Source of the DNA: an uncultured Rhodospirillaceae bacterium
GTDB lineage: Bacteria; Pseudomonadota; Alphaproteobacteria; Rhodospirillales; Magnetospirillaceae
Length of the DNA: 36,011 bases
NCBI GenBank assembly: GCA_903941095.1
Contig: CAJANN010000154.1
Coordinates: forward strand, 1-36,011
Direction of reading: 5' to 3'
A program made the position numbers and the translations under genes. A model generated the notes under the pieces. That model did no database searches and was not told where the DNA came from. It saw only the letters and a program-made list of their open reading frames with translations. Shown here in pieces: positions 1 to 36,011 of this stretch (the first letter of the stretch is position 1; every line of letters begins with the position of its first letter).

Positions 1-610
1 AAGACGTCGATCTGCGGGATCGGTTGAAGGCGATGGGCTTGGGAAACTTCTTCGGCTCCTTGGGGTCGCCGACGAAGACCGAGCGGGTCTGCTCGAACAG
101 TTCGTCCATGCCGTCCTTGCCGGCCCCCGACACCGACTGGTAGGTCGAGACCACCACCCGCTTGATGGTGCCCAGCTGATGCAGCGGCTTCAGGGCCACC
201 ACCATCTGGATGGTCGAGCAATTGGGATTGGCGATGATGCCGCGCTTGGTGTAGCCGGCGATGGCGTCGGCATTGACCTCGGGGACCACCAGCGGGACGT
301 CGGGGTCCATGCGGAAATGCGAGGTGTTGTCCACCACCACGCACCCGGCAGAAGCGGCCCGCGGGCTGTGCTCGGCAGAGACCTTGGCACCCGGCGAGGA
401 CAGGGCGATGTCCCAGCCCTTGAAGTCGAACTTGGCGAGGTCCTGGACCTTCAGCACCTTGTCGTCACCGAACGACACTTCACGGCCGGCCGAACGCTCC
501 GAGGCCAGGGCGGCGACTTCGTCCACCGGGAACTTGCGGTCGGCCAGAGTCTGCAGCATTTCGCGGCCCACATTGCCCGTGGCTCCGATCACAGCAACCT
601 TGTAACCCAT
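1..610 (-). CDS. asd: Aspartate-semialdehyde dehydrogenase, 5' part (partial, apparent frameshift at edge)
   Basis: Catalyses NADPH-dependent reduction of aspartyl-4-phosphate to aspartate semialdehyde, the branch point to lysine/diaminopimelate, threonine and methionine. The protein starts MGYKVAVIGATGNVGREML, a Rossmann motif (GATGNVG), and carries the active-site stretch ANPNCSTIQMV with the catalytic Cys, then STYQSVSGAGKDG. The start at 610 is preceded by an AACGGAGAGAAGAAG ribosome site. About 203 codons are visible; the family is usually about 340 residues, so the 3' part lies beyond the left edge. At positions 20-22 the frame appears to lose one base: the expected family sequence after IAFN is xIPQIDVF, which reads only in the -1 frame; in the annotated frame it becomes RSRRSTS. 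This may be an error at a contig end or a real lesion. Confidence 0.93.
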   Translation of the reverse strand, partial: MGYKVAVIGATGNVGREMLQTLADRKFPVDEVAALASERSAGREVSFGDDKVLKVQDLAKFDFKGWDIALSSPGAKVSAEHSPRAASAGCVVVDNTSHFRMDPDVPLVVPEVNADAIAGYTKRGIIANPNCSTIQMVVALKPLHQLGTIKRVVVSTYQSVSGAGKDGMDELFEQTRSVFVGDPKEPKKFPKPIAFNRSRRSTS

Positions 611-663
611 CTTCTTCTCTCCGTTGTCTGGAGCCCGACCGCTCCGCGGGACCGTCTTCCAAA

Positions 664-699
664 CGAAAGGCCCGCGGTATGCTTCCGCGGGCCTTTTCG
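664..699 (-). terminator. Rho-independent terminator between the small ORF and asd
   Basis: A perfect 12-bp stem (AAAGGCCCGCGG at 666-677 pairing with 685-696) encloses a 7-nt loop. T-runs flank it on both strands, so it could work in either direction. Only minus-strand genes lie beside it: it sits 27 bases past the stop of the 35-codon ORF and 56 bases before the asd start. It would therefore end the upstream transcript and separate it from asd. Confidence 0.8.
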
Positions 700-725
700 T
701 ACTGACGCGACGAACCGGCCCGCTT

Positions 726-833
726 TCAAGCGGTGGTCTTGGTGCCGGTTTTAGTGGTGACGACGACGATGCCTTCCGCCCAGGCCGCAGCCGGGACGCC
801 GATCATGTCCAGGATCAACCCGAAAACCGGCAT
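726..833 (-). CDS. Possible small protein, 35 aa, unknown function
   Basis: Not recognised. It starts ATG at 833 and reads MPVFGLILDMIGVPAAAW, then AEGIVVVTTKTGTKTTA, ending TGA. The start is preceded by GACGGAGG and a 5-nt spacer, one of the best ribosome sites in the window, and the stop is followed at once by a perfect hairpin terminator (664-699). The first 25 residues are hydrophobic and could form one membrane helix, with a short Thr/Lys tail. Upstream is a structured leader (846-894). The next gene on this strand upstream is the PAS protein, 153 bases away. A ribosome site plus a terminator argues for a real gene or a leader peptide, but no homology can be tested here. Confidence 0.5.
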   Translation of the reverse strand: MPVFGLILDMIGVPAAAWAEGIVVVTTKTGTKTTA

Positions 834-854
834 GAAAACCTCCGTCTGCCGGCA

Positions 855-894
855 GCTTTACCGCAAGCGGCCGTTCCTGCGCAAGCGGTAAAGC
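855..894. repeat. Inverted repeat with two CCGC-WW-GCG half-sites
   Basis: GCTTTACCGC (855-864) is repeated in inverted orientation as GCGGTAAAGC (885-894) around a 20-nt loop. Each arm extends into a smaller palindrome (CCGCAAGCGG at 861-870; GCGCAAGCGG at 879-888), and a further perfect palindrome CTGCCGGCAG occupies 846-855. It lies 22 bases upstream of the 35-codon ORF start. It may be a leader hairpin, a terminator for the PAS gene lacking a T-run, or a pair of operators. Confidence 0.6.
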
Positions 895-908
895 GCATCA
901 GCCCAGGG

Positions 909-937
909 TGATCGCATTTGGACGAGCGTAGCGAGGA
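909..937 (+). repeat. Dispersed repeat copy A
   Basis: The 21 bases at 917-937 (starting TTTGGACGAGCG, ending TAGCGAGGA) recur exactly in inverse orientation at 22098-22118. The preceding GGTGATCGC matches sequence at 7122-7130 and, on the minus strand, at 22033-22041. The element is intergenic in each place and looks like a short genome-wide repeat rather than a gene. Confidence 0.65.
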
Positions 938-986
938 CTATGCCCGTTGAGGGCGCCCCAGGGTGGATGCCGCGGCGAAGCACGCC

Positions 987-1505
987 TTAGAGAGCGAAGA
1001 CGAATTCATCGTAAGGCACTCCCAGCCCCTGCAGTTTGGCGAGCATCGCGTTGAAGGACGCCTCCAGTCCGGCCTTGCGGTCGGCATGCCCTTCTTCGAT
1101 GGACCGCAACTCGGCATACAGGCCGGCGGCCTTGTCCACGGCCTCGCGCCGCGGCGCGCGCCGGCTGGAATGATAGCTGACGATGGCTCCCGACGGATCG
1201 AAGGTCGGCGTCACATGGGCCAGGACCCAATAATGGTCGCCGTTCTTCGAGCGGTTCAGCACATAGGCGAAGATTTCCTGGCCGGCCGAGATGGTGTCCC
1301 ACAGCAGCTTGAACACGCAGCGCGGCATGTCGGGATGGCGGATGATGCTGTGCGGCTGCCCCAGGATCTCCCGCTCGGTGAAGCCGGCCATGCGCAGAAA
1401 GACCTCGTTGGCGTAGATGACCCGCCCCTTGGCGTCGGTCTTGCTGACGATGATCTCGTTGGCCCCGAAGGTCCGCTCGACCCCGGTCAGATGTTCTCGC
1501 GCCAT
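987..1505 (-). CDS. Single-domain PAS sensor protein (Aer-like PAS)
   Basis: A 172-residue protein that is almost entirely one PAS domain (about residues 15-120): DAKGRVIYANEVFLRMAGF, then IIRHPDMPRCVFKLLWDTI, NRSKNGDHYWVLAHVTPTF. The RHPDMP and KNGDHYWV stretches are those of Aer-type redox-sensing PAS domains, which in Aer bind FAD. There is no membrane segment, HAMP, methyl-accepting, kinase or GGDEF output domain, only a short helical C-terminal tail, so it must act through a partner. The ATG at 1505, preceded by GGGGGGGAT, is preferred over a start at 1580 because homology to PAS begins just after it. The upstream region is AT-rich and shared with rlmJ. Ligand and partner are unknown. 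Confidence 0.85.
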   Translation of the reverse strand: MAREHLTGVERTFGANEIIVSKTDAKGRVIYANEVFLRMAGFTEREILGQPHSIIRHPDMPRCVFKLLWDTISAGQEIFAYVLNRSKNGDHYWVLAHVTPTFDPSGAIVSYHSSRRAPRREAVDKAAGLYAELRSIEEGHADRKAGLEASFNAMLAKLQGLGVPYDEFVFAL

Positions 1506-1786
1506 ATCCCCCCCGAAACCAGAATATTGCAACCGGCTGGACGGGCGATATGCCGCATTCCCCCTGAGCTGCAATGACAACGACCATAAGCTGCAATACT
1601 AGACTAATGTATATGGATGGCGCCTGTATCGATGTCGTGATTTATCCACTGAATTACTTAATAAAGAATTATGTATAGAATATGGATACATAAACTACAT
1701 TTATTCCAATGCGAACACGTATCGGCAAAAGACCCTAGATCGCCACCCTCTTGCCAGCTTGGCCGCAATCGGTCATGACCTAGCCC
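1506..1786. promoter_or_regulatory. AT-rich divergent intergenic region with an operator-like inverted repeat
   Basis: The region separates the PAS gene (minus) from rlmJ (plus). About 1590-1740 is conspicuously AT-rich against the GC-rich background. It contains a perfect 8-bp inverted repeat, TTATGTAT at 1669-1676 and ATACATAA at 1686-1693, with a 9-nt spacer, the geometry of a dimeric regulator site. ATGGAT-containing direct repeats occur near 1611 and 1682. No convincing -35/-10 pair or small gene was identified. Confidence 0.55.
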
Positions 1787-2629
1787 ATGAACTATCGCCA
1801 CGCCTATCACGCCGGAAATTTCGCCGACGTTCACAAGCACGCCACCCTGGCCCTGATCCTTCAGCATCTGAAGCGCAAGGACACGCCCTTCGCTTATGTC
1901 GACACCCATGCCGGCATCGGGTGTTACGACCTGGCTTCGGCCCAGGCGGAAAAGACCGGGGAATGGCTGGACGGCATCGCCCGGGTCATGGCCCGGACGG
2001 CGCCCCCGGACGCGGCCCGCCCCCTGCTGCAGGTGGTGGAAGGGCTGAATCCGGATGGCGGCCTGCGTTTCTATCCCGGCTCGCCGGCGGTGGCGGCGGC
2101 CCTGGCCCGGCCGGGCGACCGGCTGGCGCTGTGCGAACTGCACCCCGAAGACGCCGCCCAACTGCGACGGCGCTTCGCCGCCGACCGCCGGGTCGGCGTG
2201 CATCATCGCGATGGCTATGACGGGCTGAAGGCCCTGCTGCCGCCGCCCGAGCGGCGTGGTCTGGTGCTGATCGACCCGCCCTTCGAGGTGCCCGGGGAAT
2301 TCGACCGCATGCGCAAGGGTCTGGCCCAGGCGCTGAAACGCTGGGCCACCGGACTTTACGCCCTGTGGTATCCGATCAAGGACCCGGCGGTGATCGCCCG
2401 GTTCCACGCCGATCTGTCGATGATCGGCCTGCCCCCGGCCTTCGCCGCCGAACTGATGATCCACAGCGGAACTGATTCGCAGATTCTCAACGGCTGCGGG
2501 CTGGTGGTGGTCAACCCGCCCTGGCAACTGGACGAGCGGCTGGCCGAGCTGCTGCCGTGGCTGGCCGAGGTCCTGGCCCCCGGCGAAGGCAGCTGGCGGA
2601 TCGAGCCGATCAGACCGCCGTCACGTTGA
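1787..2629 (+). CDS. rlmJ: 23S rRNA (adenine-2030-N6)-methyltransferase
   Basis: Methylates A2030 of 23S rRNA using S-adenosylmethionine. The 280-residue length is normal for RlmJ. The N-terminus MNYRHAYHAGNFADVHKH is the family signature, followed by FAYVDTHAGIGCYDL (SAM site) and the catalytic N6-adenine motif VLIDPPFEVPGEF near residue 165. That motif is DPPF here rather than the DPPY of E. coli RlmJ, a variant found among N6-adenine methyltransferases. No clear ribosome site precedes the ATG. Its 3' end overlaps the convergent cobC stop by 20 bases (2610-2629). The larger minus-strand reading frame crossing here is a shadow. Confidence 0.92.
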   Translation: MNYRHAYHAGNFADVHKHATLALILQHLKRKDTPFAYVDTHAGIGCYDLASAQAEKTGEWLDGIARVMARTAPPDAARPLLQVVEGLNPDGGLRFYPGSPAVAAALARPGDRLALCELHPEDAAQLRRRFAADRRVGVHHRDGYDGLKALLPPPERRGLVLIDPPFEVPGEFDRMRKGLAQALKRWATGLYALWYPIKDPAVIARFHADLSMIGLPPAFAAELMIHSGTDSQILNGCGLVVVNPPWQLDERLAELLPWLAEVLAPGEGSWRIEPIRPPSR

Positions 2630-3218
2630 CGCATTCGACCCGCCAGCCTTCCGTCAGCCGGTCCAGGCGGGTCAGGGACAGCGGCTGCACCGCGAAACGC
2701 AGGGCCTGTTCCGGCGGCAGGGACAGGGCCTCGGCCAGGGCGGCCCGCACCGTGCCGGCATGCACCACCGCCAGGATATCGCGGCCGGCCAGCAGGGCGC
2801 TTTGCCGGGCCAGCGCGCCGGCCACCCTTTCGCACATCCGGGCGAAGCTTTCGCCGCCGGGCGGGACGGCGTGGGCCGGATCGGTCCAGAAACCGGGCAG
2901 ATCCTCGTCCTTGGCCGCCTCCAGCTCCATCCAGCTGCACCCTTGCCAGCGGCCGAAATCCTGTTCCGCCAGATCGGGCTCGATCATCGGCGGCGGCAGC
3001 ACCAGCCCCGCCGCCTCCAGTGCCCCGGTGGTCTGCCGGCACCGCATCAGGCCGCTTTCCACCAGGGCCGCCTGTGCCGGGATACGGCGGGCCAGCTGAC
3101 GGAAATCCTCGTCGTCCGAGGTGTCGCAGGCGACATCCAGCCGTCCGTGGATCCGCCCGTGCGGACAGGGAACCGGGGCGTGGCGGACCAGCCACCAGCG
3201 GGTGGTCGCCGCGCTCAT
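2610..3218 (-). CDS. cobC: Histidine phosphatase family protein, probable alpha-ribazole phosphatase
   Basis: A 202-residue phosphoglycerate-mutase-fold phosphatase, probably removing the 5'-phosphate of alpha-ribazole phosphate in nucleotide-loop assembly of cobalamin. Visible motifs are WWLVRHAPVPCPHGRIHG (RHG-type, phosphorylated His), LMRCRQTTGALE, EQDFGRWQG and VVHAGTVRAAL (second catalytic His). The start ATG at 3218 overlaps the cobS stop in an ATGA (4 bases), indicating translational coupling. The family has many substrates, so the specific assignment rests mainly on the position between cobS and cobT. A longer reading frame continues upstream through cobS but shows no coding character there. 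Confidence 0.85.
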   Translation of the reverse strand: MSAATTRWWLVRHAPVPCPHGRIHGRLDVACDTSDDEDFRQLARRIPAQAALVESGLMRCRQTTGALEAAGLVLPPPMIEPDLAEQDFGRWQGCSWMELEAAKDEDLPGFWTDPAHAVPPGGESFARMCERVAGALARQSALLAGRDILAVVHAGTVRAALAEALSLPPEQALRFAVQPLSLTRLDRLTEGWRVECVNVTAV

Positions 3219-3988
3219 TCCCACACTCCCGCGACGGCGGCCAGGATGGCGATTTCCGCCGCCTGCTGCACCGCCCCCAGCACGTCGCCGGTATAGCCGC
3301 CCAAGGCCCGGCGGGCCAGCGCCGCCACCCCGGACGCCGCCAGTCCGGCCGCCGCCACCGCCACCGGGGCCGCACCGCCCAGACCGGCGAAGGCGAAAAC
3401 CAGGCCGGAGGCCGCGGCGACGGCGGCGACGGTGATGTCGGGACAGCCGGCGCCGGCCCCCAGACCATCGGACCGGGCCGGCGGCAACACCTGCATGACC
3501 GCCGGGATGCAGGCCCGCGACAGCGCCGCCGCCGCCAGCAGCGCCCCCAATCCGGCCAGCCCGGACGGAGCCTCGGCCAGGGCCGCCGCCCGCAGGACCA
3601 CGGAAAAGACCAGCGCCGTCACGCCGAAGCTTCCCGAGCGCGAATCGCGCATCACCTCCAGCCGGCGGTCGCGGCCGCCGCGCGCGCCCAGTCCATCGGC
3701 GCTGTCGGCCAACCCGTCCTCGTGCAGGGCGCCGGTCAGCAGGATCGAGGCCAGCACCGCCAACAGCGCCGCCACCGGCGACGGCAGCACGGCGTCGCCG
3801 GCCAGGAACACCAGTCCGGCCGCCAGTCCGATGCCGGCGCCGACGGCGGGAAAGGCGGTCATGGCGCGGGCCAGACCGCCGGGCTCGACCGCCGCCAGGG
3901 CCGGCAGCGGCAGCCGGGTCAGGAAGGTCGCCGCCAGATGCAGGTCGGCGACAGCGCGGCGGACAAGGGATGTGGGCTGATCGATCAT
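3215..3988 (-). CDS. cobS: Adenosylcobinamide-GDP ribazoletransferase (cobalamin synthase)
   Basis: Joins adenosylcobinamide-GDP and alpha-ribazole (phosphate) to give adenosylcobalamin (phosphate) at the inner membrane. The 257-residue protein begins MIDQPTSLVRRAVADLHLA followed by ATFLTRLPLP, contains the conserved acidic motif GALHEDGLADSADGLG and SRSGSFGV, and is otherwise hydrophobic with several Ala/Leu/Val-rich membrane segments. The ATG at 3988 is chosen over an upstream GTG at 4033 because a good promoter -10 (TATAAC, 4022-4017) lies between them. It is divergent from cobT and translationally coupled to cobC. Confidence 0.9.
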   Translation of the reverse strand: MIDQPTSLVRRAVADLHLAATFLTRLPLPALAAVEPGGLARAMTAFPAVGAGIGLAAGLVFLAGDAVLPSPVAALLAVLASILLTGALHEDGLADSADGLGARGGRDRRLEVMRDSRSGSFGVTALVFSVVLRAAALAEAPSGLAGLGALLAAAALSRACIPAVMQVLPPARSDGLGAGAGCPDITVAAVAAASGLVFAFAGLGGAAPVAVAAAGLAASGVAALARRALGGYTGDVLGAVQQAAEIAILAAVAGVWE

Positions 3989-4016
3989 GGACTTGATGAC
4001 GGTTGAGGAAAGATGG

Positions 4017-4046
4017 GTTATAGGACGAACCACCGCGCCGCCGCAA
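4017..4046 (-). promoter_or_regulatory. Predicted sigma-70-like promoter of cobS-cobC
   Basis: On the minus strand TTGCGG (4046-4041), an 18-nt spacer and TATAAC (4022-4017) form a promoter whose transcript would start about 20-25 nt before the cobS ATG. The TATA core also reads on the plus strand as TTATAGG, so a divergent cobT promoter may share it; a TTGATG (3993-3998) is 20 nt away from that -10, longer than ideal. Confidence 0.5.
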
Positions 4047-4065
4047 TATGTTGGGGAGACTTTTC

Positions 4066-5079
4066 TTGAACACGTCTATTTCTAGTGTTGCGGACATCGA
4101 AGCCCTGCTTGCCGCCCTTCCCGGCGCCGACGCCGACGCCGACGCCGCCTGGGCGCGGCGCGAACCGCAACTGACCAAGCCGGCCGGATCGCTGGGCCGG
4201 CTGGAAGACATTTCCCGCTGGCTGGCCGGCTGGCAGGGGCGGCATCCGCCCCGCCTGGACCATGTCCGCGTGCGGGTGTTCGCCGGCAATCACGGCGTCG
4301 CCCGGCTGGGGGTTTCCGCCTTCCCGCCCGAGGTGACGGCGCAGATGGTGGCCAATTTCCGCCACGGCGGCGCCGCCATCAACCAGTTGTGCAAGACCTT
4401 CGGCGCCGAACTGGACGTCGTCGCCCTGGATCTGGACACCCCCACCGCCGATTTCACCGTCCAGCCGGCCATGAGCGAGGCCGAATTCATCGCCGCCTTC
4501 CGGGCCGGCATGGCCGCCGTCCCCACCGATACCGACCTGCTGTGCATCGGCGAGATGGGCATCGGCAACACCACTCCGGCGGCGGCCATTCCCGGCGCCC
4601 TGTTCGGCGGCGACGCCGCCCTGTGGACCGGACGCGGCACCGGCATCGAAGGGGCCGGCCTGACCCGCAAGACCGAAGTGGTGGCCGCCGGCATCGCCCG
4701 CCATCGCCATGAATCGCCCCTGGGCATCCTGCGCTGCCTGGGCGGCCGCGAACTGGCGGCGATGGCCGGCGCGGTGGTGGCGGCGCGGCTGCGGCGCATT
4801 CCGGTCCTGCTGGACGGCTATGTCTGCACCGCCGCCGCCGCACCGCTGGAAGCCTGCCGCAAGGGGGCGCTGGATCATTGCCTGGTCGCCCACGCCTCGG
4901 CCGAGCCGGGGCATCGCCGCCTGATCGAGGCGCTGGGCAAGGCGCCGCTGCTGGACCTGGACATGCGGCTGGGCGAAGCCTCGGGGGCGGCCCTGGCCAT
5001 CGGCGTGGTGCGGGCCGCCCTGGCCTGCCATGCCGGGATGGCCACCTTCGCCGAAGCCGGCGTGGCGGGCCAATCCTGA
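4066..5079 (+). CDS. cobT: Nicotinate-nucleotide--dimethylbenzimidazole phosphoribosyltransferase
   Basis: Transfers phosphoribose from nicotinate mononucleotide to 5,6-dimethylbenzimidazole, making alpha-ribazole-5'-phosphate for the lower ligand of cobalamin. Family motifs are LTKPAGSLGRLEDISRWLAG, FAGNHGVARLGVSAFP, EMGIGNTTPAAAI and HASAEPGHRRLIEALG. The final conserved region MRLGEASGAALAIGVVRAAL holds the family's catalytic Glu. Length (337 aa from this start) fits the family. I prefer the TTG at 4066, preceded by GGGGAGA and a 6-nt spacer, over the in-frame ATG at 4048, which has no ribosome site. It is divergent from cobS and convergent with the DsbD gene 18 bases downstream. Confidence 0.93.
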   Translation: MNTSISSVADIEALLAALPGADADADAAWARREPQLTKPAGSLGRLEDISRWLAGWQGRHPPRLDHVRVRVFAGNHGVARLGVSAFPPEVTAQMVANFRHGGAAINQLCKTFGAELDVVALDLDTPTADFTVQPAMSEAEFIAAFRAGMAAVPTDTDLLCIGEMGIGNTTPAAAIPGALFGGDAALWTGRGTGIEGAGLTRKTEVVAAGIARHRHESPLGILRCLGGRELAAMAGAVVAARLRRIPVLLDGYVCTAAAAPLEACRKGALDHCLVAHASAEPGHRRLIEALGKAPLLDLDMRLGEASGAALAIGVVRAALACHAGMATFAEAGVAGQS

Positions 5080-5097
5080 AGACGGCAGCCCAGACGG

Positions 5098-7041
5098 CTA
5101 CCGCGCCTGCTCGAAGGCGGCCAGGATCTCGGCCTCGGCCAGCAGTTCCGGCAGGGCGATCCCGGCCGGCGCCTTCGGCCCGTAGACGGCATTGAAGGGA
5201 ATGCCGTAGCGCCCGAACGAGGCCAGATAGCGGGCGATGCCGTCGTCGGGGCGGGTCCAGTCGGCGCGCATCGCCAGCACCGTTCCGGCCGCCAGCCGCG
5301 CCGCCACCTCGCCGCGTTCGATCACGGCGGCCTTGTTGACCTTGCAGGTGATGCACCAGTCGGCGGTGACGTCGACGAAGACCACCGTGCCGGCGGCCAC
5401 CTCGCGGGACAGCCGGTCCTGGTCGAACGGCACCCAGACGATCCGGGCGGCGTCGGCGTTCGCCGCCACCGGGGCCGCCTGCCAGCCGGCCTGGGTGGCC
5501 AGGATGCCGCCCAGCCACAGCGCCGTGCCGGCCAGCGCCACCCCCATGCCCTTCTTCACCGCCACCATCCAGGCCCCCGGACGCGGCAGGCGCTGGGCCA
5601 TGCCCGGCCACAGCGCCACCAGCAGGTAAGGCGCCGCCATGCCGGTGCCCAGGGCGGCGAAGATGACGACGATCTCCTGCGGCCCGCGGGCCAGGGCGAA
5701 GCCGATGGCGGTGCCCAGGAACGGCGCCGAGCAGGGCGTCGCCAGCAAGGTGGCGAAGGCCCCGGACAGGAAATGCCCCAGCAGGGTATGGTGCGGCGTC
5801 CCCGACCCTCCGGCATTCATCAGGATGGCGGGCAGGCGGATTTCGAACAGCCCCCACAGATTGGCGGCGAACAGCAGCAGCAAGGCGATCATGACCGCCA
5901 GGAAGGCCGGCTGCTGGAACTGGATGCCCCACCCGACCGCCGCCCCGGCGGCCTTGACGGCGACGGCCACCGCCGCCAGCCCCAGGAACGAGGCGACGAT
6001 GCCGGCGGCCGACGCCAGGAAGGCCGCCCGGATGTGGCGGCGCTCGGCGCCGCCATGTCCCAGGGCGCCCAGGATCTTGATGGACAGGACCGGCAGCACG
6101 CAGGGCATCAGATTGAGGATCAGGCCGCCCAGCAGGGCGATCCCCAGCATCGGCAGCAACCCGTCGGCGGCGACGGCGGGAGAGGGCGGCTCGGCGGCGG
6201 CGGCATCCGCCGTCCGCGTCGCCTCCAGCGAGCGCATCCCGTCGACCACGGTGACGGTGACCTGCGCCCCGGCCAGGGGGCGGGTCAGGGTGCCGGGGAC
6301 CAGCGCGACCTCGATCACCGCCCGCCGCCCGCCCTGCTCCAGGCGGACCCGCGGGGCCTGGAAACTGGCCAGTTCCGCCGGTTCGGCGAACAGGTCCGGC
6401 TTGTCCAGCGGCTGGTCCGAGGACAGCTCCACCCGCAGCCGCGACGCCTCGCCGTCGCCCACCGCCTCGACACGGTCCAGGGTCAGCCCGTGGCGGGCCC
6501 CGTCGCCCGGCACCAGGGACCGGAAGCGCGACAGGTCATGGACAAAAGCCGTGGCCTGCGGCGGGCCGGCCGGCAAAGCCAGGACCAGCCGGGCCTGCAT
6601 CGGCACGCAGATCTGGGCACAGGCCAGATACTCGACGGCGGCGACGATCCGCGCCGGCTGCCCCGGACGGGACAACGCCATGTCGACGGGCAGGACCACC
6701 TCGCCGGCATAGCCGAAATTCTGCAGCCCGGCCAGTTCGAACCGCTTCGGCGCCGGCCACGACAGACGGGCCGGACCGGCATTGTCCGATCCGGACCAGT
6801 CGATCTTGGGCGGATAGCCGGCATCGCCGGGGGTGCGCCAGTACATCTTCCATCCCGGCTGCAACTGGAACTGCAGCCCCAGGTGCAGGCCGGGATCATT
6901 GCCGGTGGCAGTGGCGGCGGCGACCAGGCGGACCCGCCCGGTTTCGTTGACCGACCAGTCCGAGGCGCCGGGCTCGCCGGCCCGGGCAGCCCCGGCCAGC
7001 ATCATTCCCGCCCCTATCCATAGCATCAGCCGCCGGATCAT
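5098..7041 (-). CDS. dsbD: Protein-disulfide reductase, DsbD/ScsB type
   Basis: An inner-membrane protein expected to carry electrons from cytoplasmic thioredoxin to periplasmic disulfide proteins. The 647 residues show a signal peptide (MIRRLMLWIGAGMMLAGAARA), an N-terminal periplasmic DsbD-alpha-like domain (about 25-270) with the redox pair C141/C145 in LACAQICVP, a hydrophobic DsbD/CcdA core (about 300-510) with NLMPCVLPVLSIK and LATPCSAPFLG supplying the membrane cysteines, and a C-terminal thioredoxin domain with VDVTADWCITCKVNK (WCxxC). The large N-terminal domain with CxxxC resembles ScsB-like proteins more than E. coli DsbD, which may mean a different client such as copper-stress proteins. 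The ATG at 7041 is chosen because the signal peptide starts there; an upstream start at 7101 would spoil it. Confidence 0.88.
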   Translation of the reverse strand: MIRRLMLWIGAGMMLAGAARAGEPGASDWSVNETGRVRLVAAATATGNDPGLHLGLQFQLQPGWKMYWRTPGDAGYPPKIDWSGSDNAGPARLSWPAPKRFELAGLQNFGYAGEVVLPVDMALSRPGQPARIVAAVEYLACAQICVPMQARLVLALPAGPPQATAFVHDLSRFRSLVPGDGARHGLTLDRVEAVGDGEASRLRVELSSDQPLDKPDLFAEPAELASFQAPRVRLEQGGRRAVIEVALVPGTLTRPLAGAQVTVTVVDGMRSLEATRTADAAAAEPPSPAVAADGLLPMLGIALLGGLILNLMPCVLPVLSIKILGALGHGGAERRHIRAAFLASAAGIVASFLGLAAVAVAVKAAGAAVGWGIQFQQPAFLAVMIALLLLFAANLWGLFEIRLPAILMNAGGSGTPHHTLLGHFLSGAFATLLATPCSAPFLGTAIGFALARGPQEIVVIFAALGTGMAAPYLLVALWPGMAQRLPRPGAWMVAVKKGMGVALAGTALWLGGILATQAGWQAAPVAANADAARIVWVPFDQDRLSREVAAGTVVFVDVTADWCITCKVNKAAVIERGEVAARLAAGTVLAMRADWTRPDDGIARYLASFGRYGIPFNAVYGPKAPAGIALPELLAEAEILAAFEQAR

Positions 7042-7120
7042 CGCCTGCGCCCTTCCATTCCAAGCCGGCCGAAGGACAGCAGAGCGCCCCCCCCCTGTCA
7101 ACGGACATCGGAGCCGGACA

Positions 7121-7144
7121 GGGTGATCGCCAAAGGCGATCCCC
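7121..7144. repeat. Short palindromic repeat GATCGCC-AAA-GGCGATC
   Basis: A perfect 7-bp stem with a 3-nt loop (GATCGCC at 7124-7130, GGCGATC at 7134-7140), extended with mismatches, sits between the J-domain gene stop and the dsbD start. A related imperfect palindrome lies at 22022-22039 and one arm matches copy A at 909-916. It has no T-run, so it is more likely a repetitive element than a simple terminator. Confidence 0.5.
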
Positions 7145-7179
7145 CTGAAGCCGGACCCGGAATCGGTCCTTCGGAAGGA

Positions 7180-7881
7180 TCAGTCCTTCAGATATTCCAT
7201 CGCCTGGTTCAGCTGGCTCATGCGGTCGTGACTGCCGTAATGGCTGTCCGGATGGTGAATGGTGGCCAGCATGCGGAAACGGGCGCGGATCATGCGGCGG
7301 TCGGGGGATGTTCCCGGCGGAAAGCCCAGCACGTGCAGGGCGTCGGCCCGCGAAGAAATCCCCTGCGGCAGCGGATCGAAGGCCAGAACGCTGATGATGG
7401 CGCGCAGCCGCTCCAGTTCCTCGTTCACCGCGTCCAGCGCCCGGCTGTGATCGACCGGAGGAGGAGGAGGAGGAGGAGGTGGTGGTGGTGGCGGAGGCGG
7501 TTCGGGCGGCGGCGCCGATGGGTCCTCCAGCTTCAACGCCAGTTCGCCCCGCGCCATCGCCACCGCCAGTCCCAGGGCGCGGCGGATGAACAGCGCGTCG
7601 TAGCCCGGCGCCATGCGCACCTGCAGCCGCGGCTTGCGCCGCCACGGCCGCCCCTGCGACGGACCGGATTTCAGGACCACCGTCTCGCGGTCGTCGGCGG
7701 CGGGGTCGCCGGGATCGGCAAAGGCGGCGATGGTCTCGGACGGCATCACCAGCAGCACCGAACGGGCGATGTCGCCGACATTGACCCGGCGGCTGGCGGC
7801 CAGGGATTCGACCGCGTCGCGGAACGCGGACGCGCAAGGAATGGTATAGGAATGCTTGACGCCGTTCGCCATGCCGCCCAT
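7180..7881 (-). CDS. J-domain-like protein with a 15-proline tract
   Basis: A 233-residue cytoplasmic protein. The C-terminal 60 residues form a DnaJ-like J domain with the HPD motif in ATIHHPDSHYGSHDRMSQLN followed by QAMEYLKD; such domains stimulate DnaK ATPase. The rest is not recognised: an N-terminal region (about 1-120) without known motif, then SAPPPE and 15 uninterrupted prolines (DNA 7456-7500), then a helix DAVNEELERLRAIISVLAF. There is no zinc-finger or substrate-binding domain, so it is a class-III-type J protein. The start at 7881 lies 4 bases after the stop of the EAL gene, so the two are almost certainly co-transcribed; a second ATG at 7872 is possible. The proline run should need EF-P and may slow translation. 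Confidence 0.78.
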   Translation of the reverse strand: MGGMANGVKHSYTIPCASAFRDAVESLAASRRVNVGDIARSVLLVMPSETIAAFADPGDPAADDRETVVLKSGPSQGRPWRRKPRLQVRMAPGYDALFIRRALGLAVAMARGELALKLEDPSAPPPEPPPPPPPPPPPPPPPVDHSRALDAVNEELERLRAIISVLAFDPLPQGISSRADALHVLGFPPGTSPDRRMIRARFRMLATIHHPDSHYGSHDRMSQLNQAMEYLKD

Positions 7882-7885
7882 CCGC

Positions 7886-10399
7886 TCAGGCCCGACGCCG
7901 CTCGTCGAAATCGAGCCGCCGGCCGGCCCGCATCAGCGCCCCCATGTCGTCGGGCGGCAGCGGCCGCGAGAACAGGTAGCCCTGCATCTGGTCGCAGCCC
8001 AGGGCACGCAGGAATTCCAGGTGCTGGACATGCTCGACGCCTTCGGCCACCACCTTCATCTTCAGGGCCTTGGCCATCGCCACGATGGCGTCGACGATGG
8101 CGGCGTCGTTGGGGTCGGTGATGATGTCCATGACGAAGCTGCGGTCGATCTTCAGTTTCGAGATGGGGAAACGCTTGAGCACCGAAAGCGACGAATAGCC
8201 GGTGCCGAAATCGTCGATCGAGCAGTTGATGCCCATGTCCTTCAGCGTCTGCACCACGGCGATGGCGTTGTCGGCGTCGCGCATCGCCGAGCTTTCGGTC
8301 AGTTCCACTTCCAGGTAGCGCGGATCCAGGCCGGATTGGGCCAAAGACTGCTCCAGGGTCTGGATCAGGCGCCGGGCGGACTGGAACTGCCGGCCCGAGA
8401 CGTTGACCGCCACCGGAATCGGCGGCAGCCCCAGATCCTGCCACGCCTTGTTCTGACGGGTGCAGCGGTGCAGCATGATCTCGCAGATGCCGTCGATCAG
8501 GCCGGATTCTTCGGCCACCGGAATGAACTCGGCCGGCGACACCATGCCCAGGTCGGGGCTTTGCCAGCGGACCAGCGCCTCCATCCCCACCACCAGGCCG
8601 CTGCCCAGGTCCACCTGCGGCTGGAAATAAGGCACGAACTCGCCCTGCTCGATGGCCCGCCGCAGCCGGCTTTGCAGCGACAGCGTCTTGGCCGCGCCGG
8701 AATTCATCTCGCGGGTGAAGAATTGCAGGATGGCCGGGCCTTGCCCCTTGGCCCGCTGCAGGGCCGCCTCGGCATCGCGGATCAGGTCCTCGGCCTCTTC
8801 ACCGTCGCCGGGAAACAGGGCGACGCCGGCCGATACCGAAATGTCGAATTCCTCGCCCTGCACGGACACCGAGGTCTGCGCCAGCCGATACAGCTGCTCG
8901 ATGGCCTCGGTCAGTTCGTGCCCGGACTGGCGGCCGCACAGCAGCACCAGGAAACGGTCGCCCGAGGCCCTGGCCATGACGTCGTCGCGTCCCAGGCCGG
9001 ATTGCAGCAGGTCGGCGGCCGCCACCAGGACCTGATCGCCGATGGAATGCCCCATCGTGGCGTTGATGATGCCGAAACGGTCGATGCCCAGGCTGAGCAC
9101 GGCCAGCGGGCCGGCGCCGGCCCTGGCCCGCTCGCGGGCGGCGGCGAAGCGGTCCAGGAACGCGGCCCGGTTGGGCAGACGGGTCAGCGGATCGTAATAG
9201 GCCAGGAAGGACAGGCGCTGTTCGGCCATCATCCGGTCGGTGACGTCGATCATGACCCCGTCCCACACCACCGCCCCGTCGTCGCGCCGGGTCGGACGGG
9301 ACTGGCCGCGCAGCCAGCGGCGGCGGCCATCGCCGCCCAGCACCGCCAGTTCCTCCTCGAAGGGCTCCATCAGCCGGGCCGACCGGGCCAGACCCGATTG
9401 GAAACGCTGACGCTCCTCCAGGCTCATCACCCGCAGGAAGACCTCGGGATCGACCAGAAGCTCTTCCGGCTCGACCCCCAGGAAGGCGCGGCACCCCTCG
9501 CTGACATAGGTGTATTCGACGCGGCCGCCGGGATGCAGGACGCGCTGGAACACCATGCCGGGCATGTTGCCGGCGATGGCGCGCAGCCGCTGCTCGGTTT
9601 CGCGCAAGGCCGCCTCGGTCGCCTTGCGGGCGGTGACGTCGCGGCCGATGCAGACGAACAGCCGTGCTCCGTCCAGCCGCACCTCGGACGCCGACAGTTC
9701 CAGCGGAAAAGTGCTGCCGTCGCGGCGCAGGCCGACCAGTTCGCGCGGCCCGCCGTCCACCAGCCCGCATTCGCCCTCGTGCGACAGCAGCGGCCGGCAC
9801 TGCCCCCCGGCGATCAGGTCCTGGAACTGCCGGCCGCCCAGGGCGGGGCCATCCCAGCCGAACAGCCGTTCGCAGGCGGTGTTGACGCTGTCGATGCGCC
9901 CGTCCTCGTCCAGCACCAGGATGGCGTCGGCGGCATGCTCCATCAGCATGTCCAGGCGGAATTCGGCCAGCCGGAAGTCGGTGATGTCGATCAGGACGCC
10001 GTCCCACACCACCGCCCCATCGGGCATGCGCCGTGCTTTCGACGCCCCGCGCAGCCAGCGGACCTGCCCGGCGGCGGTGACGACGCGAAACTCCTCGACG
10101 GACAGGCCAAGACGGTCGGCCGAGCGGCGGACGGCCGCCAGGTGGTCGTCGCGGTCGGCCCAGTGGATAAGGTTCAGACAGCCCTGGCGGTTGACGCTCA
10201 TGCCATCGGGACCGCTGCCCAGCAACGCCAGGATGGTGTCCGAAAAATACGGATAGGAAACGGTCCCGTCGACCGCCATCCGGCGCTGGAACGAAAAGCC
10301 GGGCAGGCTGGCGGACAGCCCGTCGAGACGGGCCGCCAACTCGGCTGCACCCAATGCGGCAAACGCTTCCACCCCATCTTCGCCGCTGATCACGCCCAT
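7886..10399 (-). CDS. PAS-PAS-PAS-GGDEF(degenerate)-EAL protein, probable c-di-GMP phosphodiesterase
   Basis: An 837-residue soluble signalling protein without membrane segments. Three PAS-like modules lie at about 28-145, 146-258 and 268-392; the first and third end alike (GAVVWDGVLIDITD and GAVVWDGVMIDVTD), suggesting internal duplication. The GGDEF domain (about 395-560; YYDPLTRLPNRAAF) has ASGDRF at the signature position, so cyclase activity is probably lost. The EAL domain (about 573-820) retains MEALVRW (E607), VAVNVSGRQF, VELTES, DDFGTGYSSLS, KIDRSFV and VAEGVEH, so hydrolysis of c-di-GMP is expected. The ATG at 10399 is preceded by GGGAG only one base away; GTG at 10393 is better spaced and is an alternative start. 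It is co-directional with the J-domain gene 4 bases downstream. Confidence 0.9.
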   Translation of the reverse strand: MGVISGEDGVEAFAALGAAELAARLDGLSASLPGFSFQRRMAVDGTVSYPYFSDTILALLGSGPDGMSVNRQGCLNLIHWADRDDHLAAVRRSADRLGLSVEEFRVVTAAGQVRWLRGASKARRMPDGAVVWDGVLIDITDFRLAEFRLDMLMEHAADAILVLDEDGRIDSVNTACERLFGWDGPALGGRQFQDLIAGGQCRPLLSHEGECGLVDGGPRELVGLRRDGSTFPLELSASEVRLDGARLFVCIGRDVTARKATEAALRETEQRLRAIAGNMPGMVFQRVLHPGGRVEYTYVSEGCRAFLGVEPEELLVDPEVFLRVMSLEERQRFQSGLARSARLMEPFEEELAVLGGDGRRRWLRGQSRPTRRDDGAVVWDGVMIDVTDRMMAEQRLSFLAYYDPLTRLPNRAAFLDRFAAARERARAGAGPLAVLSLGIDRFGIINATMGHSIGDQVLVAAADLLQSGLGRDDVMARASGDRFLVLLCGRQSGHELTEAIEQLYRLAQTSVSVQGEEFDISVSAGVALFPGDGEEAEDLIRDAEAALQRAKGQGPAILQFFTREMNSGAAKTLSLQSRLRRAIEQGEFVPYFQPQVDLGSGLVVGMEALVRWQSPDLGMVSPAEFIPVAEESGLIDGICEIMLHRCTRQNKAWQDLGLPPIPVAVNVSGRQFQSARRLIQTLEQSLAQSGLDPRYLEVELTESSAMRDADNAIAVVQTLKDMGINCSIDDFGTGYSSLSVLKRFPISKLKIDRSFVMDIITDPNDAAIVDAIVAMAKALKMKVVAEGVEHVQHLEFLRALGCDQMQGYLFSRPLPPDDMGALMRAGRRLDFDERRRA

Positions 10400-10482
10400 G
10401 CTCCCAGACCCAGCAATCCCCCCCCGGCAAGTGTAGGCGGGCCGCCGCCATAAGGCAACGATGGACACCGGGAACAAACGCC

Positions 10483-10512
10483 TTGACTCTGCGGCGGCGG
10501 CGGGCCTAAAAC
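10483..10512 (+). promoter_or_regulatory. Predicted promoter of ffh
   Basis: TTGACT (10483-10488), an 18-nt spacer and TAAAAC (10507-10512) give a plausible sigma-70-like promoter about 100 bases before the ffh start. The intervening leader (10513-10610) has no SRP RNA signature and no other gene. Confidence 0.45.
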
Positions 10513-10610
10513 ACCGGGCTCTTCAGTGTGTCTGGGGAATACTGCCACTACGGTGGCCCGTCGGTCCGCGACTATACGCGCACTGGCGCGAAATTGCTTT
10601 GGAGTTTCGG

Positions 10611-11975
10611 ATGTTCGAGTCCCTGAGCCAACGCCTGTCCCAGGTTTTCGACAAGCTCACCGGCCGCGGTGCGCTGTCGGAGGCGGACGTCGCCGAGGCT
10701 CTGCGCGAGGTCCGCGTCGCCCTGCTGGAGGCCGACGTCGCCCTGCCGGTGGTCAAGGACTTCGTCGCCCGGGTCAAGGACCGCGCCGTCGGCCAGGACG
10801 TCATCCGTTCGGTGACGCCCGGCCAGATGGTGGTCAAGATCGTCCATGACGAACTGATCGCCACCCTGGGCACCGAAGGCGTCGAACTGAACCTGAACGC
10901 CGTGCCGCCGGCGGTCATCCTGATGGTCGGCCTGCAGGGGTCGGGCAAGACCACCACCTCGGGCAAGCTGGCGCTGCGCCTGAAGGGACAGCGCAAGAAG
11001 GTGCTGCTGGCCTCTCTGGACGTCTACCGTCCGGCGGCGCAGCAGCAATTGGAGATTCTGGCCCGCCAGGCCGATGTCGGATCGCTTCCGGTCATCATGG
11101 GCGAGATGCCGGTGGCCATCACCCGCCGCGCCCTGGATGTCGGCCGCAAGGAAGGCTATGACGTCGTCGTCCTGGACACCGCCGGACGGCTGCACATCGA
11201 CCAGGAGCTGATGGCCGAGGTCGCCGCCGTGCGCGACGTGGCCAAGCCGGTCGAGACCCTGCTGGTGGTCGACGCCATGACCGGCCAGGACGCCGTCACC
11301 CTGGCCCACGAATTCAACGACAAGGTCGGTGTCACCGGCATCGTGCTGACCCGCGTCGACGGCGACGCCCGCGGCGGTGCCGCCCTGTCGATGCGCGCCG
11401 TCACCGGCCGCCCGATCAAGTTCCTGGGCCAGGGCGAAAAGCTCGACGCCCTGGAAGTGTTCCATCCCGACCGTCTGGCCGGGCGCATCCTGGGCATGGG
11501 CGACGTGGTCTCGCTGGTCGAAAAGGCCATGCAGACCATCGAGCAGGACGAGGCGGAAAAGCTTGCCAAGCGCATCGAGAAGGGCAAGTTCGACCTCAAC
11601 GACATGCTGTCGCAGTTCCGCCAGGTCGAGAAGATGGGCGACCTCAAGGGCATCATCGGCATGCTGCCCGGCATCGGCAAGATGGCGGCCCAGCTGAAGG
11701 ACGCCAAGATCGACGACAAGATGGTCGGCCGCCAGAAGGCCATCATCCTGTCGATGACCGCCGCCGAGCGGAAGAATCCCGACCTGATCAAGGCCTCGCG
11801 CAAGCGGCGCATCGCCGCCGGATCGGGGGTCTCGGTGCAGGACGTCAACAAGCTTCTCAAGCAGCACCAGCAGATGGCCGACGTGATGAAGAAGGTCGGC
11901 AAGATGGGGCAGAAAGGCTTGATGAGACACGGCCTGGGCGGCCTGATGCCGCCCGGCATGAAGTTCGGCCGCTGA
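10611..11975 (+). CDS. ffh: Signal recognition particle protein Ffh
   Basis: GTPase that, with 4.5S RNA, targets ribosomes making membrane proteins to FtsY. The 454-residue protein has an N domain (MFESLSQRLSQVFDKLTGRG), a G domain with P-loop GLQGSGKTTTSGKLA, DVYRPAAQQQLE, DTAGRLHIDQELM and TRVDGDARGGAALS, and a methionine-rich M domain with SMTAAERKNPDLIKASRKRR and the tail GLMPPGMKFGR. The ATG at 10611 is preceded by TTTGGAG with a 6-nt spacer; an upstream in-frame start at 10461 adds 50 residues of non-homologous sequence and is rejected. It leads the conserved series ffh-rpsP-rimM-trmD-rplS. Confidence 0.97.
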   Translation: MFESLSQRLSQVFDKLTGRGALSEADVAEALREVRVALLEADVALPVVKDFVARVKDRAVGQDVIRSVTPGQMVVKIVHDELIATLGTEGVELNLNAVPPAVILMVGLQGSGKTTTSGKLALRLKGQRKKVLLASLDVYRPAAQQQLEILARQADVGSLPVIMGEMPVAITRRALDVGRKEGYDVVVLDTAGRLHIDQELMAEVAAVRDVAKPVETLLVVDAMTGQDAVTLAHEFNDKVGVTGIVLTRVDGDARGGAALSMRAVTGRPIKFLGQGEKLDALEVFHPDRLAGRILGMGDVVSLVEKAMQTIEQDEAEKLAKRIEKGKFDLNDMLSQFRQVEKMGDLKGIIGMLPGIGKMAAQLKDAKIDDKMVGRQKAIILSMTAAERKNPDLIKASRKRRIAAGSGVSVQDVNKLLKQHQQMADVMKKVGKMGQKGLMRHGLGGLMPPGMKFGR

Positions 11976-12057
11976 GGCCGGAAAAGGTGTGTGAAATAGG
12001 GTGCCGGAGCAAGCGGAGCGAGCATCGGCGATTGAGGCTTACGAAGAGGGAATTGAT

Positions 12058-12426
12058 ATGGCTCTGAAGATTCGTCTTGCCCGTGGCGGCGCCAAGAAGG
12101 CTCCGTACTACCGCGTCGTGGTGGCGGATGCCCGCTGCCCGCGCGATGGCCGCTTCATCGAGAAGGTCGGCATCTACAACCCGCTGCTGCCCACCGATCA
12201 CGCCCAGCGCCTGACGCTGAACGAAGATCGCATCAAGCATTGGCTGTCGGTCGGCGCCCAGCCCACCGACCGCCTGATCCGCATCTTCGCCGCCAAGGGC
12301 CTGGTGGCCGCTCCGGCCCGCCCCGAGCAGACCAAGCAGCCCAAGCCCAAGGCCAAGGCCCAGCAGCGTGCCAAGGACGCCGCCGAGCGCGCCGCCGCCG
12401 CCGCCGCCGAGGCCGCGGGCGAGTAA
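12058..12426 (+). CDS. rpsP: 30S ribosomal protein S16
   Basis: Small-subunit assembly protein. The 122 residues start [20 protein letters not shown], with [19 protein letters not shown] and [17 protein letters not shown], all S16 hallmarks. The start is preceded by GAGGGAATTGAT. The S16 core ends near residue 85; the rest is a Lys/Gln/Pro then alanine-rich tail ([13 protein letters not shown]), a low-complexity extension also seen on L19 in the same operon. The gap after ffh is 82 bases, and the next gene starts 6 bases after the stop. Confidence 0.97.
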
Positions 12427-12432
12427 GTGTCC

Positions 12433-12969
12433 ATGACCGCCCGGGTGTGCGTCGGCGCTGTGGTTGGCGTGCACGGGGTGCGAGGCGCGGTCCGCATCAA
12501 GAGCTTCACCGCCGACCCCGCCGACGTGGCGGCCTATGGTCCGGTGGAAAGCGAGGATGGCAAGCGCCGCTTCGGCATCAAGGTGACCGGCGAGTCCAAG
12601 GGACTGGTCATCGCCTGGATCGACGGGGTGACGGACCGCAACGCCGCCGAGGCCTTGAAGGGGACGCAGCTGTTCGTGTCCCGCGGCTGCCTGCCGGAAA
12701 CCGAAGAGGACGAGTTCCTGTATTCGGATCTGGTGGGGCTGACGGCCGAGGCGGTGGACGGAACGGTGATCGGCCGGGTCCGGGGAGTGGCGAATTTCGG
12801 TGCCGGCGAGGTACTGGACATCGCGCTCGGACAAGGTGGGTCGGTCATGGTGCCGTTCACCAAGGCAGCGGTGCCGGTGGTGGACGTGGCGAACCGGCGG
12901 CTGGTCGTCGATCCGCCGCCCTTCGCCGAGGACGAGGACGAGGACGGGCAGGACGGGGAAAACGGGTGA
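12433..12969 (+). CDS. rimM: 16S rRNA processing protein RimM
   Basis: Assembly factor for the 30S head that works with S19 and 16S rRNA helices 31/33b. It begins [20 protein letters not shown], the RimM N-terminal beta-barrel signature (VGxVxGxHGxxG), and has [10 protein letters not shown] and the PRC-barrel region [19 protein letters not shown]. The C-terminus is acidic ([14 protein letters not shown]). The start could be ATG 12433 or GTG 12427; neither has a strong ribosome site, and coupling to rpsP is likely. The stop overlaps the trmD start (GTGA, 4 bases). Length 178 aa is normal. Confidence 0.94.
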
Positions 12970-13682
12970 GCGGGTCGTGGCATGCGACGGTGCTGACCAT
13001 CTTCCCCGAGATGTTTCCGGGACCGTTGGGCCATTCCCTGGCCGGGCGGGCCCTGGCCCGGGAAACGTGGCGGCTGGACGTGGTGAACATTCGCGATTAC
13101 GCGAGCGGGCGCCACCGTTCCGTCGACGACGTTCCCTTCGGCGGCGGCGCCGGCATGGTGATGCGTCCTGAGGTGCTGGACGCGGCCATCCGGGGCGGAC
13201 GCGGACGCGGGCCGTTGATTTACATGACCCCGCGCGGGCGGCTGATGGATCAGGCGCTGGTGCGGGAACTGGCGGCGGGGGACGGGGCCACCGTCCTGTG
13301 CGGCCGGTTCGAAGGGGTGGACCAGCGGGTGCTGGATGCGCACGAAGCCGTCGAGGTGTCGCTTGGCGATTTCGTGCTGTCGGGGGGCGAACTCCCGGCC
13401 CTGGTGCTGCTGGACGCCGTCGTCCGCCTGTTGCCCGGCGTGGTCGGGAACCAGGAGACGCTGGCCGAGGAAAGTTTCGAGTGGGGATTGCTGGAATATC
13501 CCCACTTCACCCGCCCCGCCGAATGGCAAGGGCGGCCGGTGCCGGAGGTTCTGCTGTCCGGTCACCACGAGAAGATACGCGCCTGGCGCCTGCGCCAGGC
13601 CGAGGACATAACCCGGTTGCGGCGTCCGGACCTGTGGGACCGGTACAAGGCGGCCAAGGACAGTAAGGATGGTAAGAGATGA
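12966..13682 (+). CDS. trmD: tRNA (guanine-37-N1)-methyltransferase
   Basis: Makes m1G37 in tRNAs reading CNN codons, preventing +1 frameshifting. The 238-residue protein reads [18 protein letters not shown] near the N-terminus, then [54 protein letters not shown] (trefoil-knot SAM site) and [17 protein letters not shown]. The start is GTG at 12966, overlapping rimM by 4 bases; its stop overlaps the rplS ATG in ATGA (13679-13682). Both overlaps point to translational coupling along the operon. The longer reading frame starting at 12240 is not coding upstream of this point. Confidence 0.96.
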
Positions 13683-14167
13683 ACATCATTGAGCAGCTCG
13701 AAAAGGAGCAGATCGCCAAGCTCTCCGACGGCAAGGCGATCCCCGAATTCGCTCCTGGCGACACCGTCAAGGTCAACGTCAAGGTGGTCGAAGGCAACCG
13801 CGAGCGCGTGCAGGCCTATGAAGGCGTGTGCATCGCCCGCAAGAACGACGGGCTGAACAGCTCGTTCGTGGTGCGCAAGATCAGCTACGGCGAAGGCGTC
13901 GAGCGTATCTTCCCGCTGTACTCGCCGAACATCGCCTCGATCGAGGTGATGCGCCGCGGCGACGTCCGTCGCGCCAAGCTGTACTATCTGCGCGACCGGC
14001 GCGGCAAGTCGGCCCGCATCGCCGAACAGACCACCGGCTACGCCGCCAAGGTCAATGCCGCCGAGCGTGAAGCCGCCGCCACCGCCAAGGTCGCCGCCGC
14101 CGCCGCCAAGGCCGAAGCGGCCGCCGCCAAGGCTGCCGCTGCCGCCGCCGCCGCCGCCGAGGAATAA
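13679..14167 (+). CDS. rplS: 50S ribosomal protein L19
   Basis: Large-subunit protein at the 30S-50S interface. It begins [15 protein letters not shown] and shows [52 protein letters not shown] and [19 protein letters not shown]. The usual L19 core ends near residue 118; residues 119-162 are an almost pure Ala/Lys/Glu tail, making the protein unusually long (162 aa). The start is coupled to trmD (ATGA overlap). It is the last gene of the rpsP operon and is followed by a strong hairpin. Confidence 0.97.
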
Positions 14168-14172
14168 GCGAC

Positions 14173-14208
14173 GCCGGTCCGGCCCTGGCGGCCGGACCGG
14201 CCGTCCCT
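14173..14208 (+). terminator. Terminator-like hairpin after rplS
   Basis: A perfect 12-bp GC stem (GCCGGTCCGGCC at 14173-14184 with 14190-14201) and 5-nt loop begin 6 bases after the rplS stop. The following T-run is weak (CGTCCCTTTG), so termination may be partial. Confidence 0.65.
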
Positions 14209-14224
14209 TTGCCTGCTGTCCCGG

Positions 14225-14306
14225 CATCGGCGTTTCCCGGAAAATCCGGGAAGCGCCGATGGGCGGGATGCCGTTATGATGGCCCCCGACGGCAGGACCT
14301 GCCGTC
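14225..14306 (+). promoter_or_regulatory. Structured leader upstream of leuCDB
   Basis: Two further hairpins lie between the rplS terminator and leuC. The first is a 17-bp stem (14225-14241 with 14245-14261, a single G-U pair, AAA loop) with no T-run. The second is a palindrome at 14288-14306 (GACGGCA-GGACC-TGCCGTC). The leuC ribosome site (AAGGAAGAG) follows 15 bases later. The leader has no leucine-rich ORF: MGGMPL from 14259 and [12 protein letters not shown] from 14276 are the only short frames. It may be a regulatory leader, an mRNA-stabilising structure, or a second terminator. Confidence 0.45.
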
Positions 14307-14330
14307 CGCGATAACCGTCAAGGAAGAGCC

Positions 14331-15734
14331 ATGTCCAAGCCGCGCACGTTGTTCGACAAGATCTGGGACGCCCATCTGGTGGATGTCCAGGATGACGGCA
14401 CCTGCCTGATCTACATCGATCGCCATATGGTCCACGAAGTCACCAGCCCGCAGGCCTTCGAAGGGCTGCGCATGGCCGGCCGCAAGGTCCGCCATCCCGA
14501 GGCGACGCTGGCCGTGGCCGACCACAACGTGCCGACCACCGACCGCTCCAAGGGCATCGAGAACGAGGAATCGCGCATCCAGGTCGAAACCCTGGAACAC
14601 AACGCCCGCGATTTCGGCGTCGAATATTACCGCATGGACGACATCCGCCAGGGCGTGGTCCACATCGTCGGTCCGGAACAGGGCTTCACCCTGCCGGGAA
14701 CCACCATCGTCTGCGGCGATTCCCATACCGCCACCCACGGGGCCTTCGGCGCCCTGGCCTTCGGCATCGGCACATCCGAGGTCGAGCATGTGCTGGCCAC
14801 CCAGACCCTGGTGCAGAAGCCGGCCAAGAACATGCGCATCACCGTGACCGGCCCGGCCGCTCCCGGCGTCACCGCCAAGGATATCGTCCTGGCCATCATC
14901 GGCAAGATCGGCACCGCCGGCGGCACCGGCTATGTGGTGGAATACACCGGCGACGCCATCACCGCGCTGTCGATGGAAGGCCGCATGACGGTGTGCAACA
15001 TGACCATCGAGGCCGGCGCCCGCGCCGGGCTGATCGCCCCGGACCAGGCCACCTTCGACTATGTCATGGGCAAGCCGCGCGCCCCCAAGGGTGCCGCCTT
15101 CGAGGCCGCCCTGGCCTGGTGGAAGACCCTGAAGACCGATGACGGCGCCCATTTCGACGCCGAGGTGACGATCGACGCCGGCGCCCTGGTGCCGCAGATC
15201 ACCTGGGGCACCAGCCCGGAAGACGTGATCCCCATCACCGGCACCGTGCCCAATCCTGCCGACATCGCCGACGAAGCCAAGCGCAAGGCCGTCGCCCGGT
15301 CGCTGGACTATATGGGCCTGACCCCCGGCATGAAGGCCACCGACATCGCCATCGACGTGGTGTTCATCGGGTCCTGCACCAACGGCCGCATCGAGGATTT
15401 CCGCGCCGCCGCCGGCATCTTCAAGGGACGCAAGGTCGCCCCCGGCGTCCAGGCCCTGATCGTGCCCGGCTCGGGTCTGGTCAAGGAACAGGCGGAAGCC
15501 GAAGGCCTGGACAAGATCTTCATCGAGGCCGGCGCCGAATGGCGCGAACCCGGCTGCTCGATGTGCCTGGCCATGAATGCCGACCAGTTGAAGCCCGGCC
15601 AGCGGTCGGCCTCGACCTCGAACCGCAACTTCGAGGGCCGTCAGGGCCGCGGCGGCCGCACCCATCTGGTCAGCCCGGAAATGGCCGCCGCCGCCGCCGT
15701 CACCGGCAAGCTCACCGACGTGCGTTCGCTGTAA
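14331..15734 (+). CDS. leuC: 3-isopropylmalate dehydratase large subunit
   Basis: With LeuD isomerises 2-isopropylmalate to 3-isopropylmalate in leucine synthesis, using a [4Fe-4S] cluster. The 467 residues carry [31 protein letters not shown] with one cluster Cys, [17 protein letters not shown] and [11 protein letters not shown] with the other two cysteines, and [12 protein letters not shown]. The ribosome site AAGGAAGAG precedes the ATG. It is followed by leuD after 12 bases. Confidence 0.97.
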
Positions 15735-15746
15735 GGGGGAAACGCC

Positions 15747-16352
15747 ATGAACAAATTCACCACCCTGACCGGCGTCGCGGCGCCGCTGGCGATGATCAAC
15801 GTCGACACCGACATGATCATCCCCAAGCAGTTCCTCAAGACCATCAAGCGGTCGGGTCTGGGCAAGAACCTGTTCGACGAGATGCGCTACACCCCCGATG
15901 GCGGGGAAGTCGCCGACTTCGTGCTGAACCGCCCGGCCTATCGCAACGCCCAGGTCCTGATCGCCGGCGCCAATTTCGGCTGCGGCTCCAGCCGCGAGCA
16001 TGCCCCCTGGGCCATCGCCGATTTCGGCATCCGCTGCGTCATCGCCCCCAGCTTCGCCGACATCTTCTTCAACAATTGCTTCAAGAACGGCATCCTGCCC
16101 ATCGTCCTGCCCCAGGCCGATGTCGACCGCCTGATGCAGGCGGCTGAAAACGGTGCCAACGCCACTTTCACGGTGGACCTGGAAAAGCAGGAGATCACCG
16201 CCCCCGACGGGTCGAAAACCGGCTTCGCCGTGGATTCCTTCCGCAAGCATTGCCTGCTGAACGGTCTGGACGATATCGGCCTGACCCTGCAGAAGGGGGC
16301 CAAGATCGAATCCTTCGAGGCGGCGCGCAAGCAGTCGCAGCCCTGGCTGTAA
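15747..16352 (+). CDS. leuD: 3-isopropylmalate dehydratase small subunit
   Basis: Swivel-domain partner of LeuC. The 201 residues contain [20 protein letters not shown], the substrate loop [16 protein letters not shown] and the barrel segment [20 protein letters not shown] plus [24 protein letters not shown] precedes the ATG. It sits 12 bases after leuC and 18 before leuB, so the three are one operon. Confidence 0.97.
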
Positions 16353-16370
16353 CCAACGGAGAACCAGACA

Positions 16371-17477
16371 ATGACCGCCAAGAAGCTTCTGATCCTGCCC
16401 GGTGACGGTATCGGCCAGGAAGTCATGGTCCAGGTCCGCCGCATCATCGACTGGATGGCGAAGAAGCGGAACGTCGCGTTCGATATCTCGGAAGGCCTGA
16501 TCGGCGGCTCGGCCTACGACGTGCACGGCACGCCGCTGGCCGACGAGACCCTGGCCGACGCCCTGGCCGCCGACGCGGTGCTGCTGGGCGCCGTCGGCGG
16601 TCCCAAGTGGGACGACCTGCCGTTCGAGGTCAAGCCCGAGCGCGGCCTGCTGAAGATCCGCAAGGAAATGGGCCTGTTCGCCAACCTGCGTCCGGCGGTG
16701 GTGTTCGACGCCCTGGCCGAGGCCTCGACCCTGAAGACCGAAGTGGTGGCCGGCCTGGACATCATGATCGTGCGCGAGCTGACCGGCGGCCTTTATTTCG
16801 GCCAGCCGCGCGGCATCGAGACCCTGCCCAACGGCGAGCGCAAGGGCGTCAACACCCTGACCTACACCACGTCCGAGATCCAGCGCATCGGCCGCGTCGC
16901 CTTCGACCTGGCCCGCAAGCGCAACAAGCGCCTGTGCAGCGTCGACAAGGCCAACGTGCTGGAATGCACGGTGCTGTGGCGCGAAGAGATGATCAAGCTG
17001 CAGCAGACCGAATATCCGGACATCGAGCTGAGCCACATGTATGTCGACAATGCCGCCATGCAGCTGGTGCGCAATCCCAAGCAGTTCGACGTGATGGTCA
17101 CGGAAAACATGTTCGGCGACATCCTGTCCGACTGCGCCGCCATGCTGACCGGCTCGCTGGGCATGCTGCCGTCGGCCTCGCTGGGGGCCGCCGACGACGC
17201 CGGCAGCCGCAAGGCCCTGTACGAGCCGGTGCACGGCTCGGCTCCGGACATCCAGGGCAAGGACATCGCCAATCCGCTGGCGACCATCCTGTCCTTCGCC
17301 ATGTGCCTGAAGTACTCGTTCAACATGGACGCCGAGTCCGACCTGATCGAGGCCGCCGTCAAGAACGTGCTGAAGGGCGGCCTGCGCACCGCCGACATCA
17401 TGGCCCCGGGCAAGGCCAAGGTGTCGACCACGGTGATGGGCGAAGCCATCGTCCGCGAAATGGACAAGCTGTCGTAA
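16371..17477 (+). CDS. leuB: 3-isopropylmalate dehydrogenase
   Basis: NAD-dependent oxidative decarboxylation of 3-isopropylmalate, the third leucine-specific step. The 368-residue protein has [29 protein letters not shown], the substrate motif [24 protein letters not shown], the [18 protein letters not shown] and [19 protein letters not shown] regions with metal-binding aspartates, and [18 protein letters not shown] (NAD site). The start follows CCAACGGAGAACCAGACA. It ends 17 bases before a strong terminator that also faces rnhA. Confidence 0.97.
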
Positions 17478-17494
17478 ACGGCCCCGGTCCGACG

Positions 17495-17526
17495 AAAGGC
17501 CGGCCCCCTGGGGGGCCGGCCTTTTT
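17495..17526. terminator. Bidirectional terminator between leuB and rnhA
   Basis: A 14-bp arm (AAAGGCCGGCCCCC, 17495-17508) pairs with 17511-17524, and TTTTT (17522-17526) follows on the plus strand. The minus strand ends the stem with a shorter T-run. It closes the leu operon and stands 5 bases from the end of convergent rnhA. Confidence 0.88.
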
Positions 17527-17531
17527 CGTCT

Positions 17532-17972
17532 TCAGCCCCGCGCCATCGCCACACCCTCGCGGGCCAGCCGGTCGGCGCGTTCGTTTTCCGGGTGCCCGGC
17601 ATGCCCCCTGACCCAGCGCCAGGTGACGCGGTGGCGGCAGCAGGCCGCTTCCAGGACCTTCCACAGATCGTCGTTCTTCACCGGCTTGTTGTCGGCGGTC
17701 TTCCAGCCGCGGCGCTTCCATCCGGCCATCCATTCGGTGATGCCCTTCATCACGTACTGGCTGTCGGTGTGCAGCACCACCTCGCACGGGCGGCTCAGCG
17801 CCTCCAGGGCGCGGATCACCGCCATCATCTCCATGCGGTTGTTGGTGGTGGGATTCTCGCCGCCCTTCAGTTCCTTCTCGACGCCCTTGCAGCGCAGGAT
17901 CGCCCCCCAGCCGCCGGGGCCGGGATTGCCCGAACAGGCCCCATCGGTGAAGATCTCGACGATTTCGCTCAT
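17532..17972 (-). CDS. rnhA: Ribonuclease HI
   Basis: Degrades the RNA strand of RNA-DNA hybrids. The 146 residues contain the four acidic catalytic positions in [19 protein letters not shown] (Asp), [14 protein letters not shown] (Glu), [13 protein letters not shown] (Asp) and [15 protein letters not shown] (Asp with the flexible His loop). The start overlaps the thrB stop by 4 bases (ATGA), so it is translationally coupled to it. The order ispH-thrB-rnhA is common in alphaproteobacteria. A much longer frame running through to 20024 is a shadow. Confidence 0.96.
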
Positions 17973-18949
17973 TCGATGCCGTAAGCCCCGGGGCCGGTCA
18001 GCCCCTGATGGAAACGCAGCTTGCGCAGATATTCCAGCGGGTCCTTGCGCTTGACGAAGGCGCCGGCCGGGGTGTTCAGCCAGTCGTACAGCCGGGTCAG
18101 CAGGAAGCGCATGGCGGCGCCGCGGGCCAGCAGCGGCAGGGCGTTCAGCTCGGCCGCCGACAGGGGGCGGACCTTGCGATAGGCGTTCAGCATCAGCCGG
18201 GCCTTGGTGGCGTTGAAGGCGCCGTCGGGCTCGAAACACCAGGCGTTCAGGCAGACGGCGATGTCGTAGGCCAGAAAGTCGGTACAGGCGAAGTAGAAAT
18301 CGATCAGCCCCGACACCTTTTCCTCGCGGGTGGCGCGGTCGGCCAGGAAGAAGACGTTGTCGGGGAACAGGTCGGCATGGATCAGGCCCACGGGCAGATC
18401 CTGCGGCCATTCGGCCTCCAGGGCGGCCAGTTCGCCGTCGATGAAGGCCGCCAGCCCGGACCGCACCTCGTCGGCGCGCCCCCGCGCCGCCTCGAACAGC
18501 GGCCGCCAGCCCGACACCGACAGATTGTTGGCGCGGGTCAGGGGAAAGTCGGCGCCCTTGGTGTGCATCTCGGCCAGCGCCCCGCCCAGGGCGGCACAAT
18601 GGCCCAGGGCCGGGCGGCGCGGCGACATCCCCTTCAGGAAGGTGACGATGGCCGCCGGGCGGCCGCACAGGCTGCGCAAGGCGCGCCCGTCGCGGCCATG
18701 CAGCGGCGTCGGGCAGGCCAGGCCGCGGGCGGCCAGATGCTCCATCAGCCCCAGGAAGAACGGCAGTTCGTCGGGATTGACGCGTTTTTCGTAGATGGTC
18801 AGGATGGCCGGACCATTCTCGGTCTGCAGCAGGAAGTTCGAGTTCTCGACACCCTCGGCGATGCCGGTGAACGAGACCAGTTCGCCGATGTCGTACCCGG
18901 CGACGAACGCTTCCATCTCTTCGTCGGAAACCTCGGTGTAGACCGCCAT
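17969..18949 (-). CDS. thrB: Homoserine kinase, type II (choline/aminoglycoside kinase fold)
   Basis: Phosphorylates homoserine for threonine synthesis. The 326-residue protein is of the APH/ThrB2 fold, not the GHMP fold of E. coli ThrB. It begins [20 protein letters not shown] and has [12 protein letters not shown] (nucleotide loop), [22 protein letters not shown] (catalytic loop, Asp base) and [19 protein letters not shown] (metal-binding Asp). It lies 48 bases after ispH and overlaps rnhA. Asd at 1-610 works two steps earlier in the same pathway but is far away in the window. Confidence 0.94.
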
Positions 18950-18997
18950 GAGACCCTCGCCGCCACGAACGGCGGGAAGGTACGACAGCGGCCGCCT

Positions 18998-19942
18998 CTA
19001 GTCCAGCAATTGGGCCGGCAGTTTGAAGGCGATGGTTTCGTCGGTGACCTTGACCTCTTCGATGGCGACGGTGAAATGGATGCGGGCGGCGGCGATCACC
19101 TCTTCCACCAGCACCTCGGGCGCCGAGGCGCCGGCAGTGATGCCCAGCCGGCCGATACCGGACAGGCCGGCCCAGTCGATTTCGGCGGCCCGCTGCACCA
19201 GCAGGGCCCGGACACAGCCTTCCCGCGCCGCCACTTCCACCAGCCGCTTGGAATTGGATGAATTGGGCGCGCCGATCACCATCACCGCGTCGCAGCGCGG
19301 GGCGATGGTCTTGACCGCATTCTGGCGGTTGGTGGTGGCATAGCAGATGTCGTCCTTCTTCGGCCCGACGATGGCGGGAAAGCGGCGCGCCAGGACGGCG
19401 ACGATGGCGGCGGCGTCGTCCACCGACAAGGTGGTCTGGGTGATATAGGCCAGATGATCGGGATGGACCGGCTGCACCGCTTCGGCATCGGCTACGTTTT
19501 CCACCAGCAGCACCGCCCCGTCGGGGACCTGCCCCATCGTGCCGACGACTTCGGGATGGCCCTTGTGGCCGATCATGATGATCTGCCGTCCGAAGGCGTA
19601 GTGGGCCTCGGCCTCGCGGTGCACCTTGGTCACCAGCGGGCAGGTGGCGTCCAGATAGTCCAGGCCGCGGGCCGCCGCCGCCGCCGGCACCGACTTGGGC
19701 ACGCCGTGGGCGGAAAACACCACCGGCACGCCATCGGGGACCTCGGTCAGCTCGTCGACGAACACCGCCCCCTTGGCCTTCAGGGAATCGACCACGAAGC
19801 GGTTGTGCACGATCTCGTGGCGGACATAGACCGGGGCGCCGTATTTGGCGATGGCCGCCTCGACGATCAGGATGGCGCGGTCGACGCCGGCGCAGAAACC
19901 GCGCGGACTGGCAAGGACGATGGTCAGCGGCGGCAGGGTCAT
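18998..19942 (-). CDS. ispH: 4-hydroxy-3-methylbut-2-enyl diphosphate reductase
   Basis: Last enzyme of the MEP isoprenoid pathway, reducing HMBPP to IPP and DMAPP with an iron-sulfur cluster. The 314-residue protein shows the three cluster cysteines in [25 protein letters not shown] and [14 protein letters not shown], plus the conserved [23 protein letters not shown] and [15 protein letters not shown]. It starts at 19942 and is divergent from the lipoprotein gene at 20072. It leads ispH-thrB-rnhA. Confidence 0.97.
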
Positions 19943-20027
19943 GCGACGAACTCATCAAACGGCGTTGCGGGCGGCGGCCGGCTTCTCTAAAGTCGGCCCC
20001 GACTGATGCCACGGATGCCAGCACCTT

Positions 20028-20063
20028 CTCAACGGCTTTTCCGGGCTCAACGGCTTTTCCGGG
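20028..20063 (+). repeat. Exact tandem duplication of 18 bp
   Basis: CTCAACGGCTTTTCCGGG occurs twice in direct succession (20028-20045 and 20046-20063), ending 8 bases before the lipoprotein ATG at 20072. It alters the leader and could affect translation initiation; if the upstream ATG at 20006 were used it would add two six-residue repeats. Confidence 0.9.
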
Positions 20064-20071
20064 ATTTCCTG

Positions 20072-20602
20072 ATGAAACTGCGCTCGCTCGTTCCCGTCGC
20101 CGCCCTGGCCCTGGTGCCGGTGCTGTCGTCTTGCTCGGTCTTCCAGAAGAAAGAGCCGCCGCCCTGCCCGCCGGTCTACATCCTGGGCGATGCCGGCCAG
20201 CTGACCAAATACCGGGAGGGCAAGGGCCGCGACCTGACCGACGTCGAGTTCGAGGCCGAGATCAACGGCTTCCAGGGCGACTGCAAATACGACGAAAAGG
20301 GTGCCCAGGTGGAAATCCAGGTATCGTTCGCCGTCAAGCGCGGCCCGGCCGACGCCGACCGCAAGGCCGACTTCGCGTATTTCGCCGCCGTCCCGCTGTT
20401 CTATCCCGCCGCCGACGCCAAGGCGGTGTTTCCGGTCAGCGTCGCCTTTCCCGAGGCGACCAATTACGTCCGCTACACCGACGAGCCGCTGGTGCTGCGC
20501 ATTCCGGTCAAGGACGCCGACGTCATCCAGAAATACGAGATCTACCTGGGCTTCCAGGCCACCCAGGAAGAACTGGACCGCAACCGCCAGGGCCGCAAAT
20601 AA
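20072..20602 (+). CDS. Predicted lipoprotein, 176 aa, unknown function
   Basis: Function not recognised. [20 protein letters not shown] then Cys21 form a lipoprotein signal with a good lipobox (LSSC), so the mature protein should be anchored in a membrane facing the periplasm. The mature part includes [60 protein letters not shown] and a Tyr/Phe/Val-rich beta-type region near [14 protein letters not shown]. The ATG at 20072 is chosen because the signal peptide begins there; the frame opens at 20006. An 18-bp tandem duplication precedes the start. It is convergent with the gene at 20612, 9 bases away. Confidence 0.82.
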
Positions 20603-20611
20603 CCAGGCGCT

Positions 20612-21049
20612 CTACCGTTCGCGGCGCAGGATGAAGCGGACGGTCTCGCCGCGGCGGTTGGTGGCGTAACCGTAAAGCTTGCCGCCGTCCGACAGCACGC
20701 CATGAAAGACGAAGGCGCCGCCGCCGCCCGACAGGGCCACCGTGCAGGCGCTGGCATGGTCCACCGCACCGCCGATGCTGGTTCCCTCGGTCCAGCCGAA
20801 ATCCTCGGCGATGGCGCCCTTGCGGTCCATCGTCCAGGTCAGGCCGCCATCCTTGCGGGCGAACTCCCATCGGGTCTGCGGCGCCACCCAACGCCCGACC
20901 AGCCAATCGCCCGAGCTGGCGGCGCCGGTGTCGCAGATCGCTTCGGGCAGCGGCTGCGGCGGGCCGGCCTTGGGGAATTGCGGCAGATCCTGGGCCGCCG
21001 CCGGCATCACGCAGGCGACCGGCAGCAACACCGCAAGGATACGCATCAT
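20612..21049 (-). CDS. Small exported protein, 145 aa, unknown function
   Basis: Function not recognised. A cleavable signal peptide is clear (MMRILAVLLPVACVMPAAAQ, cut after AAAQ). The mature part has a Trp/Gly-rich beta character: SSGDWLVGRWVAPQTRWEFA, LTWTMDRKGAIAEDFGW, GGAFVFHGVLSDGGKLYGYA and a basic end TVRFILRRER. Two cysteines (in EAICDTG and HASACTVAL) could form a disulfide. The start ATGATG at 21049 overlaps the stop of the upstream small lipoprotein gene by 4 bases, so the two are translationally coupled. Confidence 0.8.
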   Translation of the reverse strand: MMRILAVLLPVACVMPAAAQDLPQFPKAGPPQPLPEAICDTGAASSGDWLVGRWVAPQTRWEFARKDGGLTWTMDRKGAIAEDFGWTEGTSIGGAVDHASACTVALSGGGGAFVFHGVLSDGGKLYGYATNRRGETVRFILRRER

Positions 21050-21327
21050 GGGCTTGGTCTCCGGGTCGGGGTGTAACCGCGGTCGCGCATGCACGACCCG
21101 GCATAGGCATCCATCTCCTTGCGCGCCCGTCCGCGGTCGTAATCGCGGAACGGACTGGACGACGAATCGTCGTCCTGATAGCCGACCTGGGAATCCGCCC
21201 ACCGCTTGCAGGCGCTCCAGTCGCGGCTCCATTGATCCTTGGGCAGCGACGGATTCTGCCACGGCACCGGCGCCGCGGCACAGGCCGACAGCAGCATCAT
21301 CAGGGCAAGGGACGCAACCACACGCAT
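21046..21327 (-). CDS. Small lipoprotein, 93 aa, unknown function
   Basis: Function not recognised. MRVVASLALMMLLSAC is a lipoprotein signal with lipobox LSAC (Cys16). The mature part is short and polar, with QWSRDWSACKRWADSQVGYQ, DDDSSSSPFRDYDRGRARKE and MDAYAGSCMRDRGYTPTRRP. Two cysteines spaced about 40 apart in a Trp/Arg/Asp-rich context resemble other short proteobacterial envelope lipoproteins. The ATG at 21327 is preceded by GTGAGACGG. It is coupled to the exported protein downstream (ATGA). Confidence 0.78.
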   Translation of the reverse strand: MRVVASLALMMLLSACAAAPVPWQNPSLPKDQWSRDWSACKRWADSQVGYQDDDSSSSPFRDYDRGRARKEMDAYAGSCMRDRGYTPTRRPSP

Positions 21328-21403
21328 AGCCGTCTCACCGGACCGTTTCAGCGGCGCCATTCGGCCACAGAGCCGGTCCGGTTGCAACCATCAGAATCGG
21401 CGT

Positions 21404-21432
21404 TTGAGACCCGGACGGGTCGGCGTTATACT
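21404..21432 (+). promoter_or_regulatory. Sigma-70-like promoter of the enoyl-CoA hydratase gene
   Basis: TTGAGA (21404-21409), a 17-nt spacer and TATACT (21427-21432) are close to consensus. The transcript would start about 25 bases before the ATG at 21465, leaving room for the CAGGAG ribosome site. This is the best promoter in the window. Confidence 0.7.
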
Positions 21433-21464
21433 GCGCCGCACAACCGCCAGCAGGAGAGCATCAG

Positions 21465-21899
21465 ATGAGCGGCGAATCCCTTAACGGTCTCTATTTCGAA
21501 GACTTGAGCGTCGGTCAGTCGGCGATTTTCGCCAAGACCGTCACCGAAGCCGACATCGTCGCCTTCGCCGGCATTTCCGGCGACTTCAACCCGGTGCACA
21601 TCAACGAGGAATTCGCCAGCCAGACCATGTTCAAGGGCCGCATCGCCCACGGCATGCTGTCGGCGGCCTTCATCTCCACCGTGTTCGGCACCAAGCTGCC
21701 GGGGCCGGGCTGCATCTATGTTTCGCAGTTGCTGAAGTTCAAGGCCCCCGTGCGCATCGGCGACACCGTCACCGCCCGCGTCGAGCTGACCGCCCTGACC
21801 CCGGAAAAGAAGTTCGCCACCTTCAAGACCACCTGTTCGGTCAAGGACAAGGTGGTCATGGACGGCGAAGCCACCCTGATGGTCCCGTCCAAGGGCTGA
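21465..21899 (+). CDS. phaJ: MaoC-like (R)-specific enoyl-CoA hydratase
   Basis: A 144-residue single hot-dog domain with the R-hydratase signature: ISGDFNPVHINEEFA (catalytic Asp and His) and FKGRIAHGMLSAAFISTVFG. In PHA-storing bacteria such proteins convert enoyl-CoA from beta-oxidation to (R)-3-hydroxyacyl-CoA for polyhydroxyalkanoate synthase. The length, N-terminus (GLYFEDLSVGQSAIFAKTVT) and C-terminus fit PhaJ. There is no pha gene beside it, so the physiological role is inferred; another MaoC-type thioester hydratase is possible. It is a single-gene unit with its own promoter, CAGGAG ribosome site and terminator. Confidence 0.87.
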   Translation: MSGESLNGLYFEDLSVGQSAIFAKTVTEADIVAFAGISGDFNPVHINEEFASQTMFKGRIAHGMLSAAFISTVFGTKLPGPGCIYVSQLLKFKAPVRIGDTVTARVELTALTPEKKFATFKTTCSVKDKVVMDGEATLMVPSKG

Positions 21900-21918
21900 C
21901 CCGTCTAGCCGGTCCGGC

Positions 21919-21948
21919 AAAAGGCGCCCCGTCGCGGGCGCCTTTTTT
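21919..21948 (+). terminator. Rho-independent terminator of the enoyl-CoA hydratase gene
   Basis: AAAAGGCGCCC (21919-21929) pairs with 21936-21946 around a 6-nt loop, followed by a run of six T. It lies 20 bases past the stop. Confidence 0.9.
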
Positions 21949-22212
21949 CGTACCCGGCTCCAGCGTCAGCCGATAAAATATCCTTCTGGAAATCAACCAG
22001 CCAAGCTACCCTGTCCTGGATGATCGCACTTGGCGATCACCCGGCCTTGTTTCGTGTCTGCCTCAATCGCCGGCGGGGGGCAGGCGCCGCCTTGGCTTCC
22101 TCGCTACGCTCGTCCAAAGGCGAGCACCCTGCCTCTTCGGCCGGTCCGGAGGGGGCAATGCGCAGATTTCGGGGTACGGTCATGACAGCCATCCCTGCGG
22201 CCGATCCGCACG
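21949..22212. repeat. Non-coding stretch with dispersed repeat copy B
   Basis: This gap between the hydratase terminator and the che terminator has no convincing gene. It contains a GATCGC...GCGATC imperfect palindrome (22022-22039) related to that at 7121-7144, and at 22098-22118 the exact inverse of the 21-base core at 917-937. An ATG at 22158 has a strong GGAGG site, but the frame then runs antisense into cheR with no coding character. Confidence 0.55.
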
Positions 22213-22236
22213 AAAAAGCGCCGCCGGCACCGGCGC
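22213..22236 (-). terminator. Terminator of the che operon
   Basis: On the minus strand GCGCCG (22236-22231) and CGGCGC (22223-22218) form a GC stem around a 7-nt loop, followed by TTTTT (22217-22213) and CG. It lies about 100 bases past the cheR stop and is the only terminator-like signal after it. Confidence 0.7.
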
Positions 22237-22334
22237 GGCCGGGCCGGCCGCCGGAATTGCCGCGCAACAGCGCCGGGTCCGCCCCGTTCATCGATCGATA
22301 TTTGCGCCCGCATCCGGGCAATGGCCACCCCGGG

Positions 22335-23168
22335 TCAGCGGGCCGGAGCCGGCGCTCCGGGGCGAACCACCGCGTAGATGCCGCGCTGTTCCGGCACCGG
22401 CTTGAACTTGTCCGAAATTCCCAGGACAGTTTCGGCGCCGCCCAGATACAGCAACCCGTCGTCGGGCATGATCTTGGCGACGTTGTCCAGCACCCGCGTC
22501 TTGGTCGGCTGATCGAAATAGATCAGCACATTGCGGCAGAACACCACGTCGAACTGCCCCAGCGTCTTCAAATCGTGCAGCAGGTTGTATTCGCGGAACT
22601 GGACCATGCCGCGGATCGACGAATCGATCTGCCACATCTCGTTGTTCTTTTTGAAGTACTTGACCAGAAGCTGGATCGGCAGCCCCCGCTGCACCTCGAA
22701 CTGCGAATACAGGCCGGCCTTGGCCTTTTCCAGCATCTCGGTGGAAATATCGGTTCCGACGATCTCGATCTTCCAGCCGGCCAGCTTGGCGCCTTCTTCC
22801 TTCAGGATCATCGCCAGGGAATAGGCTTCCTGGCCGGATGAACTGGCCGCCGACCAGATCCGGATGGTCTTCTTGGCGGCGCGGTTGGTCAGCAGCCGGG
22901 GCAGGACCAGCGCCTTGAACTGATCGAACGGCTTGATGTCGCGAAAGAAGAACGACTCGTTGGTCGTCATCGCTTCGGTGACTTCGCGCAGCAGATCCTC
23001 GCCGGACGTCTTGAGCGACCCCAGCAGATCGTCCAGGCCTTTCATCCCGCGCTTGCGCGCCACCGGAGTCAGCCGCGATTCGAGCAGATAGGCCTTGTCG
23101 CGGGAAATCACCAGACCCGAGCGGTCTTTCAGTAATTTGGCGACGAAGTCAAAGTCTTCGGGACGCAT
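22335..23168 (-). CDS. cheR: Chemotaxis protein methyltransferase CheR
   Basis: Methylates glutamates on chemoreceptors with S-adenosylmethionine. The 277-residue protein has the N-terminal helical CheR domain (MRPEDFDFVAKLLKDRSGL), TEAMTTNESFFFRDIKPFDQ (conserved TTNExxFFR), IWSAASSSGQEAYSLAM (SAM-site loop), VGTDISTEMLEKAK and VVFCRNVLIYFD. There is no TPR or pentapeptide-binding module. The start is 4 bases after the cheB stop. It is the last gene of the operon. Confidence 0.95.
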   Translation of the reverse strand: MRPEDFDFVAKLLKDRSGLVISRDKAYLLESRLTPVARKRGMKGLDDLLGSLKTSGEDLLREVTEAMTTNESFFFRDIKPFDQFKALVLPRLLTNRAAKKTIRIWSAASSSGQEAYSLAMILKEEGAKLAGWKIEIVGTDISTEMLEKAKAGLYSQFEVQRGLPIQLLVKYFKKNNEMWQIDSSIRGMVQFREYNLLHDLKTLGQFDVVFCRNVLIYFDQPTKTRVLDNVAKIMPDDGLLYLGGAETVLGISDKFKPVPEQRGIYAVVRPGAPAPAR

Positions 23169-23172
23169 GCCG

Positions 23173-24321
23173 TCAACGCCTCGCAGCCAGTTTCATCATC
23201 CACGGAGCAATATCGCTCAGCGGCAGGATCGCAGAACAGATGCCGGCCTGGGCCGCGGCCCCCGGCATGCCCCAGACGACGCTGGTGGCCTCATCCTGAG
23301 CGACGACGGTGCCGCCGTTCTGGATGATCACCTGGCCGCCCCTGGACCCGTCGGCCCCCATTCCGGTCAGGATGGCGACCAGGACCCGCTTGCCGTAGGC
23401 CGCCGCCAGACTGCGCAGCATGGGGTCGACGGCAGGGCGGCAGAAATTTTCGGGCGCATCCTTGTTCAGGCGGATCACCTTGTCGGCGCCGCGGCTTTCC
23501 ACCACCATGTGGAAGTCGCCGGGGGCGATATAGACGCGCCCCCCCTTGACCACTTCGCCATCCTGGCCCTCGCGGGCGTCCCAGCCGGAAATCCGGCTGA
23601 TATGCTCGGCCAGGATGGTGGTGAAGGTCGCCGGCATGTGCTGGGTGATCAGAATCGGCTGCCGGACCGTCCCCGCCCGCATGGTGCCCAGCAGGTTGAA
23701 CAGGGCCTGCGGCCCGCCGGTCGAACTGCCGATGGCGATGACGTCCGGCGGTTCCGGAGTATGGGTCCGCAGAACCGGCGCCGAGGCCGGGTGCAACAGC
23801 GAACTGCGCGGCGGCGCCGAGGCCGGGCGAGCCGAGGCGGCGGCGGCGCTCCGCACCTTGCGATTGGGGTCGCGGCGACGGGCATGCCCCAGGGCACGCA
23901 CCTTGTTCAGCAGTTCGGACTTGAAATCCTGCCCCCCGGCCAGATCGCGGGTGGCGGTCGGCTTGGGGATATAGTCGGCAGCCCCCATCTCCAGTGCCCG
24001 CATGCTGACACCCGCCCCCTTCAGGGTCAGGGTCGATTGCATGACCACCCGGACGGCGGGATCGATCTGCAGCAGCTTCGGCAGCGCGGTCATGCCGTCC
24101 ATCACCGGCATCTCGATATCCAGCAAGATGACGTCCACGTCCTGACGTTCCAGGGTGGACAGGGCCATCTGGCCGTTGCTGACCGAGGCGACGACCGCAA
24201 TGCCCGGGTCCTCTTCCAGAATCCGCGTGACCAGACCGCGCACCACGGCGGAATCGTCCACCAGCATGACCCGGATCCGGTCGGCAGGAGGGATGGCGGT
24301 TGGGGATTGCTCAGCGGCCAT
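23173..24321 (-). CDS. cheB: Protein-glutamate methylesterase / response regulator CheB
   Basis: Demethylates and deamidates chemoreceptors when phosphorylated by CheA. The 382-residue protein has a receiver domain (VMLVDDSAVVRGLV; VDVILLDIEMPVMDG with phospho-acceptor Asp68), a Ser/Ala/Pro linker, and the methylesterase domain with the Ser-His-Asp triad in AIGSSTGGPQALFN, ILITQHMPATFT and LTGMGADGSRGG. The ATG at 24321, preceded by AAGGA about 10 nt away, is preferred to an in-frame TTG at 24339. It follows cheY by 32 bases. Confidence 0.95.
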   Translation of the reverse strand: MAAEQSPTAIPPADRIRVMLVDDSAVVRGLVTRILEEDPGIAVVASVSNGQMALSTLERQDVDVILLDIEMPVMDGMTALPKLLQIDPAVRVVMQSTLTLKGAGVSMRALEMGAADYIPKPTATRDLAGGQDFKSELLNKVRALGHARRRDPNRKVRSAAAASARPASAPPRSSLLHPASAPVLRTHTPEPPDVIAIGSSTGGPQALFNLLGTMRAGTVRQPILITQHMPATFTTILAEHISRISGWDAREGQDGEVVKGGRVYIAPGDFHMVVESRGADKVIRLNKDAPENFCRPAVDPMLRSLAAAYGKRVLVAILTGMGADGSRGGQVIIQNGGTVVAQDEATSVVWGMPGAAAQAGICSAILPLSDIAPWMMKLAARR

Positions 24322-24353
24322 AGACAGCACGTCCTTCAAAAAGGAGCCGGGAT

Positions 24354-24719
24354 TTACAGAAGGCCCACCTGAGAAAACTTGGCCTGCAGAATCTCGCTGT
24401 CGAACGGCTTCATGATGTACTCATTGGCGCCGGCCATGATCGCTTCCTGGATATGCTCGATATCGTTTTCGGTGGTGCAGAACACCACCACGGGCTTCTC
24501 GCCGCCCGGCAGCCGCCGCAATTCCCGCAGAAACTCGATTCCGTTCATGACCGGCATGTTCCAGTCCAGCAGAACGGCGTCGGGCATGGACCCCTTGCAA
24601 TAATCCAGCGCCTGCTGGCCATCCTCCGCCTCGGCGGTGGAAAAGGTCAGCTCTTGCAGGATTTTTTTGGCCACCATGCGGATGACCTTGGAATCGTCAA
24701 CGATCAGACAGGACTTCAT
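24354..24719 (-). CDS. cheY: Chemotaxis response regulator CheY
   Basis: Single receiver domain, 121 residues, that carries the CheA signal to the flagellar switch or other output. Key residues are D8/D9 (SCLIVDDSKVIRMVAKK), phospho-acceptor D52 (AVLLDWNMPVMNG), T82/T83 (VVFCTTENDIE) and K104 (EYIMKPFDSE). A GGAGGCAAAAAGGGC leader precedes the ATG. The gap to cheW is 62 bases. Close in length and motifs to alphaproteobacterial CheY of this operon type. Confidence 0.95.
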   Translation of the reverse strand: MKSCLIVDDSKVIRMVAKKILQELTFSTAEAEDGQQALDYCKGSMPDAVLLDWNMPVMNGIEFLRELRRLPGGEKPVVVFCTTENDIEHIQEAIMAGANEYIMKPFDSEILQAKFSQVGLL

Positions 24720-24781
24720 GCCCTTTTTGCCTCCCGTAGCGGGACGGCACCCCCAAGTGCCCTCCCGAAACCGTGGTGATA

Positions 24782-25267
24782 CTATTCGTTCTTATTGAAA
24801 TCCAAAAGCTTGGCGACGTCCAGCACCACAAGCAGCTTGTCTTCCAATCGATAAATTCCCGCCGAGAATTCCCGCCACATGGGGTCGAGAGTCGGCGGGT
24901 TGCGTTCGAACTTGGCCGCCGGCAGGGTCAGGACCTCGCCGACCTGATCGACCATCAGCGAATAAAGCTCGCCGTTCTGGTCGACGACCACGCTCATGCC
25001 CTTGTTGTCCTCGGCGGCATTGCGCAGCCCCAGGCGCAGGCGGACGTCCACCGCGGTGACGATGCGGCCGCGCAGGTTGAGCGAACCGGCCACCTCACGC
25101 GGGGCCAGGGGAATGCGGGTGATCTTCTGCGGCCCCAGAACATCCTGGACGGTCAGCACCTGAATGCCGAACATCTGTCCGTCGATGAACATGGTGACGT
25201 AATCCTGGGTCTCCGGCGCCGCCAGTTCGGTGCCGGGGCGCTTCGAGGCGGGAACGATCTGGTTCAC
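24782..25267 (-). CDS. cheW: Chemotaxis coupling protein CheW
   Basis: Adaptor joining chemoreceptors to CheA. The 161-residue protein has a short extension (MNQIVPASKRPGTELAAPE), then the CheW fold: DYVTMFIDGQMFGIQVLTVQ, ITRIPLAPREVAGSLNLRGR (receptor/CheA contact), IVTAVDVRLRLGL, GELYSLMVDQVGEVL and LVVLDVAKLLDF. It begins 58 bases after the cheA stop. Confidence 0.95.
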   Translation of the reverse strand: MNQIVPASKRPGTELAAPETQDYVTMFIDGQMFGIQVLTVQDVLGPQKITRIPLAPREVAGSLNLRGRIVTAVDVRLRLGLRNAAEDNKGMSVVVDQNGELYSLMVDQVGEVLTLPAAKFERNPPTLDPMWREFSAGIYRLEDKLLVVLDVAKLLDFNKNE

Positions 25268-25325
25268 TTCGTGGCCCCCCTAATCTTGAGCAGATCCGAC
25301 ACGGCAGCGTGGTTGCGAAGGGTGA

Positions 25326-28070
25326 TCATGCGGCACCTTTGAGCGCGGCGAGGGTCGAAGCGATGGTCTGCAGCAGGGAATCCCGGTCGAACTTGGCCAC
25401 GTAATCGTTGAAGCCGACTTGGCGTCCCCGCTCGAAATCCTTTTCGGTGGCGTGCGACGACAGGGCGATCATCGGCAGCATCTGCCACCGGCCTTCCGAA
25501 CGCACCGCCGTGGCGAATTCGAAGCCGCTCATCCCCGGCATCTCGATATCGCTGATGATCAGGTCGAAATCCTGCCCCTGTTCACGCAGGGCCAAAGCCC
25601 GGTCGGCCCCCTCGACGGCGGTCACCTCATAGCCGCCCACCGACAAAAGCGGCGTCAGCAGATTGCGGAAGAACGGGCTGTCGTCCACCAGCAGGATCCG
25701 CAGCGCCGCATGATCGTCGGTGCCGTATTCCAGATCGGCGCGGCCGAACCAGTCGCCGAAGGCCTGCGGCAGATAATAGCCGGCGTCGATGATGGTGGTC
25801 GCCTTGCCGGCGATGACCGCGGTACCGATGACGCCGGGATTGTTGGCCGACAGCTCGACCTTCAGGCGGTCCTCGACGATGTCGACGATTTCCTCGACCA
25901 CCAGACCCATCGTGTGGTCGCGGTCCGAGAACACCAGAACCGGCTGGCGCCCCTCGGCGGCGAACTGGTTGCTGCCGTCGATGGAAACCAGCGGCATGAG
26001 ATGGCCGCGATACTGGACCATCGGCTTGCCGTGGCTGTATTCGACATCCTTGACGTCGATCTCCTCCAGGCGGGCCACCAGGGCCAGGGGCACCGCCTTA
26101 AGGTCCTCGCCGCCGGCGCGGAACACCAGCAGGCTGGTCTTGGAATCGCCGTGCAGGTCGCGGACCACGGTGCTTTCGGTGGTCTGGCCACCGCCCAGCA
26201 TGCCGGATTCCCCGGTCGCCCCGGCGATGCCGTTGGGGTCCAGGATCATGATCACCGAACCGTCGCCCAGGATGGTGTTGCCCGAGAACATCGAGATGTG
26301 GCGCAGGATCGGCGCCACCGGCTTGACCACGATTTCTTCGGTGTCGAACACCCGGTCGACGATGATGCCGAAGGTGTAGGTGCCGACCTGGGTGACGACG
26401 ATGAAGGTTTCCTGATCCTCGCCGTTGTTCAGGCGCAGCAGCTTCTTCAGGGACACCAGCGGCAGCAGGCGGTCGCGCAGGCGCAGGACCGGCGCGTTGT
26501 TGATCATCTCGATGCCGTGCTCGGAATTGTTGGTGACGCGCACCAGTTCCAGCACGCTGATCTGCGGGATGGCGAAACGCTCGCTGGCGCATTCGACGAT
26601 CAGCGCCGAAACGATGGCCAGGGTCAGCGGAATCTTGATGACGAAGGTCGAGCCCCGGCCCGGCTGGCTTTTCAGTTCGACGGTGCCGCCGATCTTTTCG
26701 ATGTTGGTGCGGACCACGTCCATGCCGACGCCGCGCCCGGACACGCTGGTGACCTTTTCGGCGGTCGAGAAGCCGGCCTTGAAGATGAACTGATAGATCT
26801 GCTGCGGGTTCATCGCCTCAAGCTCGCTTTCGCTGGCGAGCCCGTTGGCGATGGCCTTCTGCTTGATGCGGTCGAGGTTGAGCCCGCGCCCGTCGTCGGA
26901 AATCTCGATGATGATGTGCCCGCCTTCGTGGAAGGCGTTCAGCACCACCTTGCCGATTTCCGGCTTGCCGGCGCGCTTGCGCTCCTCCGGGCCTTCCAGT
27001 CCGTGGTCGGCGGAATTGCGGACCATGTGGGTCAGCGGATCCTTGATCAGCTCCAGAACCTGACGGTCCAGCTCGGTCTCGGCCCCCAGCATCTGCAGGT
27101 CGATCTTCTTGTTCATTTCGATCGACAGATCGCGGACGATGCGCGGCAGCTTGGCCCAGGCGTTGCCGATCGGCTGCATCCGGGTCTTCATCACCCCTTC
27201 CTGCAGGTCGGTGGTGATGTGGGACAGGCGCTGCAGCGGCGCGGTGAATTCGGAATCATCGCGGCCGCGGACCATCTGGAGCAGCTGGTTGCGGGTCAGC
27301 ACCAGTTCGGACACCAGGGTCATCAGGTTTTCCAGCAATTCCACGTTGACGCGGATCGTCTGGGCGGCGACGGCCGATTCCTTGGGTTCGCCGACGGCGA
27401 CCGGATGCTCGGCCTGCTTCGCCAGAGCCGGGGGCGACGCGGTCGGAGCCGGGACGCTGGCCCTGACCTCGGGGACCGCTTCCGGCTCGGCGGCAGGAGT
27501 CTGGGCCTGGGCCTGGGCCTGGGCAGCGGCTTCCTTGGCGCGCTCCTTGGCCATTTCCACCAGCATGTCGGTATCGGATGCCGCCTTCTTGCCGGCGGCA
27601 TAGGCGGCCTCGACCTCGGCCAGCAGGTCGGCGGCGACCGGGAAAGGCGGGGCCTCTTCGGCGGCGGCAGCGGCCGGGGCGGCAACCGTGGGGCTGCGCC
27701 CTTCGGCCATGTCGTTCAGCTTGGCGATCAGGTCGCCGTCTTCGCCTTCGGGCTCGCACTCGTTCTGTTCCAGATGGCCCAGGATCAGCTTGATGCGGTC
27801 GATGGCCTGCAGGATCAGGGTGACGGCGGTCGGCGTCACCTCAAGCTCGCCGTCGCGGAACTTGCCCAGCACGTTTTCCGACGCGTGGGCGACATGTTCC
27901 AGCCGCGGCAGACCCAGGAAGCCGCAGGTCCCCTTGATGGTATGCACCAGCCGGAAGATGTTCTGCAGAATGCCCGGCTCGGGGTTCTGCTCCAGCTTGA
28001 CCAATTCGACGTCAAGCACCGACAGGCTTTCCGAAGTTTCAGTCAAAAATTCGCTGAGGAGATCATCCAT
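25326..28070 (-). CDS. cheA: Hybrid chemotaxis histidine kinase CheA with second CheW-like domain and receiver
   Basis: Receptor-controlled kinase, 914 residues. Domains in order: HPt with phospho-acceptor His43 (IFRLVHTIKGTCGFLG); a Pro/Ala/Glu-rich linker (about 130-245) without an evident P2 domain; dimerisation helices (LLENLMTLVSELVLTRNQLL); HATPase (HMVRNSADHGLEGPEER, ISDDGRGLNLDRI, GRGVGMDVVRTNIEKIGG); CheW domain; a second CheW-like domain (TSLLVFRAGGEDLKAVPLAL; QPVLVFSDRDHTMGLVVEEI); and a C-terminal receiver (RILLVDDSPFFRNLL, LIISDIEMPGMSGFEF, YVAKFD). The ATG at 28070, with GGAG 6 nt upstream, is preferred to GTG 28088. The receiver may act as a phosphate sink or internal regulator. 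chpT ends 149 bases upstream. Confidence 0.95.
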   Translation of the reverse strand: MDDLLSEFLTETSESLSVLDVELVKLEQNPEPGILQNIFRLVHTIKGTCGFLGLPRLEHVAHASENVLGKFRDGELEVTPTAVTLILQAIDRIKLILGHLEQNECEPEGEDGDLIAKLNDMAEGRSPTVAAPAAAAAEEAPPFPVAADLLAEVEAAYAAGKKAASDTDMLVEMAKERAKEAAAQAQAQAQTPAAEPEAVPEVRASVPAPTASPPALAKQAEHPVAVGEPKESAVAAQTIRVNVELLENLMTLVSELVLTRNQLLQMVRGRDDSEFTAPLQRLSHITTDLQEGVMKTRMQPIGNAWAKLPRIVRDLSIEMNKKIDLQMLGAETELDRQVLELIKDPLTHMVRNSADHGLEGPEERKRAGKPEIGKVVLNAFHEGGHIIIEISDDGRGLNLDRIKQKAIANGLASESELEAMNPQQIYQFIFKAGFSTAEKVTSVSGRGVGMDVVRTNIEKIGGTVELKSQPGRGSTFVIKIPLTLAIVSALIVECASERFAIPQISVLELVRVTNNSEHGIEMINNAPVLRLRDRLLPLVSLKKLLRLNNGEDQETFIVVTQVGTYTFGIIVDRVFDTEEIVVKPVAPILRHISMFSGNTILGDGSVIMILDPNGIAGATGESGMLGGGQTTESTVVRDLHGDSKTSLLVFRAGGEDLKAVPLALVARLEEIDVKDVEYSHGKPMVQYRGHLMPLVSIDGSNQFAAEGRQPVLVFSDRDHTMGLVVEEIVDIVEDRLKVELSANNPGVIGTAVIAGKATTIIDAGYYLPQAFGDWFGRADLEYGTDDHAALRILLVDDSPFFRNLLTPLLSVGGYEVTAVEGADRALALREQGQDFDLIISDIEMPGMSGFEFATAVRSEGRWQMLPMIALSSHATEKDFERGRQVGFNDYVAKFDRDSLLQTIASTLAALKGAA

Positions 28071-28219
28071 CTTCCGCTCCAGCTCCACGCCTTCGAACCC
28101 TTCGTCCCTGCAGGTGGAACCACCCCTTCGGCCCCAGCCCTTACGGACAGCATTTCGACTAATAACACGGTGGCCGCAGGTTTAGAAGGACCCTCGCCAT
28201 CGAAAACATTCGACTTTGT

Positions 28220-28837
28220 TTATTTTTGCGGCGCAGCAAGAAACGCCAGGCCGCCGGACCGCACCTCTGTGCGCAACCCGCCCCCCGTCCTGTGCGCAAG
28301 AGTCCGGGCCAGATAGGCCTGGGCCTCCCGCGGGGAACCCGGGGCGGCGCCCTGTTCCAGCACGGCGGCGACGTCGCCGGACAAGGCCGCCGGCTCGCCG
28401 TATGCCTCGACCCGGGGCAGGCCGTCCTCGACGGCGACCACGATGCGGCCGCCGCGCGGCAGAGCATCCTTGGCCAGCACGATCAGGTTGAGCATCAGCC
28501 GGGCGGCATCGCCGCCCAGGCCCGCCGGGCCGGCCCGCCAGTCAAGTTCGACCCGCAGCCCAGACGACGCCAGCGACGACAGGTAGCCGTCGACCTGCTC
28601 GCGCAGCGCCGCGATGGCCACCGTTCCTGAAGCGGCCGGCCCCAAAGCGGCGCGGAAGAATTTCAGCCGGGCCGACCCGGCTCCGGCGCTGGCCGACACC
28701 AGGGCCAGCGTCTCGGCATCGACACCGTCCCCCATGTCGGCGATCAGTTCGGCCCCGGCTGCGGCGGCCCCGACCGGCCCCGACATGTCGTGGCACAGCC
28801 GCGCGCACAGCAGTTCCGCCAACGTCACTGCGTCCAT
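28220..28837 (-). CDS. chpT: ChpT-like histidine phosphotransferase
   Basis: A 205-residue protein matching ChpT, a dimeric HisKA/HATPase-like phosphotransferase that in Caulobacter relays phosphate from CckA to CtrA and CpdR. The diagnostic N-terminal helix is LAELLCARLCHDMSGPVGAA with phospho-acceptor His16, followed by AAAGAELIADMG, the second helix ASAGAGSARLKFFRAALG, and a degenerate ATPase-like domain (DAARLMLNLIVLAKDALPRG, GGRIVVAVEDG). The start is preceded by AGGGATAGGGA and lies 3 bases after the asnB stop, so both are probably on one transcript that may continue into cheA. The partner kinase and regulator are not in the window. Confidence 0.85.
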   Translation of the reverse strand: MDAVTLAELLCARLCHDMSGPVGAAAAGAELIADMGDGVDAETLALVSASAGAGSARLKFFRAALGPAASGTVAIAALREQVDGYLSSLASSGLRVELDWRAGPAGLGGDAARLMLNLIVLAKDALPRGGRIVVAVEDGLPRVEAYGEPAALSGDVAAVLEQGAAPGSPREAQAYLARTLAHRTGGGLRTEVRSGGLAFLAAPQK

Positions 28838-28840
28838 TCC

Positions 28841-30760
28841 CTATCCCTGCCCCTCGAACCATGCTTGAAACATCAAGGCGTGCCACAGTTGGGTCTGCCA
28901 GTTCTTGGCGCCGCCGCGATGGTCGCGCCAGCAGGCCCCGATCAGGCCGGCATCCAGCAATCCCTGCCGGCGCAGCCGGTCCTCGTTCAGCAGATCGCCG
29001 GCCCAATCCCGCAACTGGCCGTTCAGCCAACGCCCGATCGGAACCTCGAACCCCATCTTCGGGCGGTCGACCAGAGCCCTCGGCACATGGCGGTACAGGA
29101 CCTCGCGCAGCACCGCCTTGCCGGTGTCGCCGGCGATCTTCAGGTCGGTGGGCAAGCTCCAGGCGAACTCGACCACGGCATGGTCCAGGAACGGCAGGCG
29201 CGCTTCCAGGGAACAGGCCATCGTCGCCCGGTCGGTCTTGACGCACAGATCGTCGGGCAGATAGGTCCGGGCATCCATGACCATGACCGCCAGGGCCGGG
29301 TCGTCCGTTTCCGGCAGCCCCGTTCCGGAAAAGGCGGTCGGCGCCGGCCGCGCCCCCAGCACCGGCGACGGCATGCCGCGCCAGCGGGCATAATGCTGTC
29401 CGTGCAGTTCCCCCAAAGACCCTGCGCGCAGGGTCTCGAACGCCTTCTTCATGCGAAAGCCGGGATAGGACCGCCGCCGCCGCCCGACCAGGGCGCCCAG
29501 CCGGGCCGCGGCGTTGGGCACCGAGGCCGGCAGCAGGTCCAGCCCCGCCGCCAGCCGGCGCAGCCACGGCGGCACGCCGTCCAGGCGCCGCCAGTCCCGC
29601 GGCAGCGACCTGTAGATGCCGTAGCCGCCGAACAGTTCGTCGGCCCCGTCGCCCGACAGCGCCACGGTGACGTCGCGCCGGGTCGCCCGGGCCAGCAGGC
29701 AGGTCGGCAACTGCGCCGGGTCGGCGAAGGGCTCGTCCCAGATGGTCGGCAGGTCGGGCACCAGGGCCAGGGCGTCGTCGTCGGTGATCGGCACCTCGGT
29801 ATGGCGGGTGCCCAGATAGTCGGCCACCGCCCGGGCATGGGGGCTTTCGTCGTAGCCCGGCTGGTCGAAGCCGATGGTGAAGGTATGGATCGCCTGGCCG
29901 GACATCTGCTGCATGATGGCCGCCATCAGCGAGCTGTCGATGCCGCCGGACAGGAACACCCCCACCGGCACGTCCGCCTGCATCCGCAGCGCCACCGAGG
30001 ACCGCAGCAACTGGTCCAGCCGTTCGCCGGCGGCGGCGGCCCCGCCGGTGAAGGTTCCGGCCACCGCCCTGGCGCGGTCCGGGGCCGACCAGTAGCTCCG
30101 CACCGAGAGAGCGCCGCCGCCCGTCACCGTCAGGATGGTCCCCGGCATCAGCTTGCGCGCCGCCGCATAGATGGTGTGGGGGGCGGCGATCCAGCCCAGT
30201 TGCATGAACAGGGCCAAAGCCTGGCGGTCGATGGTCCGGTCGAACGACGGATGGACCGCCAGCGCCTTCAGTTCCGACCCGAAGGTCAGGACGCCGCCGG
30301 CCTGGGCGTAATAAAGCGGCTTTTCGCCGATGCGGTCGCGGGCCAGATGCAGGGTGCGCTCGGCCCGGTCCCACAGGGCGATGGCGAACATGCCGTCGCA
30401 GCGGGTCAGGGCCTGCTCGATCCCCCAGCGGCTGACGGCTTCCAGCAAGACCTCGGTGTCGGAATGGCCGCGCCAGCCGGCCGGCTGCAGCCGGTCGCGC
30501 AATTCGGCATGGTTGTAGATCTCGCCGTTGAAGGCGATCACCCAGCGGCCATCCCCCGAGACCATCGGCTGGTGCCCCTGCGGCGACAGGTCGAGAATGG
30601 CCAGACGGCGGAATCCCAGGGCGAACCCGGCGGCATCGTCGACCCAGGCGCCCTTGTCGTCGGGGCCGCGGTGCACCAGCGTTCCGGCCATCGCCGCCAC
30701 GACGGACGCCCGGTCGGGCGTTTGGGCACTCAGGTCAAGAAAACCGGCCAGTCCGCACAT
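28841..30760 (-). CDS. asnB: Asparagine synthase (glutamine-hydrolysing)
   Basis: Makes asparagine, or amidates another carboxyl substrate, from glutamine and ATP. The 639-residue protein starts MCGLAGFLDLSA; Cys2 becomes the N-terminal nucleophile of the glutaminase domain, which continues with HRGPDDKGAW, FNGEIYNHAELRDRL and DGMFAIALWD. The synthase domain has the PP-loop VGVFLSGGIDSSLMAAI, DEPFADPAQLPTCLLA and VALSGDGADELFGGYG. GGGGGAG precedes the ATG. A longer start at 30814 would bury Cys2 and is rejected. Length and GYGIYR fit the AsnB family often found in polysaccharide or modification clusters, so the acceptor need not be aspartate. chpT follows 3 bases later. Confidence 0.9.
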   Translation of the reverse strand: MCGLAGFLDLSAQTPDRASVVAAMAGTLVHRGPDDKGAWVDDAAGFALGFRRLAILDLSPQGHQPMVSGDGRWVIAFNGEIYNHAELRDRLQPAGWRGHSDTEVLLEAVSRWGIEQALTRCDGMFAIALWDRAERTLHLARDRIGEKPLYYAQAGGVLTFGSELKALAVHPSFDRTIDRQALALFMQLGWIAAPHTIYAAARKLMPGTILTVTGGGALSVRSYWSAPDRARAVAGTFTGGAAAAGERLDQLLRSSVALRMQADVPVGVFLSGGIDSSLMAAIMQQMSGQAIHTFTIGFDQPGYDESPHARAVADYLGTRHTEVPITDDDALALVPDLPTIWDEPFADPAQLPTCLLARATRRDVTVALSGDGADELFGGYGIYRSLPRDWRRLDGVPPWLRRLAAGLDLLPASVPNAAARLGALVGRRRRSYPGFRMKKAFETLRAGSLGELHGQHYARWRGMPSPVLGARPAPTAFSGTGLPETDDPALAVMVMDARTYLPDDLCVKTDRATMACSLEARLPFLDHAVVEFAWSLPTDLKIAGDTGKAVLREVLYRHVPRALVDRPKMGFEVPIGRWLNGQLRDWAGDLLNEDRLRRQGLLDAGLIGACWRDHRGGAKNWQTQLWHALMFQAWFEGQG

Positions 30761-30926
30761 GGCTCCCCCTTGTTTGCGGCGACGCACGTTAGCCCGGATT
30801 CCCGGACCTGTCACGCAGGTTGCACCGCAGCACCGGGCCGCCCCCTCTACTTTTGGGGGAACCGCCCTGACGTTTTAGTATCGGTCCGCCACCCCCCTCT
30901 TGAGTTCGGAGGTCCGGCAGGGCACC

Positions 30927-32117
30927 ATGCCCCCTTCGGGCCGGTCCGGCCCACTGGGATGGATGATGCCCTCGCCCGCCGTTTCGCATGAATTCGCCGA
31001 TTGCACGGCCCTGGTCGTCGACGACACGCCGGCCAACCGCAATCTGGTGGCCTTCTTCCTGAAGGCGATGGGCGTCGGCAGGATCGAGACGGCCGCCGAT
31101 GGCCTGGACGCCCTGGAACGGACGGCCGCCATCCGCCCCGACATCATCGTCCTGGACGTCATGATGCCGCGCATGGACGGCTTCGAGTTCCTGCAGCGCC
31201 TGCGCGCCACCCCCGCCTTCACCGGCATTCCGGTTCTGGTCGCCACCGCCCTGGACCGTCCGAAGGACATGGCAATGGCCTTCGATTGCGGGGCATCCGA
31301 CTATATCCGCAAACCGATCGACCGGCGCGAGATGGTCGCCCGCATCGGCGTTCACCTGCGCAACCGTCAGCTGGTCCGCCGCCTGACCGCCTATCACGAC
31401 CGGGTGCGGCAGGATTTGCGCGCGGCCACCGCCATGCAGGCCGCGCTGCTTCCCTCGGAAGAGCAGATGGCGCACCTGCACCGCCGCTACGGCGTCGCCC
31501 TGGCCGCCGCCATCCATCCCTCGACCGAGGTCAGCGGCGACCTGTGGGGCTGGCTGCCCCTCGACGCCGACAGGTTCGCCATCTGGCTGGCCGATTTCTC
31601 CGGACACGGGGTGGCCGCGGCCATCAACACCTTCCGCCTGCACGTCATTCTGGACAGCGGCCCCAGCAGCGACCCGGCGGCCACGCTGTCGCGCCTGAAC
31701 GCCACCCTGGAATCGGTGCTGCCGCGCGGCCAGTTCGCCACCATGCTGTATGTCGTCTGCGATCCCGGCGCCGGAACCCTGGTCTTCAGTTCGGCCGGCG
31801 CCCCCGCCCCGGTGGTGCGCCGGAGCGGCGAAGCGGCCGAACTGCACCCTGTCTCGTCGCTGCCGCTGGGGATCCGCGCCGCGACGGCCTATCACAACAC
31901 CACACTGGCCTTTCCCAAGGGCAGCGCACTGCTGCTCTACAGCGACGGCCTCAGCGAGGCGCTGGACCGCGAAGGCCGCAGCCTGGGGGAAGACGGCGTC
32001 CTGGCCCTGAGCGAACGGATCAGCGCCCCCGATGGCCTGGATGCGGCCATCGACGGCCTGAAACAGGCCGGCTACCTGTTCGGCGACGATCTTTCGGCGG
32101 TATGGGTCGCCAGCTGA
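30927..32117 (+). CDS. Receiver-PP2C (RsbU/SpoIIE-type) serine phosphatase
   Basis: A 396-residue soluble response regulator. An N-terminal receiver (about 25-145) has ALVVDDTPANRNLVAFFL, DIIVLDVMMPRMDGFEFLQR (phospho-acceptor Asp) and YIRKPIDRRE. A short helix (RQDLRAATAMQAALLPSEEQ) leads into a PP2C-like domain with STEVSGDLWGW, LADFSGHGVAAAINTF, LLLYSDGLSEALD and the final DDLSAVWV, carrying the metal-binding aspartates. Such proteins dephosphorylate anti-sigma antagonists, but no STAS or HATPase partner is present here. The start is uncertain: ATG 30927 has AGGG at 4 nt, ATG 30966 is an alternative, and a TTG lies at 30900. It is divergent from asnB across about 165 bases. Confidence 0.85.
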   Translation: MPPSGRSGPLGWMMPSPAVSHEFADCTALVVDDTPANRNLVAFFLKAMGVGRIETAADGLDALERTAAIRPDIIVLDVMMPRMDGFEFLQRLRATPAFTGIPVLVATALDRPKDMAMAFDCGASDYIRKPIDRREMVARIGVHLRNRQLVRRLTAYHDRVRQDLRAATAMQAALLPSEEQMAHLHRRYGVALAAAIHPSTEVSGDLWGWLPLDADRFAIWLADFSGHGVAAAINTFRLHVILDSGPSSDPAATLSRLNATLESVLPRGQFATMLYVVCDPGAGTLVFSSAGAPAPVVRRSGEAAELHPVSSLPLGIRAATAYHNTTLAFPKGSALLLYSDGLSEALDREGRSLGEDGVLALSERISAPDGLDAAIDGLKQAGYLFGDDLSAVWVAS

Positions 32118-32132
32118 TCCGCGCAGGCCGCG

Positions 32133-32474
32133 TCAGTGCGGCAGCCAGTCGCGCAGACAGGTCGCCAGTTCCCGCGGCGTCGACCGCGACTGGTCGCGGT
32201 CGACCGCTCCGACCACCAGGGTCCGGGTGGCGTCGTCCATGCAGCTTTCCAGGGCCGACAGCACGGTGGCGGGCGCCACCAGCACCAGATGGTCGAACAG
32301 CCGGATCCGGGCGGCACGTTCCAGCTGGCCGGCGACCCGCCCGGGAAACGGCCGGCGGTCGGCCGGGATGCCGAAGCCCAGAACCGGCTCGGGATCGCTG
32401 TGGGGACCGTCGCAACGGTAAAATGATGCCCGCGAGCCGTCGGCAACGCATATCCAGGTGTCTGAGGAACGCAT
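32133..32474 (-). CDS. Host_attach-family (baeRF-like) small protein
   Basis: A 113-residue protein resembling the family named from Agrobacterium proteins 'required for attachment to host cells', which is related to release-factor-like folds. It begins TWICVADGSRASFYRCDG, then the core VAGQLERAARIRLFDHLVLV, APATVLSALE and LVVGAVDRDQSRSTPRELAT with a short end CLRDWLPH. A very good ribosome site, GGAGG with a 5-nt spacer, fixes the ATG at 32474. Its stop lies 15 bases from the end of the convergent phosphatase gene; it is divergent from guaB. True function is unknown; the family name should not be taken as evidence of host contact. Confidence 0.7.
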   Translation of the reverse strand: MRSSDTWICVADGSRASFYRCDGPHSDPEPVLGFGIPADRRPFPGRVAGQLERAARIRLFDHLVLVAPATVLSALESCMDDATRTLVVGAVDRDQSRSTPRELATCLRDWLPH

Positions 32475-32538
32475 GGCAACCTCCGTGCTCCGGCCCGGCC
32501 GCCGCCGGGCACACCCCGTCCCACTTCGGTGAGCATAG

Positions 32539-34098
<1,560 letters not shown>

Positions 34099-34124
34099 CG
34101 CCCGGTCAGGGAGAGTGATGCCAG

Positions 34125-34218
34125 ATCCGGGAGATCGCTTCCGGATTTGATGTCCCGCGCCCCCTGCGGGCGCGGCCAGGGACCCGGCAGCCCCATCGGC
34201 TGACGGGGCTGCCGGGTC
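34125..34218. terminator. Cluster of three hairpins between guaB and azoR
   Basis: In order: ATCCGG/CCGGAT (34125-34130 with 34141-34146, 10-nt loop); CCGCGCCC/GGGCGCGG (34155-34162 with 34168-34175, 5-nt loop); and a perfect 14-bp stem GACCCGGCAGCCCC (34181-34194 with 34205-34218, 10-nt loop). None has a proper T-run. The last is strong enough to act as a bidirectional barrier between these convergent genes. Confidence 0.6.
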
Positions 34219-34242
34219 CTGCGCTCCTCTCGGGACCGGCGA

Positions 34243-34842
34243 TCAGGCGAAGACGGCGTCCAGGGCGGCGCCGGCTTCCGCCAGCCCCTGCTGCACCGCG
34301 TCCGGCCCCATGTTCAGGCCTTCGGCATGGATGAAGTGGATGTCGGTGATGCCCAAAAAGCCCAGGACCGTCCGCAGATAAGGCACCTGCGTGTCGAAAT
34401 CGGTGCCGCGATAGCGGCCGCCGCGGGCCAGCGCCACATAGGCCGTCTTGCCCTTCAGCAGGCCTTCCGGCCCGGTCTCGGTGTAGCGGAAGGTGACGCC
34501 GGCCCGGGCGATGGCGTCGATCCACGTCTTGAACTGGACCGGAACGTTCAGATTGTACATCGGCACCCCCAGCACCAGCGCGTCGGCGGCCTGCACCTCG
34601 GCGATCAGCGTATCGTCCAGCGCCACCCGCGCCGCCTGCTGGGCAGTGCGCTCGCCGGCCGGGGTGAACAGCGCCTGCAGCGCCGACGGGTCAAGAACCG
34701 GGTGCGGTGCCGCGGCCAGATCGCGCCGCACCAGCCGGGCGTCGGGATGACGGGTGCGCAGGCGCTGAACGATGTCGTCGGCGATGCGGGTCGAGGTGCT
34801 GGCGTCGCCGCGGATGCTGGCATTGATCTGCAGGATGTTCAT
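34243..34842 (-). CDS. azoR: FMN-dependent NADH:quinone/azo oxidoreductase
   Basis: A flavodoxin-like reductase of 199 residues that reduces quinones and azo compounds by two-electron transfer. It begins [20 protein letters not shown] (FMN phosphate loop) and has [54 protein letters not shown] and [27 protein letters not shown] precedes the ATG. It is divergent from a LysR gene across 91 bases, and control by that regulator is likely. Confidence 0.93.
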
Positions 34843-34933
34843 GGCGGTTTCCTTGAAGCCATTGGTCTGACGGCACTCTATTGGTTTCATGCGCATTGCA
34901 GTAGGCCATCGTTTGGGCAACACTGTTCCATCC

Positions 34934-35848
34934 ATGAAACAATATGATCCCAACGACCTGCTGATCTTCGCCCGCATCGTCGAGACCGGCAGCTTCAGCC
35001 GGGCGGCACAGCGGATGGGGCTGCCCAAATCCACCCTGTCGCGGCGCCTGTCGCTGCTTGAGGACCAGTTGGGGGAGCGGCTGCTGCTGCGCACCACCCG
35101 CCGGCTGCAGGTCACCGAATTCGGCGAGCGCCTGCTGGAGCACGCCCGGCAGGTCGCCGACGAAGTCGAATCGGTCAGGGCGCTGGTCGAGCACCGCCAG
35201 GCCCGCCCCAGCGGCCGGCTGCGGATTTCCATGCCCAGCGACCTGGCCAACCTGCTGCTGTCCGGCATGCTGCACGATTTCATCACCGCCTATCCGGCGG
35301 TCTCTCTGGACCTTGACCTGTCGCCGCGCCGCGTCGACATCCTGGGAGAGAATTTCGATCTGGCCATCCGTGTCGGCGACCTGCCCGACGCCACCTTGCT
35401 GGCGGCGCGGCGCATCGCCGTCTTCTCGATGGGTCTGTACGCCGCCCCGTCCTATCTGGCGGCCCGCGGCGAGCCGGACACCCCCGACGATCTGGCCCGG
35501 CACGAGGCCCTGTGCCTGTCCGGCCCGCACGGCGGCAAGGCCAGCTGGCCGCTGAGCAGCGGCAAAGAACGGCGGGACGAGGTCCCGCCCGGCCGCTTCG
35601 TCGCCAACTCCCCCGAACTGCTGACCAACCTGGCCCGGGCCGGAGCCGGAATCGCCGCCCTGCCGGATTATTTCACCCGCCCCTTCGTCCAGCGCAACGA
35701 ACTGCGCCGGGTGCTTCCGGCCTGGAGCCTGCCGCCTCACACCGCCTGGGCGGTCTTTCCCGGCCGCCGCCTGATGCCTGCCAAGACCCGGGCCTTCATC
35801 GACATGCTGCAAACGGCCTTGGCCGGGGCGCCCAGGGCAATCGGGTGA
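34934..35848 (+). CDS. LysR-family transcriptional regulator
   Basis: A 304-residue regulator. The N-terminal winged helix-turn-helix covers [40 protein letters not shown] and [14 protein letters not shown]. The effector domain includes [40 protein letters not shown] and [18 protein letters not shown]. It belongs to the broad subgroup that often controls divergent oxidoreductase genes, and azoR is immediately divergent. The ATG at 34934 fits the HTH start better than the frame opening at 34889. No clear operator was identified in the 91-bp gap. Effector unknown. Confidence 0.92.
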
Positions 35849-35910
35849 CGCCGGTCGCCCGGCCGGACCACCCAGGGCTCCGAACTCAGGTTACGGAAGG
35901 GTAAATTTTT

Positions 35911-35939
35911 GACGTCATGCCCGCGCAGGCGGGCATCCA
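35911..35939. repeat. REP-like palindrome
   Basis: ATGCCCGC (35917-35924), loop GCAG and GCGGGCAT (35929-35936) form a perfect hairpin flanked by GTC and CCA. This sequence type is a very common intergenic palindrome in proteobacterial genomes. It is the only such copy in the window and lies 68 bases past the LysR stop. Its translation mimics a short peptide (LDARLRGHD), a known false-ORF signature. Confidence 0.75.
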
Positions 35940-35953
35940 ACCGACGGGAGCCG

Positions 35954-36011
35954 TCAGGCAATGTCTTCGCAGAGATCGCGCCACTGGGGGTTCATTTGTT
36001 GAATGAGATTA
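35954..36011 (-). CDS. Possible 3' end of a gene entering from the right edge
   Basis: On the minus strand, one frame reads NLIQQMNPQWRDLCEDIA then TGA (35956-35954). The 18 residues have a protein-like composition (Trp, Asp, Glu, Gln, no low complexity). There is no homology or context to identify the product, and open frames this short occur by chance. Confidence 0.3.
   Translation of the reverse strand, partial: NLIQQMNPQWRDLCEDIA

Follow-up and report, generated by a model that had tools for sequence, protein, structure and literature searches.

Why should a gene of the CtrA pathway lie directly upstream of a chemotaxis operon? The question is raised by a 36,011-nt stretch of DNA (the window), which is one entire contig of the 3.57-Mb, 370-contig draft genome of an uncultured Rhodospirillaceae bacterium, and in which an asnB-like gene, chpT, cheA, cheW, cheY, cheB, and cheR form one co-directional run on the minus strand (Table 1). 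The original prediction for this locus held that a CtrA-pathway phosphotransferase adjoins the chemotaxis operon, that the two phosphorelays may share expression or that ChpT may receive phosphate in the Che system, and that the asparagine synthase may amidate something other than free aspartate. The gene order, coordinates, strands, and gaps behind that prediction were all recomputed as claimed, with 3 nt separating asnB from chpT and 149 nt separating chpT from cheA; known structured RNAs gave no match at gathering scores.

Table 1. Genes and the promoter-like element of the asnB-chpT-che locus (positions in the window)
Feature	Positions	Strand	Basis
asnB-like glutamine-dependent amidotransferase (639 aa)	28841-30760	-	PF00733, 383.9 bits; GATase_6/7; TIGR01536, 475.5 bits
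chpT, histidine phosphotransferase of the CckA-ChpT-CtrA relay (205 aa, His16)	28220-28837	-	PF10090; solved-structure matches; predicted fold
Promoter-like element GGGTYCTTCTAAA-N11-CGTGNTATTAG, 5' of cheA	28159-28193	-	Conservation; putative function
cheA, hybrid CheA (Hpt, dimerization, HATPase, two CheW-like stretches, C-terminal receiver)	25326-28070	-	Domain scan
cheW	24782-25267	-	PF01584, 102.9 bits
cheY	24354-24719	-	PF00072, 105.5 bits
cheB	23173-24339	-	NF001965, 402 bits (cut-off 293)
cheR	22335-23168	-	PF01739, 209.2 bits
Receiver + SpoIIE/PP2C phosphatase gene, divergent neighbor of asnB	30963-32117	+	Domain scan

By sequence and predicted fold, the ChpT of this locus is a genuine phosphotransferase of the CtrA-relay family, which bears out the first part of the original prediction. 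The protein matches PF10090 (HPTransfase) with 82.8 bits against a curated cut-off of 22.9, and the same family is matched by all 37 members of ChpT alignment A2 (E<=0.001). Solved ChpT sequences were found with the single sequence (4qpj, 1.9e-19; 4fmt, 1.1e-11), as were the solved structures with a 26-row profile (4qpj, 3e-53; 4fmt, 3.9e-42). Furthermore, the CHD motif containing His16 is invariant in alignments A1 (26 rows) and A2 (37 rows), and aligns with the CHD of solved ChpT, the site of the phospho-accepting histidine. An AlphaFold2 model (pLDDT 96) has 4qpk, 4qpj, 4fmt, and 4fpp as its best PDB matches, with TM about 0.8, and the predicted fold, a helical hairpin followed by a degenerate kinase-like domain, is the one expected of the ChpT family. 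The NCBIfam ChpT equivalog models, named for the Brucella/Rhizobium and Caulobacter types, are missed at their cut-offs (101.7 and 95.1 bits against 240 and 225), and all three relatives scanned miss them as well, so the shortfall limits the equivalog label and leaves the family assignment untouched.

A single ChpT match was obtained in the draft assembly of the window's genome (E<=0.001). The putative partners of the protein are encoded on contigs other than that of chpT, CtrA on contig G000:C99 (NF045991, 409.2 against a cut-off of 350) and CckA on G000:C105, as a fragment cut by the contig end. Two CckA models are the top matches of this fragment, which at 541 and 427 bits falls under the full-length CckA cut-off of 1000.

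The position of chpT was compared across the window's order (GTDB-type), where a screen of 150 genomes, that of the window among them, detected the gene in 137; 80 of the 137 matches, chosen by similarity rank and contig room, provided neighborhoods, and 57 were left out. In 63 of these 80 loci chpT is followed by a co-directional cheA after 103-798 nt, and 18 of the 19 families sampled show the linkage. A ctrA in the opposite orientation lies downstream of chpT in 47 of the 80, a lower bound because the gene was sought inside a fetched stretch of about 8 kb. One locus missed in this way belongs to G133, a member of the window's family with chpT, cheA, and a convergent ctrA on one contig, about 8 kb separating chpT from ctrA. 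A second family member, G022, has the end of cheA, cheWYBR, and a convergent ctrA; its contig begins within cheA, and loss of chpT was for that reason not concluded there. Since chpT and cheA are neighbors in most of the 80 loci, position offers a way to find divergent chpT copies.

At least three of the 17 order-level loci without cheA (G018, G136, G009) hit contig ends. In others of the 17, chemotaxis-like pieces are found between chpT and ctrA: a cheY-like gene and cheR in L031, a cheR end of 47 residues in L039, and a cheY-like gene in each of L089, L092, and L098 (57-63% identity). Such pieces look like stages of che loss; alternatively, the cheY-like genes of the last three loci may be other receivers. 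On the ChpT tree, the linked and unlinked states amount to 12 changes for 17 unlinked rows, against a mean of 15.5 over 200 shuffles, three of which came as low as 12. The state clusters weakly on the tree and is compatible with repeated loss, which is assumed rather than proved, as regain is also possible given so slight a clustering.

The arrangement extends to the class. In a sample of 153 genomes, chpT (E<=1e-8) was found in 100, ctrA (E<=1e-60) in 108, and CheA of this kind (E<=1e-90) in 63, the last figure being a lower bound because five candidates were scored per genome. With linkage defined as a co-directional cheA no more than 6 kb downstream, a limit that leaves out G161, cheA is linked to chpT in 45 of the 100 chpT-bearing genomes, drawn from 38 families. 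ctrA lies within 15 kb of chpT on the same contig in 49 of the 100, on the opposite strand in 48 of these, and downstream in 47 of the 48. Both genes are near chpT in 29 of the 100. In 35 neither is near, an observation that sits against the explanation favored below. Among the best 80 of 580 named loci by similarity, chpT is followed by cheA in 43, an opposite-strand downstream ctrA is nearby in 17, and neither is present in 33, several of which reach contig ends. All three genes occur together in Thalassospira profundimaris (L128), Azospirillum canadense (L185), Emcibacter MAGs (L160 and L163), and a Rickettsiales MAG (L183), and many Sphingomonas loci among the same best 80 have chpT-cheA without ctrA.

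The synteny survey named as a check in the original prediction thus finds the chpT-cheA order to be widespread in the order and the class alike, and the placement of chpT beside chemotaxis genes is apparently an old inherited arrangement, not a local oddity. The simplest reading of the order-level and class-level gene orders is that the ancestral state was likely chpT-cheAWYBR-ctrA, with ctrA convergent, and that this order was repeatedly lost; the che-like remnants between chpT and ctrA in loci that lack cheA point to the same state. It is scarcely credible that the genes are coincidental neighbors with no selection on their order. Coincidence would accommodate the 55 of 100 chpT-bearing class genomes in which cheA was not found beside chpT, but not readily the recurrence of same-strand adjacency across so many families or of an opposite-strand downstream ctrA in 47 of the 100, counts that by a rough reckoning lie far above those of random placement among thousands of genes.

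If the adjacency is old, it might reflect phosphate exchange between the neighbors. The CheA encoded here, whose translation starts MDDL in a region conserved in the family, keeps the catalytic residues DD/D/S/K in its C-terminal receiver, and the CheA alignment reaches the receiver in 62 of the 63 linked order-level loci, that of L047 stopping at a contig end. A receiver of this kind, next to a gene so often adjacent and present in 61 of the 63 class genomes with this CheA, would suit a ChpT that operates inside the chemotaxis relay, either passing phosphate from the CheA receiver to CtrA or draining phosphate from CheA, with tactic signals setting CtrA activity. We consider such a role improbable. 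Across the 153 class genomes, chpT and this CheA occur together in 61, chpT alone in 39, CheA alone in 2, and neither in 51 (odds ratio 40), whereas the corresponding counts for chpT and ctrA are 97, 3, 11, and 42 (odds ratio 123), with genomes that are non-independent in both comparisons. Both associations are strong, and the presence of ChpT follows CtrA more closely than it follows this CheA.

Furthermore, G177 and G262 encode a CheA whose receiver is intact, with its catalytic residues kept, and in these two genomes the genome search found no chpT and the fetched che regions contained no frame resembling ChpT, indicating that their CheA receiver can do without ChpT. CckA, the usual donor, is present in the window's genome, and the search listings of the literature contained no report of phosphotransfer between CheA and ChpT. 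The evidence argues against an obligate CheA-ChpT step, such a step being possible in this genus, and leaves the predicted action of ChpT in the Che system, and CheA-ChpT phosphotransfer with it, unsupported. As chpT and cheA co-occur above chance, a functional tie to Che may exist, and there is perhaps a slim chance that phosphate passes between ChpT and the receiver-bearing CheA and that chemotactic or aerotactic input tunes CtrA. If this were true, the exchange would adjust flagellar gene expression and cell type through CtrA, and would represent an ancestral alphaproteobacterial coupling of tactic behavior with the regulator of cell cycle and motility.

Shared expression, the other possibility raised at the outset, turns on the gap between chpT and cheA. 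Alignment of the gaps located a two-block element of 35 nt with fixed spacing, GGGTYCTTCTAAA-N11-CGTGNTATTAG, within which TGNTATTAG resembles an extended -10 box. When at most two mismatches are allowed, 11 of the 12 family loci contain the element, ten of them 120-123 nt and one 142 nt before cheA, and it is absent from one family member, G133; with at most four mismatches it is found in all 13 genomes of the genus, five genomes being common to the two sets. None of 100 shuffled versions of the window contained it. A role as a shared regulon motif was ruled out, as a search allowing up to three mismatches returned one copy per genome in each of three genomes (G000, G140, G102). Nor was a general extended -10 motif borne out beyond the window's family: of 64 gaps, 18 contain CGTGNTA (11 of these gaps belong to that family; mean over shuffles, 3.1), 19 contain RTGNTAT (shuffles, 7.1), 46 contain TGNTA (35.6), and 2 contain TGNTATNNT (3.9).

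A plain scan of positions 24900-28600 found no sigma-70 consensus promoter, and a terminator scan of the same region picked out four terminator-like sites, where shuffles averaged 2.6; the site inside the chpT-cheA gap is weak and lies within the conserved element, and no convincing terminator was found before cheA. There is no Caulobacter-type CtrA box near these genes, and the single 1-mismatch site in the window, at 1658, has a counterpart in 23 of 100 window shuffles. Because the gap carries a conserved promoter-like element, the che operon probably has its own promoter there, and because no convincing terminator precedes cheA, read-through from asnB-chpT into che is possible. Thus, the idea of shared expression survives in part, favored by the close spacing of asnB and chpT and by possible read-through, and weakened by the element. 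A strong promoter or terminator in 28071-28219 had been named as evidence against shared expression; judged by its sequence, the element comes close to the first, and nothing convincing was seen of the second.

The remaining member of the run is the asnB-like gene, whose product exceeds the TIGR01536 cut-off of 267.1 bits and shows Cys2 and SGGIDSS, the catalytic motifs of asparagine synthase (glutamine-hydrolysing). asnB adjoins chpT, in the order asnB-chpT-cheA, in all 13 genomes of the window's genus; for L243, one of these genomes, the best alignment of asnB stops about 0.7 kb short of chpT. Own gene calls for five of the 13 place asnB 3 nt from chpT in the window and its nearest relative G094, 42 nt in G140, 60 nt in G083, and 101 nt in G071. 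Outside the genus, asnB was seen beside chpT in none of 76 fetched loci, five of which extend less than 1.4 kb upstream of chpT, too short to show a whole asnB. The arrival of asnB at chpT is peculiar to this one genus. The sister genus has an orthologue, 67-70% identical, that lies away from chpT in all six genomes, adjoining a TPR-methyltransferase gene in the one locus that was domain-scanned (L205) and a gene of similar length, compared by length only, in five further loci. The genes 5' of asnB also vary within the window's genus, being HlyD and MFS genes, a kinase gene, or, in the window, the divergent receiver-SpoIIE phosphatase gene.

The draft genome contains 11 asnB matches including this gene (E<=1e-60), AsnRS was not found in any of four genomes searched (the same search matched it in 12 of 14 control genomes, in 7 over the cut-off), and the closest solved chain is the hydroxyamidotransferase 7ylz (3e-59), with the E. 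coli-type AsnB 1ct9 behind (2.8e-38). On these grounds the enzyme may, as had been suggested, use an acceptor that is not free aspartate, but its sister-genus orthologue lies away from chpT, and a tie of asnB to ChpT or Che is unsupported. As the genes are 3 nt apart, asnB and chpT probably share one transcript. It would be a further step to regard asnB-chpT-che as one functional operon, in which the amidotransferase modifies a partner in the relay or motility apparatus and is co-expressed with both. The tight co-directional spacing, the lack of a clear terminator, the constancy of the order in the genus, and an enzyme that, with 11 matches and no AsnRS, need not supply asparagine would all agree with this; it is nonetheless very unlikely, given that asnB is confined to the genus at this position, that its orthologue keeps other company in the sister genus, that its own upstream genes change, and that a promoter-like element precedes cheA.

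The explanation that we favor, and regard as highly probable, takes this locus to be one genus's form of an ancient chpT-cheAWYBR-ctrA locus with convergent ctrA, held together by joint inheritance and a shared motile program and not by phosphate exchange between CheA and ChpT. ChpT would be the single phosphotransferase that carries phosphate from CckA to CtrA, whose old role was presumably the control of motility, and chpT and the main chemotaxis operon would remain neighbors because they serve the same motile program and are inherited together. In the window's genus, ctrA has its place elsewhere, the newly arrived asnB-like gene would be transcribed with chpT, and the che operon would start mainly at its own promoter, with some read-through possible.

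Greene et al. reportedly described an ancestral role of CtrA in motility. The preserved chpT-che-ctrA order fits the view of motility as CtrA's first job and makes that view testable, by whether the locus is co-regulated and whether Che signals extend to CtrA. According to PMC3692519, CtrA is non-essential in M. magneticum, and the paper of Greene et al. is cited there. PMC8116508 places chpT, cckA, and divL in 27-36% of Rhodospirillales genomes and gives no conserved location for most genes examined, and PMC2877005 describes relay members missing to differing degrees in a Rhodospirillales cluster, with Magnetospirillum under another cluster, and mentions cckA-bearing organisms that yielded no chpT orthologue. 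The high frequency of chpT detected here contrasts with this reported absence, in a GTDB-type order and with samples that differ. A search of the literature, covering titles, abstract beginnings, and selected passages, found no report of the chpT-cheA neighborhood, which may be in print elsewhere.

Three known systems bear comparison with the genes of this locus. The asnB-like protein shares with the AsnB family, hydroxyamidotransferase 7ylz included, an N-terminal Cys2 glutaminase and an Asn_synthase domain, and is one of 11 matches in its genome. The F5 chemotaxis class is marked by the order cheAWYBR and by a CheA that carries a receiver in addition to two CheW-like domains, and the operon here has both. 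Magnetospirillum cheOp1 and Azospirillum Che1 likewise have a CheA with a receiver and the gene order A-W-Y-B-R, and the present operon resembles these F5-type systems in its Che gene content and in having a CheA with two CheW-like (P5) domains. The available part of PMC12442639 names cheOp1 of M. gryphiswaldense as F5 and reports that its deletion abolishes aerotaxis, and that of PMC6759762 gives CheA1 two P5 domains; chpT is unmentioned in these parts of the two papers, whereas here chpT and asnB lie directly upstream. With the CckA-ChpT-CtrA relay of Caulobacter, Brucella, and others, the locus and its genome have in common the sequence and predicted fold of ChpT and the presence of a CckA-like hybrid kinase and CtrA, and the relay role here is a putative one. 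Unlike the Caulobacter and Brucella systems, ChpT here is too divergent for the NCBIfam cut-offs, and its gene is located at a chemotaxis operon.

Judged by sequence identity, ChpT changes faster than its che neighbour in the window and its relatives: within the genus ChpT is 50-59% identical to the window's protein, and the part of CheA that the 12 other loci of the genus contain is 78-90% identical. Che operons of the window's type also occur in two genomes, G177 (locus L234) and G262 (locus L235), in neither of which a chpT was found; the sole ctrA homologue in G177 is distant (about 50%), and there was no ctrA entry for G262. Between chpT and ctrA in another fetched locus, L039, lies a 47-residue piece of the cheR C-terminus, which is likely a fossil of a lost che operon.

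Coordinates of features
Feature	Location	Strand	Remark
chpT	window, 28220-28837	-	
Receiver + SpoIIE/PP2C phosphatase gene	window, 30963-32117	+	divergent from asnB
cheR C-terminal piece	L039, about 9181-9321		

At the asnB side of the locus, the nearest relative of the window (L051) has a histidine kinase gene between asnB and the homologue of the receiver-SpoIIE/PP2C phosphatase gene. The window's genome holds 11 asnB-like matches, and no asparaginyl-tRNA synthetase (TIGR00457) was found in any of the four genomes searched (G000, the window's own, G094, G140 and G102). The genus-specific order asnB-chpT-cheA is also carried by L125, a record titled Stygiobacter sp.; because its contig end matches that of G302, a genome of the window's genus, the record is probably misnamed.
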